DNA of 64,000 bases from the NCBI GenBank assembly GCA_022710975.1, contig JAKLGA010000012.1, positions 62,001-126,000 of the forward strand. Direction: 5' to 3'. The notes under the pieces were generated by a model. That model was given only the letters and a program-made list of their open reading frames with translations, did no database searches and had not been told where the DNA came from. Shown here in pieces: positions 1 through 64,000 of the stretch; position 1 is the first letter of the stretch; every line of letters starts with the position of its first letter. Origin of the DNA: Myxococcota bacterium (GTDB taxonomy: Bacteria; Myxococcota; B64-G9). A program made the translations under genes and the position numbers.

Positions 1-2
1 CT

Positions 3-293
3 GGTTGCGGCCTGGGCGGGACCGACGCGATCTGCAGCCGGCCCAATGGTCGCTCCGCGCAAGGGCTATGCGATCTGCTGGGCAACGCCTGGGAGTGGGT
101 GGGCGACAGCTGGCACGACAGCTACCTGGGCGCACCCGTGGACGGCAGCGCCTGGGACGACCTCGTCGAGCCCGAGTCGGTCATGCGCGGCGGCGGCTAC
201 CAGAGCGGCGACACGGCCCTCGACGCCCGCTACCGGGGATACCAGGACCGGCTGGAACAGCAGCCCTGGACCGGGGTGCGCTGCGCCCGGTGA
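3..293 (+). CDS. C-terminal part of a formylglycine-generating-enzyme (SUMF1/FGE-sulfatase) domain protein, 5' truncated by window edge
   Basis: The reading frame is open from the window edge to a TGA and gives about 96 residues. It contains the family hallmark [17 protein letters not shown], followed by [11 protein letters not shown] and an ending of the form GVRCAR, which match the GLxDMxGNxWEW, RVxRGGSW and GFRxAR blocks of the FGE-sulfatase fold. True FGEs convert a sulfatase cysteine to formylglycine, but many bacterial members are variants used in envelope proteins or beside kinases. The catalytic half lies outside the window, so enzymatic activity cannot be judged. It converges with the aldo/keto reductase 10 bases downstream. 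Confidence 0.85.
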
Positions 294-303
294 GCCGGCG
301 CGC

Positions 304-1314
304 TCAACGCACGCGCTCGGCGGCGCGCGCCATCAGCTCGGGCACGGGCAGGCTGTAGGGGCAGCGCTCGGTGCACTGGCCGCAGGCCTGGCAGTCGGTG
401 AAGCGCTTGGACAGGGCGGCCAGCCGCGCGCGCGCCCAGTCCTCCAGCTCGTAGCGGGTGTAGTAGGCCTCGATGAGCAGCAGGAAGGGGATGTCCAGCC
501 CGTTGGGGCAGGGCTTGCAGTAGCCGCAGCGCCGGCAGAACTCGCCCGCCCAGCGGGCGCACTCGGCCTCGAGCGCTTCGAGCTCGGCCGCGCCGAGCGG
601 GCCCTCGGCCCGGCCGGCGGCCGCGTTCTCGCGCACCTGCTCCACGCCGTCCATGCCGGCCAGGACCACGTCCACGCCGAGCTCGAGCCCCCGGCGAAGC
701 GCCGCCCGCGGCAGCTTCCCCAGCGCCCCGCCGCCGAGCGGCTTCATGGCCAGCACCCCGGCCCCCGCCGCCCGGGCCGCGGGCAGCACGTCCCCGCAGG
801 CCTCGCTCTCCAGCGGGCTGAAGGGCAGCTGGACCGTGTCGAACCGCCCGCAGCCCAGGGCCCTGGCGAGCAGCGGCCGGCTGTGACCGGTCAGGCCCAC
901 GAAGCGCACCTTGCCCTGGGCCCGGGCCGCCTCCAGCGCCTCGAGCGCTCCGCCGGGGGCCAGCACCTGGGTGAGCTGCTCCTCGCTCCCGGGGTTGTGC
1001 ACCTGGTACAGGTCGATGCAGTCGGTGCGCAGGGCCGCGAGGCTGGTCTCGATCTCGCGGGCCATGCCGGCCCGATCGCGGGCCATGGACTTCGTCGCCA
1101 GCACGACCTCGCGGCGGCGGCCCTGGAGCGCCCGGCCGAGCTTCTCCTCGCTGTCGGTGTACACCCGGGCCGAGTCGAACAGGGTGATGCCCTCCTCCAG
1201 CGCCGCGCGCACCACCCGCCCGGCCTCGCCCGCGTCGACCCCCTGGATGGGGATGCCGCCGAAGCCGATCACCGACACCTCGAGCTCCGTCCGTCCGAGT
1301 CGTGTGCGTCTCAT
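304..1314 (-). CDS. Aldo/keto reductase with C-terminal 4Fe-4S ferredoxin domain
   Basis: This 336-residue protein has an aldo/keto reductase barrel (about residues 1-245). The expected catalytic residues are visible: Asp and Tyr in DSARVYTDSEEKLG, Lys in LATKS and His in VHNPG. The last 90 residues carry two Cys clusters, CRRCGYCKPCP and CQACGQCTERCP, typical of the Fe-S-tailed AKR subgroup common in anaerobes and deltaproteobacteria. It probably reduces a carbonyl substrate with NAD(P)H while the clusters pass electrons elsewhere; the substrate is unknown. The start is the ATG before MRRTRLGRTELEVSVIGFG, where AKR homology begins. It is divergent from the DHH gene. Confidence 0.88.
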   Translation of the reverse strand: MRRTRLGRTELEVSVIGFGGIPIQGVDAGEAGRVVRAALEEGITLFDSARVYTDSEEKLGRALQGRRREVVLATKSMARDRAGMAREIETSLAALRTDCIDLYQVHNPGSEEQLTQVLAPGGALEALEAARAQGKVRFVGLTGHSRPLLARALGCGRFDTVQLPFSPLESEACGDVLPAARAAGAGVLAMKPLGGGALGKLPRAALRRGLELGVDVVLAGMDGVEQVRENAAAGRAEGPLGAAELEALEAECARWAGEFCRRCGYCKPCPNGLDIPFLLLIEAYYTRYELEDWARARLAALSKRFTDCQACGQCTERCPYSLPVPELMARAAERVR

Positions 1315-1370
1315 GCCGGCTAGACTAGCCAGCCCCCTGGGCCGGCGCAACTCGTAAACGGCAGGCGGTC

Positions 1371-1399
1371 TTGACCCTCGCTCCGCGGCGGGGTACGTT
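1371..1399 (+). promoter_or_regulatory. Sigma70-type promoter for the DHH phosphoesterase gene
   Basis: TTGACC (1371-1376) and TACGTT (1394-1399) are separated by 17 bases and lie 31 bases before the ATG at 1430, with GGAGG just upstream of the ATG. It stands out in the GC-rich background. Confidence 0.55.
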
Positions 1400-1429
1400 C
1401 CGCCTGCAAAGTAGCGTGGAGGTACGGTC

Positions 1430-2353
1430 ATGCGGCTGATCACCCGATCCGACTTCGATGGCCTGGCCTGCGCGGTCCTCCTGGAGGAGGTCGGCGTGGT
1501 GGACGACTACCTGTTCGTCCACCCCAAGGACGTGCAGGACGGCAAGGTCGAGGCCACCGAGAACGACGTGGTGGCCAACGTGCCCTTCATCGAGGGCTGC
1601 GGGCTGTGGTTCGATCACCACTCCAGCGAACGCGAGCGGCTGGAGATGAAGAGCCTGAAGTTCAAGGGCTCCTCCAAGCCCTCGCCCTCCTGCGCCCGGG
1701 TGATCTACGACTACTACGGCGGGGCCGCGAAGTTCGCCAAGTTCGACGAGTCGGGGCTGATGGACGCCGTCGACCGGTCCGACTCGGCCTACTGGACCAT
1801 CGACGACATCCTCCAGCCGCATGGCTGGGCGCTGCTGTCCTTCGTCATGGACGCCCGCTCGGGGCTGGGCCGGTTCAAGGACTACCGCATCTCCAACTAC
1901 GCGCTGATGAAGGACATGATCGGCTACTGCCGCCAGATGAGCCTGGAGCAGATCCTGGCGGTGCCGGACGTGGAGGAGCGCGTCAAGCGCTACCGGCAGC
2001 AGGAGCACGCCTACAAGGTGATGCTCATGAAGCACGCCCACGCCGAGGCGAACGTGATCGTCATCGATCTGCTCGATCTGGACGAGATCCCCAGCGGCAA
2101 CCGCTTCGTCGAGTACGCGCTCTTCCCCCAGCAGAACGTGTCCGCCCGCTGCATGTGGGGGCGGGAGCGGAAGAACGTGGTGATCACCGTGGGCCACTCC
2201 ATCCTGACCCGCACCTGCAACACGAACGTGGGCTCGCTGCTGCTCGCCTACGGGGGCGGCGGCCACGAGACGGTGGGGACCTGCCAGGTGCCGGTGGAGA
2301 AGGGCGACAACGCCTTCACCGAGATCATCGAGACCCTCAAGAAGAACGGCTAG
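1430..2353 (+). CDS. DHH-family phosphoesterase (exopolyphosphatase or oligonucleotide phosphoesterase-like)
   Basis: This 307-residue soluble protein starts with RSDFDGLACAVLL, the DxDG motif I of DHH phosphoesterases. It has WFDHHSSE (the family DHH motif) near residue 64 and a C-terminal GGGGHETVGTC block matching the GGGH of the DHHA1 domain. Family members use two Mn ions to cleave polyphosphate, pApA, cyclic dinucleotide products or short RNA, and the sequence alone does not separate these. It has no signal peptide, so it should be cytoplasmic. The start is supported by GGAGG upstream and homology at residue 1. It is monocistronic and ends at a structured convergent intergenic region. 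Confidence 0.88.
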   Translation: MRLITRSDFDGLACAVLLEEVGVVDDYLFVHPKDVQDGKVEATENDVVANVPFIEGCGLWFDHHSSERERLEMKSLKFKGSSKPSPSCARVIYDYYGGAAKFAKFDESGLMDAVDRSDSAYWTIDDILQPHGWALLSFVMDARSGLGRFKDYRISNYALMKDMIGYCRQMSLEQILAVPDVEERVKRYRQQEHAYKVMLMKHAHAEANVIVIDLLDLDEIPSGNRFVEYALFPQQNVSARCMWGRERKNVVITVGHSILTRTCNTNVGSLLLAYGGGGHETVGTCQVPVEKGDNAFTEIIETLKKNG

Positions 2354-2355
2354 GT

Positions 2356-2430
2356 ACTCGAGCCTGGTTCCCAAGGCGAAGACCGGACTTTCAAGCGCTG
2401 GAGGCGCGCTGAAAGTCCTGCTTGTCCGGT
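2356..2430. repeat. Structured intergenic element, copy A (shared with 50592-50664)
   Basis: This lies between the convergent DHH and kinase genes. Positions 2356-2382 match 50592-50618 at 23 of 27 bases without gaps (shared blocks ACTCGAGCC, TTCCCA and GGCGA). The conserved block is followed by an inverted repeat, GGACTTTCA-A-GCGC (2385-2398) against GCGC-GC-TGAAAGTCC (2404-2418), while ACCGGAC (2382-2388) can also pair with GTCCGGT (2424-2430). There is no U tract, so it is not a classical intrinsic terminator. It could be a dispersed repeat, a bidirectional 3'-end element or a structured RNA. Confidence 0.6.
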
Positions 2431-2444
2431 GAGCGAAGCTAGAA

Positions 2445-3656
2445 CTAGCCCCTCCCGCTCCACCACAGCCAGAGCAGCGCCGCCGCGGCGGCCAGGGCCA
2501 GGGCCAGCCACAGGCCGGGCCCGAGCGGGCTGCGCCAGCGGGAGCGGGCCGGCTCGCTCTCCGGGCGCGGGCCGAGCGCGGTGGCCTCCGGCGGCTCGCG
2601 CGGCACCTCGGCCAGGAGCGGCGGCGGGGCGACCCGGGTCGGCACCCGATCGCCCTCGTCGTCCAGCCCACGTCCACGGCCCGACAGGATGCGACCGTCC
2701 CGCACCGTGGGCAGGGCGGGCGGCTGGGCCGGGCTCGGGCTGGGGGACGGGCCGGGAGGCGGGCCAGGAGCCGCCTGCGGGCCCGGCGGGAGTGCCACCT
2801 GGGTGCGCGGCTCGGGCGGCTCGAGGGCGGCCGCCGGACAGGCGGTGGTGAGCGCCGCGGAGAAGGCGCGGAAGTCGGGGAAACGGGCGGCGGGCTCCAT
2901 GGAGATGGCCCGCAGGATGGCGGCCTCCAGGGCCGGGGAGATGTCCTCCTCGAGCTCGCTCGGCGGGATGACCTCGCCCCGGCGGATGAGCTTGCCCAGG
3001 CCGATCACGTCGGTGCCCTCGAAGGGCAGGCGCCCGGTGGTGGCCTCGTACAGCATGGCGCCGACCGAGTAGATGTCGCTGCGCGGGGTGGCCGCCTTGC
3101 CCCACAGCACCTCGGGGGCCATGGTGGCCATGGTGCCGATGCGCATGCCCGCCCGGGTGATGCTGGCCAGATCCATGGCCTTGGACAGGCCGAAGTCCAG
3201 GATGCACACGCGCTCCCCGGGGCGCACGATGATGTTGCCCGGCTTGAGATCGCGGTGGATGACGCCCTGGGCGTGGGCCTCGGCCATGGCCTCGCACACC
3301 TGGCGCACCAGGCGAACCGCGCGCTCCACCCCCAGGCCGCCGGTGCGCTGGATGAGCTGGTGCAGGGTGGGGCCCTCGACCAGCTCCATGGAGATGAACA
3401 GCTGCCCGTCGGCCTCGTGGATGTCGAACAGGCGGCAGACCCCGGGGTGGGTCACCCGGCGGGCGAGCAGCACCTCGCGCTTGAACCGATCGGTCTCCTC
3501 CCGGTCGGCGGCCTGGGAGCGCAGCACCTTGAGCGCCACCGGCACGTCCAGCAGGGTGTCGTGGGCGGCGAACACCTTGCCCATGCCGCCCTCGCCGAGC
3601 AGCCGGTCCACGCGGAAGCGGCCGAGCCGGCCGCCGATCTCCAGGTCGTCGAGCAC
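2445..3656 (-). CDS. Membrane-anchored Hanks-type Ser/Thr protein kinase
   Basis: This 403-residue protein has an N-terminal eukaryotic-like kinase domain (about residues 10-275): Gly-rich loop GEGGMGKVF, ATP-binding Lys43 in VALKVL, catalytic loop HRDLKPGN, DFGLSKA and an APE motif. All catalytic residues are present, so it should be active. A Pro-rich, low-complexity linker follows and one transmembrane helix lies at the extreme C-terminus (LWLALALAAAAALLWLWW), leaving only three residues after it. It therefore has no outer sensor domain. The GTG start lacks a strong ribosome site and is less certain. It sits downstream of a small membrane-protein gene on the same strand, 48 bases away. Confidence 0.9.
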   Translation of the reverse strand: MLDDLEIGGRLGRFRVDRLLGEGGMGKVFAAHDTLLDVPVALKVLRSQAADREETDRFKREVLLARRVTHPGVCRLFDIHEADGQLFISMELVEGPTLHQLIQRTGGLGVERAVRLVRQVCEAMAEAHAQGVIHRDLKPGNIIVRPGERVCILDFGLSKAMDLASITRAGMRIGTMATMAPEVLWGKAATPRSDIYSVGAMLYEATTGRLPFEGTDVIGLGKLIRRGEVIPPSELEEDISPALEAAILRAISMEPAARFPDFRAFSAALTTACPAAALEPPEPRTQVALPPGPQAAPGPPPGPSPSPSPAQPPALPTVRDGRILSGRGRGLDDEGDRVPTRVAPPPLLAEVPREPPEATALGPRPESEPARSRWRSPLGPGLWLALALAAAAALLWLWWSGRG

Positions 3657-3704
3657 GCCGGTAGTGTACCAGCGCGAGGCGCCGGGCGGAAATACCGTGG
3701 CGCG

Positions 3705-4271
3705 CTAGCGCACGAACATCAGCGCCGCGGCGCCCGCCGCGCAGGCCAGGAAGAGCAGGGTGAGCACCAGCCCGGAGATCGACAGCGGCTCGCCGCCCGG
3801 CAGCGCGGGGTCGAGCAGGCGGCGCACCAGGTGGCGGAACTTGCCGAAGTAGATCATGCCCCAGGCCGGGGTCGAGCGCAGGTAGAAGGATTCGCCGGCC
3901 GGCAGCTCGCGGGCCGCGGGCAGGTAGAAGAAGGCGAAGCGGAGGCGGGGTTTCCGGGCGCACAGCTCGCGCGCATCCGGCTCCACGCGGTCTGCCAGGT
4001 AGACGGTGAGCACGGCCACACCCTTCTGGAAGCCGCGCGGCAGGGCGGAGGGGTCGAGGCTCCGGGCGCGGGCCGCCAGGCGTTCGCGATCGGCGTCGAT
4101 CTCGGTCGCGCTGAGCGTGCCCACCCGGCGCACGAACACCACGTAGGTCAGCTTGGTGAACATGCACTCGAGGTGCCACCTGGTGCGCACGGCCACCAGC
4201 TGGTCAGTCTGCTCCTCGAGCACCCGGAAGCCCAGGGACTCGAGGACCTGACGCTGTTCGGCGAGCTGCAC
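3705..4271 (-). CDS. Hypothetical protein with C-terminal membrane anchor
   Basis: This 188-residue protein belongs to no family I recognise. It is mostly soluble-looking, with a single hydrophobic segment at the C-terminus (GLVLTLLFLACAAGAAALMFV), the same tail-anchored topology as the kinase encoded 48 bases downstream. The two probably form one operon and could meet at the inner membrane. The GTG start at 4271 has only a weak GGGGGTGG upstream. It follows the tRNA cluster on the same strand within 45 bases and may be read through from the tRNA promoter. Confidence 0.7.
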   Translation of the reverse strand: MQLAEQRQVLESLGFRVLEEQTDQLVAVRTRWHLECMFTKLTYVVFVRRVGTLSATEIDADRERLAARARSLDPSALPRGFQKGVAVLTVYLADRVEPDARELCARKPRLRFAFFYLPAARELPAGESFYLRSTPAWGMIYFGKFRHLVRRLLDPALPGGEPLSISGLVLTLLFLACAAGAAALMFVR

Positions 4272-4311
4272 GTTCCACCCCCAGTCGGCCGGACCACCCG
4301 CGCCGCGCAGA

Positions 4312-4385
4312 CACGCCCGACAGGGCTCGAACCTGTGACCTGCGGATTCGAAGTCCGCCGCTCTATCCAGTTGAGCTACGGGCGT
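4312..4385 (-). tRNA. tRNA-Arg (anticodon TCG)
   Basis: Read on the minus strand, a 7-bp acceptor stem ACGCCCG/CGGGCGT encloses a normal D arm, anticodon loop CTTCGAA on the stem GCGGA/TCCGC, and T arm ACAGG-TTCGAGC-CCTGT. The discriminator is G. Anticodon TCG reads CGA. CCA is not encoded. It is the last of three tRNAs in one minus-strand cluster. Confidence 0.95.
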
Positions 4386-4391
4386 ACGAGA

Positions 4392-4464
4392 TGGGTCGTA
4401 AAGGATTCGAACCTTTGGCCCGCGGATTAAGAGTCCGCTGCTCTACCAGCTGAGCTAACGACCC
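4392..4464 (-). tRNA. tRNA-Lys (anticodon CTT)
   Basis: Acceptor stem GGGTCGT/ACGACCC, D arm GCTCAGCTGGTAGAGC, anticodon loop CTCTTAA on stem GCGGA/TCCGC and T loop TTCGAAT are all canonical. CTT reads AAG, the dominant Lys codon in this GC-rich genome. Confidence 0.95.
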
Positions 4465-4472
4465 AAGACAAG

Positions 4473-4546
4473 GGTGAATGATGGGAATCGAACCCACAAC
4501 AACCGGATCCACAGTCCGGCGCTCTGCCAATTGAGCTACATTCACC
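4473..4546 (-). tRNA. tRNA-His (anticodon GTG)
   Basis: The 8-bp acceptor stem GGTGAATG/CATTCACC includes the extra 5' G(-1) diagnostic of tRNA-His, paired to the C discriminator. The anticodon loop is CTGTGGA (GTG) on the stem CCGGA/TCCGG. It is the first tRNA transcribed in the His-Lys-Arg cluster. Confidence 0.95.
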
Positions 4547-4599
4547 GCAACCCGTGCATTCCAAGGAGCATTCGCCCCGGGAGGCCACAGCGAGGCTGC

Positions 4600-4628
4600 T
4601 TCCTAGCACCCGTCTCCGGTGATGTCAA
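4600..4628 (-). promoter_or_regulatory. Sigma70-type promoter of the tRNA cluster
   Basis: On the minus strand a perfect TTGACA (complement of 4623-4628) is spaced 17 bases from TAGGAA (complement of 4600-4605), about 50 bases before tRNA-His. Its position and strength fit a stable-RNA promoter. Confidence 0.65.
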
Positions 4629-4767
4629 GGACCGCGAGCCCTGGCCGGCCTCCGGCCCGCGTGACCCGGCCAGCAGTTTGACTTCCGCTGGCCAGGTCGG
4701 AGAATCTATGGGTGCCCTCGATGTAACGATGGAGGCCTGGACCGAGGACCCACGGTAGGAGAACGCC

Positions 4768-7086
4768 ATGCGCCGAACCCGCTGGAACCACGGACGATGG
4801 ATGGGATGTGCGGCCCTGTGCCTGGGGGCCTGCCTGGCCCTGGGCGGCTCCTCCGCCCTGGCCGAGGAGGCGGCCGGTGAGGGGGGAGCCAGCAGCGACG
4901 AGCTGGACGAGGCCATCGAGGCCAACCAGGCCGAGCCGAAGGGCGAGCCACCCGCGGTCGAGGCCGGGGCGGAGTTCGACGCGGAGGCGCAGCCGCTGCG
5001 GTTCTACTCGGCCGCGCCAGGAGGCGAGGTCGGCCTGATGCGGGTCATGGAGGCCTACGGCGGCCCGGACATGAGCATGCGGCTGTCGCTGCACGCGGGC
5101 TTCTTCACCTCGGACTCCTTCCTCAACTACATGTCCGCCGACGACTACTCCGAGTCGCGCGTCATCGGCCGGCTGGGGCTGGGCTTCACCCCCATCCGCT
5201 ACGTCGAGGCGTTCATCAACCTGAACTCCTCCTCGAACAAGAACTCCAGCACCCGCCCGGGGCTGCTGCAGACCCAGGGCGATCTCGAGCTGGGCGTGAA
5301 GGGCATCTACCCGGTCCTGCCCTACCTCGGCCTCGGCCTGGACGTGGCCGTGTCGTTCCTCAACGGGATCGGGGACGTGACGCCGGACTTCTCCGGCACC
5401 AGCGTGCGCACCGCGCTGCTGCTGTCCTTCGACGTGCGGCCGCTGGCCCCCGAGGTGCCGCTGCGCATGCACCTGAACGCGGGCATGGTGTTCGAGAACT
5501 CCGACGCCCTGCAGGACGGGCGCGCGCTCAACTGGATCGAGCAGTATGCGCTGCGGGTGAACAACTACCACCGGGTGGCCCTGGGCTTCGGCATCGACGC
5601 GCCGCTGCCCTACGCGGACCCCGTGGCCATCACCCCGTTCATCGAGTACACGGTGGAGATCCCGGTGGGCGTGGACGACGCCGCCCTGGGCGCCTCGTCC
5701 CGCGGGGAGGGCACCGAGCTCGCGCACATCGTGCCCATGCGCCTGACCCCGGGCGTGCGCTTCACCTACCTCAAGGACCTCAGCCTGGATGTGGCGGTGG
5801 ACGTGGGCATCGGCGGCGAGAAGGCCTACATCGACGGGGTGCCGTCGGTGCCGCCGTACACCGTGTGGCTCGGCCTGGCCTACGCCTTCGACCCGACCCG
5901 GCGGGGCGAGTCCGCGCCGGAGCCCGCCCGCCTGTCGGGCAAGGTCACCTCGGCCAAGGACATGGGCGCGCTCGGCGCGGTGCACATCGCCTTCCCCGGC
6001 CGGCCCGTGCAGCCGATCTCCAGCGATCTCGAGCGGGGCGGCTACAGCGTGGACCTGCCCTTCGAGGGAGTGGTCCAGGTGACGGCCACCCGCGAGGGGT
6101 ACAAGAGCGACTCGCGCGAGATCAAGGTCGAGCGCGGTGAGACCGCCATGCTCGACTTCTCCCTGGAACCCGAGCCCAAGCCCGAGGTGGCCGCGCCGCC
6201 GCCGACCGGGCGGGTGGTCGGCAGGGTGCTGTCCGCGCTGGACCAGTCGCCGGTGTTCGGCGCCATCCTGTCCTTCGAGGGCGGGGCCATCACCCCGGTG
6301 GCGACCGACGACGTGGAGGGCAAGTACTCCACCTACGATCTCACCCCGGGCCGGGTGCGCCTGACCGCCAGCCGCGTGGGCTTCAAGCCGCTCACCCAGG
6401 AGGCCGAGGTGCGGGCCGGCGAGACCGCGCTGCTCGACTTCGCCCTGGAGCCCGACGCGCAGCCGGGCACCCTCGAGGGTGTGGTGCTGGACGAGAAGGA
6501 CAAGCCGCTGGCCGCCAAGCTGGAGCTCAGCGGCCCGGCCAGCCTGGAGCTCAGCGCGGATGCGGGCAGCGGGCGTTTCTCGGCCCCGGTGCCGGCCGGC
6601 AGCTACACCGTCAAGGCCTCGGCCGAGGGCTACATGGCCAAGGCGCGCACCCTCGAGGTGAAGGAGGGCGGCACGCTCTCGGCCGAGTTCAAGCTGAGCC
6701 CCAAGCCCAAGCAGGTGGTGGTGGTGCTGCAGATCGAGCAGAAGCGCATCGAGGTGCGCAAGAAGATCCACTTCGAGTCGGGCAAGGCCGTCCTGGTGGC
6801 CGACTCCTACTCCATCCTGGACGGGGTGATCGAGGTGCTGGTGCAGCACCCGGAGATCAAGAAGCTGCGCATCGAGGGCCACACCGACTCCGTGGGCGCC
6901 CAGGCCATGAACATGCGCCTCAGCCAGGGCCGGGCCGAGGCGGTCATGAAGTACCTGGTCGAGCAGGGCGTCCCGTCCGCGAGGCTCGAGGCCCAGGGTT
7001 TCGGCCCCGACCGCCCCATCGCCCCCAACTCGACCAACCGCGGGCGGGAGCAGAACCGCCGGGTGGAGTTCGTGATCGCCGACTGA
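4768..7086 (+). CDS. OmpA-family outer-membrane protein with three carboxypeptidase-regulatory-like repeats
   Basis: This 772-residue protein has a signal peptide (residues 1-32, cleavage near ALA-EE). A probable N-terminal beta-barrel or beta-rich region spans residues 33-385. Three CarboxypepD_reg-like beta-sandwich modules follow (about 386-468, 481-562, 566-645), each ending in a GETxxLDFxLEP-like strand. The C-terminal OmpA peptidoglycan-binding domain (658-772) shows HFESGKAVLVADSYSILDGV, EGHTDSVGAQAMNMRLSQGRAEAV and GREQNRRVEFVI. It should tie the outer membrane to peptidoglycan. AGGAG precedes the ATG. It stands alone, convergent with the alpha-2-macroglobulin gene. Confidence 0.9.
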   Translation: MRRTRWNHGRWMGCAALCLGACLALGGSSALAEEAAGEGGASSDELDEAIEANQAEPKGEPPAVEAGAEFDAEAQPLRFYSAAPGGEVGLMRVMEAYGGPDMSMRLSLHAGFFTSDSFLNYMSADDYSESRVIGRLGLGFTPIRYVEAFINLNSSSNKNSSTRPGLLQTQGDLELGVKGIYPVLPYLGLGLDVAVSFLNGIGDVTPDFSGTSVRTALLLSFDVRPLAPEVPLRMHLNAGMVFENSDALQDGRALNWIEQYALRVNNYHRVALGFGIDAPLPYADPVAITPFIEYTVEIPVGVDDAALGASSRGEGTELAHIVPMRLTPGVRFTYLKDLSLDVAVDVGIGGEKAYIDGVPSVPPYTVWLGLAYAFDPTRRGESAPEPARLSGKVTSAKDMGALGAVHIAFPGRPVQPISSDLERGGYSVDLPFEGVVQVTATREGYKSDSREIKVERGETAMLDFSLEPEPKPEVAAPPPTGRVVGRVLSALDQSPVFGAILSFEGGAITPVATDDVEGKYSTYDLTPGRVRLTASRVGFKPLTQEAEVRAGETALLDFALEPDAQPGTLEGVVLDEKDKPLAAKLELSGPASLELSADAGSGRFSAPVPAGSYTVKASAEGYMAKARTLEVKEGGTLSAEFKLSPKPKQVVVVLQIEQKRIEVRKKIHFESGKAVLVADSYSILDGVIEVLVQHPEIKKLRIEGHTDSVGAQAMNMRLSQGRAEAVMKYLVEQGVPSARLEAQGFGPDRPIAPNSTNRGREQNRRVEFVIAD

Positions 7087-7105
7087 CCCCGGGGTGAGGG
7101 GAGGA

Positions 7106-10100
7106 TCACTTGGCCTGCTGGGCGCTCATGCCCTTGACGTCCTGCTTGAAGAACTCGTTGGCCTTGGCGGCGGGCATGGCCTGCTGCTCCAGCATGCCCT
7201 TGTAGAGCTCTCCCTGGACGTTGTCGTCCCCGAAGTCGATCATGTTGCGCTGGCCTGACTTGCCCTCGTCGGGCCCCTCGCTGCCCTGGATGTCCTGCGT
7301 GCCGCGGTACAGGCCGTAGGCGCCGTCCTTGAGCGCGATGGCGGTGACCGGGCCCTGGATGCCGCTGGCCAGGAACACGCCGCGGAGATCCGCCTGGCCC
7401 GCCTGGAAGCGGTCGTTCTGCTCGCCCTTGAGCTGGATGCGGCTGCCGGGCAGCGGCGTCCCGCGCGCGTCGCGCACGGTGACCCGCACCCTCCCCTCCT
7501 CGGCCAGCTCGGTCACCTCCAGGGTCAGGCCGCCCACCAGCACCAGGCTGGGCACGGTCTGCGAGCCGGCCCGGGCCAGCACCAGGTAGGCGCCCTTGCC
7601 GGGCACGTCCAGCGGCAGGCGCTCCTCGACGGGGCCGCTGCGCCCCTGGGACTGCAGGCGCACGCCGCGGTTCATGATGGGCTTCACCCCGGCCAGGTTC
7701 ACCTGGGCGAGATCGCGCAGGCTGCGCTTGACGAGGTAGAGTTTCATGAGGTCCACGCGGTAGGCCCGCAGGGCCACCTCCTTGACGTTCGTCGCGCTCA
7801 CCGGCAGGCGCGGCGTCTCGCCCGGCGGCACCACCACCACGTCGGGCACCGCCAGGCTCTGGCGCGCGAGCTCGTCGAGCGTCTCGCGCGCGTCGCGGAA
7901 GGTCTCGCGCACAGCCTCGTAGAGCTCCCTGGCCCGCGCGAGCTCGCCGCGCGCGTGGTAGATCTGGGCCATGATGTAGCGCGCCATGCCGCGGTGCTCC
8001 TCCTGGGTGGCCTCCTCGGCGACCCGTCGGCACAGCTCCAGCGATTCGCCGTACTGGCCCAGGCGGAAGTGGGCGAAGGCCTTGAGGTAGGCGATGGCCG
8101 GGGCCAGGTCGCTCTTGGCGTGGCGCTCGAGGCCCACCGCGCACCACTCCGCGGCCGGCTCGGGGCGATCGGCCTCCAGCAACGCCGAGGCCAGCGAGAA
8201 GACGGCCGGGGGCGCCTCCGGGTCCTCGGGGAAGAGGGCCAGGAAGCCGGCCATGAAGCGCTCGACCTCCTGGAGCAGGCCCGGCCGGTCGAAGCCCTCG
8301 ACCGGCTCGCCCTCGGCCACCTTGTCGGCCCGTCCGTACAGCACCTGCGAGAAGGCGTAGGCCGCCCTGGCCGCCACGTGCAGATCGGGGAAGGCACCCA
8401 GGATCTCGCGCAAGAGCGCCATGGCCTCGGCCACCTCGCCCTCGGCCTCCAGCGCGCCCACGGTGCGGATCTGGCGCAGGAACAGGGCCTCGGCCAGCCC
8501 GCGGTCGAGGTGCAGGCCGCCCTCGTGCGCCTTGAGCTTGCGGTACGCGTCCTGGACCGGGCCGATCTTCTCGAACGGCACCACCAGATCCGGGTTCCGC
8601 TCCTTGGTCAGCTCGAAGTACTTGAGGATACGCTCGGGATCCTCGAGCGCGATGGCGCTGAACAGGAGCTGCTCGAGCACGGCGGGCACGTACTCCGCGC
8701 GCAGCTCGTAGCCGCTCCACAGGGCCTCCAGATCGCGCAGCGCCTGGGCGGAGTCCTCTAACCGGGCGGCCGTCATGCCCCGGTCGTGCAGCTCGTCGGG
8801 CGTCGGCTTGACCTCGGGCCGGGCCGCGCCGGCCGGGTCGACGGTGAACGTCGTGCCCGGCCCGAGCGCCTGGACCTCCGGGTGCGCCAGGGACACCAGG
8901 CGCAGGGGAGGGAAGGCGTAGGCCCCGGGCTCCACGGCCGTGAGGCGGTAGCGCAGCTGCGCCCGCCTGCCGGCCGGGCCCAGGTGGAAGTACAGGCGCC
9001 TGCCCTCGGCGCGCAGGTGGGTGAAGTCCCCGCGCTCCACGCCCGGCTGCAGGGCGAAGCCGGGCGGGATGCGCTCCTCGAGCACGCAGTGGTCCAGCGG
9101 GGCGTCGAACTGACGCTCGAGCTCCAGCGTCACGTCCACCTCGCCGCCGGCGGGCATGCGGGGCACGTCGTTGACCCAGCGCTCACCGGTCGGCGCGATC
9201 GTGCTGAAGCCGGCCTCGATGGGCTGGCCGCGGTAGGGCAGCGGCACGGGCTCCACCCGGCGGCGGAGCGTCACCGGGCTCTTGGCGGTGGGCGACCCGT
9301 CCTGGCTGTGGCCGCTCAGCCGGGCGCTCCACCAGGCCGCGCCGTTGCCCTCGGCGATCAGCTCCAGCTCGTTGGCGCCCGGCCGGATGAGGCGCGGATC
9401 GAGCTCGAGCTCGGCCAGCCCGGCCGGGCCGATCAGCTCGGCCTGGCCGGCCGGCTGTCCGTTCAGCCTAAGCGTCACCCGCAGGCGGGCCCCCTGGCTG
9501 CGCGCCGACTCCAGCCTGGCGATGGCCCGCAGCGCCACCGCGGCCAGGCGCGGGGAGCTCCAGCCCAGCACCCGCCCCCCGGCGTGCAGCCAGGTGAGCG
9601 CACGCGCCACGCGCGGATCGGCCGGGTTCACCTGGCTGAGCAGCAGCAGCGCCCGGGTCCGGTCCAGGTCGGAGACCCAGCCCGAGGGGGCCCAGCGCTC
9701 CCAGGGCGTGCCCGGCGGGGTCTCGGCCAGCGGATCGCCGATCACCGCCGCCACCTCGGCGGCCTGCTCGGGCCGGCCGAGGGCCAGCCAGGCCAGGCCG
9801 AGCAGCGCCTGAGCGCCCAGGCCCAGATCGCGCCGCAGGCGGTGCAGGCGGTGGAGCTGGACCGCCGGCACCTGCGCCTCGCCGAGCTGGGCCAGGGCGT
9901 GCAGGATCTCGGCCCGGCGCAAGAAGTCCTCGGGCGGCAGGCTGGCCAGGCTGGCCTGGAGGAGCTGGGCGGCCGCGTCCAGCTCGGCCTGCGGCTGGCG
10001 CCAGCCGAGCTCCTCCGCCCGGACGCGGGCGCGGGCCAGGGCCTCGACGGCCGCGGCGGTCACCTCCAGGCTGGTGGCGCCGTCCTCGCTCCAGCCCCAG

Positions 10101-13100
10101 CCGCCCTCGCTGTTGCGCGCCGACAGCAGCCAGGCCAGCTCGGCCCGCAGGCGGGTGCGCACCCCCGCGAGCAGGGTGGCGTCGGCCTCGGGGCCGAGCA
10201 GCTCGAGGATGGCCAGATCGACGAGCGCCGCGTGGGGGCCGCGGCCACCCAGGGCGGCGCTGGGCGAGCAGCCCTGGCAGTCGCCCAGGAAGAAGCTCGC
10301 CAGGCGCGTGCCCAGGCGCACGCCCAGGCGCGGCTCGCGCAGCCCCTCGGCCAGGTGGAGGCTGCGCTGCTCGCGGCCCGTGAGCAGGCCCTGGCTGCCC
10401 ACCTCCAGCCGCACGCCCCGGGCGCGCACCGGCACGGCCAGCTCGAGCCGGTCTGTCAGGGCGCCGGCCTGCGCCTCCAGCGCGAGCACCAGGGACTGGC
10501 CGGCCTCGCCCGCCGCGAGCTCGGGGAAGGCGTGAGCGGCCACCCCGTGGGCGGGCACGTCCAGCTCGGCGGCCTGGGCCTTGCCCCCAGCCGTGAGCGA
10601 CAGGCGCGCCTTGCGCGCCTCGGCGGTGTCGTTGAACACCCGGGCCACCGGCAGCACCCTGTCGCCCGACTCGAGCTCGGGCGGCAGGTCGAGCCGCGCC
10701 CAGAACGCCTTCGCGGTGCGCAGCTCCTTGCGCGCCTCGCCCACCAGGGTGTCGCGGGTGACCCCGCGGGCGGTCACCCGCCAGCGCGAGATGCCGTCGG
10801 GCATGCGCACGGCGAGGCCGGCCACGCCGTCCGGGCCGGTGCGCACGTCCGCGCGGAACAGCGCGCCCTCCTCGAAGGCCCTGCGCCAGCGGGCGTCCTT
10901 GCCGCCCATCACGCCGGCCTTGCCCATCATGACCTTGGAGACCCTGCCGCCGACACGGCCGAAGCCCGCGCCGCCGCCCCCGGAGCCGTAGCCCACGGAG
11001 CCTAGCCCGCCCACGCCCATGGACTCGCGCGCGGCCAGCGAGTCGAACTCGCCGATGGCCTTCTCGGTCATCGCCCGCCGGCGGGAGCTGAGCGCGGCCA
11101 TGGCGGCCGAACCCTGGGTCTCGTCGACCTCGGCCCGCTCCACCTCGGCGGCCTCCACGGCCGGGAAGCGGTTGAGGTTGGAGGCCCGCGGCGCGAGCTC
11201 CTCCAGATCGCGGCTGCGCGCGAAGACCGAGTCCAGGCTGGGCGTGAGGTCGGGGAAGGCCTCCAACAGGGCCTCGTCCACCACGCTGAGCAGGAACTCG
11301 GCGTCGGCCGGCCGGCCGTCCTGGTCGCGGGCGGTCAGCGTCAGCTGCACCTCCTCGCCCGGCGCGACCTCCTCGCGATCCGCGCGGATCTCCACCTGGA
11401 GCTCGCGCGACACCTCCAGGCTGCGGGTGGTGTGGTGCAGCCGGTCGCCCTCCAGCGCCACCGCCGCCACCTGGAAGGCGGGCACCAGCGCGTCTCGCAC
11501 CGGCACCTCGAGCGCGGTCTCGCCCGGCGCCACCACCAGGGCGCGATGCTCGAGCACGCGCTCGGTCTCCACGGTGACCAGCACCAGGGCCCGGGCCGGC
11601 AGCGTGCTGCGCAGGCTGAGCTTGGCCGGCCGGCCCAGGGTCTGCACGGGCCGATCGATCTCCAGGGACAGGCGCGGCTCGTCGGCGCCCCTGGCGTGGA
11701 GCGCCAGCTCGCTCACCACGGGCTCGCCCGCGCCGTCGCGGGCGCTCAGCCGGACCACGTAGCTGCCCGGGTGGGCCAGACGCACGGGCACCCGGGCCAG
11801 GCCCTCCGCCGGCACCGTCACCTGCTGGTCGAACACCCGGCGCTCGCCCTGGGAGGGTGGCACCTGCTCGAGCACCTCGAGGCGGGCGGTGGCCGCGCGG
11901 GGATCGCCCTGTGGGCCCTCGGCGTGCACCAGCAACTCGAATGGCTGGCCGGCGAACAGGCCCTCGCGGCCGGCCTCCAGGCGCAGGCGCAGATCGCTGG
12001 CGGCCACCAGCACCCGGGCCTCGGCCTGCTGGAAGGCGCCCAGCAGGCGGAAGTGCAACACGAGCGTGCGGTTCTCCTCGAACTCGCGGGTGGCGAAGGA
12101 GAAGGGCAGCCGGCCCTGGGTGTCGGTGCGCCCCGTCTCCACGCGCGGGCCGCCGTCGTACCAGTACTGCACCTCCACGTCCGGGGCGGGCGTGCCGTGG
12201 GCGTGGCGCACCGTGAAGCTGCCCTGGGCGGGTTCGCCGCGGTGGACCACCGGGTGGTCCAGGCGCACCTCCAGATCGTAGGGCAGGCGCCGGTGGGCCT
12301 GGACCTCGAAGCGGGCGCTGAAGCTGTCCCCCTTGATGTGGTTGAGGCTCACGGAGTACGCCCCGGGCGGCGCGTCGGGCTCCAGGACGAGCGCTCGCTC
12401 GAACACCCCGAACTCGTCGAGGCGCACCTTCTCCTCGAGCAGGCTGCGGCCGCGGGCGTCGCGCACCCACAGCTCGAGCGTCTCGCCGGCGGCGGTGGCG
12501 TACAGACCGTCCCTGGCGTCGCGGAACACGCCGCTGAGGTGCACGCGCTCACCCGGCCGGTAGACCGGCCGATCGCTGAGCACCAGGGCGCGGCGGTTGA
12601 GCACCTCGGGCGGGTTGGTGAGCGGGGTGGCGCCGCCCAGCCAGGCCAGGTGCTCGCCGCGCGAGGCGAAGACCTGGAGCTGGCTGCCGTCGGCCTCCTC
12701 CGGCAGCTTCACGCGCAGCGCTCCCTGGGCGTCGGTCTCACCCTCGCCGACGATCTTCGCCCCGTCGCTCACCAGCACCCGGGCGCCCGGCGCCGGGGCC
12801 AGGGTGCGCAGGTCCTGGGTGAACACGAACAGCTCGCGGTAGCCGGCCTTGGCCACGACGGCCAGGTCCGTGACCAGCAGGGCGGTGGTGGCCTCGAGCT
12901 TGCCGGCCCCCAGGCCGAGCAGGTACAGGCCCGGCCGGTCGAGCGGCAGCTCGGCCTGCTGCTCGACGCGCGCCATGGGCCGGTAGCCGGGGATGGGCAC
13001 GCTCCAGGTGAGGTCCGGGCTGCACAGGGCGATGTCCACCTCGGTCAGCGCGTCCAGGCCGAAGCGGTCGCGGAAGAAGTCCTCCGCCACCAGCCGGTAG

Positions 13101-14701
13101 GCGCGCACCTCGAGGCCCTCGAGGTTGCGGGCGCGCAGCTTCAGGCTCGGGGTCTGATCGCTCCTGAAGTTCTCGGGCGACTCCACCAGCAGGGATGGTT
13201 GCTCGAGCTGGCTCAGGCGCTGGTCGGCCTCGCCCGCGCTCGGGCTCTTGCCGTCCGCGCGGGCCTTCTGGTAGGCCTCCTTGGCGCGCACCACGTCGCC
13301 CCGGCGCTCGTGGATCTCGCCGGCCAGCAGCCAGCCCTCGTGGCCCTTGGGGTCCTGGGCGAACTTGGCGGTCAGCAGCGCGAGCACCCGCAGCGCGCCG
13401 TCCAGGTCCTTGGCCTCCAGGCGCGCCTGGGCCCCGCGCAGCAACGCCTCGGGGGCGAAGGCGGCGGCCGGGTGCTTGTCGGCGAACTCCTCGAACGCGG
13501 CGGCGGCCTCGGGCCAGCGCTTGGCCTGCGCGGCGGCCTGGGCCTTGGCGGCCCGGGCGTCCTCGATGCCCCGCCGGGCCTGGGTCCAGAACTCGTGGGC
13601 CGGGTGGTGCTTCAGGTACTCCTGGAAGGCGGCCACGGCCTCGTCGTGCCGGCCCTGCGCCAGGAGCGACACCGCCAGGTGGTAGCGGGCCGGGGCCAGA
13701 TCCTCCTCGGGCTTGCCCTCGGCGAGCAGCGCGCGCAGCTCGTCCTCGGCCGCGGCGTGCTGGCCGCGGGCGAGCGGCGCGAGCGCGATCTCCAGGCGCG
13801 CCTCGGCGGCGCGCTTGTGCTGCGGGTAGGCCGCCAGGAAGCTCCTGAGCGCGGCCTGGCCCAGGGCCAGCTCGGCCCCGCCCGACGGGGCGGGCATGCC
13901 GAAGGTGCGGGACAGCAGCCAGCTCGCCTCGGCGGCGTGCGGCGAGCGCGGGGTCTGGGCCAGGAGATCGCGCAGGTGGCGCCGGGCGGTGCGGGGATCG
14001 CCCTGCTTGATCAGGCACTCGGCCGCGCGCAGCTCGAGCTCGTCCGGCTGCGGGGGCAGCGGCTTCTGCTGGAGCAGCGCCTGGTACCAGGCGGCCGCGT
14101 CCGCGTGGCGCTCCTGCGCGACCAGGGCCCGGCCCACCTTGCGCTCGATCTCGGCGCGCAGCCCGGGCTCCTCGGCCAGCTCCAGGGCTGCCCGGTAGAG
14201 CTGCTCGGCGCGGGCCGGCTCGGCCGCCTTGCCGGGGGTGGCCGGCTCCAGGCGCTCGTCGCCGAGCAGCACCAGGCGCCGGGCCACGGCGCCCGACCGG
14301 GCGCGGCCCTGGACCCCGTTCAGCCCCTCGGCGAACAGCCGCTCCGCGGCCTCGAAGTCGCCCTTGCGCGCCAGGCACTCGGCCAGGCCGAAGCGGGCCC
14401 GCGAGGCGTGCGCGCTGCCGGACGGGGCCAGCCGCTGGACCTCCCGGTAGTCGTCCGCGGCCGCCTCCAGCTTGCCGGCGTTCAGCTCCGCCCGGGCCCG
14501 GAGCAGCTTCGACTCGAGCGGCGCGCCCTCGAGGGCGCGGAGCAGGCGGAGCGCCGCGGACAGGTCACCGGCCGCCATGGCCCGCAGCCCCTCGAGCAGG
14601 CGCACGTCCCGATCTCCTCCCCCGGCGCGGGCCGGGCCGGCGAGCGGCAGCAGGGCGAGCGCGGACAGCATGGCCAGCAGCCTGGTGAGCGCCTTGGGCA
14701 T
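7106..14701 (-). CDS. Very large TPR / alpha-2-macroglobulin-like protein
   Basis: This is a 2531-residue secreted protein. A signal peptide (MPKALTRLLAMLSALALLPLAGPARA) is followed by TPR-like repeats to about residue 495. Alpha-2-macroglobulin MG domains begin near 500 (LSDRPVYRPGERVHLSGVFRD near 707), with a bait-type MG region near 1100-1200 and the A2M core near 1280 (MPDGISRWRVTARGV). A terpenoid-cyclase-like helical domain spans about 1470-1750, then come a further MG domain (about 1845), a second TPR block (about 1977-2285) and a terminal beta domain. A Gly-rich stretch at about 1220-1245 resembles a flexible bait. No CxEQ thioester is seen; that region reads GDCQGCSPSA. It may be a periplasmic protease trap or envelope scaffold. 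AAAGGAG lies 8 bases before the ATG; the upstream methyltransferase is on the same strand. Confidence 0.88.
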   Translation of the reverse strand: MPKALTRLLAMLSALALLPLAGPARAGGGDRDVRLLEGLRAMAAGDLSAALRLLRALEGAPLESKLLRARAELNAGKLEAAADDYREVQRLAPSGSAHASRARFGLAECLARKGDFEAAERLFAEGLNGVQGRARSGAVARRLVLLGDERLEPATPGKAAEPARAEQLYRAALELAEEPGLRAEIERKVGRALVAQERHADAAAWYQALLQQKPLPPQPDELELRAAECLIKQGDPRTARRHLRDLLAQTPRSPHAAEASWLLSRTFGMPAPSGGAELALGQAALRSFLAAYPQHKRAAEARLEIALAPLARGQHAAAEDELRALLAEGKPEEDLAPARYHLAVSLLAQGRHDEAVAAFQEYLKHHPAHEFWTQARRGIEDARAAKAQAAAQAKRWPEAAAAFEEFADKHPAAAFAPEALLRGAQARLEAKDLDGALRVLALLTAKFAQDPKGHEGWLLAGEIHERRGDVVRAKEAYQKARADGKSPSAGEADQRLSQLEQPSLLVESPENFRSDQTPSLKLRARNLEGLEVRAYRLVAEDFFRDRFGLDALTEVDIALCSPDLTWSVPIPGYRPMARVEQQAELPLDRPGLYLLGLGAGKLEATTALLVTDLAVVAKAGYRELFVFTQDLRTLAPAPGARVLVSDGAKIVGEGETDAQGALRVKLPEEADGSQLQVFASRGEHLAWLGGATPLTNPPEVLNRRALVLSDRPVYRPGERVHLSGVFRDARDGLYATAAGETLELWVRDARGRSLLEEKVRLDEFGVFERALVLEPDAPPGAYSVSLNHIKGDSFSARFEVQAHRRLPYDLEVRLDHPVVHRGEPAQGSFTVRHAHGTPAPDVEVQYWYDGGPRVETGRTDTQGRLPFSFATREFEENRTLVLHFRLLGAFQQAEARVLVAASDLRLRLEAGREGLFAGQPFELLVHAEGPQGDPRAATARLEVLEQVPPSQGERRVFDQQVTVPAEGLARVPVRLAHPGSYVVRLSARDGAGEPVVSELALHARGADEPRLSLEIDRPVQTLGRPAKLSLRSTLPARALVLVTVETERVLEHRALVVAPGETALEVPVRDALVPAFQVAAVALEGDRLHHTTRSLEVSRELQVEIRADREEVAPGEEVQLTLTARDQDGRPADAEFLLSVVDEALLEAFPDLTPSLDSVFARSRDLEELAPRASNLNRFPAVEAAEVERAEVDETQGSAAMAALSSRRRAMTEKAIGEFDSLAARESMGVGGLGSVGYGSGGGGAGFGRVGGRVSKVMMGKAGVMGGKDARWRRAFEEGALFRADVRTGPDGVAGLAVRMPDGISRWRVTARGVTRDTLVGEARKELRTAKAFWARLDLPPELESGDRVLPVARVFNDTAEARKARLSLTAGGKAQAAELDVPAHGVAAHAFPELAAGEAGQSLVLALEAQAGALTDRLELAVPVRARGVRLEVGSQGLLTGREQRSLHLAEGLREPRLGVRLGTRLASFFLGDCQGCSPSAALGGRGPHAALVDLAILELLGPEADATLLAGVRTRLRAELAWLLSARNSEGGWGWSEDGATSLEVTAAAVEALARARVRAEELGWRQPQAELDAAAQLLQASLASLPPEDFLRRAEILHALAQLGEAQVPAVQLHRLHRLRRDLGLGAQALLGLAWLALGRPEQAAEVAAVIGDPLAETPPGTPWERWAPSGWVSDLDRTRALLLLSQVNPADPRVARALTWLHAGGRVLGWSSPRLAAVALRAIARLESARSQGARLRVTLRLNGQPAGQAELIGPAGLAELELDPRLIRPGANELELIAEGNGAAWWSARLSGHSQDGSPTAKSPVTLRRRVEPVPLPYRGQPIEAGFSTIAPTGERWVNDVPRMPAGGEVDVTLELERQFDAPLDHCVLEERIPPGFALQPGVERGDFTHLRAEGRRLYFHLGPAGRRAQLRYRLTAVEPGAYAFPPLRLVSLAHPEVQALGPGTTFTVDPAGAARPEVKPTPDELHDRGMTAARLEDSAQALRDLEALWSGYELRAEYVPAVLEQLLFSAIALEDPERILKYFELTKERNPDLVVPFEKIGPVQDAYRKLKAHEGGLHLDRGLAEALFLRQIRTVGALEAEGEVAEAMALLREILGAFPDLHVAARAAYAFSQVLYGRADKVAEGEPVEGFDRPGLLQEVERFMAGFLALFPEDPEAPPAVFSLASALLEADRPEPAAEWCAVGLERHAKSDLAPAIAYLKAFAHFRLGQYGESLELCRRVAEEATQEEHRGMARYIMAQIYHARGELARARELYEAVRETFRDARETLDELARQSLAVPDVVVVPPGETPRLPVSATNVKEVALRAYRVDLMKLYLVKRSLRDLAQVNLAGVKPIMNRGVRLQSQGRSGPVEERLPLDVPGKGAYLVLARAGSQTVPSLVLVGGLTLEVTELAEEGRVRVTVRDARGTPLPGSRIQLKGEQNDRFQAGQADLRGVFLASGIQGPVTAIALKDGAYGLYRGTQDIQGSEGPDEGKSGQRNMIDFGDDNVQGELYKGMLEQQAMPAAKANEFFKQDVKGMSAQQAK

Positions 14702-14736
14702 GGGGACGGCTCCTTTCCGGGAGACTCCTGTCGGCT

Positions 14737-15558
14737 CTAGTGGACGGAGGGCACGTTCTCGTTCCGGCCGGGCTTGGGACCACCTCCGGCGCTCCGCGGT
14801 TCCAGCCCTGCCTCCCACAGCTGCATGACGTCGTCCGGGCCAGGCGGGCTCCCGCGGAAATCCCCGTGGCGTTCCAGCGCCTTGAGCCCGGCCCGCGCGA
14901 GCAGCCCAGGGATCTCCCCGGGCGGGAACAGGCGCAGGTGGAGCTCGGTGGTGAAGGGCTGGCCGTCCTCCGTCCGGGGCGAGAACCGGTAGCGGACGAG
15001 GCTGATGCGCGTGGCCGGGTCGTAGCGCTGGCTCTCGGACACGTCGTACGTGAGCCCGCGCAGGCGCAGGGAGCGCAGCGGCAGGCCGTCCTCCCCGCCG
15101 TGCTCCGCGAGGAGATCCGGGCGCGGCACGCTGAGGTCGAACAGGAAGCGGCCGCCGGGCGCGAGGTGCTCGGCCACGCGGGCGAGGCAGGCCGCGAGCG
15201 AGGCGTCGTCGAGCAGGTGCATGAGCCCGTTCAGCGGCGCGAGCACCAGGTGGTAACGGCGGGGGAGGCTGAAGGCGGCCATGTCGGCCTGGACGAGCCC
15301 GACGCGGGCGGCGAGCGGCGGGGGCAGGCGCGCCACCCGCTCCCGCGCCCGCGCCAGCATGGCCGGGGCGTTGTCGAGCCCGTCCACCTCGAGGCCGGCC
15401 CCGGCCAGCGCGCACAGCACCCGGCCCGTACCGCAGCCCAGCTCCAGGGCCGGGCCGCCGAGCACGGCCGCGCGGGCCGTGTACCAGGCCACGTCGGCCC
15501 GGAACGGAGCGTACTCCGCCTCGTAGCGCTCGGGGTCGGCGTAGTAGGGCTGGTCCAC
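14737..15558 (-). CDS. Class I SAM-dependent methyltransferase
   Basis: This 273-residue cytoplasmic protein has a Rossmann methyltransferase fold: motif I LELGCGTGRV, an acidic residue at the end of strand 2 (VDGLDNAPAML), motif II region GLVQADMAAF and post-motif LAPGGRFLFDLSV. The substrate is unknown. A GTG start at 15558 (VDQPYYADPERYEAEY) is chosen because homology to YxxExYxxxxxxY-type methyltransferases begins there and no upstream start fits. It lies 35 bases upstream of the giant alpha-2-macroglobulin gene and is probably cotranscribed with it. Confidence 0.85.
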   Translation of the reverse strand: MDQPYYADPERYEAEYAPFRADVAWYTARAAVLGGPALELGCGTGRVLCALAGAGLEVDGLDNAPAMLARARERVARLPPPLAARVGLVQADMAAFSLPRRYHLVLAPLNGLMHLLDDASLAACLARVAEHLAPGGRFLFDLSVPRPDLLAEHGGEDGLPLRSLRLRGLTYDVSESQRYDPATRISLVRYRFSPRTEDGQPFTTELHLRLFPPGEIPGLLARAGLKALERHGDFRGSPPGPDDVMQLWEAGLEPRSAGGGPKPGRNENVPSVH

Positions 15559-15600
15559 GGGCGGCGATTGTACCGCGTCCCGACCCGCTTGCGATTTCTT

Positions 15601-15630
15601 TTGACCCCGGGTGGCGGGGAGTTGTATATC
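15601..15630 (+). promoter_or_regulatory. Sigma70-type promoter for the Cys-rich lipoprotein gene
   Basis: TTGACC (15601-15606) and TATATC (15625-15630) with an 18-base spacer sit 48 bases before the ATG, in a locally AT-rich divergent intergenic region. Confidence 0.55.
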
Positions 15631-15678
15631 CTGGCCACTGTCGAAGTCAGGCGGGAGCGGACCAAACGAGGTGAATCC

Positions 15679-16134
15679 ATGAAGCGGTTCAGCTTTGCTG
15701 TGTGTGTCGTGCTCGTGGGCGTGCTGTGTGTGGGGTTCGGCTGCGAGTCCAGCGCGCCGCGGGAGAACGCGTGCGATCCCAACCCCTGCGTGGACGAGAA
15801 CTTCGATCCCCTGGTGGCGCACCGCTCGCTCTGCACCGCCACCTCCGAGGGGGCGATCTGCGACTGCGACTGGGACTACCTCGACAACGCCGACGGCGTG
15901 TGCGCCTACCAGTGGTGCATCCCGGGCTGCGAGCTCAATCAGCACTGCGAGATCGTGGGCAGCGCGCTGGCCGCCACCTGCGAGGCCAACGTGTGCGAGC
16001 CGGCCTGCGACCCCCTGGACGTGTGCGTCGAGAGCGCGGACGCCGATGGCAACCAGATCTTCGTGTGCGGCTGCGGCGCCGAGGGCGAGATCTGCGAGGA
16101 CCCGGCCACCTGCGTGGATCACGCCTGCACCTGA
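15679..16134 (+). CDS. Small secreted Cys-rich protein, probable lipoprotein
   Basis: This 151-residue protein has a signal sequence MKRFSFAVCVVLVGVLCVGFGC whose final Cys is a plausible though non-ideal lipidation site. The mature part carries about 18 cysteines in EGF-like spacing (DPNPCVDENF..., CDCDWDYL, CGCGAEGEICEDPATCVDHACT). Such modules are frequent on deltaproteobacterial surface lipoproteins and are usually disulfide-bonded. No enzymatic motif is visible. The gene has its own promoter and is followed by a structured intergenic hairpin, so it looks monocistronic. Confidence 0.8.
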   Translation: MKRFSFAVCVVLVGVLCVGFGCESSAPRENACDPNPCVDENFDPLVAHRSLCTATSEGAICDCDWDYLDNADGVCAYQWCIPGCELNQHCEIVGSALAATCEANVCEPACDPLDVCVESADADGNQIFVCGCGAEGEICEDPATCVDHACT

Positions 16135-16200
16135 GGCTCGCTCTCTCCGTTCGACCCTCCCTCCACGAGGCTGACCCGCGAGGTTGTTTGTCTCCCTGCA

Positions 16201-16246
16201 GTGGACGTGTGTAGCCTGGGGGATTCAATCCCCTGGCCCCGTCCAC
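16201..16246 (+). terminator. Long two-tier hairpin in an intergenic region (possible terminator or structured leader)
   Basis: An outer stem GTGGACG (16201-16207) pairs with CGTCCAC (16240-16246) and an inner stem GGGGA pairs with TCCCC around the loop TTCAA. No U tract follows. It sits 67 bases after the Cys-rich lipoprotein and 113 bases before the P-domain lipoprotein, so it could terminate the first gene or belong to the leader of the second. Confidence 0.4.
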
Positions 16247-16358
16247 CTTCGAAATCCAATTATTTCAAGTTGTTGTGTAGAATCTTGGGCTGGCATGGGA
16301 AGTGCTAAGACGCGGTGCGGCATCCCTGGGCGGCAGCCTGGATGATCGAGGAAGCTCA

Positions 16359-18038
16359 ATGAAGTCGTGGTTCCTGCTCTTCGCGATGTTCTTTTCCGCC
16401 TGTGGCTCGGCCGGGACGGTGGACGGCCCCTGGACCGACGGGCCGAACCCGTTCCTCGACCCGACGCTCTTCCGGTCCGCCGCCAGCTACCGCGAGCTCG
16501 AGGTCAGCCTCGAGGCCGAGCTGGAGTCTCCGGGCTGGGAGCTCTTGTTCGCGCCCGGCGACGCCCTCTGGTTCGCCGCGACCGAGCTCCGCCGGCGCCA
16601 CGGGCTGGAGCTCGGCTTCCCGGCCGACGAGGCGCTCGAGCCCGCGCGCCTGGAGTGGCTGCTGGACGGGCGCTGGTTGCCCACGTCCCAGGTGGCGCCC
16701 AGCGACTGGCTGCGGCTCCGCCGCTTCCGCCTGGGCGCGCATGCCTGGGCCTTCGGCCTGGCGGCCCAGCTCGTCCAGCCCGGCCAGGCGTACGAGCTGC
16801 AGGTGCCCGCGCGTGCCTACCGCCTGCTCGAGGACGCGGGCGCCTCCTGCGCCGAGGGCGGCCAGCTGCCCCCGGCCGGCACCTACTGGTCCGTGTGGGC
16901 GCCCGAGCTGCCCGGCTGTCAGGCTCCGCTCGCGACCCTGTCGCTGCGGGTCGAACGGCTGGCGCCGGCCTCCCCGGCCGCCTACCCCGAGTACGACGCC
17001 TTGCGGGTGGACGGGCAGCTGCGGGCCGCGGCCGTGTTCCTCCCGGATCCGGCCGAGGGGACGGATCCCCGGGCCGGCTCGGCCTGGGCCGCGGCCGAGG
17101 CGCTGTGCGCCGACCTCCTGGACGCCGGGTTCGCCGAGCAGCCGGGCCTGGCCCGCGGCCGCCGCTTCACCCGCGCGGGCGCCTCGCTGGCCCTCTCGGT
17201 GGACGTGCTCTTCCCCGACCGGCTGGCGGCCATGGGCGATCCGGCCGCCGTGCTCGACTGGCGGCGCGCCTTCGCCGGGGCCGAGGTGCTGCTGATGATC
17301 GGCCCCGCCGCGCTGCCGGCCGGGTTCGCCTTCTCCGAGCTCGAGCTGCCCGCGGGCTACCAGGTGGTGCTGGCCACCAGCCAGCTCGAGCCCGACCTGC
17401 TCGTGCGCCCGCTGGCCGCGGGGGGCTACGGGCGGCTCGATCTGCTGACCACGGCCCGCGCCCTCTCGGGGGCCGAGCCCCGGGCGCTGGCCCGCGGGCT
17501 GCTGGCCGGCCTGCTGCGAGGGGCGGCGGGCGAGGATCTCCACTGGCCGCAGCTCCTGGCCGGGGTCGAGCGGCTGGGCGGCGCCCCGCTGGTCGCCAGC
17601 GGCGTATCCACCAACTGCTTCACCCCCGCGGGCACGCGCTGCGCCGAGGAGCCCGCCGTCGCCAGCCTGCGCCTCGAGGACACCCGGCCGCTGCCCATCC
17701 CGGACGGCGACCCGCTGGGCGTGCGCGCCGAGCTCGAGGCGCTGGACGCGCGCAGCGTGGTCAGGGCCGAGCTGGAGCTGGTCGTGGAGCACCCTTACCC
17801 GGCCGATCTCGAGATCGCGCTGGAGCACGGCGGGCGCAGCCTGCAGCTCTGGAGCCACCAGGTGAGCGGCCAGAAGGACGTGCGCCTGCGGGTGCCCGCC
17901 GAGGTGTTCGTCGGTGCGCCGGCTGGCGGGCCGTGGAGCCTGGCGCTGCGCGACACGAGCCCGCTCGACGAGGGCCGGCTCGTGCGCTGGGCGCTCACGC
18001 TCGAGCTGGCCACCCCCGCCGAGCCCGCCGGTCTGTAG
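16359..18038 (+). CDS. Lipoprotein with C-terminal P/Homo B (proprotein-convertase) domain
   Basis: This 559-residue protein has a lipoprotein signal (MKSWFLLFAMFFSAC, lipobox FSAC). The central 400 residues are unassigned and hold a Cys pair region (STNCFTPAGTRCAEEP). The last about 110 residues match the P/Homo B beta-sandwich found after subtilisin-like and metalloprotease domains: LVVEHPYPADLEIALEHGGRSLQLW ... GGPWSLALRDTSPLDEGRLVRWALTLE. No protease catalytic domain is visible, so the P domain probably acts as an adhesion or stability module. It converges with the short-chain dehydrogenase 21 bases downstream. Confidence 0.8.
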   Translation: MKSWFLLFAMFFSACGSAGTVDGPWTDGPNPFLDPTLFRSAASYRELEVSLEAELESPGWELLFAPGDALWFAATELRRRHGLELGFPADEALEPARLEWLLDGRWLPTSQVAPSDWLRLRRFRLGAHAWAFGLAAQLVQPGQAYELQVPARAYRLLEDAGASCAEGGQLPPAGTYWSVWAPELPGCQAPLATLSLRVERLAPASPAAYPEYDALRVDGQLRAAAVFLPDPAEGTDPRAGSAWAAAEALCADLLDAGFAEQPGLARGRRFTRAGASLALSVDVLFPDRLAAMGDPAAVLDWRRAFAGAEVLLMIGPAALPAGFAFSELELPAGYQVVLATSQLEPDLLVRPLAAGGYGRLDLLTTARALSGAEPRALARGLLAGLLRGAAGEDLHWPQLLAGVERLGGAPLVASGVSTNCFTPAGTRCAEEPAVASLRLEDTRPLPIPDGDPLGVRAELEALDARSVVRAELELVVEHPYPADLEIALEHGGRSLQLWSHQVSGQKDVRLRVPAEVFVGAPAGGPWSLALRDTSPLDEGRLVRWALTLELATPAEPAGL

Positions 18039-18059
18039 GGGCAGGCAGCGCGCGCCGGC

Positions 18060-18809
18060 TCAGCCGAAGGCCAGGCCGCCGTCCACGTCGAAGCAGCGCC
18101 CGTCGAAGTAGTCGCACTCCAGCACGAACTTCACCGCCAGCCACAGGTCCTCGGGCACGCCCACCCGGCCCACCGGGATCTTGGCGGTGAGCGCCTCGCG
18201 GGCCTTCGGCGACATGCCCTGGGTCATGGGCGTCTCGACCAGCCCCGGGGCCACCGCGCCCACCCGGATGCCGAAGGGGGCGAACTCATGGGCCCAGGTG
18301 GTCGTGTTGGCGGCCATGGCCGCCTTGGTGGCCACGTAGTTGGACTGGCCGCGGTTGCCGTGCCGGGCGATGGACGAGATGTTGACGATCACCCCCGGCC
18401 GGGAGCCGGTCGCGACCATCTTGGCCGCCACCTCGCGCGCCATCCAGGTGGCGCCGGTCAGGTTGACGTCCAGCACCTGGTGCCACTGCTTGGAGCTCAG
18501 CTTCACCACCTGGCCGGTCTCCTTGTCCTTCTTGACCAGCAGCCCGTCGCGGAGCAGCCCCGCGTTGTTGATGAGCCCGTTCAGGCCGCCCATGGCCCCG
18601 TGGGCCCAGCCCACGAACGCCTCGCACTCGGCCTCGTCCGCCACGTTGAGCTTGCGGTGGTGGATGCCCTTGGGCAGGGCGGCCAGGCCCTCCTCGTTCA
18701 CGTCGCCGACCGCCACCTGGGCGCCGGCCTCCTGGAGCCTCTTGGCGAAGTGCAGCCCCATCCCGGAGGCGCCGCCGGTCACGATGATCTTGAGCGATTT
18801 GAGTTCCAT
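18060..18809 (-). CDS. Short-chain dehydrogenase/reductase, probable 3-oxoacyl- or acetoacetyl-CoA reductase
   Basis: This 249-residue protein is a classical SDR with cofactor motif TGGASGMG, NNAG (INNAGLLRDGLL), catalytic Ser (VNISSIARHG) and YVATK, and a C-terminal DVDGGLAFG. The acidic residue after strand 2 (VAVGDVNEEG) favours NADH. The insertion KKDKETGQVVKLSSKQW before the fourth helix is seen in FabG-like enzymes linked to fatty-acid or PHA metabolism. It lies downstream of a phasin gene on the same strand and next to phaC, so supply of (R)-3-hydroxyacyl-CoA for PHA is a reasonable inference. Degradative beta-oxidation is the alternative. Confidence 0.85.
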   Translation of the reverse strand: MELKSLKIIVTGGASGMGLHFAKRLQEAGAQVAVGDVNEEGLAALPKGIHHRKLNVADEAECEAFVGWAHGAMGGLNGLINNAGLLRDGLLVKKDKETGQVVKLSSKQWHQVLDVNLTGATWMAREVAAKMVATGSRPGVIVNISSIARHGNRGQSNYVATKAAMAANTTTWAHEFAPFGIRVGAVAPGLVETPMTQGMSPKAREALTAKIPVGRVGVPEDLWLAVKFVLECDYFDGRCFDVDGGLAFG

Positions 18810-18939
18810 GCACCCTCCATGCGTGTCTGGGCCCGGCCCCGGAGGGCGGGGCGCCCACCTGGGGTCGGACCGGGTCGTCGGCGTGTGGCGAAGGGGAGCA
18901 TGCCACCGCCGACGCCCGGGGCGCAAGGGTTGCCTGGGC

Positions 18940-19218
18940 TCAGGCGCGGGGCTGGGAGCGCAGCGCCTGGCCGACCTGCTGGGTGGCCTCCAGCGCGGCC
19001 TGGCGCCACTCGGCCGAGGCCCTGGCGGCCTGGGCCAGCGAGTCCTTCATCAGCCGGCTCATCTCGTCGATGGCGGCCTGCACCTGCTCCAGGCCCTGCT
19101 GCTCGACCCGCGCCATCTCGCCGTAGAAGGTCTGGATGCGCTGGACCTGGTCGTCCACCATCTTCTGCCAACCGTCCAGGTTCGCCTGCATCGGGTTCTG
19201 GGTCTTCGCGCTCGTCAT
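18940..19218 (-). CDS. Phasin-like PHA granule-associated protein
   Basis: This 92-residue protein is almost wholly amphipathic helix: LDGWQKMVDDQVQRIQTFYGEMARVEQQGLEQ and following heptads, rich in Gln, Ala and Glu with no Cys. That composition, length and the position divergent from acyl-CoA ligase-phaC identify a phasin-like granule-coat protein rather than an enzyme. GGAGAGGGAGCC precedes the ATG. Two TGCA-type palindromes overlap its promoter, which fits repression by PhaR, encoded 11 kb away. Confidence 0.75.
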   Translation of the reverse strand: MTSAKTQNPMQANLDGWQKMVDDQVQRIQTFYGEMARVEQQGLEQVQAAIDEMSRLMKDSLAQAARASAEWRQAALEATQQVGQALRSQPRA

Positions 19219-19288
19219 GGCTCCCTCTCCTTCGTTGCGCGGGTTCACCGCGGTTTTCGTTCGCCGACCTGTTCCGTCGACGCTCGAG

Positions 19289-19317
19289 AAGGTATGCACT
19301 GCACAATAAAGTGTCAA
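19289..19317 (-). promoter_or_regulatory. Phasin promoter with overlapping TGCA-type operator
   Basis: On the minus strand TTGACA (complement of 19312-19317) is 17 bases from TACCTT (complement of 19289-19294). The spacer holds TTGTGCA-G-TGCATA (complement of 19293-19306), a near-palindrome like those at 19445 and 30869. A bound regulator would block RNA polymerase. PhaR is the likely ligand by context. Confidence 0.6.
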
Positions 19318-19327
19318 GCAAAAAATG

Positions 19328-19338
19328 TTGCACTGCAC
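19328..19338. promoter_or_regulatory. Second TGCA palindrome in the phasin/acyl-CoA-ligase divergent region
   Basis: TTGCACTGCAC contains TGCA-C-TGCA and lies 11 bases upstream of the phasin -35 element, about 35 bases from the first operator. The following bases give CTGC-N5-GCAG (19333-19345), close to the CTGC-N(3-4)-GCAG sites described for PhaR in other bacteria. Confidence 0.45.
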
Positions 19339-19433
19339 TACGCAGCATCCCGGATTGGATGGTAATCAATTGATTGTGAACACATTTATCCCGCGGGGCG
19401 ACGTGCGTGCCTTTTGCGGGAGCGATTTTCTCC

Positions 19434-19461
19434 TTGACGATTCATTGTGCATGTGCATAAT
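19434..19461 (+). promoter_or_regulatory. Promoter of the acyl-CoA ligase-phaC operon with overlapping operator
   Basis: TTGACG (19434-19439) and CATAAT (19456-19461) are spaced by 16 bases. The palindrome TTGTGCA-TG-TGCATAA (19445-19460) covers the spacer and the -10 element and is nearly the same as the site at 30869-30884. This is the clearest sign of co-regulation between the two PHA loci. Confidence 0.65.
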
Positions 19462-19488
19462 CCGGTTCATTCACGCGGGAGGAAGACG

Positions 19489-21033
19489 ATGGTTCACGGG
19501 AACTGGCTGGCCAAGTGGAAGACGCTCGTCGGCTCCAAGCCGGCGGTGGTGGAGCTGGAGACCGGGCGCAGCCTGACCTACGCGGCCCTGGACGAGCGGG
19601 CCGACCGGCTGGCCCACGCCCTCCAGGACGGCTTCGGCGTCGGCCCCGGCGAGCGGGTGGCGGTGCTGGCCCAGAACCGGCTGGAGCAGGTGGAGCTGTA
19701 CTTCGCGGTGGCCAAGCTGGGCGCGGTGCTGGTGCCGGTCAACTGGCGCCTCACCCCGCCCGAGGTGGGCTACGTGCTCGCCGATTCGGCCCCCAGGGTG
19801 ATGTTCTTCGGCCGGGAGCTCCAGGCGGGGGTGCAGGCGCTGGTGGACGCTGGCCTGTGGCGGGGCCCCCTGGTGGACCTGGACGATCCGGGGCCCCAGG
19901 GCTACGCGGCCCGCCTGGGCGCCGCCGCCGCCACGCCGGTGGAGCGCGAGGGGGTGCTGGAGTCGACCCCGCTGATGCTGCTTTACACCTCGGGCACCAC
20001 CGGGCGGCCCAAGGGCGCCGTGCTGACCCACGGCTCCATCACCTGGAATGCCATCAACACCGCCACCGGCTGGGATCTGCACCAGGCGGACGTGACCCTC
20101 ACCCACACGCCCTTCTTCCACACCGGCGGCTGGAACGTGCTCACCCTGCCGCTGCTGCACCGGGGCGGCACCGTGGTGCTGGCCCGCAAGTTCGAGGCCG
20201 CCGAGGCCGTGCGCGCGATCGAGCGGCACGGCATCAGCGTGCTGTTCGCCGTGCCGACCATGTTCCAGATGATGCTGGACTGCGGCGAGCTGGGGCGGGC
20301 GGAGCTCGGCTCGTTGCGCTTCTTCATCTCCGGCGGCGCGCCCTGCCCGGTGCCGCTCATCGAGGCCTACGCCCGGCTGGGGGTGACCTTCAAGCAGGGC
20401 TACGGGCTGACCGAGGTGGGCCCCAACTGCTTCGTGCTGGACGCGGCGGACGCCATCCGCAAGGCCGGCTCGGTGGGCTTCCCGGTGCTGCACCTGGACA
20501 CGCGGCTGGTCGCCGCCGAGGGCCGGCTGGCCGGCCCGGACGAGGTGGGCGAGCTGCAGCTGCGGGGCCCGACGGTGTGCGCCGGCTACTGGCAGAACCC
20601 CGAGGCCACGCGCCAGGCGCTGTCCGCGGACGGCTGGTTCGCCACCGGCGATCTGTTCCGCCGGGACGCCGAGGGCTATCACTACGTCGTCGGGCGCCTC
20701 AAGGAGATGTACATCTCCGGCGGCGAGAACGTGTATCCTGCCGAGGTGGAGCGCGTGCTGTACGAGATCCCCGAGGTGATCGAGGCGGCCGTGGTGGGCG
20801 TGCCGGACCCCAAGTGGGGCGAGGTGGGCTTCGCCTTCGTGGCCACCGGCCGGGCCGATCGCGCCGGGCTGAGCGAGGCCCGGGTGCTGGAGCACTGCCG
20901 CGAGCACCTGGCCCGCTACAAGGTGCCCAAGTTCCTGGCGCTGCTGGACACCCTGCCCAAGGGCGCGAGCGGCAAGATCCAGAAGACCGAGCTCCAGGCG
21001 GAGGCCAGGCGGCGCGCGGGCGCCGCGGGCTGA
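19489..21033 (+). CDS. AMP-dependent acyl-CoA synthetase (ANL superfamily)
   Basis: This 514-residue cytoplasmic enzyme shows the AMP-binding P-loop LLYTSGTTGRPKGA, the YGLTEVGPN motif, the hinge region WFATGDLFRRDAEGYHYVVGRLKEMYISGGENVYP and the C-terminal catalytic Lys block KGASGKIQK. It would activate a fatty acid or hydroxy acid to acyl-CoA through an acyl-adenylate. GGGAGGAAGACG precedes the ATG at 19489; an upstream in-frame ATG at 19447 lies inside the promoter and is rejected. It is followed by phaC after 34 bases, so it probably feeds CoA thioesters into PHA synthesis. Chain-length preference cannot be read from sequence. Confidence 0.9.
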   Translation: MVHGNWLAKWKTLVGSKPAVVELETGRSLTYAALDERADRLAHALQDGFGVGPGERVAVLAQNRLEQVELYFAVAKLGAVLVPVNWRLTPPEVGYVLADSAPRVMFFGRELQAGVQALVDAGLWRGPLVDLDDPGPQGYAARLGAAAATPVEREGVLESTPLMLLYTSGTTGRPKGAVLTHGSITWNAINTATGWDLHQADVTLTHTPFFHTGGWNVLTLPLLHRGGTVVLARKFEAAEAVRAIERHGISVLFAVPTMFQMMLDCGELGRAELGSLRFFISGGAPCPVPLIEAYARLGVTFKQGYGLTEVGPNCFVLDAADAIRKAGSVGFPVLHLDTRLVAAEGRLAGPDEVGELQLRGPTVCAGYWQNPEATRQALSADGWFATGDLFRRDAEGYHYVVGRLKEMYISGGENVYPAEVERVLYEIPEVIEAAVVGVPDPKWGEVGFAFVATGRADRAGLSEARVLEHCREHLARYKVPKFLALLDTLPKGASGKIQKTELQAEARRRAGAAG

Positions 21034-21067
21034 GGCGCGGGGCGAGACAGACAGGGAGGGCCGAGAC

Positions 21068-22801
21068 ATGAGCGCACCGCAGTCCCCGTCCGGGAAGCCG
21101 TCCTTCGAGACGGTCATGGGCATGATGACCGAGAGCGCCCAGGCGTTCTCGGCGGCCATCCAGGCCTTCATGGAGGCGGCCGCCAGGACCTCCGCGGAGA
21201 CGGCCGCGGGCAGCCAGGGCGATCCGGCCGCGGTGCTCCGGTCCTTCGCCGAGAACTGGGGCCGGGCCTCGAACCAGCTCGGCTCGATGGTGGGCGGGAT
21301 GCTGCAGCGCTGGCTCGAGGAGCTGCCCGAGGCGGCCCAGTCGCGGCTGGACGCGCAGACCTTCGCCCAGCTCCAGCGGCTGGCCCGCGGCCACCTGGAG
21401 GAGGAGCTGGGGCGGCTGGCCGAGGTGCCAGCGGAGATCCTGGCGCGGGCGCAGAAGGCCGATCCCCGGCGCCTGGGCGCGCTCCTGCAGAGCCTGGTGG
21501 CCGAGTACCTGGCCGACCTGCAGTCGCTCAAGGAGTCCGCCTTCAAGGTCGACTTCGGCCCGCTGGCCGCGGGGCTGGGCAAGCTGCTCGGCGGCGATCT
21601 CGACCCGGCCGCGCTCAAGGTGGTGCAGCGCTTCCTGGACGGGCTGCTGGTCAAGGCGCGCTACGGAGCCGAGTACTACGCCGACCCGCAGGCCACCCCG
21701 GTGGGCCAGAGCCCGCGCGAGCTCGTCCACCGCGAGGGGCGCTTCGAGCTGTACCGCTACGCCCCGCGGGCGGGCCACGCACCCGGCCGGCCGCCGGTGC
21801 TGCTGGTCTACTCGGTCATCAACAAGGCCTACATCCTGGATCTCGTGCCGGGCTTCTCGTTCGTCGAGCACCTGCTGGCCGAGGGGCTGGACGTGTACCT
21901 GATCGAGTGGGGCCAGACCGAGCCCGGCGATCGCGCCACCACGCTCGACAGCTACATCGAGCCTGGGCTGCACGGCGCGGTCGAGCACATCCGCGCCACG
22001 ACCGGCGCGGACCGGGTGGCGCTGTTCGGCCACTGCATCGGCGGCAACCTGGCGCTGCTGTACGCCGCGCTGCACCCCGAGCGGGTCGCGCGGCTGGTCA
22101 CCCTGACCACGCCTGGCACCGCGGCCGAGGGCGGGGTGGTCAGCGTGTGGACCGACCAGGACGTGTTCCCCATCGACGCCATCCTCGACACCTACGGGCA
22201 CATGCCGGCCAAGCTCATCCGCTACACCTTCATGGCGCTGAAGCCCTACTACGAAGTGCTCAAGTGGAAGATGTTCGTCGAGAACCTGGGCAACGAGGAC
22301 GCCATGAAGCTCTTCGCCCCGGTCGATCGCTGGGCCAACGAGAACGTGGACATCCCCGGCGAGGTGTTCCGCAAGTTCGTGGTCGAGGTGCTGCACGCGG
22401 ATCGCTTCCGCAAGGGCGAGACGGTGATCCGCGGGCGCAAGGCGCGCCTGAAGGACATCACCTGCCCGTTCCTCAACCTGGCCGCCTCGCGGGACTGGAT
22501 CGTGCCGCCCAAGTCCGCCCAGGTGCTCAACGACGCCGTGGGCAGCGCGCAGAACGAGTTCGTGCTGATCGAGGGCGCCCACGTGGGCGTCATGATCGAC
22601 CCCCGCTCACGCCCCCTGTGGAAGCGCATGAGCGACTTCCTCAAGGCCGGACCGAAGGCACAGAAGAAGGAGAGGACTTCTGTGAAGGTGAGGCAGGGAG
22701 GGAAGGGCAAGACCCCTTCGAGGGGGAAGGCGAAGACCGCGAAGAAGGCTGTCGTGAAGGGCAAGCAGGGCAACCAGAAGATGCAGAAGAAGAGGAAGTA
22801 G
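21068..22801 (+). CDS. phaC: Polyhydroxyalkanoate synthase with C-terminal Lys-rich tail
   Basis: This 577-residue enzyme polymerises (R)-3-hydroxyacyl-CoA on the granule surface. The alpha/beta-hydrolase catalytic triad is visible: Cys323 in the lipase-like box FGHCIGGN, Asp476 in [10 protein letters not shown] and His505 in EGAHVGVMI. The length and an N-terminal helical region of about 200 residues fit class I/II-type rather than class III. After residue about 535 comes a roughly 40-residue tail almost entirely of Lys, Arg, Gly, Thr and Ala (starting [13 protein letters not shown]), like the histone-H1-like tails of the PhaF phasin. Such tails bind DNA and help partition granules; having one on the synthase itself is unusual. 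It is cotranscribed with the acyl-CoA ligase. Confidence 0.92.
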
Positions 22802-22807
22802 GCGGGC

Positions 22808-24073
22808 TCACTCCGGGGCGGGGGCGGGCTGGCCGAGGGGTGTGCCCGGCACGCAGGGCGGGGCGGGCAGCTCGAGCCCCTCGGTGGGCGGCCCGAGCTC
22901 CAGGACCGACCGCAGCACCTCCCGCCGGCGGCACAGGAAGTCGAGCAGCACCGCGTCCGCGGCCACCATCGCCGCCCGCTGGGCCGGGGGGGCGTGCGCC
23001 CAGGCCAGCCGCTGCAGGCGCTCGGCCTCGGCGGCCAGCGCGTCCCCGTCCAGCAGCTCCTCCGCCAGCGTGCGCACCCTCTCGGCGAAGCGCTCACGCG
23101 TGGCGGGCAGGCTGTAGAGCCGCAGCGCCAGCGCCCCGCGCGTGGCCATCAGGATCGGGTAGCTCGCGGCCGGATCGCCCGTGTTGGACAGGCTGCCCTC
23201 GATGCCCCAGGGCAGGAAGCGCAGCCTGCCGTCACCCGGACCACGGACCACGAAGAAGTTGTTGGCCACGTAGGAGTAGCCGTCCTCGTGGGCGGTGAGC
23301 ACCTCGAGCGCCCAGAAGGAGAGGAAGGCCTCCAGGTCGAGGAGCCGCTCCAGGGCCGGGAGCGCCTGCGCGTCCGGGAGCGGCAGGGCCGCGGCCAGCG
23401 CCACGAGCGCCCCGTCGGCCTCGGCCGGCCCGCGCTCGCGGGCGAAGGTGGGGAGCTGCTCGGCGCGGAAGTCGCTCTCCACCCCCTCCCACAGGGCCAG
23501 CTCGCCCGGGCCGAAGGCGCGCGCCAGGAAGCTCCGGCCGTAGCGCTCGACGTGCGCGTACACCCCGAGGTCCGCGCCGTTGACCCGCAGGTGGGCGAGC
23601 GCGCAGCGGGGCGCGGGCAGGCCCGCCCGGCGGAAGAGGCCGTAGGCCAGGCAGGTGCGCACCAGGCTGGGGTCCTCCACCAGGTTGTTCAGGGTCAGCC
23701 GTCGGCCCGTGCCCGGGCGCGCGTCTCCGGGCTGGCCGAGGCGCAGCTTGAGGGAGGGGCGGGCCTCGTCCAGCGAGCCCCACATGCCCTTCTTGCGGGC
23801 CCGCGAGCGCGGGTAGGCGCGCCCGTCCACCTTCACCCCGGCCTCGAACCAGGTGTAGGGCTGGCCCGGGGGTTCGCTCAGGCAGGTGGTCGGGTAGCCG
23901 TGCCCGAGGTCGCGCGCCTCGCGCCGCAGCCGCTCCCAGTCCGCGGGCGGCAGGCGCAGCTCGATCTCCAGCACCCGATCGACGGGGAACCAGCGGGACT
24001 CCTCCCCGCCGGCCTGGCCCGCGCCGGCGAGCAGCCATAGGGCGATCATCAGGGGGACGATCCTCAGCGCCAC
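22808..24073 (-). CDS. CotH-family (spore-coat kinase-like) secreted protein
   Basis: This 421-residue protein has a signal peptide (GTG start, ALRIVPLMIALWLLAGAGQAGG). CotH landmarks are visible: the strand pattern LEIELRLPPADWERL, then SLKLRL, LTLNNLVEDPSLVRTCLAYGLFRRAGLPAPRCALAHLRVNGADLGVYAHVERYGRSFLAR, a region that in CotH kinases holds ATP-binding and catalytic residues. Bacterial CotH proteins phosphorylate surface proteins or act in wall attachment. The C-terminal 100 residues are alpha-helical. It converges with phaC with 6 bases between stops and has no obvious link to PHA. Confidence 0.82.
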   Translation of the reverse strand: MALRIVPLMIALWLLAGAGQAGGEESRWFPVDRVLEIELRLPPADWERLRREARDLGHGYPTTCLSEPPGQPYTWFEAGVKVDGRAYPRSRARKKGMWGSLDEARPSLKLRLGQPGDARPGTGRRLTLNNLVEDPSLVRTCLAYGLFRRAGLPAPRCALAHLRVNGADLGVYAHVERYGRSFLARAFGPGELALWEGVESDFRAEQLPTFARERGPAEADGALVALAAALPLPDAQALPALERLLDLEAFLSFWALEVLTAHEDGYSYVANNFFVVRGPGDGRLRFLPWGIEGSLSNTGDPAASYPILMATRGALALRLYSLPATRERFAERVRTLAEELLDGDALAAEAERLQRLAWAHAPPAQRAAMVAADAVLLDFLCRRREVLRSVLELGPPTEGLELPAPPCVPGTPLGQPAPAPE

Positions 24074-24348
24074 GGGCGCAGGGTATCACCCTGGTGATGG
24101 CAGGTACAGCCGCAGACGGGAGCAGGAGAAGGCTCCTGTGAGGGCTCGGGCAGGAGGGCGAGCAGGATCGCTGGGCCAAGGCGGGCGGGTGGCGCGTTCG
24201 CTGTGGGATTGTCTGCGGTTGCCGAATAGTCTCCACGCCCTTCGCCCTTCTGGCAGTCTTCGCTCCTTCCAACCCTCGAAGAAGGTGTTCGTTTCTCAGC
24301 CCCTCGACTTGGTGCGGTCCTTGCTTCGACCGCTCTCGGAGGTGGGCC

Positions 24349-25614
24349 GTGGCCAGGATCGCTTCGCTCGCCGGGCTGGTCTCGCTGGTCGCGCTGGCCG
24401 GGCCAGCCCGGGGGCAGCCCGCGCCGTCGCTCGAGGAGCTGATCGCGATCGCCCTGGCGCACGCGCCCTCCCTGCCCGCGACGCGCGCCAGGCTCCACGC
24501 TGCCCGCGCGCGGGTCGAGCCGGCCAGCGCCTTCCCCGACCCGAGCCTGGAGCTGTCCGGCCAGGCCATGGGTTTCACGCCGCTCGGCCCCGGCTCCTCA
24601 CTCGTCCTCGAGTACCGGCAGGAGCTCCCCTACCCGGGCAAGCGGGCCGCGCGCCGGTCCGCGGCCGAGGCCGAGGCCGGGGTGCGGGAGTCCGAGAGCG
24701 AGGACGCCGCCGCGCGCGTGGTCGAGGCGGTGCGCCTGGCCTACGCCGAGGTGTACGCCCTGGACCGCGAGGCGCGCGCGCTCGCCTCGGCCGAGCAGCT
24801 CCTGGCCTCGATGGAGGGCGCCGCCAACGCGCGCTACGCGGCGGGCCAGGGCAGCCAGGAGGCGGTGCTCAAGGTCGAGATCCAGGCGGGCCGCGTGCGC
24901 CAGCGCCGGGCCGAGGCGCTGGCAAGGCGGGCTGCGACCGTGGCCGAGCTCGACCGGCTCCTGGGGCGGCCGCCCGGCCAGGCCCTGCCCGAGCTCCCCG
25001 ATCTGCCCTCGGCTCCGCTGGCGGTGACGAACCTCGAGGCCGCCCGCGTGGACGACGCGCCCGAGCTGCTCGTGCGCCGCGCGGCGGTCACCAGCGCGCT
25101 CTCCCGCGTGGACGCCGCCCGGCGCGACGAGCTGCCGGACTTCATGCTGGGCGGCGGCGGCGGGATCGACGGCATGGCCGCGCCCGTGGTCATGCTGCGC
25201 TTCGGGATCCTGCTGCCGATCTGGCAGGGCTCGAAGCAGGCGCAGCTGACCGAGGCCGAGGAGCACGAGCTGCGCGCGGCGCAGGCCGAGCTCGAGGACG
25301 CGCGCAGCCGGGTGGGGACGGAGGTCGCCCGCCTGCGGACCGAGTGGGTCCGCGCCGACGCGGTGGCCACGGAGTACGTCCGGACCATCCTCCCGGGCAG
25401 CCGCGCCGCCTTCGAGGCCGCCCTGGCCGGCTACGTCGCCGGGCAGGGAGACTTCTCCATGCTGCTCGAGGACTTCGACCTGGTGCTGGAGGCCGAGAGC
25501 ATGCTCGCCCGCGCCGAGGCCGAGCGCTTTAGCGCCTGGGCCCGCCTGCAGCGCCTGGCGCCGGCTGAACCGACTCCGGGCGAGCGGACGGCGGCGGCGG
25601 GAGGTGCGAGATGA
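24349..25614 (+). CDS. TolC-family outer-membrane efflux protein (CusC-type)
   Basis: This 421-residue protein has a signal peptide (MARIASLAGLVSLVALAGPARGQ, GTG start with GGAGG seven bases upstream). Two OEP repeats contain the usual long amphipathic helices: PSLEELIAIALAHAPSL, then ARVVEAVRLAYAEVYALDREARALASAEQLL, and later AEEHELRAAQAELEDARSRVGTEVARL. It forms the outer-membrane tunnel of the tripartite pump. Its ATGA overlaps the adaptor gene start, and the pump gene follows. An inverted repeat GCGGTC/GACCGC (24314-24333) lies just before the ribosome site. No metal-regulator gene is next to the operon. Confidence 0.88.
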   Translation: MARIASLAGLVSLVALAGPARGQPAPSLEELIAIALAHAPSLPATRARLHAARARVEPASAFPDPSLELSGQAMGFTPLGPGSSLVLEYRQELPYPGKRAARRSAAEAEAGVRESESEDAAARVVEAVRLAYAEVYALDREARALASAEQLLASMEGAANARYAAGQGSQEAVLKVEIQAGRVRQRRAEALARRAATVAELDRLLGRPPGQALPELPDLPSAPLAVTNLEAARVDDAPELLVRRAAVTSALSRVDAARRDELPDFMLGGGGGIDGMAAPVVMLRFGILLPIWQGSKQAQLTEAEEHELRAAQAELEDARSRVGTEVARLRTEWVRADAVATEYVRTILPGSRAAFEAALAGYVAGQGDFSMLLEDFDLVLEAESMLARAEAERFSAWARLQRLAPAEPTPGERTAAAGGAR

Positions 25615-27029
25615 ATCGCGCCGCAAAGCGGGTCCTCACCTGGACCCTGGTGGCGACGCTCGGGCTGGGCGCGGTGGCGCTCGGCATCTCCCTGGTCGCG
25701 GGGCACGGCGCCGCGCAGGCGCGTGCCCTGGTCCACTGCCCCATGCACCCGACCTACGTGAGCGACCACCCCGGGGACTGCCCGATCTGCGGGATGCGCC
25801 TGGTGCCTTTCGACGCACCGGCGCCTGCGCCGGCTGCCGCCGAACGACCGGTCGCCGTACCGGCCGGCGCCGCGGGCAGCTACACCTGCAGCATGTGCCC
25901 GGAGGTGGTCGCCCTGGAGCCCGGGCGCTGCCCGAAGTGCGGCATGGACCTGGTCCCGATTCCCGAGGCGAAGGGGGGCGGGTCGGCCCTGCCCGGCCTG
26001 GCCGTGGTGACGGTGAGCGAGGAGGGCCGCCGGCAGGCCGGGATCCAGACGGCTGCCGCCGAGGAGCGCCGCCTGCAGCGTACCATCCGCACGTTCGGCA
26101 CGGTGGTCGCCGACGAGACCCGCGTGCGGCACGTGCACACCAAGGTCCCGGGCTGGGTGGAGTCCCTGCAGGTCAACTTCACCGGGCAGCAGGTCCGGCG
26201 GGGCCAGCCGATCCTGGCCCTGTACTCCCAGGAGCTCCTCTCCAGCCAGCAGGAGTACCTGCAGGCCCTGGAGGCGAGCCGCGCGCTCGGTGGGGGTGTG
26301 GCGCGCCCCGGCGCCAGCGCGCTGCTCCGGGCGAGCCGCCGGAGGCTCGAGCTGCTGGACGTGCCGGCGGAGGCCGTGGCCGAGCTGGAGAGGACGGGCA
26401 CGCCGCAGCGCGCGGTGGTGCTGCGCTCGCCGATCCACGGCACGGTCACGGCCAAGGGCGTGTTCGAGGGGCAGCAGGTCGAGCCCGGCCTGGAGCTGCT
26501 CACCATCACCGATCTGTCGCGGGTCTGGATCCGGGCCGCGCTGTACGAGGGCGACGCCGCCCTGGTCCAGGTGGGCCAGCGGGCGACCTTCCGCCTGCCC
26601 TACGACCCGCGCCTCGCGCTCGAGGCGGCGGTGAGCTTCATCGAGCCGGGCCTGGATCCCGGCTCGCGCACGCTGGGGGTGCGCTTCGAGCTCGACAACC
26701 GCGCCGGGGCCCTCAAGCCCGGCATGTTCGTCGACGTGCTGCTCGAGCTCCCGGCCGAGCAGGGCCTGGCCATCCCGGAGTCGGCCATCCTCGACACGGG
26801 CCTCAGGCGGCTGGTCTACGTCGAGCTCCCGGGCGGCCGGTTCGCCCCGCGCGAGGTCGAGGTCGGGCTGCGCAGCGGCGGCCTGGCCCGGGTCCTGTCC
26901 GGGCTGCAGGCCGGCGAGCGGGTCGCGATCCACGGGAACTTCCTGCTCGACTCGGAGGCGCGCATCCAGGGCGCCCTGGCCGGGAGGCCGGATCCCCACG
27001 CGGGCCACGCGGCCGAGGCCCCGCCGTGA
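25611..27029 (+). CDS. RND periplasmic adaptor with two heavy-metal-binding N-terminal motifs (CusB-type)
   Basis: This 472-residue membrane-fusion protein has an N-terminal signal anchor (residues 8-30). Two consecutive heavy-metal-binding motifs follow: HCPMHPTYVSDHPGDCPICGM (42-61) and YTCSMCPEVVALEPGRCPKCGM (91-112), both the CxMHP...CPxCGM type used by copper and silver adaptors. Lipoyl/barrel-sandwich and beta-barrel domains occupy the rest (VPGWVESLQVNFTGQQVRRGQ). It links the TolC-type channel to the RND pump and probably hands metal to it. Start and stop overlap both neighbours by four bases, so the three genes are translationally coupled. Confidence 0.92.
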   Translation: MNRAAKRVLTWTLVATLGLGAVALGISLVAGHGAAQARALVHCPMHPTYVSDHPGDCPICGMRLVPFDAPAPAPAAAERPVAVPAGAAGSYTCSMCPEVVALEPGRCPKCGMDLVPIPEAKGGGSALPGLAVVTVSEEGRRQAGIQTAAAEERRLQRTIRTFGTVVADETRVRHVHTKVPGWVESLQVNFTGQQVRRGQPILALYSQELLSSQQEYLQALEASRALGGGVARPGASALLRASRRRLELLDVPAEAVAELERTGTPQRAVVLRSPIHGTVTAKGVFEGQQVEPGLELLTITDLSRVWIRAALYEGDAALVQVGQRATFRLPYDPRLALEAAVSFIEPGLDPGSRTLGVRFELDNRAGALKPGMFVDVLLELPAEQGLAIPESAILDTGLRRLVYVELPGGRFAPREVEVGLRSGGLARVLSGLQAGERVAIHGNFLLDSEARIQGALAGRPDPHAGHAAEAPP

Positions 27030-30000
27030 TCCGCAAGCTGATCACCTTCTCGGCCCACAACCGCGCCCTGGTGATCCTCGGCGTGGCGGCGCTGTGCGCG
27101 CTGGCCGTGGCCGTGCTCGACGAGCTCCGACTCGACGCCCTGCCGGACCTCTCGGACACCCAGGTGATCGTCTACTCACGCTGGGACCGCTCCCCGGATC
27201 TGATCGAGGATCAGGTCACCTACCCGATCGTCAGCGCGCTGCTCGGCGCGCCGCGGGTCAAGGCCATCCGCGGTTACTCGGACTTCGGGTTCTCGTACGT
27301 CTACGTGATCTTCCAGGACGGGACCGACCTGTACTGGGCGCGCGCGCGGGTGCTCGAGTACCTGTCCAAGCTCCAGGCGCGGCTGCCCGAGGGGGTGGCC
27401 ACCGAGCTGGGGCCAGACGCCACCGGGCTGGGCTGGGTGTTCCAGTACGCGCTGGTCGATCGCACCGACCGGCTGTCGCTCCACGAGCTGCGCTCCTTCC
27501 AGGACTGGACGCTGCGCTACGCGCTGCAGGCGGTGCCGGGCGTGGCCGAGGTGGCCTCGATCGGCGGCTTCGTCCAGCAGTACCAGGTGACCGTCGATCC
27601 GAACCGCCTGGCCGCCCACGGCCTGCCGCTCGACCTGGTCGTCCAGGCCATCCGGCGCTCGAACGACGAGATGGGCGGGCGGCTGGTGGAGTGGGGCGGG
27701 GCGGAGTACATGGTGCGCGGCCGCGGCTACGCCCGCTCGCTGGCCGACCTCGAGGGCGTGGTGCTGCGCGCGACGCCGCAGGGCGTCCCGGTGCGGCTCG
27801 CGGACGTGGCCCGCGTCGAGCTCGGCCCCGAGCTGCGGCGCGGGGTGTCCGATCTCGACGGGCTGGGCAACACCGTGGGCGGCATCGTGGTCATGCGGCA
27901 CGGCGAGAACGCGCTGAACGTGATCGCGGCGGTCAAGGCCAAGCTCCAGGCGCTGCGGCCCTCGCTGCCCGAGGGGGTCGAGATCCTCACCACCTACGAC
28001 CGCGCCGATCTCATCCAGCGTGCGCTGGGAACCCTGCGGCACGAGTTGATCCTCGAGATGGTCATCGTGGCGCTCGTCATCCTGCTCTTCCTGTGGCACG
28101 TCCCCTCCGCGGTGGTGCCCATCGTCACCATCCCCGTGTCCGTGCTGATCGCCTTCATCCCGCTGTACCTGATGGGCATCTCGATCAACATCATGTCGCT
28201 CTCGGGCATCGCCATCTCCATCGGCGTGCTGGTGGACGGGGCCATCGTCGAGGTGGAGAACGCCTACAACAAGATCCACCGCTGGCTCGAGGGCGGCCGC
28301 CAGGGCGACTTCCACCAGGTGCGGCTCGAGGCGCTGACCGAGGTCGGCCCGGCGGTGTTCTTCTCGCTGCTGGTCATCGCCGTGTCCTTCCTGCCCGTGT
28401 TCGCCCTGCTCGACCAGGAGGGCCGGCTGTTCCGCCCGCTGGCCATCTCCAAGACCCTGGCCATGGCCGTGGCCGCGCTCCTGGCGGTCACCCTGGACCC
28501 GGCGCTGCGCATGCTCTTCGCCCGGGTCGATCCCTTCGCGCTCGGGCCGGGCTGGCTGGCCAGCGGGGTCAACCGGCTGGCGGTCGGCAGCTACCGCTCC
28601 GAGGAGCGCCACCCCATCAGCCGGGCCATCTTCAAGGTTTACGGCCCCGCCTGCCGGGCCGTGCTCCGGCACCCCGGGGCCACCGTGGCCGCGGCGCTCG
28701 CCCTGGTGGCGGTGAGCCTGCCGGTCTACTTCCGGCTCGGCTCCGAGTTCATGCCGCCGCTCAACGAGGGCACCCTGCTCTACATGCCCACCACGCTCCC
28801 GGGCATCTCGGTCTCCACGGCCGAGGAGCTGCTCCAGATGCAAGACCGCGTGCTCAGGTCGTTCCCCGAGGTGGAGCGGGTGTTCGGCAAGGCCGGGCGG
28901 GCCGACACCGCCACCGATCCGGCGCCCCTGTCGATGATGGAGACCACCGTGGTGCTGAAGCCGCCCGACCAGTGGCGGCCGAAGGAGCGCTGGTACTCGA
29001 GCTGGCTGCCCGAGTACCTGAAGCCGCTGGTGCGGCCGCTGTGGCCCGATCGGCTGTCCTGGGAGGAGCTGGTGGACGAGCTGGACCGGGCGCTGCGCAC
29101 GCCGGGGGTGACCAACGCCTGGACCATGCCGATCAAGGCGCGCACCGACATGCTCACCACCGGGGTGCGCACGCCCGTGGGGATCAAGATCTACGGCGCA
29201 GAGCTCGCCGAGCTCGAGCGCCTGGGCGAGGAGATCGAACGCGCGCTCGTGGACCTGCCCGGCACCCGCAGCGTCTACGCCGAGCGGGTGGCGGGGGGCT
29301 ACTTCCTGGACTTCGAGCCGCGGCGCGAGGCGCTCGCCCGCCACGGGCTCACGCTCGACGACCTGCACCTCGTCCTCGGCGCGGCCATCGGCGGCGAGAA
29401 CATCACCGCCACCGTCGAGGGCCGCCAGCGCTTCCCGGTCAACCTGCGCTACCCGCGCGAGCTGCGCTCGGACCTGGACCAGCTGGCCCGCGTGCTGGTC
29501 CCCACCCCCTCCGGGGCGCAGGTGCCGCTCGGCGAGCTCAGCGACATCCGCGTCTCCACCGGTCCGTCCATGCTGCGCGACGAGAACGGCTTCCTGTCCG
29601 GGTACGTGTACGTCGATCTGGCCGGCCGGGACGTCGGCGGGTACGTCGAGGCGGCCAAGGCGCGGGTGCTCGAGCGCGTGAGGCTCCCCCCGGGCTACTC
29701 GCTCGAGTGGAGCGGGCAGTACGAGAACATGCTGCGCGTGCGGGAGCGGCTGGAGCTCATCCTGCCCATCACCCTGGGGCTGATCTTCCTGCTGCTCTTC
29801 CTGAACACCCGCTCGGGCTTCAAGGCGACGCTGGTCATGCTGGCCGTGCCCTTCTCCGCCATCGGCGCGGTCTGGCTCTTCTACCTGCTCGATTACAGCG
29901 TGTCGATCGCCGCCTGGGTGGGCATGATCGCGCTGCTCGGGCTGGACGCCGAGACCGGGGTGTTCATGCTGCTGTTCCTCGATCTCAGCTACGACGAGGC

Positions 30001-30280
30001 CCGGCGGGCGGGCAAGCTGACCAGCCTGGCCGCGCTCGACGAGGCGCTCGTGCACGGGGCGGTCAAGCGCGCGCGGCCGAAGCTGATGACCGTGGCGGCC
30101 GCCTTCGTGGGGCTGCTGCCCATCATGTGGTCGACCTCGGCCGGGGCGGACGTGATGAAGCGCATCGCCGCGCCCATGATCGGCGGGTTGATCACCTCGT
30201 TCCTGCTCGAGCTGCTGGTCTACCCGGCGGTCTACAAGCTGTGGAAGCGCCGCACCGAGCTGCGGCACCTGTCGGCCTGA
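27026..30280 (+). CDS. cusA: CusA-type heavy-metal efflux RND transporter (Cu/Ag)
   Basis: This 1084-residue inner-membrane pump has the HME-RND topology: twelve TM helices in two groups with two large periplasmic loops. The TM4 motif GVLVDGAIVEVENAYNKIHRW carries the proton-relay Asp. The three methionines that bind Cu(I)/Ag(I) in E. coli CusA have equivalents: Met587 in LLYMPTTLPG, Met637 in APLSMMETT and Met709 in RTDMLTTGV, favouring monovalent copper or silver over Zn/Co/Ni. A GTG start overlaps the adaptor stop as GTGA. An open frame extends 1.4 kb further upstream but is only a shadow of the adaptor gene. It ends 6 bases from phaR. Confidence 0.93.
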   Translation: MIRKLITFSAHNRALVILGVAALCALAVAVLDELRLDALPDLSDTQVIVYSRWDRSPDLIEDQVTYPIVSALLGAPRVKAIRGYSDFGFSYVYVIFQDGTDLYWARARVLEYLSKLQARLPEGVATELGPDATGLGWVFQYALVDRTDRLSLHELRSFQDWTLRYALQAVPGVAEVASIGGFVQQYQVTVDPNRLAAHGLPLDLVVQAIRRSNDEMGGRLVEWGGAEYMVRGRGYARSLADLEGVVLRATPQGVPVRLADVARVELGPELRRGVSDLDGLGNTVGGIVVMRHGENALNVIAAVKAKLQALRPSLPEGVEILTTYDRADLIQRALGTLRHELILEMVIVALVILLFLWHVPSAVVPIVTIPVSVLIAFIPLYLMGISINIMSLSGIAISIGVLVDGAIVEVENAYNKIHRWLEGGRQGDFHQVRLEALTEVGPAVFFSLLVIAVSFLPVFALLDQEGRLFRPLAISKTLAMAVAALLAVTLDPALRMLFARVDPFALGPGWLASGVNRLAVGSYRSEERHPISRAIFKVYGPACRAVLRHPGATVAAALALVAVSLPVYFRLGSEFMPPLNEGTLLYMPTTLPGISVSTAEELLQMQDRVLRSFPEVERVFGKAGRADTATDPAPLSMMETTVVLKPPDQWRPKERWYSSWLPEYLKPLVRPLWPDRLSWEELVDELDRALRTPGVTNAWTMPIKARTDMLTTGVRTPVGIKIYGAELAELERLGEEIERALVDLPGTRSVYAERVAGGYFLDFEPRREALARHGLTLDDLHLVLGAAIGGENITATVEGRQRFPVNLRYPRELRSDLDQLARVLVPTPSGAQVPLGELSDIRVSTGPSMLRDENGFLSGYVYVDLAGRDVGGYVEAAKARVLERVRLPPGYSLEWSGQYENMLRVRERLELILPITLGLIFLLLFLNTRSGFKATLVMLAVPFSAIGAVWLFYLLDYSVSIAAWVGMIALLGLDAETGVFMLLFLDLSYDEARRAGKLTSLAALDEALVHGAVKRARPKLMTVAAAFVGLLPIMWSTSAGADVMKRIAAPMIGGLITSFLLELLVYPAVYKLWKRRTELRHLSA

Positions 30281-30286
30281 GCCGGC

Positions 30287-30745
30287 CTACTTGCGGTCCA
30301 GGCGCTTGAGCAGCGCATCCATGCGCGCGCGCAGCCCGTCCAGCTCGGAGGGGCCAGCCTGCGTCGCGTCCCCGGAGTCGGCCGGGGAGGGCGGGGACGC
30401 CAGCAGCCCGAGCTGCCGGAGCCACAGCTCGCCGGCCGCGCCGAGCTGGCGGGCTGCCGCGGCCAGGAAGGCCGACAGCGGGGCCTGCTGGACCGTGCCC
30501 TGCACCCGGATGACGGCGTGCAAGAGCTCGACCGGGATGAGGTCGAGGCGCTCCTGCTGCTCGAGGATGACCTGGGTGAGCACCTGGCGGGTGAGATCCC
30601 CGCCCCCCTTGGCGTCCACCACCTTGACCTCGGCCCCGCCGCGCACCAGCGCCGCCAGGTCCTCGAGCGTCACGTGGCGGCTGTGGCGGGTGTCGTACAG
30701 CCGGCGGTTGCCGTACTTCTTGATCAGGATGGGCTCCTCGGGCAT
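30287..30745 (-). CDS. phaR: PHA synthesis repressor PhaR
   Basis: This 152-residue regulator begins with the PHB/PHA accumulation DNA-binding domain: ILIKKYGNRRLYDTRHSRHVTLEDLAALVRGGAEVKVVDAKGGGDLTRQVLTQVILEQQ, among the most conserved signatures of the family. The C-terminal half is helical and Ala/Leu-rich, as expected for the part that senses PHA granules. PhaR binds phasin and phaR promoters until titrated by PHA. GAGGAGG precedes the ATG. TGCA- or TTGC-type palindromes at its own promoter and at three other PHA promoters support local regulation. Confidence 0.9.
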   Translation of the reverse strand: MPEEPILIKKYGNRRLYDTRHSRHVTLEDLAALVRGGAEVKVVDAKGGGDLTRQVLTQVILEQQERLDLIPVELLHAVIRVQGTVQQAPLSAFLAAAARQLGAAGELWLRQLGLLASPPSPADSGDATQAGPSELDGLRARMDALLKRLDRK

Positions 30746-30764
30746 GGGCGTCCTCCTCGGCCGC

Positions 30765-30793
30765 AGTCTAGCGCCCTGGATGTGGCGTTGCAA
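30765..30793 (-). promoter_or_regulatory. Probable phaR promoter
   Basis: On the minus strand TTGCAA (complement of 30788-30793) and TAGACT (complement of 30765-30770) are 17 bases apart, 20 bases from the phaR start. The -35 is part of the palindrome GTTGCAAC, itself a possible half-operator. Confidence 0.4.
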
Positions 30794-30801
30794 CATGATT
30801 C

Positions 30802-30820
30802 TTTCTTGCAAAGCAAGAAA
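30802..30820. promoter_or_regulatory. Perfect palindrome between divergent phaR and phasin operon (PhaR autoregulatory site?)
   Basis: TTTCTTGC-AAA-GCAAGAAA has 8-bp perfect arms. The core TTGC-N3-GCAA resembles the CTGC-N3-GCAG pattern of known PhaR sites. It lies just upstream of both divergent promoters, 5 bases from the -35 of the operon starting at 30902. Confidence 0.55.
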
Positions 30821-30825
30821 TCTTC

Positions 30826-30854
30826 TTGACAAGGAACCCAGGAGGTCCTAGATA
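30826..30854 (+). promoter_or_regulatory. Strong sigma70-type promoter of the second PHA/envelope operon
   Basis: A perfect TTGACA (30826-30831) is 17 bases from TAGATA (30849-30854). Transcription would start near 30861 and lead into the genes from 30902 to 36598. Confidence 0.7.
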
Positions 30855-30868
30855 TGGCCTGCGATGAT

Positions 30869-30884
30869 TTGTGCAGGTGCACAA
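30869..30884. promoter_or_regulatory. TGCA-type operator downstream of the promoter at 30826
   Basis: TTGTGCA-GG-TGCACAA is a perfect 7+2+7 palindrome just after the predicted start site. It differs from the site at 19445-19460 mainly in the centre, so one regulator, probably PhaR, should bind both. Confidence 0.6.
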
Positions 30885-30901
30885 TTTTGGAGGTGGACAT
30901 C

Positions 30902-31231
30902 ATGAACACCGGGTTGTTCGCGGGCGCCGAGCTGGCGCAGGCCTGGCAGAAGGGTCTGGAGAGCTGGTGGAGCGCGCTGCTGCTGGATCCCCGCCGGCTC
31001 GAGCAGCTCGCCGGCCGGCTGTCCAGCCTGGGCCTGGGCAGTCCGTCCGCCGGGCCGCGGGATCTGGCCCAGGTGCTGCGTGCGCTCGAGCTCCTCGAGG
31101 GCCGGGTGAGCGCGCTGGAGGGTCAGGTGAAGGAGCTGGCCGAGGGGCTGGGCGGGGTGCTGGCGCTGCTGTCGGAGGAGACCCGCGCCGCCGCCCGGCC
31201 CGCCAGGCGGACCCGGGGAGCCAAGCGATGA
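30902..31231 (+). CDS. Phasin-like / PHA-synthase partner small protein
   Basis: This 109-residue protein begins with a Trp-rich helix (LAQAWQKGLESWWSALLLDPRRLEQLAG), has a central coiled coil (VLRALELLEGRVSALEGQVKELAEGLGGVLALL) and a basic tail (RPARRTRGAKR). That layout is typical of phasins and of the partner-type subunits encoded beside short PHA synthases. It is the first gene of a six-gene operon and overlaps the next start as ATGA. GGAGG lies 8 bases before the ATG. A PhaE-like activator role for the next protein is an inference from adjacency. Confidence 0.65.
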   Translation: MNTGLFAGAELAQAWQKGLESWWSALLLDPRRLEQLAGRLSSLGLGSPSAGPRDLAQVLRALELLEGRVSALEGQVKELAEGLGGVLALLSEETRAAARPARRTRGAKR

Positions 31232-32283
31232 ACGCCACCGCCGTCGCGGGGTCCGCGCGAGAGCTCCTCGACCGGCGCAGGCGCTTCGCCGAGGCGACCT
31301 GCCTGCGGCGCGCGCCCGCGCCCGCCTGGACCACCCCGAACCGCGTGGCCCTGGAGCACCCGGCCTACCGGGTGCGCGACTTCTCCACCGGTCCGGCCGG
31401 GCAGCGCGGGCCGCTGCTCGTGGTGCCGCCCGAGGTGAACCACTCGGCCATCTGCGACTTCGCCCCGGGCCAGAGCCTGGTCGCCGCCGCGCTGCGCGCG
31501 GGCTTCGGGCGGGTGCTGGCGGTCGAGTGGCGCTCGGCCACCCCCGAGACCGCCGGGCGCGACATCGACGACTCGATCCTCACCATCCTGGAGGCCCTGG
31601 CGCTGTGCGGCGGGCCGGCCCACCTGGTGGGGCTGTGCCAGGGCGGCTGGGAGTCGGCCATCGTCACCGCGCTCCGGCCGGAGCGGGTGCGCTCCCTGAC
31701 CCTCGCGGCCGCGCCCATCGACTTCCACGCCGGCCTGGGGCTCATCCAGGCGCTGGCCCGCGGCCTGCCCATGGCCACCTACCGCGGGCTGGTGGAGCTC
31801 GGCGGGGGGGTCATGCGCGGCCAGCTCATCTCCCAGGGCTTCGACAACCTGCTGCCCTTCGAGCGTCACTTCCTGAAGTACCTGAGCGTCTGGAACCACC
31901 TGGACGAGGAGGACTGGCTCGGGCGGTTCCACCAGATGAACGACTGGTACCGGGCGCAGAAGGACCTGCCCGGGCCCATGTACCTGCGGGCGGTGCGCGA
32001 GCTGTTCAAGGAGAACCGGCTCGTCCAGGGCCGGCTCACGGTGCTGGGAGAGGCCGTGGACCTCGGGCGGATCGCCTGCCCGCTGGCCCTGGTGGCCGGG
32101 CGGCGCGATCACATCACCCCGCCGCCACAGGTGTGGGCCGCGGCCGAGCACGCGGCCTCCAGCCGGGTGCTCCGCCGCGAGATCGACGCCGGGCACGTCG
32201 GCACCTTCATGGGCCGGCAGGCCATCTCCGCTCACTGGCCCGAGATCCTGGCCTGGCTGGGCCGGGACGGCGAGGAGGCGTGA
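31228..32283 (+). CDS. Short PHA-synthase-like alpha/beta hydrolase
   Basis: This 351-residue protein is related to PhaC. Its nucleophile box GLCQGG has Cys137 in place of the usual Ser, with Asp294 in AGRRDHITPP and His323 in DAGHVGTFMG, giving the Cys-Asp-His triad of PHA synthases. It lacks the long N-terminal domain of the PhaC at 21068, so its size matches class III PhaC. It could polymerise PHA with the small upstream protein, or act as a thiolytic depolymerase or acyltransferase. It sits in an operon otherwise made of lipoproteins and an outer-membrane barrel, which is unusual. Translation is coupled to the previous gene. Confidence 0.75.
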   Translation: MNATAVAGSARELLDRRRRFAEATCLRRAPAPAWTTPNRVALEHPAYRVRDFSTGPAGQRGPLLVVPPEVNHSAICDFAPGQSLVAAALRAGFGRVLAVEWRSATPETAGRDIDDSILTILEALALCGGPAHLVGLCQGGWESAIVTALRPERVRSLTLAAAPIDFHAGLGLIQALARGLPMATYRGLVELGGGVMRGQLISQGFDNLLPFERHFLKYLSVWNHLDEEDWLGRFHQMNDWYRAQKDLPGPMYLRAVRELFKENRLVQGRLTVLGEAVDLGRIACPLALVAGRRDHITPPPQVWAAAEHAASSRVLRREIDAGHVGTFMGRQAISAHWPEILAWLGRDGEEA

Positions 32284-32288
32284 ACGCC

Positions 32289-33278
32289 ATGCGCGCCCTG
32301 GCATCTCCCTGTGCCCTGCTCCTGGGTCTGTCGGCCCTGGCCGCGCTCGGCTGTGACGGCGGCGGGCCCGACTGCCGGGTGGGCGCGGACTGCGCCTCGG
32401 GCATCTGCCGCGCGGACGGCACTTGCGAGCCCGAGGCCGAGGGCGGCGACGGCGGGCAGGACGGTCAGGATGGAGTGGACGAGGTGGACGGCAGCGATGG
32501 GGTGGACGAGGTGGACGACGTGGACGAAGTGGACGGTGAGGATGGGACAGACGGCGGGGACGACGGCGGGCCGGTGGTGTGCCAACCCAACCAGGACTGG
32601 GTCGTGGAGCGGAGTGAGGTGACCCTCCGCGCGGGCCTGTACGCCACCTTCCAGATCGGGCTCGACTGCGCGGTGGACACGGCCGGCGAGGGCCAGCCCG
32701 ACGGCAGCCGGCGCTGGGACCTGAGCGGAGACCTGGCCGGCGATCACCCGGAGCGGGTGGATCTGCTCGAGCCCACCGGCGCCTGGTGGGCCCCGGACTT
32801 CCCGGACGCCACCTACGCCGCCAGGCTCCGGGACGCCGAGGAGCTGCTGGGGGTGTTCCAGGGCACGGACTCGGCACTGCTCCTGCTGGGCGTGGTCTCG
32901 CCCGAGGACGGGCTGTACGCCACCAAGCTCAGCTACGACCCGCCGGTCGAGGTGCTGCGCTTCCCGCTCACCGAGGGCCTGGCCTGGAGCACGGACACCA
33001 CGGTGACCGGCCAGGCCACGGGCGTCGTGGCCTACTACTTCGAGGGCTACGACAACCAGGTCGACGCCCGCGGCGAGCTGGCCACCCCGTTCGGCACCTT
33101 CCAGGTGCTGCGGGTGCGGGTCGAGCTAACCCGCACGGTGGGCATGGCGGTGACCACCTCGCGCTCGTTCGCCTTCGTGGCCGAGTGCTTCGGCACGGTG
33201 GCGCTGGTCCACTCCAAGGACTACGAGGGCGAGGTGGAGTTCACCCAGGCCGCCGAGGTGCGGAGGCTGGGGCGATGA
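32289..33278 (+). CDS. Lipoprotein with Asp/Gly-rich linker, paralogue of the 35750 gene
   Basis: This 329-residue protein has a lipoprotein signal (MRALASPCALLLGLSALAALGC). A short Cys module (CRVGADCASGICRADGTC) is followed by a low-complexity linker built from DGVDEVDG-like units (about residues 52-95) and a 230-residue beta-rich domain. The end, SFAFVAECFGTVALVHSKD ... AAEVRRLGR, is clearly homologous to the end of the protein encoded at 35750. The function is unknown. The ATG at 32289 has GAGGAGG ten bases upstream; a GTG nine bases earlier is too close to it. The stop overlaps the next start (ATGA). Confidence 0.75.
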   Translation: MRALASPCALLLGLSALAALGCDGGGPDCRVGADCASGICRADGTCEPEAEGGDGGQDGQDGVDEVDGSDGVDEVDDVDEVDGEDGTDGGDDGGPVVCQPNQDWVVERSEVTLRAGLYATFQIGLDCAVDTAGEGQPDGSRRWDLSGDLAGDHPERVDLLEPTGAWWAPDFPDATYAARLRDAEELLGVFQGTDSALLLLGVVSPEDGLYATKLSYDPPVEVLRFPLTEGLAWSTDTTVTGQATGVVAYYFEGYDNQVDARGELATPFGTFQVLRVRVELTRTVGMAVTTSRSFAFVAECFGTVALVHSKDYEGEVEFTQAAEVRRLGR

Positions 33279-34177
33279 CGAGGGTACTCGCCGCTGGCCT
33301 GCTCGCCTGCCTGGCGTCCGGCTGCCTGGCCTTCCACCAGGGGCCCATGCCCGGCGAGCCGGCGGGCGCCACCTTCGCCGAGCTCGAGGGGGCGCGCGTG
33401 CGCTACCTGGACACGGGCGGGGACGGTCCGCCGGTGGTGCTGATCCACGGCTTCGCCTCGGCGCTGGAGACCTGGGCCGCGGTGGTGCCGGTGCTGCGCG
33501 AGCGGCACCGGGTGATCGCGCTCGACCTCAAGGGCTTCGGCTGGAGCGACCGGCCCGAGGGCGACTACTCGCCCGACGCCGAGGCCCGCCTGGTGCTGGC
33601 GCTCATGGACCGGCTGGGCGTGGAGCGGGCCGCCCTGGTGGCCCACTCCTGGGGCTCGTCGGTCGCGCTGGCGCTGGCGCTGAGGGCGCCTGGCCGGGTC
33701 TCGCGCCTCGCGCTCTACAGCGCCTGGGTGTACGAGGAGCAGCTGCCCATGTTCTTCCACTGGTCCCGGCTGGCGGGCCTGGGCGAGCTGCTGTTCGGGC
33801 TGTACTACAACGAGCGCCCGGACGAGCGCATGGCGCTCGCCTTCTACGATCCCGCGCACCTGGAGCAGGGGCTGGTGGACGAGGTGGAGGCGGCCCTGGA
33901 GCGCCCCGGCACCCGGGCCGCGGCCTTGGCCGCCGCGCGCGGCCAGCGCTTCTCCGAGGTGGAGGGGCGCTACCCGGAGGTGCGCGCGCCGACCCTGCTG
34001 CTGTGGGGCCGGGAGGACGCGGTCTCGCGGCTCCCGGCCGGCGAGCGCCTGCAGCGCGAGCTGCCCCTGGCCGAGCTCAAGGTGTACCCGCGCTGCGGCC
34101 ACTTCCCCATGCTGGAGGCCGCGGCGGAGTCCAGCCGCGACCTGGTCCGCTTCCTGGAGGCGGGGGGTGGGTCGTGA
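33275..34177 (+). CDS. Alpha/beta hydrolase, probable lipoprotein
   Basis: This 300-residue protein has a lipoprotein signal (MTRVLAAGLLACLASGC). A complete hydrolase fold follows, with oxyanion motif VVLIHGFASALETW, nucleophile Ser in VAHSWGSSVAL, Asp in LLLWGREDAVSRL and His in PRCGHFPMLEA. It should be an esterase, lipase or haloalkane-dehalogenase-like enzyme tethered in the periplasm or on the outer membrane. The substrate could be an acyl ester related to the neighbouring PHA genes, which is inference. It overlaps both neighbours by four bases (ATGA and GTGA). Confidence 0.85.
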   Translation: MTRVLAAGLLACLASGCLAFHQGPMPGEPAGATFAELEGARVRYLDTGGDGPPVVLIHGFASALETWAAVVPVLRERHRVIALDLKGFGWSDRPEGDYSPDAEARLVLALMDRLGVERAALVAHSWGSSVALALALRAPGRVSRLALYSAWVYEEQLPMFFHWSRLAGLGELLFGLYYNERPDERMALAFYDPAHLEQGLVDEVEAALERPGTRAAALAAARGQRFSEVEGRYPEVRAPTLLLWGREDAVSRLPAGERLQRELPLAELKVYPRCGHFPMLEAAAESSRDLVRFLEAGGGS

Positions 34178-35748
34178 GCCGTCAGGCCTGGCTCGCGCTC
34201 GCGCTGCTGGCCGCCGGGCTGCCCGGCCCGGCCGGGGCCACCGGCTTCACCGACATCGGCCAGGACCTCGAGCAGCGCGCCGAGACCGAGGTCGAGGTGC
34301 ACGGCGCGCTCCGCCTGCGCGGCGAGCTGCTGTACAACCTCGACCTCGACCGCGGGGTCGATCCCGCGGGCGAGCCCCTGTACCCGGTGCCGCCGGGCGA
34401 TCCCACGGGCCAGCTGCTGACGAACGTGGACATGCGCCTGCGCACCGACCTGTCGCTGTTCGTGCCGCGCGCCCAGCTCGCGGTGAAGCTGCGGGTGGAC
34501 GTGCTGGACAACCTGGGGCTGGGCAGCGACCCCTCGGGGCCGCCGGTGGGCACGGTGTCCCAGGAGGCGCCCGAGCTGGCCTTCCGGGTGAAACGCGCCT
34601 ACGGCGAGGTGCTGCTGCCCTTCGGCCTGCTGGCCGCCGGGCGCCTGGGCAGCCACTGGGGCCTGGGCATGCTGACGAACGGCGGGGACTGCGCCGACTG
34701 CGACAGCGGGGACGCGAGCGACGGGCTGGCGTTGATGTCGCCGCTGCTCGGCCACGTGCTGGCGCTGGCCTACACCTTCTCGTCCACCGGGCCCTTCACC
34801 GACCGGCGCAGCGACAGCCGCTTCCTGGACCTCGAGCCCTCGGACGACGTGCGCACCTTCACCCTGGCGCTGCTCAAGTTCCACAACGACCAGGCCCGCG
34901 AGCGCCGCCGCCAGGCGGACAGGACCTCCTTCGAGTATGGCCTCTACGCCTCCTACCGCTGGCAGGACAACGACATCCCGGCCGGCTACCTCTCGCTGGC
35001 CCGGCCCGAGTCGCTGGGCCCCGGCTCCGTGATGGCCCGCGGCCTGCAAGCGCTCGCGCTGGACCTCTGGTTGCGGCTCACCCTGCCGCGCTTCCGGCTG
35101 GAGCTGGAGGGCGCGGTCATGCTGGCCGAGATCGAGGAGCCGTCCCTGGTGCCCGGCGCGCTCCTGCGGGAGCCGGTGTACGCGCGCCAGTTCGGCCTGG
35201 CGCTGGAGAGCGAGTACGGCGCGCCCGAGGACGACTGGGGCGTCGGCCTGGACGCGGGCTTCGCCAGCGGCGATCCCGCCCCGGGCTTCAACGCCTTCCC
35301 CCAGCTCGACGACACGGCCGGCCAGCCCGGGGCGCTGCGCGGCGCGCAGGCCCGGCCGCCCTACGACAACCGCTTCGACGACTTCCGCTTCCACCCCGAC
35401 TACCGGGTGGATCGCATCCTGTTCCGCGAGCTCATCGGCACGGTGACCGACGCCGTCTACGTGCGGCCGCACGCGCGCTACCGCCTGCTCCAGGTGGGGC
35501 AAGGCGAGCTCGTGGCGCAGCTCTCGGCCGTCGCCTCCTTCGCGGTCGAGCCCGCCTCGACGCCCGGGGGCGAACGCCCGCTGGGGGTCGAGCTGGACCC
35601 CACCCTGGCCTACGTGAACGAGCTCGGCTTCCAGGTGGTGGCCGACTACGCCGTCCTCTTCCCTCTGGGGGGGCTCGACAACCCCGCCCAGGGGCTCTCG
35701 GCCAAGCCGGCCCAGCTCTTCCAGGTCCGGCTGGCGTATGGGTTCTGA
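34174..35748 (+). CDS. Outer-membrane beta-barrel protein, porin-like
   Basis: This 524-residue protein has a signal peptide (SRQAWLALALLAAGLPGPAGA, GTG start). Many alternating amphipathic strands (GALRLRGELLYNLDLD, LAVKLRVDVLDNLGLGSD, LALESEYGAPEDDWGVGLDAGFASGD) and the terminal Phe (FQVRLAYGF) are the outer-membrane insertion signal. It probably belongs to the large barrel family seen in myxobacteria as TIGR04551, but that assignment is from memory. It could export or bind a hydrophobic product of the operon. The start codon overlaps the upstream stop. Confidence 0.75.
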   Translation: MSRQAWLALALLAAGLPGPAGATGFTDIGQDLEQRAETEVEVHGALRLRGELLYNLDLDRGVDPAGEPLYPVPPGDPTGQLLTNVDMRLRTDLSLFVPRAQLAVKLRVDVLDNLGLGSDPSGPPVGTVSQEAPELAFRVKRAYGEVLLPFGLLAAGRLGSHWGLGMLTNGGDCADCDSGDASDGLALMSPLLGHVLALAYTFSSTGPFTDRRSDSRFLDLEPSDDVRTFTLALLKFHNDQARERRRQADRTSFEYGLYASYRWQDNDIPAGYLSLARPESLGPGSVMARGLQALALDLWLRLTLPRFRLELEGAVMLAEIEEPSLVPGALLREPVYARQFGLALESEYGAPEDDWGVGLDAGFASGDPAPGFNAFPQLDDTAGQPGALRGAQARPPYDNRFDDFRFHPDYRVDRILFRELIGTVTDAVYVRPHARYRLLQVGQGELVAQLSAVASFAVEPASTPGGERPLGVELDPTLAYVNELGFQVVADYAVLFPLGGLDNPAQGLSAKPAQLFQVRLAYGF

Positions 35749-35749
35749 C

Positions 35750-36598
35750 ATGCCAAACCGCTTGCTGTGGATCTTGCTCCTGGGCGCCGGGCTGGCCGGC
35801 TGCGGCGACAACCAGACGATCGTGCCCGAGCGCGATCCTTACCAGAGCCCCGGGCAGGAGCCGCTCGCCTGCCTGCCGGACCTCGACGGGCGGCTCGACG
35901 CGGACGAGCTGCAGACGGCCTTCGCCGTGCCGGTGCGCTACCTGGTGTCTCCGGCCGGGGAGACCCGGGCCGTGGACGTCGTGGGCGAGGTGGACCCGGC
36001 TGGCCGGCGAGTGTGGGACTGGGGCGCGGACTACGCCTCCGACCAGCTCGCCGTGGTGGAGGTCCGGGAGCTCCAGGGGCAGTGGTACGCGGCCTCCTTC
36101 CCGGGCGGCCAGTTCGTGCTGCCCTTCGACGCCGGCGGGCGCATCGAGTCGGTGCACAGCCGGGACGAGCAGGGCGTCTACCTGCACGGGTTGGCCTCGG
36201 CCGAGCAGCACCCGCCCGAGGGCCAGACCCTGCTCCCGTACCAGACCCCGATCCAGGTGAACCGCTTCCCGCTCGCGCCTGGCGACGCCTGGTTGTCGGT
36301 GGGCGTGGTGCAGAACGGCGTCTTCCGCGATCTGCCCTTCTCCAGCCGCGACACCTACGAGTTCGAGGTGGACGGGGCCGGTGAGCTGGCGCTGCCGGAC
36401 GTGACCTTCACCCAGGCGCTGCGGGTGCGCACCCGCACCACCATCGAGCCGCTGGTGGGCCAGAGCACCTCTCAGCGCCAGGTGAGCTTCTTCTTCGAGT
36501 GCTTCGGGGAGGTGGCCCGCGCCACCAGCCAGACCGACGAGCCCGAGGAGGACTTCCAGACCGCGCTCGAGGTCCGCCGCCTGGGGCTGCTGCCTTGA
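35750..36598 (+). CDS. Lipoprotein, paralogue of the 32289 gene product
   Basis: This 282-residue protein has a lipoprotein signal (MPNRLLWILLLGAGLAGC). The C-terminal third, VSFFFECFGEVARATSQTDEPEEDFQTALEVRRLG, matches VAECFGTVALVHSKDYEGEVEFTQAAEVRRLG of the protein encoded at 32289, so the two are paralogues flanking the hydrolase and barrel genes. It lacks the Cys module and the Asp-rich linker. The gene begins one base after the barrel stop and is the last of the operon. The function is unknown; a role together with the barrel protein is suggested by position. Confidence 0.75.
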   Translation: MPNRLLWILLLGAGLAGCGDNQTIVPERDPYQSPGQEPLACLPDLDGRLDADELQTAFAVPVRYLVSPAGETRAVDVVGEVDPAGRRVWDWGADYASDQLAVVEVRELQGQWYAASFPGGQFVLPFDAGGRIESVHSRDEQGVYLHGLASAEQHPPEGQTLLPYQTPIQVNRFPLAPGDAWLSVGVVQNGVFRDLPFSSRDTYEFEVDGAGELALPDVTFTQALRVRTRTTIEPLVGQSTSQRQVSFFFECFGEVARATSQTDEPEEDFQTALEVRRLGLLP

Positions 36599-36638
36599 GC
36601 CCCTTGGCGTTCGCCCGGGCGGGTGTTACCCTGGGGCC

Positions 36639-37508
36639 ATGTCGGATCATTCGGGGCTGGGCAACAGGCCGGGTCCAATCCGCCCGGGCATGAAGGTGGC
36701 GGGGTTGGCGCTGGCGAGCCTGCTGCTCCTGGGCCTGATCGCTCGACTGCAGGGCGGCAAGCACGAGTCGAGCGTCCCGCCCGTCCAGCCCGACGGGCCG
36801 GTGCTGGCCGAGGCGCCCGGCCAGCTCCCGGTCGCCCGCGGGCTGAAGGGGCTGCGCTTCGGCATGACCCCGGAGGAGGTGCAGGCGGCGCTCCCGGGGC
36901 TCGGCGATCCCGACGCCCTCGGATCCGGGGGACCGGGGGAGGACGGGCGCTTCGATCTCCACAGCCTGGGCCTCCTGTCCGAGCTGAGGGAGCTGCTGCC
37001 CGCGGAGCCCCCGGGGACGCGCCTGGCTGGCGAGACCCGGCTGGGCTCGGAGCCGGCCCGCTGCCTGCTGGCGTTCGCCTGGCAGGGCAGGCTCTCGGCC
37101 ATGGCCTGCAGCCTCGGCCCCTACCACACCGAGGAGAGTCACCGGGCGGCCGAGCGGGCGCTGCTCACCGCGCTGACCGCCAAGTACGGTCGCCCGCGGG
37201 CGGCTACCCCGGGCCCCGGGGCGGCCTACGACCTCGAGGCCGAGCGCCGCTGGCTGTGGCAGGACGCGGGCGCCCGGCTCGAGCTCGTGTCGTTCTACGA
37301 CCGCATGAACGGGTTCGTGCCCGAGATCATGCAGACCTCGCGCTTGACCCTGAAGGACGAGTCCGCCGAGCACCTGGCGGAGGTCGAGCGCCTGAGGCTC
37401 GCGGCCGAGGCGCGCCAGGCCGAGGCCGAGGCCGCCCGCCGCCGGGCCCACGAGGAGGAGCTCCGGCGGCTCGAGCACCCGCGCGTGGACTTCGGCAAGG
37501 ACCTGTGA
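36639..37508 (+). CDS. Hypothetical membrane-anchored protein
   Basis: This 289-residue protein has one N-terminal transmembrane helix (MKVAGLALASLLLLGLIARL) after a short cytoplasmic start. A periplasmic domain with GLRFGMTPEEVQAALPGL follows, the start of a repeat found in many bacterial envelope proteins of unknown role. The C-terminus is a charged helix (HLAEVERLRLAAEARQAEAEAARRRAHEEELRRLE). No enzyme motif is visible. It is separated from both neighbouring operons by short gaps and is the last gene before the palindrome-rich region at 37.53 kb. Confidence 0.7.
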   Translation: MSDHSGLGNRPGPIRPGMKVAGLALASLLLLGLIARLQGGKHESSVPPVQPDGPVLAEAPGQLPVARGLKGLRFGMTPEEVQAALPGLGDPDALGSGGPGEDGRFDLHSLGLLSELRELLPAEPPGTRLAGETRLGSEPARCLLAFAWQGRLSAMACSLGPYHTEESHRAAERALLTALTAKYGRPRAATPGPGAAYDLEAERRWLWQDAGARLELVSFYDRMNGFVPEIMQTSRLTLKDESAEHLAEVERLRLAAEARQAEAEAARRRAHEEELRRLEHPRVDFGKDL

Positions 37509-37531
37509 GGGCCTGCGCCCAGCCAACCCTT

Positions 37532-37565
37532 CGCAACACATGTGTTGCAGGCCCCGGTGTTGCGA
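37532..37565. promoter_or_regulatory. Operator-like palindrome cluster upstream of the candidate selenoprotein operon
   Basis: GCAACACATGTGTTGC (37533-37548) is a perfect 16-bp palindrome. A third half-site, GTGTTGCGA, follows at 37557-37565 and pairs with CGCAACAC (37532-37539). Such an arrangement fits a dimeric regulator. It is about 140 bases before the first ATG of the operon. Confidence 0.55.
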
Positions 37566-37601
37566 GCCACCACTCCGGCCTGCCCTGTCCTGCCCCACCC
37601 T

Positions 37602-37625
37602 CAAAGAAAACCTCTTTGTTTCCTT
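37602..37625 (+). terminator. Small AT-rich hairpin with T-rich tail
   Basis: CAAAGA (37602-37607) and TCTTTG (37613-37618) form a 6-bp stem around AAACC, followed by TTTCCTTT. It stands out in GC-rich DNA and could end transcription of the gene at 36639. Confidence 0.4.
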
Positions 37626-37647
37626 TCGCTGCCTGTGACGCACCCTC

Positions 37648-37663
37648 TGGCACAGTCCTTGGA
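37648..37663 (+). promoter_or_regulatory. Possible sigma54-type promoter element
   Basis: TGGCAC-A-GTCC-TTGGA resembles the -24/-12 consensus TGGCACG-N4-TTGCW, but the critical C of the -12 GC is G. The predicted start would be about 15 bases before the ATG at 37688, and a palindrome lies about 100 bases upstream, as for an enhancer. It is tentative. Confidence 0.3.
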
Positions 37664-37687
37664 TTGCCTCCCCGCGGAGGTTGCACC

Positions 37688-37888
37688 ATGGACATCTGGG
37701 CACTGTTGATCTTCGCCGCGGTGTGGGTTGTACTTCAGGCGTTCGTGCTGCCCCGCTTCGGGGTGTCCACCTGAATGTCCCCGGCTTGCGGGTCCGGCGG
37801 ATCCGCGCGAGACGAGGAGCCGGAGGACGAGGTGAAGCCCGCCCCGGACGGGAGCGTTCCCGACGAGCGGAAGGGGCGCGCGCCGTGA
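37688..37888 (+). CDS. Candidate small membrane selenoprotein (in-frame TGA at 37772-37774)
   Basis: A 28-codon frame with GGAGG upstream encodes one transmembrane helix (MDIWALLIFAAVWVVLQAFV) and LPRFGVST, then TGA. The same frame continues without interruption for 37 codons (MSPACGSGGSARDEEPEDEV...) to a TGA that overlaps the next gene's GTG start. If the first TGA is read as Sec the product is 66 residues with Sec29 and Cys34 in GVST-U-MSPAC, a possible redox or metal-binding pair outside or at the membrane face. A stem-loop at 37788-37806 meets the bacterial SECIS rules. The alternative is two separate peptides of 28 and 37 residues with TGAATG re-initiation. Sec machinery is not in the window, so decoding is unproven. 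Confidence 0.55.
37788..37806 (+). other. Candidate bacterial SECIS element
   Basis: GCGGGTCC (37788-37795) and GGATCCGC (37799-37806) form an 8-bp stem with one G-U pair and the triloop GGC. The loop begins with G and starts 22 bases after the UGA. Published criteria for bacterial SECIS (loop of 3-14 bases, G in the first two loop positions, stem of 4-16 bp, 16-37 bases between UGA and loop) are all met. Chance GC-rich hairpins are common here, so it is suggestive only. Confidence 0.5.
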
Positions 37889-38541
37889 GCATCCAGGCTA
37901 TCGACAAGCGCTACAGCGAGCTGGCCACCTCCTGCTGCTGCCTGAGCTGCGGCGGGGCCGCCGGGCACGCGGCGCCGCGACCTGGCGAGACCTGCCTGGA
38001 CCTCGGCTCGGGCCGGGGCACGGACGCGCTCCGGCTGGCCGAGGCGGTGGGCCCGGGCGGTCGGGTGATCGGCCTGGACGCGGCCGAGGGCATGCTGCGG
38101 GTGGCCCGCGAGACCGCCCGCCGGCTGGGGATCGAGAACGCGGAGTTCGTGCGCGGGGAGCTGGAGCGGCTGCCGCTCCCCGACGGAACGGTGGATCTGG
38201 TCGTCTCCAACTGCACCCTCAACCACGCGGCCGACAAGCGGGCCGTGTGGCGCGAGGTGGCCCGGGTGCTGAAGCCGGGCGGTCGGTTCGTGGTGAGCGA
38301 CGTCCTGGCCATGGCCCCGGTGCCGGCCGCGTACGCCCAGGATCCCGAGGCGGTGGCCGAGTGCTGGGCCGGCGCGGTGACCGAGGCCGAGTACCGCGCC
38401 CAGCTCTCGGCGGCCGGCTTCGCCGGGATCGAGGTGCTCGAGCAGAGCGCGCCCTACCCCAAGGGCGCCATCGAGGTGTCGAGCTGGACCATCCGCGGGG
38501 TGAAGCCGAGCGCCACCCCCGCGCCGGAGGAGAACGCATGA
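37885..38541 (+). CDS. ArsM-like SAM-dependent methyltransferase
   Basis: This 218-residue protein opens with a cysteine cluster, LATSCCCLSCGG (Cys17-19 and 22). The SAM site CLDLGSGRGTDALRLAEAVGPGGRVIGLDAAEGML follows. Two blocks typical of arsenite methyltransferases are present: VSNCTLN (Cys110) and AECWAGAVTEAEY (Cys160), which correspond to the arsenic-binding cysteines of ArsM. It is shorter than usual ArsM proteins (about 260-280). Methylation of As(III), or of another metalloid or thiol, is inferred. The GTG start overlaps the stop of the upstream small protein (GTGA), and its stop overlaps the next ATG (ATGA), so expression is coupled on both sides. Confidence 0.8.
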   Translation: MSIQAIDKRYSELATSCCCLSCGGAAGHAAPRPGETCLDLGSGRGTDALRLAEAVGPGGRVIGLDAAEGMLRVARETARRLGIENAEFVRGELERLPLPDGTVDLVVSNCTLNHAADKRAVWREVARVLKPGGRFVVSDVLAMAPVPAAYAQDPEAVAECWAGAVTEAEYRAQLSAAGFAGIEVLEQSAPYPKGAIEVSSWTIRGVKPSATPAPEENA

Positions 38542-38690
38542 AGAGCCTCGCCAAGCCCAAGGGCAAGCAGCCGACCCCCCAGGCCCCCACCGCGCGCACC
38601 GAAAAGGAGGTGCGCCGCGAGGTGGAGCGGGAGGACAAGGCCCAGTGCTGCGCCAAGCGCTCGAAGACCACCGCCGGGTGCCACGACTGA
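38538..38690 (+). CDS. 50-residue peptide with CC...C tail, candidate radical-SAM substrate
   Basis: The product is Lys/Arg/Glu-rich for 35 residues (a leader-like helix RTEKEVRREVERED) and ends with AQCCAKRSKTTAGCHD. GGAGG precedes the ATG, which overlaps the methyltransferase stop. The gene sits immediately before a radical SAM/SPASM gene, an arrangement typical of precursor peptides of ribosomally made, post-translationally modified products, with the Cys-rich tail as core. It could instead be a small metal-binding carrier for the methyltransferase. No family is recognised. Confidence 0.65.
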   Translation: MKSLAKPKGKQPTPQAPTARTEKEVRREVEREDKAQCCAKRSKTTAGCHD

Positions 38691-38697
38691 GGCTCCC

Positions 38698-40041
38698 ATG
38701 GCCGGCGCCGGCAGGGGCTGCGACGGGTGCGGGCGGAGCCTGTCCCGTCACCTGGTGACGGGCGGGCTCGCGGGCGGGCGGGGCTTCGCCCTGTCCGCGC
38801 TCTCGGGCGCGGCCGATCTGCTCGCGCCCGGCGAGCTCGAGGCCCTGCGCGACGGGCGCCTGGAGCCCGGGGAGCTGGCCGCGCGCGGCTACCTGGTGCG
38901 CGGGGACGAGGAGCGGGCCGCCCTCCGCCGGGCCTACCTCGACTTCCTGGACGAGCGCGAGCGCGACGAAGTGCAGCTCTTCTTCGTGCCGCGCTACGCC
39001 TGCAACTTCGGCTGCGCCTACTGCTACCAGGCCGGCTACCAGGTGGCGGCGGAGCCGGTCCGCCCGGAGGTGGTGGAGGCCTTCTTCGGCTACGTGCGCC
39101 GGGAGTTCGCCGGCCGGCGGGCGTTCGTCACCCTGTTCGGCGGGGAGCCGCTGCTGCCCGGGGCCGAGGCGCGGACCTTCCTGGAGGACTTCGCCGGGCG
39201 CGCGCGCGCGGCCGGGCTGCCGCTGGCCGTGGTGACCAACGGCTACCACCTCGAGGACAGCCTGCCCGCGCTCGGCCGGGCCGAGCTGCAGGAGATCCAG
39301 GTCACGCTCGACGGGCCGCGCGCCGTGCACGACGCCCGGCGACCGCTCAAGGGCGGCGGGCCGACCTTCGAGCGCGTCGCGGCCGGGCTGGACGCGGCGC
39401 TGCGCGCGGGTCACCCGGTCAACCTGCGCGTGGTGGTGGATCGCGACAACCTCGGCGACTTGCCCGAGCTGGCCGCCTACGCCGCGGCCCGCGGCTGGAC
39501 CGGCCACCCGCGCTTCAAGGCCCACCTCGGGCGGAGCTACGAGCTGCACACCTGCGGGCCGGCCCCCGGGCGGCTGTTCGACCGGCTGGGGCTGGCCCGG
39601 GCGTTCCAGGCGCTGGCCAGGCAGCGGCCCGAGGTGCTCGCGCTGGTGCGCCCGCCCTTCGGCGTGGCGCGCGAGCTGGCCGAGCGGGGCGCGCTGCCAG
39701 CGCCGCTGTTCGACGCCTGCCCGGGCTGCAAGACCGAGTGGGCCTTCGACTTCACCGGCCACATCTACGCCTGCACCGCCACGGTGGGGGCCGAGGGCGA
39801 GGCGCTGGGCACCTTCTGGCCCGAGGCTCGCCTGGACGAGGCGGCCGTGGAGGAGTGGCGCGGCCGGGACGTGCTGAGCATCCCCGAGTGCCGGGAGTGC
39901 GGCCTGCAGCTCCTGTGCGGCGGGGGCTGCGCGGCGCTGGCCCGGCGCAGGACCGGGCGGCTGCGGGGGCCGGACTGCCGGCCCGCGCGGGAGCTGATCG
40001 AGCTCGGGCTGGACCTGTACCTGGGCGAGGAGCGTGCCTGA
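38698..40041 (+). CDS. Radical SAM/SPASM protein
   Basis: This 447-residue protein starts with CDGCGRSLSRHLV, has an N-terminal region of about 95 residues and then the radical SAM cluster motif CNFGCAYC (Cys102, 106, 109) with the GGEPLL motif. A SPASM region binds auxiliary Fe-S clusters: CPGCKTEWAFDFTGHIYACTATVG and CRECGLQLLCGGGC near the end. SPASM enzymes usually modify peptides (thioether, C-C or Cys oxidation chemistry), and here the neighbouring 50-residue peptide is the obvious candidate. ArsS, the arsenosugar enzyme, is another radical SAM protein linked to ArsM but lacks this SPASM arrangement as far as I recall. It begins 7 bases after the peptide gene; its TGA shares a base with the next ATG. 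Confidence 0.88.
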   Translation: MAGAGRGCDGCGRSLSRHLVTGGLAGGRGFALSALSGAADLLAPGELEALRDGRLEPGELAARGYLVRGDEERAALRRAYLDFLDERERDEVQLFFVPRYACNFGCAYCYQAGYQVAAEPVRPEVVEAFFGYVRREFAGRRAFVTLFGGEPLLPGAEARTFLEDFAGRARAAGLPLAVVTNGYHLEDSLPALGRAELQEIQVTLDGPRAVHDARRPLKGGGPTFERVAAGLDAALRAGHPVNLRVVVDRDNLGDLPELAAYAAARGWTGHPRFKAHLGRSYELHTCGPAPGRLFDRLGLARAFQALARQRPEVLALVRPPFGVARELAERGALPAPLFDACPGCKTEWAFDFTGHIYACTATVGAEGEALGTFWPEARLDEAAVEEWRGRDVLSIPECRECGLQLLCGGGCAALARRRTGRLRGPDCRPARELIELGLDLYLGEERA

Positions 40042-41351
40042 TGAGCGAACCGATCGTGCACCTGGAGGCGGAGGCGTGGGAGCGCGAGGTGCTGGGCGCC
40101 GAGCGGGTGGTGGTGGACTTCTACTCGACCGAGTGCCCGCCCTGCGAGGCCCTGGCGCCCAAGTTCGAGGCGCTGGCCGGGTTGTACGGCCAGGACGTGA
40201 AGTTCGTGAAGATCTTCCGCCAGGGCAATCGGGCCCTGGCCGAGGCCCTGGGCGTGCGCGCCTCGCCCACGGTGCTGTTCTTCCAGCGCGGTCAGCGGGT
40301 GGGGGAGGTGCTGGGCGGGCCCATCAAGCGCTCGGCGCTGGTGCGCAACCTGGACGCGCTGGTGGGGGAGGCCCGGGCGGCCGAGCTGCGCGCCCGGCAG
40401 CCGCACCGGGTGACCGAGACCGAGGCGCTCATCCTGGGCGCCGGCCCGGCCGGGCTGACCGCGGCGGTGTACCTGGCCCAGGCCAAGGTGCCCACCCTGG
40501 TGGTCGATCCGCAGCTGGCCGGCGGCTACGTGGCCACGACCCACCTGGTGTCCAACTACCCGGGCTTCGAGAAGCCCATCGAGGGCTTCATGCTGGCCCA
40601 CAAGATGGGCGAGCAGGCCAAGGCCGCCGGGGCCGGCCTCCGCCTGGCGGTCGAGGTGACCCGGGTCGATCTGCGCGCCCGCGAGGTGGAGCTGGACGGG
40701 GTGGAGACCGTGCGCGCCCGGAAACTCATCCTGGCCACCGGCACCCGCCCGCGGCCGCTGGGGGTCCAGGGCGAGCTGGAGTACGCCGGGCGGGGCATCT
40801 CCTACTGCGCCACCTGCGACGCCAAGTACTACCAGGACAAGGACGTCGTGGTGATCGGCGGGGGCAACTCGGCGGTGGAGGAGTCGCTGTTCATCGCCCG
40901 CTTCGCCCGCCGGCTGACGATCGTGCACCAGTTCGCCGAGCTGCAGGCCAACCAGGAAGCCCAGGCCCGGGCCCGCGCCACCCCGAACATCGACTTCCTG
41001 TTCCAGCACGAGCCGCGCGCCTTCCTGCACGACGGCCAGACCGTGGACCGCGTGGAGGTGGAGGACCTGCGCACCCAGGCGCGCCGGACGCTCGCCTGCC
41101 ACGGGGTGTTCGTGTTCGCCGGGCTGATGCCCAACCTCGAGGCGCTCGGCCCCGGGCTCGCGCTGGACGGCTACGGCTACGTGAAGACCGACGCGCTCAT
41201 GCACACCAACCTGCCCCACGTGTTCGCCGCGGGCGATCTCGCCTCCAAGCCCTACCGGCAGATCACCGTGGCCGTGGCCGAGGGCACCGTGGCCGCCATG
41301 ACCGCGGCCCGGGAGCTCGAGGCCGAGCGGGGCGCCCGGGACCTGCGCTAG
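40041..41351 (+). CDS. Thioredoxin-thioredoxin reductase fusion
   Basis: This 436-residue protein has an N-terminal thioredoxin domain (about 1-112) with active site CPPC (Cys32/Cys35). It is followed by a flavoprotein of the TrxR family: FAD site LGAGPAGLTAAVYLA, redox pair CATC (Cys256/Cys259), pyridine nucleotide fold IGGGNSAVEES and FAD-end AAGDL. The order is opposite to the known mycobacterial TrxR-Trx fusion. The HRRxxxR motif that selects NADPH in TrxR is replaced by HQFAELQA, suggesting NADH or another electron donor. Thioredoxin is the reductant in ArsM-type methylation, so supply of electrons to the neighbouring methyltransferase or redox peptide is the simplest role. Its stop overlaps the convergent Cys-rich gene (shared CTAG). 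Confidence 0.9.
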   Translation: MSEPIVHLEAEAWEREVLGAERVVVDFYSTECPPCEALAPKFEALAGLYGQDVKFVKIFRQGNRALAEALGVRASPTVLFFQRGQRVGEVLGGPIKRSALVRNLDALVGEARAAELRARQPHRVTETEALILGAGPAGLTAAVYLAQAKVPTLVVDPQLAGGYVATTHLVSNYPGFEKPIEGFMLAHKMGEQAKAAGAGLRLAVEVTRVDLRAREVELDGVETVRARKLILATGTRPRPLGVQGELEYAGRGISYCATCDAKYYQDKDVVVIGGGNSAVEESLFIARFARRLTIVHQFAELQANQEAQARARATPNIDFLFQHEPRAFLHDGQTVDRVEVEDLRTQARRTLACHGVFVFAGLMPNLEALGPGLALDGYGYVKTDALMHTNLPHVFAAGDLASKPYRQITVAVAEGTVAAMTAARELEAERGARDLR

Positions 41352-42817
41352 CAGTCGCTGTCCGGTGGGTTGCTGCAGCCGCCCGGGCAGCAGCCGTCGG
41401 CGGTGCCGCAGCCGGCGGGGGAGTGGGTGCAGGGGTCCTGGCAGGCGGGGGCGGCGGGGTTGAAGCCATCGGTGGTGCACGGTTCCTGATCGTCGCAATC
41501 CGTCGAGGACAGCGGGCAGTCCCCGTCGCAGAACTCGTCGTACTCGGTGGCCCCGTTGCCGCAGACCGACAAGCAGTGATCGTCGTCGTTGGCGGTGCAC
41601 CCGGCGAAGCAGCACAGGTCGCCGTGGGCGCACTGGGTGGCGCTCGTGCAGTCCGGGCAGTCGGGATCTTCGGCCAGGCTGCAGCCCCGCGGGCAGCAGG
41701 CATCGGCGTTGCTGACGTCGCAGGCCGCCTCGGAGCAGGGCAGCGTGCAGTCCGTGTCCGTGGTGTGGTCGCAGTGGGCCGGGCAGCAACCGTCGGCATG
41801 GACGCAGACGATGAGCATGCCGAGGGAGGCACAGTCCTGGCAGTCCGCGTCGAGGCCCGCGAAGCACCACAGCGGGCAGCAGCCGTCCTCGGGCCCGCAG
41901 GTCGCGGCGAGCACATCGCAGGCGCAGTCCGTGTCCGCGGGGCAGGTCACCCCGGGGGAGCAGCAGGAGTCGCCGTCCGTGCAGGTGAGGTTGGCGCCGC
42001 AGCAGTCGGGATCCGGCGGGGTGCAGGGCGCCCCCCCGGGGCAGCAGCCGTCGAGGTCCCCGCACACCTCGGAGCCCGTGCAATTCGGGCAGTCCTGGTC
42101 GCCCGTGCTCGCGTCGCAGTAGAGCGGGCAGCAGCCATCCGCCATGCCGCAGGTCGCGGCGTCGCAGGCACCGCAGTCAGGGTCGCGCTGGCTCGGGCAG
42201 GCCGGCGGGCAACAGCCGTCGCCATCTCCGCAGGGCGCCAGCATCAGGCTGCACATGGTGGAGGCGCAGTCCGGATCCGGGGACCCGGTGCACCTCTCCT
42301 GGCAGCAGCCGTCCTGGTCGCAGGTGCAGGTCGCGCAATCGGGATCGGTGAACTCAGGCGGGCACATGTCCGTGCAGCACTGATCCATGCCGCAGGTGCA
42401 CAGGTTGCAGTCCGGATCGAAGAGCGGCATGCAGTCCTGCAGGCAGCAGTCGCCCTCCTCGCAGGTGCACTGCGACTCGCAGTCGGTGTCGCCTGCCAGA
42501 TCGCAGCGGATCGGGCAGCAGCCGTCGCCGCTGATGCAGTCGAGCACGTCCTCGCACGCGGCGTTGCAGTCCGGATCGAGGGCTACCGGGCAGCCCTCCG
42601 GGCAGCAGCCATCCTGGGTGTCGCCGCACATCGCGATCCGGCAGGAGGTGCAGGTCTTCCTGGGTTCCTCGCCGAAGCAGAAATGGGCCTGCTTGCAGTC
42701 GCTGCGATCTCGGCACGGGGCGCCCTCGCCACCCGCGGAGGAGACGAACAGATCGCAGCCGGCCGCGCCCAGGCAGGCGGCCAGCGAGCACAGGCCGACG
42801 AGGGTGAGCGCGCGCAT
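41348..42817 (-). CDS. Extremely Cys-rich repeat lipoprotein
   Basis: This 489-residue protein has a lipoprotein signal (MRALTLVGLCSLAACLGAAGC). The rest is about 14 degenerate repeats of 25-35 residues built around a CC pair, usually DGCCPxxC, then a spacer and DPDC or DTDC. About 97 residues, close to one in five, are Cys. The mature protein is strongly acidic. It should be a disulfide-knotted stalk or a metal-binding surface protein. The gene starts one base after the stop of the LpoB-like gene, so the two form an operon. Its stop overlaps that of the Trx-TrxR gene. The family is not recognised beyond related Cys repeats in deltaproteobacterial surface proteins. Confidence 0.8.
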   Translation of the reverse strand: MRALTLVGLCSLAACLGAAGCDLFVSSAGGEGAPCRDRSDCKQAHFCFGEEPRKTCTSCRIAMCGDTQDGCCPEGCPVALDPDCNAACEDVLDCISGDGCCPIRCDLAGDTDCESQCTCEEGDCCLQDCMPLFDPDCNLCTCGMDQCCTDMCPPEFTDPDCATCTCDQDGCCQERCTGSPDPDCASTMCSLMLAPCGDGDGCCPPACPSQRDPDCGACDAATCGMADGCCPLYCDASTGDQDCPNCTGSEVCGDLDGCCPGGAPCTPPDPDCCGANLTCTDGDSCCSPGVTCPADTDCACDVLAATCGPEDGCCPLWCFAGLDADCQDCASLGMLIVCVHADGCCPAHCDHTTDTDCTLPCSEAACDVSNADACCPRGCSLAEDPDCPDCTSATQCAHGDLCCFAGCTANDDDHCLSVCGNGATEYDEFCDGDCPLSSTDCDDQEPCTTDGFNPAAPACQDPCTHSPAGCGTADGCCPGGCSNPPDSDC

Positions 42818-42818
42818 G

Positions 42819-43694
42819 TCAGAAACCTCCACCGATGCCGAGCACGAAGCCGGTGCCGTCCGCGAGGGGCGCGGCCGAGGTGGTCAGCGGCGGCTCCTCC
42901 GGGCCGAGCGTCCACAGGAGCACGCCGGTGAGCACCAGGGCTGCCCCGGCGCCGTAGCCGGCCCACATCACCCCGGCCCAGGTGCGGCTGGTGGCGCGGG
43001 CGTCCAGGCGGGCACCGCTCTCCAGGCCGGTGTCCTCCCAGTCCTGGCCCGCGTCCCAGGCCAGGTAGGTGCTGACCCCGCCGAGCACCAGCAGGCCGAC
43101 GCCGGTCCAGGTGGTCACGTGGCCCCACACCCCGAGATCGCTGCGGGCGGGAGGCGGGGCCTGCTCCCGCGCCACCGGCTTCTCGGGCGCGACCTCGGTC
43201 GTCCCGGTCTCCGTCAACCCGGCGAACAGGTCCTGGGAGGACTTCTCCAGGGTGTCGATGAGGGCCTCCTCGCCTCCGGTGATCTTCTTCGACAGCCCCT
43301 GGACCACCTGGACCGTCTTCACGTCCAGGAGCTTGAGGTTCAACAGGTAGGCGTTGCCGAACTGGGAGATGTTGCCGGCCACGATCCAGCGGACGCCCAG
43401 CGCCCCGCCCAGCTCGGCCAGGCAGGAGTCGTCGTCGCAGCCGATCCGGGCCTTCTGCTCCTGGAAGGAGAGCACCGCGCGCACGTCGCTCTTGCCCATC
43501 ACCCGGAAGCGGCCGAGGGAGCGGATGTGGTTGGCGAGCAGATCCGCCAGCGAGTCCATCTGCTGCTGGGTGACGCCGCCGTTGGAGGCGAACTCCATGA
43601 CCGCCACCCCGGGCTTCTCCTGGCCCTGGGCCCAGGCCGACCCGCCGAGCAGGAATGTCAGCAACGCGATCGCCAGACGATTCACCCTGCGCAT
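42819..43694 (-). CDS. FlgO/CsgG/LpoB-like periplasmic protein with two C-terminal TM helices
   Basis: This 291-residue protein has a signal peptide (MRRVNRLAIALLTFLLGGSAWAQ). A TolB/CsgG-type alpha-beta domain spans about 25-160: VAVMEFASNGGVTQQQMDSLADLLANHIRSL, VMGKSDVRAVL, DDSCLAELGGALGVRWIVAGNISQFG and LLDVKTVQVVQ. A Pro-rich linker is followed by two hydrophobic segments (VTTWTGVGLLVLGGVSTYLAW and MWAGYGAGAALVLTGVLLW). The pattern is common in myxobacterial genomes. The function is unknown; assembly or signalling at the envelope is plausible. It leads the operon with the Cys-rich lipoprotein. Confidence 0.8.
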   Translation of the reverse strand: MRRVNRLAIALLTFLLGGSAWAQGQEKPGVAVMEFASNGGVTQQQMDSLADLLANHIRSLGRFRVMGKSDVRAVLSFQEQKARIGCDDDSCLAELGGALGVRWIVAGNISQFGNAYLLNLKLLDVKTVQVVQGLSKKITGGEEALIDTLEKSSQDLFAGLTETGTTEVAPEKPVAREQAPPPARSDLGVWGHVTTWTGVGLLVLGGVSTYLAWDAGQDWEDTGLESGARLDARATSRTWAGVMWAGYGAGAALVLTGVLLWTLGPEEPPLTTSAAPLADGTGFVLGIGGGF

Positions 43695-43841
43695 GCTCTG
43701 CCTCCGTCCACCTGAAGGCCAATTGTGAGGGATCGGGCGCACCTTGGCAAGCCAGTGGCCGGCGCGGCCGGCGCGCTTGCGGCCGCGCGCGCGGTCGTAG
43801 TACCTTGCGCGCCGGGGCTCTCTCCCCGGAGGAGGTCGCGC

Positions 43842-44621
43842 ATGCGGAAGGTGATCCTGGGTCTGGCGCTCGCCGCCCTCGCGGCCGGCTGCGCCAAGGT
43901 CGAGTCGGGCGAGCTGGGCGTGCTGTGGACCGCCTGGAGCGGGACGCAGACGGACATCTACAAGGAGGGCTGGTACGCGGTCGCCCCCTGGAACAAGATG
44001 TGGGTCTACAACGTGCGCACCCAGGACAAGCAGGAGGATCTGCAGAGCCTGGCCAACAACGGCCTGTCGATCCGCCTGGAGGCCTCGGTGCGCTACCGGC
44101 CGGACACCGAGAAGGTGTCCGAGCTGCACACCACCGTGGGCGAGGAGTACTACAACGTGCTGATCGCCCCGGCGCTGCGCTCGGTGGTGCGCAAGGTGGG
44201 CGGGCGCTACTCGCCCGAGGAGATCTACGCCACCAAGCGCCAGGTCGTCGAGCAGGAGATCTTCTCCGAGGTCAAGCTGCTGCTCGAGGGCCGGCCGGTG
44301 GTGCTCGAGGCCATCATGGTGCGCAACGTCGATCTGCCCGAGGAGCTCAAGCGGGCCATCAACGAGAAGCTGGCCGAGGAGCAGCGCGCGCTCAAGATGG
44401 AGTTCACCCTGCAGAAGGAGCGCCAGGAGGCCGAGCGCAAGAAGATCGAGGCCCAGGGCATGTCGGACGCCAACCGCATCCTGAGCGAGAGCATCAACGA
44501 CAACCTGCTGCGCTACCGCGGCCTGGAGGCCACCGAGCGGCTGGCCAACAGCCAGAACACCAAGGTGGTGGTGCTGGGCTCGGGCAAGGACGGCCTGCCG
44601 CTGATCCTGGGAGGTCCCTGA
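43842..44621 (+). CDS. SPFH/prohibitin-domain lipoprotein
   Basis: This 259-residue protein has a lipoprotein signal (MRKVILGLALAALAAGC). The SPFH/band-7 domain covers most of the rest: ESGELGVLWTAWSG, EGWYAVAPWNKMWVYNVRTQ, LSIRLEASVRYRPDTEKVSELHTTVGEEYYNVLIAPALRSVVRKV. A long charged helix follows (EEQRALKMEFTLQKERQEAERKKIEAQGMSDANRI). SPFH proteins form rings or cages on membranes; most are anchored by a helix, so a lipobox anchor facing the periplasm is noteworthy. GGAGGAGG precedes the ATG. A small lipoprotein gene follows after 3 bases. Confidence 0.88.
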   Translation: MRKVILGLALAALAAGCAKVESGELGVLWTAWSGTQTDIYKEGWYAVAPWNKMWVYNVRTQDKQEDLQSLANNGLSIRLEASVRYRPDTEKVSELHTTVGEEYYNVLIAPALRSVVRKVGGRYSPEEIYATKRQVVEQEIFSEVKLLLEGRPVVLEAIMVRNVDLPEELKRAINEKLAEEQRALKMEFTLQKERQEAERKKIEAQGMSDANRILSESINDNLLRYRGLEATERLANSQNTKVVVLGSGKDGLPLILGGP

Positions 44622-44624
44622 GCC

Positions 44625-45038
44625 ATGCGCGCCGCCCTCCTGCCCGGGCTGATGCTGGCAGCCTGCGTGCTGTGCGCCTGCGGCGAGGGGGAGGAGCAGC
44701 CCACCCCGGACCTCGCTCCGCCCGCCATCCTGCGCTCCGAGCCGGTCGGCGGCGCCACCGGCGTGGCGCTCGACGTGGTCGTGCGCGTCTGGCTCGACGA
44801 GCCCTTCGACAACAGCCGCATCTCGGCGGACCACATGTACCTGCGGCAGGGGGCGACGCCGCTGTGGGGCAGCCTGTCCCGGGACACCGCCCAGGCCATG
44901 CTGGCGCTCGACCTCAGCGTGCCGCTCGAGGCGGGCGCGACCTACGAGGTGGTGCTGTCGCCCGGGGTGTGCGACCTGGCCCCCACCCCGAACTGCACCG
45001 ACGAGCCGCTCACCTTCTCGTTCCAGACCGCGCCCTGA
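44625..45038 (+). CDS. Small lipoprotein with bacterial Ig-like (Big_5) domain
   Basis: This 137-residue protein has a lipoprotein signal (MRAALLPGLMLAACVLCAC). One Ig-like fold of the Big_5 type follows, recognised from PPAILRSEPVGGATGVALDVVVRVWLDEPFD, the central DHMYLRQGATPLWG and YEVVLSPGVCD ... TFSFQTAP. Big_5 domains are structural and occur on secreted proteins. It lies 3 bases after the SPFH gene and 9 bases before the semialdehyde-dehydrogenase-like gene. Confidence 0.8.
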   Translation: MRAALLPGLMLAACVLCACGEGEEQPTPDLAPPAILRSEPVGGATGVALDVVVRVWLDEPFDNSRISADHMYLRQGATPLWGSLSRDTAQAMLALDLSVPLEAGATYEVVLSPGVCDLAPTPNCTDEPLTFSFQTAP

Positions 45039-45047
45039 GGCCCAGCC

Positions 45048-46085
45048 GTGGCTCGCATGCAGGCCAGGCGGTTGCGCGCGGCGGTGGCGGGGGCCACCGG
45101 CGCGGTCGGCCGGGAGCTGGTCGGCCTGCTCGCGGCGCGCGACTTCCCGGCGGCGGAGCTCCGGCTGCTGGCCTCCGAGCGTTCGGTGGGCGAGCCCGTG
45201 CAGTTCGGCGACCGGGAGCTGCCCGTCGAGCGGCTCGAGACGAGCGCGCTCGAGGACCTCGACCTGCTGCTGCTGTGCGCGGGCGCGGAGGTCAGCCGGC
45301 GCTGGGCGCCCCGCGCGGTCGCGGCGGGCGCCGTGGTGGTGGACACCTCGGCCGCCTTCCGCCTCGACCCCGAGGTGCCGCTGGTGGTGGCCGAGCTGAA
45401 CCCCGGAGCGCTGGCGGCCCTCGGCCCGCGCCACATGGTGGCCTGCCCTGACGGCGCGTCGCTGGCCGCGGCCCTGGCGCTCGGCCCGCTGTCCCGCGCG
45501 GCGGGCCTGCGGCGGGTCTGGGCGTTCGCCTGCCTCTCGGCCAGCCAGGCCGGGCGCGCGGGCGCGGCCGAGCTCGAGCAGCAGACGCGCGATCTGTTCA
45601 ACTTCCGCCCGGTGCGGGCCGAGCGCTTCCCGCACCAGCTGGCCTTCAACTGCCTGCCCCGCTGCGGCCCGTTCGACGCGGACGGCTCGACCGCGCTCGA
45701 GCGCGGGCTGGTCGAGGAGACCCGCCGGCTGCTGGGGCTGCCGCGCCTGCCCATGGGGGTCACCGCGGTGCAGGTGCCGGTGTTCTCCGCCCACGGGCTG
45801 GCGCTGCACCTGGAGCTCGGACGCGCGCTCCCGCCGGACGAGGCGCGCGCGCTCCTGGCCGACGCCCCGGGCCTGCGGCTGGTGGACGACCCGGCCGGGG
45901 AGGCCTACCCGCACGGCCTGGAGGCCGTGGGACAGGACGAGGTCCTGGTGGGCCGCGTACGGCGCGACGGGGGCTCGGAGGGCGGCCTGGCCCTGTGGCT
46001 GGCGGTGGACAACGCGCGCCGGGGCGGGGCGCTCAACGCGGTCCAGGTCGCCGAGCGGCTGGCGTCCGTGCTCCTCTCGCGCTGA
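45048..46085 (+). CDS. Aspartate-semialdehyde dehydrogenase homologue lacking catalytic residues (USG-1-like)
   Basis: This 345-residue protein has the Rossmann start AAVAGATGAVGRELVGLL and the general order of Asd blocks (LLLCAGAEVSRRWAPRA, VVDTSAAFRLD, VVAELNPGAL). The catalytic block of the form NPNCST is replaced by CPDGAS, with Gly136 where the nucleophilic Cys should be. The substrate-binding Arg of TRVPVxxGH is replaced by Gln (VQVPVFSAHG). It therefore should not reduce aspartyl phosphate and resembles the USG-1 group of unknown function. Start GTG 45048 or ATG 45057. It follows two lipoprotein genes closely. Confidence 0.82.
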   Translation: MARMQARRLRAAVAGATGAVGRELVGLLAARDFPAAELRLLASERSVGEPVQFGDRELPVERLETSALEDLDLLLLCAGAEVSRRWAPRAVAAGAVVVDTSAAFRLDPEVPLVVAELNPGALAALGPRHMVACPDGASLAAALALGPLSRAAGLRRVWAFACLSASQAGRAGAAELEQQTRDLFNFRPVRAERFPHQLAFNCLPRCGPFDADGSTALERGLVEETRRLLGLPRLPMGVTAVQVPVFSAHGLALHLELGRALPPDEARALLADAPGLRLVDDPAGEAYPHGLEAVGQDEVLVGRVRRDGGSEGGLALWLAVDNARRGGALNAVQVAERLASVLLSR

Positions 46086-46097
46086 CAAATTGTCAGC
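46081..46097. promoter_or_regulatory. 17-bp inverted repeat at the Asd-like stop codon
   Basis: GCTGACAA-A-TTGTCAGC has perfect 8-bp arms around one base. It overlaps the stop of the upstream gene, and a further GTGACAAA half-site occurs at 46121-46128. Too little loop exists for an RNA hairpin, so a DNA operator for the gene at 46288 is more likely. Confidence 0.35.
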
Positions 46098-46287
46098 TCC
46101 CCCTCCTCCCGGACTCCCCGGGTGACAAAAAGTACCAGGTGCCCCTGGAAGGAGGGCGGGTCGCGGTCGGATTTCCCTGGGCGTTCCAAGGGTTCACGGG
46201 GCGCCGGGCGGGCCGATGGTGGCATGCATCTTGCTCGACCCCTGCGGACATGGTAGGACCGTGGCCGACAACCTTCGGAGCGAACCC

Positions 46288-48183
46288 ATGAACAAGCTCC
46301 TGACCGCCGCCCTGACCGTCGCGCTCCTGTGCCCCGCCGCGCGCGCCGCCGAGTACAAGACCGCGCTGGAAGCCACCCTGTACGTCAGCGGCGAGTCTTC
46401 CAAGTCGGCCCTCAACCTGCAGGACTGTGCGGACGCGGACACGGTGGAGTTCCTGTTCCAGTGGAGCGTGCCGAGCAACGTCACCCTCGTCTGCCCCGAC
46501 ACGGAGAAGGCCGACGTGTTCCTGTCCACGGCCCAGGACTGCGCCTCGGTGAGCGTGGAGATCGACGACGTGGAGGCCACCGGCGACGCGCAGATCGAGA
46601 TCGGCCAGAGCACGGGCGAGTACCCCGAGGGCACGGACGAGCTTTTCCTGGTGGACATCACCGGGCTGGACTGCGCCGGCAGCGCGGAGACGGAGTACTA
46701 CTTCTGCCTGCGCTGGGATTGCGTGATCACCGAGTACCTGACCGAGAACACCTACGCCTACTACGCGGCCGCGCCCCTGCGCTTCGACGTGAAGCCTCCG
46801 GCGGCCCTGGAGCTCAGCGCGGTGACGGCCGGCGAGGGGAACCTCAAGGTCACCTGGAACGCGCCGGACGAGGACGACATCGGCTCGTTCCAGATCGAGG
46901 TGCGCGAGGAGGGCGCTGCGGAGTGGACCGCGCACAGCCAGCCCGACGAGGGGGCCACCAGCGACACGGTCACCGGGCTGACGAACGGCACGACGTACGA
47001 GGTGCGGGCCGCGGCCGTGGACACCAGCGGCAACATGGGGGACTACTCCGAGATCTTCACCGGCACGCCGCAACCCATCGAGGACGGATGGGAGCACTAC
47101 AAGAGCTCGGGCGGCACCGAGCCCGGCGGCTTCTGCTTCGTGGCCACCGCGGCCTACGGCTCCTACGACGCCGAGCTGGTGCTGCCGCTGCGCCAGCTCC
47201 GGGACGAGGTGCTGGCCACGACCCCGACCGGCCAGGCCCTGGTCTCGGGCTACTACCAGTTCGCGCCCCGCTGGGCCCGGGCCATCCAGGGCTCCCCGCT
47301 GCACCGCGGGGTGGCGCGGGCCGCGCTGCTGCCGGCGGTGGGCGTGGCCCTGGCCCGTGGGCTCGGACCGGCGGAGTGGACGCTGCTCGGCCTGGGCCTG
47401 CTGCTGGCCGGCTGGCTGGTCCTCCGCGCGCGGCGCTGGCTGGGGCGCCTGGCCCGGCGGGCGGCCGCGCCGCTCCTGGCGCTGGCCACGCTCGGCGCGG
47501 CCCTGGCCGCCCCGGCCCCGGCCCGGGCCGCCGAGCCGGTGGCCCAGCTCCAGCTCCGCTTCGGGCCCTACTACCCCGACGTGGACAACCAGGGCGGGCT
47601 CGAGGGCCAGCCGTTCAAGGAGATCTACGGCGGCGGGTCCGAGTTCCTGTTCGAGATCGACGTGGACTGGGAGTTCTGGCGGCCCTTCGGCGCCTTCACC
47701 CTGGGCGGCTCGGCCGGCTTCGTGCAGTTTTTGGGCAAGGGCCTGACCGCGGACGGGCAGACCTCGACGGACACCACGGTGTTCAACATTATCCCGCTGA
47801 AGCTCAGCCTGGGCTACCACTTCGACGTGCTGTCCGAGAAGTGGTCCATCCCGCTGGTGCCCTACGTCTACGGCGGGCTGTGCTACTACATCTGGTGGGT
47901 GCTCGACGGGGTGGGCGACGTGGCCGAGTGGAGCGATCCCGCGGGCGGCTCCTCGCGCGAGGCCATGGGCGGGCTGTGGGGCCTGCACTGGGGCATCGGT
48001 TTGAAGGTCTTGCTGGACTTCATCGACGAGTCCGCCGCCGCAAATCTGGAGACCGAGGTCGGCATCGTCAACACCTTCCTGTTCGCCGAGTACACCATGT
48101 CCTGGGCCAGCAACTTCGGCACCGACGGGCACTTCGACGTGGGCGGGGACACCTTCATGGCCGGCCTGATGATGGAGTTCTGA
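46288..48183 (+). CDS. Fusion of FnIII/CFI-box surface module with an outer-membrane beta-barrel
   Basis: This 631-residue protein has a signal peptide (MNKLLTAALTVALLCPAARA) and a beta-rich domain to about 165. A fibronectin type III domain (about 170-260, LKVTWNAPDEDDIGSFQIEVREE) leads to the CFI-box sequence FCFVATAAYGSYDAELVLPLRQLRDEVL, a motif otherwise found near the C-terminus of surface proteins before a sorting helix. The expected hydrophobic helix and Arg-rich cluster follow (WTLLGLGLLLAGWLVLRARRWLGRLARR). A second signal-like segment (LLALATLGAALAAPAPARA) then leads to a 210-residue barrel ending in FMAGLMMEF. A fused pair, or processing between the halves, is implied. Confidence 0.8.
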   Translation: MNKLLTAALTVALLCPAARAAEYKTALEATLYVSGESSKSALNLQDCADADTVEFLFQWSVPSNVTLVCPDTEKADVFLSTAQDCASVSVEIDDVEATGDAQIEIGQSTGEYPEGTDELFLVDITGLDCAGSAETEYYFCLRWDCVITEYLTENTYAYYAAAPLRFDVKPPAALELSAVTAGEGNLKVTWNAPDEDDIGSFQIEVREEGAAEWTAHSQPDEGATSDTVTGLTNGTTYEVRAAAVDTSGNMGDYSEIFTGTPQPIEDGWEHYKSSGGTEPGGFCFVATAAYGSYDAELVLPLRQLRDEVLATTPTGQALVSGYYQFAPRWARAIQGSPLHRGVARAALLPAVGVALARGLGPAEWTLLGLGLLLAGWLVLRARRWLGRLARRAAAPLLALATLGAALAAPAPARAAEPVAQLQLRFGPYYPDVDNQGGLEGQPFKEIYGGGSEFLFEIDVDWEFWRPFGAFTLGGSAGFVQFLGKGLTADGQTSTDTTVFNIIPLKLSLGYHFDVLSEKWSIPLVPYVYGGLCYYIWWVLDGVGDVAEWSDPAGGSSREAMGGLWGLHWGIGLKVLLDFIDESAAANLETEVGIVNTFLFAEYTMSWASNFGTDGHFDVGGDTFMAGLMMEF

Positions 48184-48201
48184 GCCCGGGAGCGCACTTC
48201 C

Positions 48202-48984
48202 ATGGGCGGCCCGCCCGCCATCCGCCTGCTCCTGGCCTACGAGGGCACCCGCTACGTGGGGTGGCAGCACCAGCCCAACGGGCTGAGCGTGCAGGCCGTG
48301 CTGGAGGGGGCCTTCCAGCGGCTGAGCGGCTGCAGCGTGCGGGCCGTGGCGGCCAGCCGCACGGACTCCGGGGTGCACGCCGCGGGCCAGGTGGTGCTGC
48401 TCCCCAACCCCAGCCGGCACGATCCCAACACGATCCGGCGCGGGCTGAACGCCCTGCTGCCCGAGGACATCTCGGTGCGCGAGGCCGCCTGGGCCGAGCC
48501 GGGCTTCGAGCCGCGCCACCACGCCCGCGGCAAGCACTACCGCTACCGGATCTTCAACCGCTCCGCCCGGCCCGTGTTCGAGCGGGCGCTGGTCTGGCAC
48601 CTGCGGCGTCCGCTCGACCTGGACGCCATGCAGGCGGCCTCCGAGCTCCTCCGGGGAGAGCACGACTTCAGCGCCTTCCGCGCGGCCAACTGCCCGGCCA
48701 CGAGCCCGGTGCGCAGCCTGGATCGGGTGGCGTGGTCGCGCCGCGGGGACGAGCTGCACCTGGACGTGCTCGGCCGGAGCTTCCTCAAGCAGATGGTGCG
48801 CAACCTGGTGGGCACCCTGGTGGAGGTGGGCTGGGGCCGGCTCCGCCCGCAAGCCCTGACCGACATCCTGGCCTCCCGGGACCGGAGGCGGGCGGCGCGC
48901 TGCGCCCCGGCCCAGGGCCTGTGCCTGCTGCGGGTGTTCTACGCCCCGGAGGAGTACGCACGTGCGCTGGCCAGCCGGGATTAA
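48202..48984 (+). CDS. truA: tRNA pseudouridine(38-40) synthase TruA
   Basis: This 260-residue enzyme converts uridines 38-40 of the tRNA anticodon arm to pseudouridine. The conserved opening IRLLLAYEGTRYVGWQHQPNGLSVQAVLE, catalytic Asp in AASRTDSGVHAAGQV, the central RHHARGKHYRYRI and the C-terminal FLKQMVRNLVGTLVEVG are all present. It starts 18 bases after the barrel gene and overlaps the next gene by 23 bases. Confidence 0.95.
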   Translation: MGGPPAIRLLLAYEGTRYVGWQHQPNGLSVQAVLEGAFQRLSGCSVRAVAASRTDSGVHAAGQVVLLPNPSRHDPNTIRRGLNALLPEDISVREAAWAEPGFEPRHHARGKHYRYRIFNRSARPVFERALVWHLRRPLDLDAMQAASELLRGEHDFSAFRAANCPATSPVRSLDRVAWSRRGDELHLDVLGRSFLKQMVRNLVGTLVEVGWGRLRPQALTDILASRDRRRAARCAPAQGLCLLRVFYAPEEYARALASRD

Positions 48985-49411
48985 GATCGTCGAGTTCGGG
49001 CTGGGCCTGGGCGTGGCCGCCTTCCTCGGCTGGTCGCTGCTCGGCCTCCTCTTCCTGGTGCCGCTGCTCCAGCTCGACCTCGAGCCGGGCGCGCTCACCA
49101 CGCGCCTGCTGGTGGTGGCCGGCCAGGATCTGCCGCTGCTGCTGACGATGATGCTGTGCGGGCTCCTGGCCGGCGCGCTGCTGGTGACCGGCCGCTGGGC
49201 CATCGCCCTGACCGCCACCGCGACCGCCCTGGCCTTCCGCACGGCCATGCTGCTGGCCACGGCCGATCCGGAGGCCCCCTGGCGGGACTGGGTCCAGGGC
49301 GGGCTGCACCTCGTCTTCCTGGCCCTGGCGGTGCTGGTGTTCGCCTGGGGCTTCGGGCTGGCGAATCGGCTGGCCCAGCGCCGGCGAGACGGAAAAAGCA
49401 AGTCAGGCTAG
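48962..49411 (+). CDS. Hypothetical integral membrane protein
   Basis: This 149-residue protein has about four transmembrane helices: FGLGLGVAAFLGWSLLGLLFLVPLL, DLPLLLTMMLCGLLAGALLV, WAIALTATATALAFRTAMLL and LHLVFLALAVLVFAWGFGL. It ends in a basic tail (AQRRRDGKSKSG). The family is not recognised. A GTG start at 48962 lies inside the end of truA, so expression is coupled to TruA. The rplM promoter begins 72 bases after its stop. Confidence 0.65.
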   Translation: MRWPAGIKIVEFGLGLGVAAFLGWSLLGLLFLVPLLQLDLEPGALTTRLLVVAGQDLPLLLTMMLCGLLAGALLVTGRWAIALTATATALAFRTAMLLATADPEAPWRDWVQGGLHLVFLALAVLVFAWGFGLANRLAQRRRDGKSKSG

Positions 49412-49482
49412 GGGGTTGCGTGCTGCCCGCGCGGCGCCTGGCGGGGCCACGTCAGCCCGGCGCGTCAGGCCGAGGATATTCC

Positions 49483-49511
49483 TTGACAATCCAGGGCGGT
49501 TGGCCTAGAAA
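49483..49511 (+). promoter_or_regulatory. Promoter of the rplM-rpsI operon
   Basis: A perfect TTGACA (49483-49488) and TAGAAA (49506-49511) with 17-base spacing lie 93 bases before rplM. It is the strongest-looking promoter in the window together with the one at 30826. Confidence 0.7.
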
Positions 49512-49514
49512 CCA

Positions 49515-49580
49515 CGGCTCCCGGGGCCAGGCGGCTCCGGGGCAGCGCGGTTTCGGGGCCGGCGGGGCCACGGGGAGCCG
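49515..49580 (+). promoter_or_regulatory. rplM 5' leader with long-range inverted repeat
   Basis: CGGCTCCC (49515-49522) is complementary to GGGAGCCG (49573-49580), closing a GC-rich 50-base interior right after the predicted transcription start. Leaders of rplM in other bacteria carry L13 autoregulatory structures, so a regulatory role is plausible but not shown. Confidence 0.35.
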
Positions 49581-49603
49581 CCCGGACGGAAGGACAGACG
49601 AAC

Positions 49604-50038
49604 ATGAACACGGTGCACGCCAAGAAGAACGAGATCGAGCGGCGCTGGCTGCTCATCGACGCGAAGGACCTGGTGCTCGGCCGCGTGGCCTCCGAGGTCG
49701 CATCGATCCTGCGGGGCAAGCGCAAGCCCAGCTTCACCCCCCACGTCGACACGGGCGACTTCGTGGTGGTGGTCAACGCGGGCGCGGTCCGGCTGACCGG
49801 CAAGAAGTGGTCGGAGAAGATGTACTACGACCACTCCGGCTGGGTGGGCGGGCTGCGCGAGCGCACGGCCACCGAGGTGCTGGCCAAGCACCCGATCGAT
49901 CTCGTGCGCCGCGCCGTGCGGGGCATGCTGCCCAAGGGCCCCCTCGGGTTCGCCATGATCCGCAAGCTGAAGGTGTACGCCGGGGCCGAGCACCCGCACG
50001 TGGCCCAGAAGCCCGAAGCGATCAAGATCGCTCCTTGA
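49604..50038 (+). CDS. rplM: Large-subunit ribosomal protein uL13
   Basis: This 144-residue protein shows the full uL13 signature: [75 protein letters not shown] and [15 protein letters not shown], ending [17 protein letters not shown]. It is a primary assembly protein of the 50S subunit. It is cotranscribed with rpsI 17 bases downstream, the conserved order. Confidence 0.97.
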
Positions 50039-50055
50039 GCCAGAGGTAGCCGACC

Positions 50056-50589
50056 ATGACCGAACCCAAGACCGACCTGCCCAAGACCGAGCTGTCCAAG
50101 GCCGAGCCGCCCAAGGCCGAGCCGCCCAAGGCCGAGCCGCCCAAGGCCGAGCCGCTCAAGGCCGAGCCGCCCAAGGCCGAGCCGGTCAAGCTCGTGCTGT
50201 CGAAGGACAAGTACTACGCGACCGGCAAGCGCAAGTCCTCCATCGCCCGCGTGTGGCTGAGGGCCGGCACGGGCGAGGTGACGGTCAACACGCGCAAGGC
50301 GGCCGACTTCTTCTGCCGCCCGACGCTCCTCATGCTGATGAACGAGCCGTTCGAGCTGACCCAGGTCCTGGGCCGCTTCGACGTGACGGCCAGCGTGGCC
50401 GGCGGCGGGCTGGCGGGCCAGGCCGGCGCCGTGCGGCACGGCATCTCCAAGGCGCTGCTCGAGGTGAACCCGCAGTTCCGCGGGGTGCTCAAGAAGGCCG
50501 GCATGCTGACCCGCGACTCCCGCGTGAAGGAGCGCAAGAAGTACGGCCAGCCCGGCGCCCGCAAGCGGTTCCAGTTCTCGAAGCGTTAG
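50056..50589 (+). CDS. rpsI: Small-subunit ribosomal protein uS9 with repeat-built N-terminal extension
   Basis: This 177-residue protein has a C-terminal uS9 core of about 130 residues: [54 protein letters not shown], and the end [24 protein letters not shown] that reaches the P-site tRNA. Residues 1-45 are an unusual extension made of six KAEPP-type pentapeptides encoded by 15-base tandem repeats. Such Lys/Ala/Glu/Pro tails are expected to be disordered. The core is intact, so the ribosomal role is safe; the tail's role is unknown. Confidence 0.96.
50098..50187 (+). repeat. Six tandem 15-bp repeats inside rpsI
   Basis: AAGGCCGAGCCGCCC units start at 50098, 50113, 50128, 50143, 50158 and 50173. 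Four are identical; those at 50143 and 50173 differ by one and two bases. The unit length is a multiple of three, so copy-number change keeps the frame. Confidence 0.9.
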
Positions 50590-50591
50590 AA

Positions 50592-50664
50592 ACTCGAGCC
50601 CGATTCCCAGGGCGATGAGTCTCTGACCCGTGGCGCGCAGCGACACGGGCTAGATCTGCGAATC
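50592..50664. repeat. Structured intergenic element, copy B (shared with 2356-2430)
   Basis: This lies between convergent rpsI and the HD-GYP gene. The first 27 bases match copy A at 23 positions. Downstream bases differ, but a hairpin again follows: CCCGTG (50627-50632) pairs with CACGGG (50644-50649), and GATTC (50602-50606) can pair with GAATC (50660-50664). No U tract follows. Confidence 0.6.
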
Positions 50665-50713
50665 CTCGACCCGGCCCGCGAGCAGCCCTCTTCCCAGCAG
50701 CGTCTTTTCCTGT

Positions 50714-52423
50714 TCAGCCGAGCTTGCGCTCGATCACCCGGATGAGCGCGTCGGCCACGCGCGGATCGAACTGCTTCTCCCGCAGACGCTTGAGGATCTC
50801 GATGGCCTCGCGGTCGTCGATCGCCTTCTGGTAGGGCCGCTCGGAGGTGGCCGCGTCGTAGGTGTCCGCGGCGCAGATGATGCGCGCGCCCAGCGGGATC
50901 TCCTCGCCCTTCAGGCCGTCGGGGTAGCCGCTGCCGTCCCACCACTCGTGGTGGCAGCGCACCGCCGGCCGCACGGAGGCGAGGAAGTCGATCGGCTCGA
51001 TGATCTTCTCGCCCAGCACCGGGTGCTGGCGCATGAGCTGCAGCTCCTCGTCGTTCAGCCGGCCCTTCTTGCCCAGGATGTCCTCGCGGATGCCGATCTT
51101 GCCGATGTCGTGCAGGATGCCCGCGTAGCGCAGGATGTTGAGCTGGTCGCCGTCCAGCTCGAGCTGCCGGCCGATGGCGAGCGCCACCTCGGTGACCCGA
51201 TCGGAGTGGCCGCGGGTGTACGGATCCTTGGCGTCGATGGAGTTGGCCAGCGCGCGCAGGGTCTCGACGTAGCCGCGCTCCAGCGACTCGAGCAGCTCCC
51301 GGTTCTGCTGGTCGTAGTAGAGCAGCTGGCTGGACATGTAGTTGAAGGTGTGAGCCAGCTCGCCCAGCTCGTTCCTCACCCGCATCTGGATCTCGGTGCC
51401 GAACTTGCCGCGGGCGATGTCCAGCGAGCCGCGCACCAGCTTGGCGATGGGCCGGGTCAGCCCGAAGGCGAACAGCAGGCTGAGCACCACCGCCGCCGCC
51501 AGGGCGGTGCCGGCCACCCCCACCACCTGCCAGATCATGCGGCGCGGGCCCCGGTAGACGTCGTCCAGCGGCTCGACCGCCACCACCAGCCAGCGCGGCT
51601 GCGCGAGCGGCGCGTAGGACACCAGCAGCTCGCGCCCGTCGGGGAGCAGCACCGGCCGGGTGCCGGAGACGGGCAGGGAGTCGCCGCCCAGCGCGCGGCC
51701 GATCTCCGGCACCACGGTGGCCAGCCCCCCCAGCGGCAGGCTGGGCGCGGAGGGGTCGCTGGCGTGGGCCAGCACCCGCTCGCCCGGCGCCACCAGCATG
51801 AGCTGGCCGCTCTGGCCCGCCCACAGCCGATCCACCTCGGAGCGCATGGACTCCAGGCTGAGCTCCATGCCCAGGAAGACGGCGTCCCCGGCCTGCAGCC
51901 GGAGCAGCACCGGCGCCACGTCCTCGAGGCGCGCGGAGATGCCCAGCTCCGCTCTCGCGGCCCGCTCGATGCGCGCGGGCGGGCCGAAGGTGGCCGGCTG
52001 GGAGCGGGCCCGCCCGAGGTCCAGGTCGGCCAGCCCCGCCTGGTGCTGGGCGATCTCGCTGGGCAGGATGCGGCCGGAGTCGAAGGCCATCTGGTTGGGC
52101 AGCGCCTCGCCGTGCGCGTTGTAGAAGGCGATGATGTTCAGCTCGGGTCGCTTCTGCAGCAGGAACCGCAGCAGGCCCTGGCGCTCCTGGAGGCTGAGGT
52201 GCTCGACCCCCAGGTTGGTCACCAGCAGGTCCACGTCCTCCACCAGGCTGCGGAAGTAGCCCGACAGCTCGCGGGCGGCGTTCCCGGTGCGCTCCTGCTG
52301 CAGCTCCCAGGCGAGCGTCTTGACGATGTCCACCGTCGAGTCGATCAGCATGATGCCCACGGCCACCACGGGCACCGCGGTGAGGAACACCAGCATCAGG
52401 GTGATGGTGCGGAACAGGCGCAT
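50714..52423 (-). CDS. Membrane HD-GYP c-di-GMP phosphodiesterase with periplasmic sensor
   Basis: This 569-residue protein has TM1 (residues 8-28), a periplasmic Cache-like sensor (about 30-293), TM2 (294-320), a HAMP linker and an HD-GYP domain (about 385-569). The metal and catalytic motifs are intact: HSDRVTEVA, LHDIGKIGI and HHEWWDGSGYPDGL. It should hydrolyse cyclic di-GMP in response to a periplasmic signal. It is the last gene of a four-gene minus-strand operon with FecR, LysM and receiver proteins. The ATG lies 3 bases after the receiver stop. Confidence 0.93.
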   Translation of the reverse strand: MRLFRTITLMLVFLTAVPVVAVGIMLIDSTVDIVKTLAWELQQERTGNAARELSGYFRSLVEDVDLLVTNLGVEHLSLQERQGLLRFLLQKRPELNIIAFYNAHGEALPNQMAFDSGRILPSEIAQHQAGLADLDLGRARSQPATFGPPARIERAARAELGISARLEDVAPVLLRLQAGDAVFLGMELSLESMRSEVDRLWAGQSGQLMLVAPGERVLAHASDPSAPSLPLGGLATVVPEIGRALGGDSLPVSGTRPVLLPDGRELLVSYAPLAQPRWLVVAVEPLDDVYRGPRRMIWQVVGVAGTALAAAVVLSLLFAFGLTRPIAKLVRGSLDIARGKFGTEIQMRVRNELGELAHTFNYMSSQLLYYDQQNRELLESLERGYVETLRALANSIDAKDPYTRGHSDRVTEVALAIGRQLELDGDQLNILRYAGILHDIGKIGIREDILGKKGRLNDEELQLMRQHPVLGEKIIEPIDFLASVRPAVRCHHEWWDGSGYPDGLKGEEIPLGARIICAADTYDAATSERPYQKAIDDREAIEILKRLREKQFDPRVADALIRVIERKLG

Positions 52424-52426
52424 GGC

Positions 52427-52819
52427 TCAGGCTCTCCGGCGCAGGTCCTCGAGGACGTCGTCCAGCACCTTGGCCATCTTCTTGAGCTTGAACGGCTTGG
52501 CCACGTAGTGGTCCGGCCCGGCCACCTCGCGCGCCTCGCCCTCCAGGATGTGGCTCCTGGAGATGGCGGACATCATGATGATGGGCAGCCGGCCGCGCGC
52601 GCCGCTCAGGCGGATGGAGCGCACCAGCTGCATGCCGTCCAGGCGCGGCATCAGGAAGTCGGTCACCACGAAGTCGATCCGGGCCTCCTTGACGAACAGC
52701 ACCAGCGCGTCGCGGCCGTCGACCGCCTCCAGCACCTCCACGCCCCGCTCGGTCAGCAGATCGCGCACCATGGCCCGGATGGGCGCGTCGTCGTCGCACA
52801 GCAAGGCGCGCAGGCTCAC
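52427..52819 (-). CDS. Single-domain response regulator (receiver)
   Basis: This 130-residue CheY-like receiver has the acidic pair LLCDDDAP, phosphoacceptor Asp in VVTDFLMPRLDG, Ser/Thr position in MMSAIS and Lys in YVAKPF. No output domain is attached, so it probably acts by protein contact, perhaps on the HD-GYP partner. No histidine kinase is encoded next to it. The GTG start overlaps the LysM gene stop (GTGA). Confidence 0.92.
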   Translation of the reverse strand: MSLRALLCDDDAPIRAMVRDLLTERGVEVLEAVDGRDALVLFVKEARIDFVVTDFLMPRLDGMQLVRSIRLSGARGRLPIIMMSAISRSHILEGEAREVAGPDHYVAKPFKLKKMAKVLDDVLEDLRRRA

Positions 52820-53826
52820 GGCGGAGCTCCCGGGGGGTTCGCGGGCGCGGGGGCCGGCGGTGGCTCCACCCGGATCTCCTGGCCGTCCTGCTCCACGTGC
52901 AGGCTGAAGCGCCGCGCCGGCGTGGCGCGGCCCACGGCGCCGCGGGCGTCCACGCTGCGCAGGAACCAGTAGTAGTCGCCGTTCGGCAGCTTGGACTGGA
53001 ACAGGAAGGAGGCCTCCTGCACGGTGAGCTGGCGGATGGGCCGCAGGCCGGCCGCGTCCCGGGCCAGCAGCAGCACGGTGCGCTGCGCGCCCGGGCCCGG
53101 CTTCCAGGAGAACAGGATCGAGGGCGTGATCAGGCGCGAGTCGGGGTAGGGCAGCAGCTGCTCGGGCGGCTCGGGCAGCGCCTGGGGCGCCTCGGGGGCC
53201 TTGCCCGGGTGGACCTGGAGCCCCTGGCCGGGGCGCAGCCGCGTGCTCTGCGCCTGGGCGCTGACCTCCACCCCGTCGCCGGCCAGCACCTCGACGCGGG
53301 TGCCCCCGTCCTGCGCCACCGACACGGCGAAACGGTTGGCCTGGGCGCGGCGGGTCAGGCTCTCCTGGCGCGCCAGGCGCGCCAGGGCGAAGGCGTCATC
53401 GGCCAGCCTCAGGCAGGCGACGTAGTCGGTCCGCCGACAGGCCGCCTCGGCCAGCTCCAGGCCGGCCACGGCCGCCTGGTGGCGCTGGACGGCGAACTCG
53501 GCCGCCCCCTGGAGGCGGGCGTCCTGCAGCGCCTGGCCCGCCACGCCCAGGGCCATGATGGCCGGGCGGCGGGCCTTGCCCGGCAGCCGCAGGCGCTGGC
53601 CGGGCGCCGGCGCCGCGCCGGGCGCCAGCCCGTTCAGGGCCCGGATCTCCTCGGCCGCGCGCGCGTCCTCGTAGCGCAGGCTGGCCAGATCCTCGAGGGT
53701 CTGGTCGGGCCCGAGGACCACGCTCTCGCCCTCGTCCCCACCCGGCGCGGCGGGCTCCGCGGCGCGGGGCGCGGCCAGCCACAAGAGCTGGAGCAGGGCC
53801 ACGAGCAGCAGGTGCGCTCGGGTCAT
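52816..53826 (-). CDS. Periplasmic protein with LysM-like motif
   Basis: This 336-residue protein has a signal peptide (MTRAHLLLVALLQLLWLAAPRAA). A LysM-like unit spans about 36-85 (VLGPDQTLEDLASLRYEDARAAEEIRALNGLAPGAAPAPGQRLRLPG). A helical segment and a beta-rich region that fits a FecR-type sheet (GGTRVEVLAGDGVEVSAQAQSTRLRPGQGLQV) follow, then an Ig-like end with WFLRSVDARGAVGRATPARRF. It may bind peptidoglycan and relay envelope state to the downstream signalling genes. The gene overlaps both neighbours by four bases. Confidence 0.78.
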   Translation of the reverse strand: MTRAHLLLVALLQLLWLAAPRAAEPAAPGGDEGESVVLGPDQTLEDLASLRYEDARAAEEIRALNGLAPGAAPAPGQRLRLPGKARRPAIMALGVAGQALQDARLQGAAEFAVQRHQAAVAGLELAEAACRRTDYVACLRLADDAFALARLARQESLTRRAQANRFAVSVAQDGGTRVEVLAGDGVEVSAQAQSTRLRPGQGLQVHPGKAPEAPQALPEPPEQLLPYPDSRLITPSILFSWKPGPGAQRTVLLLARDAAGLRPIRQLTVQEASFLFQSKLPNGDYYWFLRSVDARGAVGRATPARRFSLHVEQDGQEIRVEPPPAPAPANPPGAPP

Positions 53827-54341
53827 TGGAAGCTGACCTCCCGCCGGGCGACGCTGGCCTCGGCCGAGGGGGTGCGGATGCGGAACTCCGAGCCCTCCGT
53901 CTCGATCGGGTCGAGCTCGGCCTCGACCGAGCCCTCCATCAGGGTGAAGGTGGAGCGGCGCGCCTGGCTGCGCGGCTCGAGCTGCAGATCGGTGACCGAG
54001 ATGAGGCTCTCGGGTTCCAGGCGCAGCAGGCCGCCGTGCTCGAACTGGATGGTGGCGAACGCGTCGCGCAGCGTGCGCACCTTGTCCTGGACCTGGAGCT
54101 CCAGGCCCGGCGCGGCCCGCTCCCAGTCGGGCATGCCCGGGCGCTTCACGTGCACCTCGCCCTGCAGGTGGATGAGGGTGGCGGTGCGCTTGGCCGCCGG
54201 GGCCAGCTCGCCGTCCGGCGCCGGCCCCCCGTCGGGCGGGGGCGGCGCAGTGCGCTCGCCCGCGCAGGCCAGCCACAGCCAGGCCAGGATCCACACCAGG
54301 CGCCGCGCGGGCAGGGACCCGGGAGGAGGGCGATCCGTCAT
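53823..54341 (-). CDS. FecR-domain lipoprotein
   Basis: This 172-residue protein has a signal ending WLWLAC, a likely lipobox. A Pro-rich segment precedes a FecR beta-sandwich: ATLIHLQGEVHVKRPGMPDWERAAPGLELQVQDKVRTLRDAFATIQFEHGGLLRLEPESLISV and FTLMEGSVEAEL. FecR proteins outside iron transport are common envelope modules in deltaproteobacteria. It leads the four-gene operon FecR-LysM-receiver-HD-GYP; no sigma factor is adjacent. Confidence 0.82.
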   Translation of the reverse strand: MTDRPPPGSLPARRLVWILAWLWLACAGERTAPPPPDGGPAPDGELAPAAKRTATLIHLQGEVHVKRPGMPDWERAAPGLELQVQDKVRTLRDAFATIQFEHGGLLRLEPESLISVTDLQLEPRSQARRSTFTLMEGSVEAELDPIETEGSEFRIRTPSAEASVARREVSFQ

Positions 54342-54370
54342 GCCGGGATGGTACTACGGCCTCCGGGCGC

Positions 54371-55411
54371 TCACAACCGCCGGCGCTGGGCGGCGAAGGC
54401 GGCCAGGAACGGATCGGGCGCGGACGCCGAGCCGCAGCAGACCTCGGCGGCGGCCTTGCAGCCGCCCTGGCAGCTATCGGCCAGGCGGCAGGCCGCGCAC
54501 AGCGCGGGTCGGGCCGCGCGGAAGGCCTGCATGGCCGGCGCGGCGCGCAGCGCGGCGAACGACTCCAGGCGCAGATCGCCCAGGATGGTGGGGCTGTGGT
54601 TGCAGGGGCGCAGGCGTCCGCCCGGATCGAGGGTGTAGTAGGCGTGCGCTGTGCCCGCCGAGCAGGCGCCGAAGTCCAGCCGGGTGAGGCCGGCCGGATC
54701 CACCAGGCAGGGCGGCACCGGCACGCCCACGGCCAGCGGCAGCCCGAGCGCGGCGGACCTCCGCTCGGCCACGGAGAAGGCGGCCGCCAGCTCGGCCGGA
54801 GAGGACTGCAGCAACTCGACGTGCTCGGCCCCGCGGCCGCCCGGGTTGAAGCGATTCAGCATGAGCCCGTCCAGGCCGAGGGCCGTGGCCAGCTCCATCA
54901 CCTGGGAGAGCTGCGGCAGGTTCAGGCGGGTCATGACGAACACGCCCACCACCGTCGCGCCGGCCAGCTTGAGATCGGCCATGGCCTCGGTGGCCCGGTC
55001 GAAGGCGCCCGCGCGGCCGGACAGCCGATCGTGGACCGCGCGGTCCACGGCCAGCAGCGGCAGCTCCCACACCCCCACCCGGCGCGCCCCCAGACGCTCG
55101 ATGGCGGCAGCGGTCAGCAGCCGGCCGTTGGTGACGAGGGTGATGCCCAGGCGCCGCGCGGCCAGCCAGTCCACGAGCAGCGGGAGATCCTGCCGCAGGA
55201 GCGGCTCTCCGCCGCTCAGGGTGATGTGCGTGAGGCCCTCCTGCTCCACGACCCGGCCCAGGAGCTCCAGGAGCCCGGCCGTGCCGAGCTCGGGGGCGGG
55301 CGGGTAGGGGGCGCGGTTCTTCCACACGTTGTAGCAGTGCAGGCAGTCGTGGTCGCAGGCCCGGGTGAGCTCGACGATCATGTCCTCGACCGGGGGTGCG
55401 GGCGCGCTCAT
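54371..55411 (-). CDS. Radical SAM/SPASM protein of a small-protein modification locus
   Basis: This 346-residue protein has the cluster motif CDHDCLHC (Cys19, 23, 26), GGEPLL and a SPASM-like tail with FGACSAGTAHAYYTLDPGGRLRPCNHSPTILGDL and LCAACRLADSCQGGCKAAAEVCC. This architecture is that of peptide-modifying enzymes (anSME, PqqE, SPASM RiPP maturases). Its ATG overlaps the stop of an upstream small protein, which in turn overlaps another small-protein gene of the same family. These two are the natural candidate substrates. No transporter or protease is adjacent. Confidence 0.88.
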   Translation of the reverse strand: MSAPAPPVEDMIVELTRACDHDCLHCYNVWKNRAPYPPAPELGTAGLLELLGRVVEQEGLTHITLSGGEPLLRQDLPLLVDWLAARRLGITLVTNGRLLTAAAIERLGARRVGVWELPLLAVDRAVHDRLSGRAGAFDRATEAMADLKLAGATVVGVFVMTRLNLPQLSQVMELATALGLDGLMLNRFNPGGRGAEHVELLQSSPAELAAAFSVAERRSAALGLPLAVGVPVPPCLVDPAGLTRLDFGACSAGTAHAYYTLDPGGRLRPCNHSPTILGDLRLESFAALRAAPAMQAFRAARPALCAACRLADSCQGGCKAAAEVCCGSASAPDPFLAAFAAQRRRL

Positions 55412-55866
55412 GCCTGGTCCACTCCCGCCGCCCGGGCCCGCTCGGCGAGGAGCTGCGCGCGGGCCTTGTCCAGCACCCGGGGGGAGAGCCAGCAGTGGGG
55501 CCCGGGCCGGGTGCCTCGCCCGGGCGCCGGGGTGGGTGGGGCGAGCAGCCGCTCGCGCGTGCGCGGGTCCAGGCCCCGGCCCTCGCCCGGGGACAGGAGC
55601 GTGCGGTGGTAGCAGTGCATGACGCGGGGGCGGGTTTGTTCGGGGGGCGCGGAGCGGCCGCTCAGCCACTGGCAGCCTCCGAGATTCAGGCCCACCAGGC
55701 CCAGCCAGGCGCCCAGGCCCAGCACCAGCCGGCGGCGGAGCGCGGCGCGCGCTGGCATGCTCGGGTGCGCCCCGGGAGCGGGCAGCAGCTCGCGCGCGAG
55801 CCGCCAGGCCAGCCAGCCGATCAGGGCTCCCGACGTGCCGATGAGCAGGGCGTCTGCGAGGCTCAT
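55408..55866 (-). CDS. Small membrane or lipoprotein-like protein, paralogue 2, candidate radical-SAM substrate
   Basis: From the ATG at 55866 the product is 152 residues; from an internal ATG at 55758 it is 116 residues and begins like a lipoprotein (MPARAALRRRLVLGLGAWLGLVGLNLGGC). It shares LGLGAWLGLVGL-xxxxCQ and the C-terminal GTRPGPHCWLSPRVLDKA with the protein encoded just upstream. It also has MHCYHRTLLSPGEG. The longer form overlaps the upstream gene as ATGA, the shorter one matches the paralogue in length. The family is not recognised. Confidence 0.65.
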   Translation of the reverse strand: MSLADALLIGTSGALIGWLAWRLARELLPAPGAHPSMPARAALRRRLVLGLGAWLGLVGLNLGGCQWLSGRSAPPEQTRPRVMHCYHRTLLSPGEGRGLDPRTRERLLAPPTPAPGRGTRPGPHCWLSPRVLDKARAQLLAERARAAGVDQA

Positions 55867-56234
55867 GCTGGCACCCCCCGCCTCGCGTGGGCCCCGTCTG
55901 CAGTCCGGGGGGCGAGGCCGCAGTGGGGACCGGGTCGTGCGCCCGTGTCCGGAGCCGGCGCAGGCCGTGGGGGCGGGAGGTCGCGCAGCCGCCACCCTGT
56001 CGCGCGGGGCCGCAGGTCCTCGGGCCGCGCACCCCCGGGACTGTCGACCAGCTCGTAGATCCAGTCGTGCCTCGCGAACCCCCGGTGAGGCCGCCTCGCA
56101 GCCTGCGCCTGGAGAGGGGCCGTCGCCGGCGGGGGTGAGACGGGCTGCTGGCAGCTGGCGTGATCGAGCCCGACCATGCCCAGCCAGGCGCCGATCCCGA
56201 GGAACGTCCTGTAGAACGAGGGTCTATGGTTCAT
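55863..56234 (-). CDS. Small membrane or lipoprotein-like protein, paralogue 1, candidate radical-SAM substrate
   Basis: This 123-residue protein has an N-terminal hydrophobic segment ending in a possible lipobox (FLGIGAWLGMVGLDHASC). A Pro/Arg-rich middle and the motif GARPGPHCGLAPRTADGA near the C-terminus follow. It aligns with paralogue 2 at both ends and around SPGGARPEDLRPR. It is first in the three-gene minus-strand operon (paralogue 1, paralogue 2, radical SAM), with four-base overlaps throughout. No enzyme motif is visible. Confidence 0.65.
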   Translation of the reverse strand: MNHRPSFYRTFLGIGAWLGMVGLDHASCQQPVSPPPATAPLQAQAARRPHRGFARHDWIYELVDSPGGARPEDLRPRATGWRLRDLPPPRPAPAPDTGARPGPHCGLAPRTADGAHARRGVPA

Positions 56235-56359
56235 GCCGCTGCTCCTCGTGCCTGGCTCCAGCTTGCCTCCCGGCTGGGCCGCGCGCATCGGGCGGAGGGC
56301 TTACGACAGCCTACCTAGGTCGTCTGACCGAGGGCGGCCGGCGCCCACAATCCGGTTGA

Positions 56360-59574
<3,215 letters not shown>

Positions 59575-59575
59575 G

Positions 59576-60496
59576 GTGGCCTTGGGCAAGCGGCTCAAGA
59601 ACACCTGCATCTACCTGGGGGTGAGGCTGCTCCTGGGGCTGCTGCGGCTGCTGGGCCTCGGGCTCGCGCGGCGCCTGGGGCGCGCCCTCGGGCGGCTGGC
59701 CTTGCGCCTCGGCCGCGTCGAGCGCCGCCGGACGCTGGCCAACCTGGCGCTGGCCTTCCCGGAGCTCGACGAGGCGGCGCGCCTGGCGCTTGCGCGGGCG
59801 GTCTTCGCCCACCTGGGCGAGTGCGTGGCCGAGCTGGTCCACATCCGGCGCCTGGAGCCGCTGACCGAGCACGCCCGGCTCAGCCCGGAGTCGCGCGCCG
59901 TGCTGGACCGGCTGTTCGCCCGCGGCCAGGGCGTGGTGTTCGTCACCGGGCACCTGGGCAACTGGGAGCTCATGGCCCGCGCGATGGCGGCCCACGGCTA
60001 CGGGGTCAACACCATCGGCCAGCGCACCTACGACCCGCGCCTGACCGAGCTGCTCGCCCGGTTCCGCGTCGCGGGCCGGGTGAACACGCTGTGGCGGGGC
60101 GAGCCCCGGCTCATGGCGCGCATGGGCGAGGCCCTGGCGCGCAACGAGCTCATGGGGCTGCTGATCGACCAGGACACCGACGTTCCGGGCGCGTTCGTGC
60201 CCTTCTTCGGCCGGCTGGCCTTCACCCCCACGGCGGCGGCCGCGCTGGCCCGCCACACCGGCGCGCCCCTGGTGACCGGCTTCAACCACCGCTGCCCGCA
60301 GGGCGGCTACGAGATCAGCGTCGAGGAGCTCGTGCTGGCACCCGCGGCCGGGGCCGATCCGGACCTGGTCCTGGCGCGCGACACCGCCGAGATGACCGCG
60401 CGCATCGAGCGCCAGCTCCGCGCCCACCCGGCCCAGTGGGTGTGGATGCACCGGCGCTGGAGCACCCGACCGCCCGGGGAAGGGAGCCCGCCATGA
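59576..60496 (+). CDS. Lipid A late acyltransferase (LpxL/HtrB-type)
   Basis: This 306-residue inner-membrane protein has an N-terminal hydrophobic segment (LGVRLLLGLLRLLGLGLA). The acyltransferase HX4(D/E) motif is VTGHLGNWELMARAM, and DQDTDVPGAFVPFFGRLAFTPTAAA and a C-terminal WVWMHRRW complete the LpxL/LpxM pattern. It adds a secondary acyl chain to Kdo-lipid A, which fits the preceding kdsB-pyrG-kdsA genes. A GTG start lies one base after kdsA. Whether it acts as LpxL or LpxM cannot be told. Confidence 0.9.
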   Translation: MALGKRLKNTCIYLGVRLLLGLLRLLGLGLARRLGRALGRLALRLGRVERRRTLANLALAFPELDEAARLALARAVFAHLGECVAELVHIRRLEPLTEHARLSPESRAVLDRLFARGQGVVFVTGHLGNWELMARAMAAHGYGVNTIGQRTYDPRLTELLARFRVAGRVNTLWRGEPRLMARMGEALARNELMGLLIDQDTDVPGAFVPFFGRLAFTPTAAAALARHTGAPLVTGFNHRCPQGGYEISVEELVLAPAAGADPDLVLARDTAEMTARIERQLRAHPAQWVWMHRRWSTRPPGEGSPP

Positions 60497-62982
60497 CGTC
60501 CGTCCTGCTGCTCTCGGGCCTGCTCGCGGTGCTCTGCGCCCAGGCCGGCGCGCCGGCCTGGCCCTGCCCGGCCGAGGGCGACCTCGACGGCGACGGCGTG
60601 CCCGAGGTGCTGGCGCTCACCCCCGGACGGGCCGAGGTGCGCTCCTCGGGCTGGACGCGGGCATTGCCCTACCCGGCCCCGGCGGTGCGCCAGGCGTGCC
60701 TGGGCGACGTGGACGGCGACGGCCGGCCCGAGGTGGTGCTGGCGGTGGTGCGCTCGGCCGGCCCGCAGGGGGCCTACCAGCCGCGCCTGGCCGTGGTGCG
60801 GCTGACCAGGGGCTCGAGCGAGGCCCGCTTCCTGGGCACCGAGGGGGCCGGGCCGCTCAGGCGGCTGGGGCTGGCCGACCGCGACGGCGACGGCCGGCCC
60901 GAGATCCTGGCCCTGGAGGAGACCCCGACCGGCCTGCAGGCCAGTGCCTACCGCTGGCACGGCTTCGGGCTCACCCAGCTGCCGGAGGAGAGCGCCGCCC
61001 TGCGGGCGGAGTCCGCCCCCGGCGAGCCGGTGGCCGCCCCGGGCGGCGGCCCGACCCTGGCGGCCCCACCCGCCACCCCGGCCGGGCCGGCCGTCCCGGC
61101 GCCCAGCTTCGAGCGGGCGCCGGCCAGGCTGCGGGCCGTGCGCCTGCGGGTCGACCTCGGCGGGGCGGCCAACGCCCGCGACGCGGCCCGCCTGCCGCTG
61201 CCCGCCAGGCGTCACCTGGCCCGGCACGGCTTCGCCGTCGTGCGGCCAGCCGAGGCGCCGGCCGAGTTCCACCTGGTGTACCTGGAGAACCAGTACCGGG
61301 GCATCCCCACCTTCGTGACCGCGGACACCGTGCTGCACCTGGTGCACCTGCTGTTCGACCGCGCGCTGCAGGAGGCCGAGGTGCAGGTCCTGGGGCCGGT
61401 CCTGTGGCGCCTGCTGGACGATCTGGTGGCCACCGGCCGGGCCTGGGAGGCCGTCGCGCCGCCCGAGGGGCAGCGCGCCCTGGACGGCGTGCTCCTGCGC
61501 CTGGAGCTGGCCAGGCTGCTGCTGGACGGTGAGGCCGCGCGCCTGTCGCCGGCGCGGGCCGCCCGCGTGCGGACCGTCGCCGCGGCCCTGGAGAGCGCGG
61601 CCGGGGCCGAACCCGGCCTCGGGCTGCGGACGGCGGACTTCACGCTGCGCGGTCACTACACGCGTGGCCCCGCCCTGGGACGCTACTTCCGTGCGGTGCT
61701 GGCGCTCACCCAGGCCGGCGTGAGCGCCCCGGAGGAGGTGGCCCTGCTGGCCGCGCTGGTCTCCTCGAGCCCCGGGGCGGTCGCCAGCCTGCAGCGGCTG
61801 GAGGGCTTCTTCGAGGCCGTGGCCGGGCCCCCCGCCGGCGAGTCCGTGCTGGCGGTGCTCGCGCCGGCGGCCGAGCACCTCGGAGCCCGGCCCGCCTGGA
61901 GCGCGCTGGCCGGGCTGCCGCGGCCTGCCGAGCGACCCCCGGTCGGGCTGCTCGTCCGCCGCCGCGCGGCCGAGGGCGGCTGGCTCGCGGCCGGCGCCGA
62001 TCCCGTGGCGCGTCCCTTCCCCAGCGCGCTCGACTGGCTCTCGGCCCTGGGCTCGCGCCGGGCGCGGGAGCTGCTCGAGCCCGAGGTGCAGCGGATGCCG
62101 GCGCTGGCCGCGCGGCTGGAGGCCACGGCCCTGGAGCTGCGCGCGCGGGGCCTGACGGGCTCGCTGTCCGATCGCTGGCTGCTGGCCCTGCGCTGGCTGG
62201 TGCTGCCGTTCCCCGCGGGCTACGCCGCCTTCCAGCGCTCGCCGCCCTGGGCCGAACGCGGCCTGGTCGCGGCCGCCGCCTCCTGGGCCGAGCTCCGGCG
62301 GGACACCGTCCTGTACGTGGAGCCGCCCGTGGTGTGGATGGAGGGCGGCGAGGAGGAGCGCCTGCCGCCGTCTCGGGCCGGCTTCGTCGAGCCGCTGCCC
62401 GAGCTGTACGCGGAGCTGGGCGCGCTGCTCGGCGCGGCCCGGCAGGCGCTGCTCGAGCTGGGCGGGCCCGGGGTGGTGGAGCCCGGCTGGGAGGCGCGCC
62501 TGGCCAGCCCGTCCCGCAAGCTCGAGGAGATGGGGGAGCTGGTCGCCTTCCTGGAGCGGGCCGCCCGGAAGGAGCTCCTCGGGCAGGGGCTCGGGCGCGA
62601 GGAGCACGAGCGGCTGCACACCATCGGCGGCTGGCTCGAGGGGTTGCTGGCCGGGAAGGGCAAGCTGCACCTCGATCCCGCGCCCGTGGCGTCCGACGTG
62701 TACTACCTGGGGGACCCCGAGACCGGCCAGCGCCGGCCGCTCATCGCCGCCACCGGCCCGGTGGATCACCTGTGGGTGGCCCTGCCGCTCGGCAGGCGGG
62801 TGGTGCTGGCGCGCGGGGCCGTGTCGTCCTACTGGGAGTTCCCGGCCGACGCGCCGCTGTCCGACGAGGCCTGGCGCGGGATGCTCGAGCAGGGCCAGGC
62901 CCCTCCCCAGCCCGCCTGGGCCAGGCCGCAGGCCACCACGCCGCGCAAGCCCGGATCGACCCGCCCGCGTGCCCGGGAGTGA
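60493..62982 (+). CDS. Secreted DUF3160 protein with N-terminal FG-GAP-like Asp repeats
   Basis: This 829-residue protein has a signal peptide (MTSVLLLSGLLAVLCAQAGA). Three FG-GAP/VCBS-like calcium loops follow: DLDGDGVPEVLAL (about 30), DVDGDGRPEVVLA (about 75) and DRDGDGRPEILAL (about 130). A Pro/Ala linker leads to a large DUF3160 region with YLENQYRGIPTFVTADTVLHLVHLLFDRALQEAE, LRGHYTRGPALGRYFRAVL and RRDTVLYVEP. DUF3160 proteins are extracytoplasmic and of unknown function. It overlaps the acyltransferase stop as ATGA, so it is part of the LPS operon transcript. Confidence 0.82.
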   Translation: MTSVLLLSGLLAVLCAQAGAPAWPCPAEGDLDGDGVPEVLALTPGRAEVRSSGWTRALPYPAPAVRQACLGDVDGDGRPEVVLAVVRSAGPQGAYQPRLAVVRLTRGSSEARFLGTEGAGPLRRLGLADRDGDGRPEILALEETPTGLQASAYRWHGFGLTQLPEESAALRAESAPGEPVAAPGGGPTLAAPPATPAGPAVPAPSFERAPARLRAVRLRVDLGGAANARDAARLPLPARRHLARHGFAVVRPAEAPAEFHLVYLENQYRGIPTFVTADTVLHLVHLLFDRALQEAEVQVLGPVLWRLLDDLVATGRAWEAVAPPEGQRALDGVLLRLELARLLLDGEAARLSPARAARVRTVAAALESAAGAEPGLGLRTADFTLRGHYTRGPALGRYFRAVLALTQAGVSAPEEVALLAALVSSSPGAVASLQRLEGFFEAVAGPPAGESVLAVLAPAAEHLGARPAWSALAGLPRPAERPPVGLLVRRRAAEGGWLAAGADPVARPFPSALDWLSALGSRRARELLEPEVQRMPALAARLEATALELRARGLTGSLSDRWLLALRWLVLPFPAGYAAFQRSPPWAERGLVAAAASWAELRRDTVLYVEPPVVWMEGGEEERLPPSRAGFVEPLPELYAELGALLGAARQALLELGGPGVVEPGWEARLASPSRKLEEMGELVAFLERAARKELLGQGLGREEHERLHTIGGWLEGLLAGKGKLHLDPAPVASDVYYLGDPETGQRRPLIAATGPVDHLWVALPLGRRVVLARGAVSSYWEFPADAPLSDEAWRGMLEQGQAPPQPAWARPQATTPRKPGSTRPRARE

Positions 62983-62991
62983 GCCTCGTCA

Positions 62992-63019
62992 CGCGCGTGA
63001 ACTCCATTCACAGGCGCGC
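62992..63019 (+). terminator. Hairpin after the LPS/DUF3160 operon
   Basis: CGCGC-GTGAA (62992-63001) pairs with TTCAC-AG-GCGCG around the loop CTCCA, giving a 10-bp stem with a two-base bulge. It begins 10 bases after the DUF3160 stop. No U tract follows, so a Rho-independent terminator is only possible. Confidence 0.35.
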
Positions 63020-63183
63020 GACGCCGCGGGCGCTCGCGCGGGTAGCCCGTGGAGCCCTCATGTGCGTCTGCCATCGGTGAATTCCGGCCCGCCCGCCGGG
63101 CGCCGCAGGGGCTGGCACGCGCCTTGCTGATGGACAGCACCGGGCTCGCGCGGATCGATCCGGAGCCCGGAGGCGAGGCTGCC

Positions 63184-63765
63184 ATGAAGTCCATCCTGAC
63201 CCGTGCCCGCAGGCGCTTCCAGATCGGCAAGGCCTACTGCATGGCCAAGGAGATCGCGCCCCACCTGCCAGCCAAGGCGAGCATCGTGGACATCGGCTGC
63301 GGGAGCGGGTTCATCGCCTTCCACCTGCGCGGGCTGCGGGGCGGAGAGGTGATGGGCGTGGACGTGCTCGACGTGCTGCAGGCTCCCATCCCGTTCCAGC
63401 CCTTCGACGGGCAGACGCTGCCCTTCACCGACAGCACCTTCGACGCGGCCCTGTTCTGCTACGTGCTGCACCACACCCGGGAGCCGCAGGCGCTGCTGGC
63501 CGAGGCCCGGCGGGTGGTCAGGCCGGGCGGGGTGATCGTGATCTACGAGGACGTGCCCCACTCCTGGTGGGACTGGGCGTTCGCCTGGCGCCACTCGCTC
63601 GCCTGGACCTCCCGCACGGGGCCCTGCCGCTTCCGATCGTTCCTGGGCTGGCAGGAACTGTTCGGCCGGCTGCGGCTCAGCGTGCGCCGCTGCCGGCTCC
63701 TGTCGCGCTGGAGGAACCTCGGCCACCCCGTGCAGCGGGCCTTCTACGTGCTCCAGGTGCCCTGA
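63184..63765 (+). CDS. SAM-dependent methyltransferase (Methyltransf_11 type)
   Basis: This 193-residue protein has SAM motif I VDIGCGSGFIAFHL, acidic residue after strand 2 (VMGVDVLDVL), FTDSTFDAALFCYVLHHTREP and the post-motif VRPGGVIVIYEDVPHSWWD. The substrate is unknown; small-molecule or lipid/quinone methylation is typical for this type. ATG 63184 is chosen as homology starts with a basic amphipathic helix (RARRRFQIGKAYCMA). It is a single gene with no clear partner. Confidence 0.82.
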   Translation: MKSILTRARRRFQIGKAYCMAKEIAPHLPAKASIVDIGCGSGFIAFHLRGLRGGEVMGVDVLDVLQAPIPFQPFDGQTLPFTDSTFDAALFCYVLHHTREPQALLAEARRVVRPGGVIVIYEDVPHSWWDWAFAWRHSLAWTSRTGPCRFRSFLGWQELFGRLRLSVRRCRLLSRWRNLGHPVQRAFYVLQVP

Positions 63766-63832
63766 CTGCGCGCTGGCAGGAGGCGGCCCGCCCGGGGTAC
63801 GATGGGCGGCATCGCCGGGGAGGGCGAGCCGC

Positions 63833-64000
63833 ATGATCCTGATCGCGCGCACCTCACGCTACCGGGAGTACCTCCAGGAGAACCTGCGCCTGCTGGCCGG
63901 AGCCCGCGGGGAGACCTTCGTGGTGCGCGTCCGGCGGGAGCGGGTCGAGTCCGGCCTGCTCGAGCGCTCGCTCGCCCAGGAGCCGGTGCTGCTGCTGCTC
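63833..64000 (+). CDS. 5' end of an unidentified gene, truncated by window edge
   Basis: From the ATG at 63833 the frame is open for 56 codons to the window end, beginning MILIARTSRYREYLQENLRLL and continuing with a basic, Arg-rich stretch. The region before the ATG is GAGGGCGAGCCGC, a usable ribosome site. The visible part is too short to name a family. Confidence 0.55.
   Translation, partial: MILIARTSRYREYLQENLRLLAGARGETFVVRVRRERVESGLLERSLAQEPVLLLL

Follow-up and report, generated by a model that had tools for sequence, protein, structure and literature searches.

Organization of the locus

The window is a stretch of 64,000 nucleotides from a Myxococcota bacterium. Within it, a small gene for a predicted membrane selenopeptide heads a run of genes for a methyltransferase, a Cys-rich peptide, a radical SAM/SPASM protein, and a thioredoxin–thioredoxin reductase (Trx-TrxR) fusion. 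The features are as follows, with the basis of each in brackets.

37531..37565, no strand assigned: possible operator, a candidate, upstream of the selenopeptide (nested inverted repeats)
37676..37680, + strand: Shine-Dalgarno-like GGAGG, 7 nt upstream of the ATG (sequence)
37688..37888, + strand: predicted selenoprotein gene, 66 aa (frame translation; homologues with in-frame TGA)
37691..37759, + strand: predicted single transmembrane helix, residues 2-24 (AlphaFold helix; about 19 hydrophobic residues conserved)
37772..37774, + strand: UGA, predicted to be read as selenocysteine (Sec, U), residue 29, motif GVST-U (TGA in every confirmed member; no Cys variant)
37787..37789, + strand: tail Cys codon, U-x4-C, residue 34, candidate resolving residue (Cys at the same spacing in relatives)
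37787..37807, + strand: predicted bacterial SECIS-type hairpin, 9-bp stem, loop GGC at 37796-37798 (fold; pair changes in relatives)
37885..38541, + strand: ArsM-like methyltransferase (profile matches)
38538..38690, + strand: Cys-rich peptide, 50 aa, ending AQCCAKRSKTTAGCHD, neighbouring cassette (cassette comparison)
38698..40041, + strand: radical SAM/SPASM protein, neighbouring cassette (profile matches)
40041..41351, + strand: Trx-TrxR fusion, possible recycler (profile matches)

The frame opens with the ATG at 37688, and its first 28 codons (37688-37771) encode the membrane segment MDIWALLIFAAVWVVLQAFVLPRFGVST. After the TGA at 37772-37774, 37 codons remain open in the same frame, encoding the tail MSPACGSGGSARDEEPEDEVKPAPDGSVPDERKGRAP; the frame closes at another TGA, 37886-37888. 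With Sec at the first TGA, the 66-aa product reads MDIWALLIFAAVWVVLQAFVLPRFGVST-U-MSPACGSGGSARDEEPEDEVKPAPDGSVPDERKGRAP. The GTG start of the methyltransferase gene, at 37885, overlaps the second TGA. A preliminary description of this DNA had proposed the selenoprotein reading, and its positions for the frame, the TGA, and the overlap were exact on re-reading of the sequence. Upstream of the gene, a perfect 16-bp palindrome, GCAACACATGTGTTGC (37533-37548), is nested with an outer inverted repeat, TCGCAACAC/GTGTTGCGA (37531-37539 and 37557-37565); together they form a possible regulator binding site. At the other end of the run, a minus-strand gene (41348-42832) convergent with the Trx-TrxR gene encodes a protein of 494 aa that is rich in Cys and contains many DGCCPxxCxxxxDxDC-type repeats.

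A widespread family with TGA at residue 29

Homologues of the selenopeptide are common. Among 193 genomes of the same phylum, they occur in all 8 other genomes of the window's taxonomic family and in more than 20 others, and nearly every significant match has TGA in frame at the corresponding codon. A degenerate pattern that permitted either TGA or a Cys codon (TGC or TGT) at the Sec position was run against GTDB species genomes and gave at least 80 loci; the matches listed include 79 family members, all with TGA. We also searched with a profile in which Cys was written at the Sec position, a choice that biases the search toward Cys forms. This profile found 35 members at E < 1e-6, one per genome, in 195 genomes of the window's phylum, and matches at E <= 0.01 in 170 of 395 genomes of Desulfobacterota, the phylum of Desulfocicer vacuolatum. 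Among the matches listed in both profile searches, each one below 1e-6 has the TGA. The GTDB scan adds Nitrospirota, Acidobacteria, Planctomycetota, Candidatus Eisenbacteria, Spirochaetes, Armatimonadetes, and Margulisbacteria, as well as MAGs labelled Cyanobacteria; overall, the family spans hundreds of genomes in about ten bacterial phyla. Plasmids and phages, searched for selenopeptide homologues, yielded none.

The preliminary description had looked to homologues with Cys or TGA at residue 29 for support. The frame and the flanking residues are kept and TGA recurs across many phyla; the expected Cys homologues were not found in what was searched. Neither the matches listed from the GTDB pattern scan nor the 195-genome and 395-genome profile searches gave a Cys form at a significant E-value. 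The lone Cys match among the listed GTDB loci, from a Nostoc genome in which a search found no selA, is a chance match unrelated to the family. Bacterial selenoproteins usually, though not obligatorily, have Cys homologues. Their lack would be a weakness for a single candidate, but here every confirmed member has TGA at the position. The missing Cys form suggests either chemistry beyond the reach of a thiol or loss of the whole gene once Sec is lost.

The UGA could instead be an ordinary stop, ending a 28-residue membrane peptide, with the hairpin a transcriptional or regulatory element and no Sec inserted. A transmembrane peptide of 28 residues is a possible product, but the confirmed members among the matches listed show TGA only, never TAA or TAG.

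A SECIS-type hairpin conserved by pair changes

The stem-loop noted in the preliminary description, with a G-start loop some 22 bases past the UGA, is real: arms at 37787-37795 and 37799-37807 form a 9-bp stem around the GGC loop, which begins at the 22nd base past the UGA. Taken alone, this GC-rich hairpin is no more stable than shuffled sequence (z = -0.69), as would be expected had the UGA been an ordinary stop. Because the single-sequence fold is unremarkable, the question is settled by comparison with relatives.

We scored a hairpin as SECIS-like if its stem had at least 5 bp and its loop began 14-26 nt past the TGA with G in the first two positions; the controls were 655 TGA stops that end long frames in these loci. 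Among the 104 members, 88 have such a hairpin after the TGA, versus 47 of the 655 control stops (7%; Fisher p = 6e-63, a nominal value because the members are related to one another); the remaining 16 members miss the criterion. G is found in the first two loop positions in 100 of the 104. Stem sequences are wholly different between groups. In 31 members that align without gaps, 23 cells show both-sided pair changes in the true register, versus 4-9 when the register is slid by 1-3 bases. Pair 2 of the stem is T-A in 17 of these and C-G in 12; the base that alternates between T and C there is the wobble position of the tail Cys codon. In the bSECIS model, the apical loop lies 16-37 nt past the UGA and has G in its first two positions (PMC13188914); the predicted hairpin after the family TGA fits this model. 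A hairpin at SECIS distance, with loops that start with G, argues against an ordinary stop.

Protein anatomy and constraint on the tail

The 105 distinct members share the core motif W/Y-x-x-L-Q-x-[VYW]-[IV]-[LF]-P-[RK]-[LMF]-G-[VI]-x-T-U, some positions of which were imposed by the GTDB pattern, though not the W at -16 or the L at -13; in the 26 members recovered by BLAST, the core motif is the same. In summary, a member consists of WxxLQx[VYW][IV][LF]P[RK]xG[VI]xTU, one transmembrane helix, and a short Cys-bearing tail, with a total of about 40-66 aa. AlphaFold predicts a single helix, then a disordered tail. In all 105, the flank on the C-terminal side of the helix carries more Lys/Arg charge than the N-terminal flank, which by the positive-inside rule would place the Sec on the cytoplasmic face. 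We infer an N-out/C-in topology in which the Sec would sit just within the cytoplasmic face of the inner membrane. The tail has a median length of 24 residues and contains a Cys in 98 of 105 members, at U+5 in 62.

Computational evidence shows that the frame is conserved past the UGA and that the tail is under in-frame constraint. In every one of the 105 members, the frame is open for at least 12 codons past the TGA, a length over which 30% and 37% of members run into a stop in the other two frames. Across 73 related pairs, pN/pS in the tail is 0.66 in frame versus 1.09 and 0.97 in the other frames, and 0.28 before the TGA. The hairpin probably depresses synonymous change in the tail, so that 0.66 would understate the constraint on the protein. 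The open frame, its constraint, and the conserved Cys all count against an ordinary stop.

Selenocysteine machinery

The preliminary description had also asked for selA, selB, selD, and tRNA-Sec in the genome, and the host carries all four: selA (512.7 bits), selB and selD (both above cut-off), and tRNA-Sec (76.8 bits). The selD frame (C7:36890-37807 of the host genome) itself contains a single in-frame TGA; the host SelD is probably also a selenoprotein.

Genomes that bear the family mostly have selA: 34 of 35 in the window's phylum (p = 7e-4), 163 of 170 peptide-bearing versus 192 of 225 other Desulfobacterota genomes (p = 3e-4), and 43 of the 49 genomes from which the GTDB loci come, where 1 of the 43 is a partial match only. 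No selA was detected, despite the peptide, in 7 Desulfobacterota genomes, 6 of the 49 GTDB-locus genomes, and 1 genome of the window's phylum (G017), which likewise has no selB above the cut-off. These exceptions may reflect assembly gaps.

A stop codon followed by no Sec insertion is hard to reconcile with the prevalence of selA, and we regard it as scarcely credible. In its form with a chance hairpin we reject it, since the comparative evidence, namely the SECIS counts and the both-sided pair changes, is overwhelming. That the selenopeptide is a selenoprotein is near certain on computational grounds: Sec genes, a conserved TGA, and a co-varying SECIS-type hairpin all support the original proposal, and the finding is larger than was then supposed.

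Genomic neighbourhood

The methyltransferase, Cys-rich peptide, radical SAM/SPASM, and Trx-TrxR genes of the window (37885-41351) form a cassette conserved in the phylum (L213-L218, L223, L224), with a small peptide ending AQCCAKxSxxxxGCHD. This short Cys-rich peptide has the look of a RiPP-type or metal-binding substrate not described before. The preliminary description had drawn support from the redox operon. Its genes are as described; their relevance is lower than supposed, because most relatives lie in other contexts and the cassette usually occurs with no selenopeptide nearby.

A further possibility is that the selenopeptide is a RiPP-like precursor and that the operon's radical SAM/SPASM enzyme modifies its Sec tail in the manner of SbtM, which acts on Cys- or Sec-containing peptides (PMC11002830). 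The enzyme gene lies 0.8 kb downstream of the selenopeptide, and the cassette is near it in two more genomes: G171, with the radical SAM gene within about 7 kb, and G104. However, other genomes of the window's taxonomic family carry the selenopeptide with neither enzyme nor cassette, and a tblastn search with the enzyme found no match in the 80 GTDB pattern loci listed. Of 195 genomes of the phylum, 30 encode related radical SAM proteins, in most cases at a distance from the selenopeptide. The stable link to a radical SAM maturase that marks an SbtA-like RiPP precursor was not found, cassette and peptide being mostly apart. Moreover, the cassette has its own Cys-rich peptide beside the enzyme, and a transmembrane helix ending in Sec would be an unusual RiPP precursor. 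We consider modification by this enzyme very improbable, and the functional tie to the cassette weak: the cassette stands as a unit apart, has a Cys-rich peptide itself, and often occurs with no selenopeptide nearby.

Across the family, neighbours are mixed, and a search for a common partner gene found none. Redox, sulfur, and arsenic genes are frequent among them. The neighbours seen include ArsR-type regulators, rhodanese, TlpA/AhpC-type thioredoxins, FmdB, an ArsP-type permease, and a C-GCAxxG-C-C-like protein. Nitrospirota members adjoin ribosomal protein L17 or a SecG-like protein, and Desulfobacterales members RpoE-like sigma factors. DUF302 genes adjoin the selenopeptide in nine loci, with cases in Myxococcota, Acidobacteria, and other Deltaproteobacteria; the DUF302 protein is a possible functional partner. 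More generally, the selenopeptide could be an accessory subunit that holds a partner (DUF302, rhodanese, SQR-like flavoprotein, or TlpA-type thioredoxin) at the membrane while its Sec passes electrons or sulfur. The DUF302 loci agree with this, as do others in which rhodanese, AhpC/TlpA, or an SQR-like flavoprotein is directly upstream. Yet no one partner is common to most members, and such a role, while possible, seems to us rather unlikely.

In six Desulfobacterales loci, the RpoE-type sigma factor gene starts within the selenopeptide frame, 32-35 nt before its end, possibly a case of translational coupling. Overlaps of this kind raise the prospect that Sec is inserted, with the UGA and SECIS serving chiefly as a selenium-sensing switch on the downstream gene. 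Without selenium, ribosomes would make the short peptide and stop 114 nt before the next start; with selenium, they would reach that start and go on, by coupling, to translate the gene behind it. The overlap of the second TGA with the methyltransferase GTG in the window, similar one-base overlaps in five other loci, and the six sigma-factor overlaps are compatible with such coupling, as is the selenium dependence of UGA recoding, for which PMC4513850 gives an efficiency of 30-40% in vivo. Against a switch as the chief role, many members have no close same-strand downstream gene, and the conserved residues near the Sec together with the tail Cys favour a function for the protein. We judge it improbable.

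Identity and proposed mechanism

The best explanation of the whole, to which we give a probability of roughly 0.88, is an unlisted family of very small single-pass inner-membrane selenoproteins decoded by SelB. The mixed genomic context counts against this explanation, and nothing singles out one substrate; the neighbours suggest sulfur, peroxide, and metalloid chemistry as substrate classes.

As a mechanism, we tentatively put forward a membrane-anchored selenol–thiol redox relay. The selenol of the Sec would be the reactive residue, held at the cytoplasmic membrane face, where it could attack an oxidised substrate: a peroxide, a disulfide or sulfane-sulfur compound, or a metalloid species. 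The tail Cys would resolve the attacked Sec as a selenenylsulfide, and thioredoxin would then re-reduce it; in the window, this might be the Trx-TrxR fusion of the same operon. The resolving step cannot be universal, since 7 of 105 tails have no Cys. A broader and decidedly speculative version, which we think unlikely, is a widespread class of membrane micro-selenoproteins, lacking any Cys form, that would act both as membrane selenol and as selenium sensor, the UGA and SECIS coupling a downstream redox or metalloid gene to selenium.

The family exposes a blind spot in selenoproteome annotation. It is present in about 40% of sampled Desulfobacterota genomes and in about ten phyla, yet is unmatched in NCBIfam, Pfam, and a 119-family inventory. 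Earlier screens demanded ORFs of at least 80-90 residues and Cys homologues (PMC1242214), and selenoproteins without Cys homologues were judged scarce (PMC1914089); under these demands, a family of 40-66 aa with no Cys form is invisible. The family contradicts the view that selenoproteins with no Cys counterpart are scarce. Its minimal architecture, one helix and a Sec, asks what selenium alone can do at a membrane, and non-MAG hosts (Geobacter sp. OR-1, Geomobilimonas luticola, and Desulfocicer vacuolatum) make the family testable.

Comparison with known systems

No model in NCBIfam (release of June 2026) or Pfam matches the selenopeptide significantly, an Rfam search returned nothing meaningful, and among solved structures the sole match, a glutathione transferase (E 0.013), was weak and attributable to chance. 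The 119-family selenoprotein table of PMC13188914, a 2026 inventory, holds no family with the selenopeptide motif. Nor is the motif included in the families which PMC13188914 credits to Haft and Tolstoy 2025 (mSystems e01417-24). A literature search for the motif returned nothing relevant; a prior mention in Haft and Tolstoy 2025 is possible.

Several known systems share single features with the family. The eukaryotic SELENOS and SELENOK are likewise single-pass membrane proteins with Sec in a disordered cytosolic tail, and PMC3628699 proposes that SelS is a reductase acting through a Sec188-Cys174 selenosulfide. In the selenopeptide, by contrast, the Sec is about five residues past the helix and not C-terminal; there is no SELENOS or SELENOK match in Pfam, and the likeness is one of architecture, not kinship. 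The arsenite methyltransferase selenoproteins (NF041536, NF041537, and NF047649) share an ArsM theme with the methyltransferase of the window, which matches them weakly and far under the cut-offs, but it has Cys and is encoded by a gene separate from the selenopeptide. The SbtM system, in which a thio(seleno)oxazole is made on Cys- or Sec-containing peptides (PMC11002830), resembles the window in placing a Sec peptide near a radical SAM/SPASM gene, but most genomes have no such enzyme near the selenopeptide. The Geobacter sulfurreducens cytochrome c candidate GSU2937+GSU2936 (PMC1914089) also has no Cys homologues; unlike the selenopeptide, it is a multiheme cytochrome in which no SECIS was found.

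The selenopeptide also resembles SelB-decoded bacterial selenoproteins such as formate dehydrogenase and SelD, which have in common with it the in-frame UGA, the G-start SECIS hairpin, and the Sec machinery. The difference is that here the protein has about 40-66 aa, a single transmembrane helix, no enzyme fold, and no Cys homologues in the searches made. By kind, the selenopeptide is a SelB-type bacterial selenoprotein; the absent Cys counterpart, the small size, and the single helix set the family apart.
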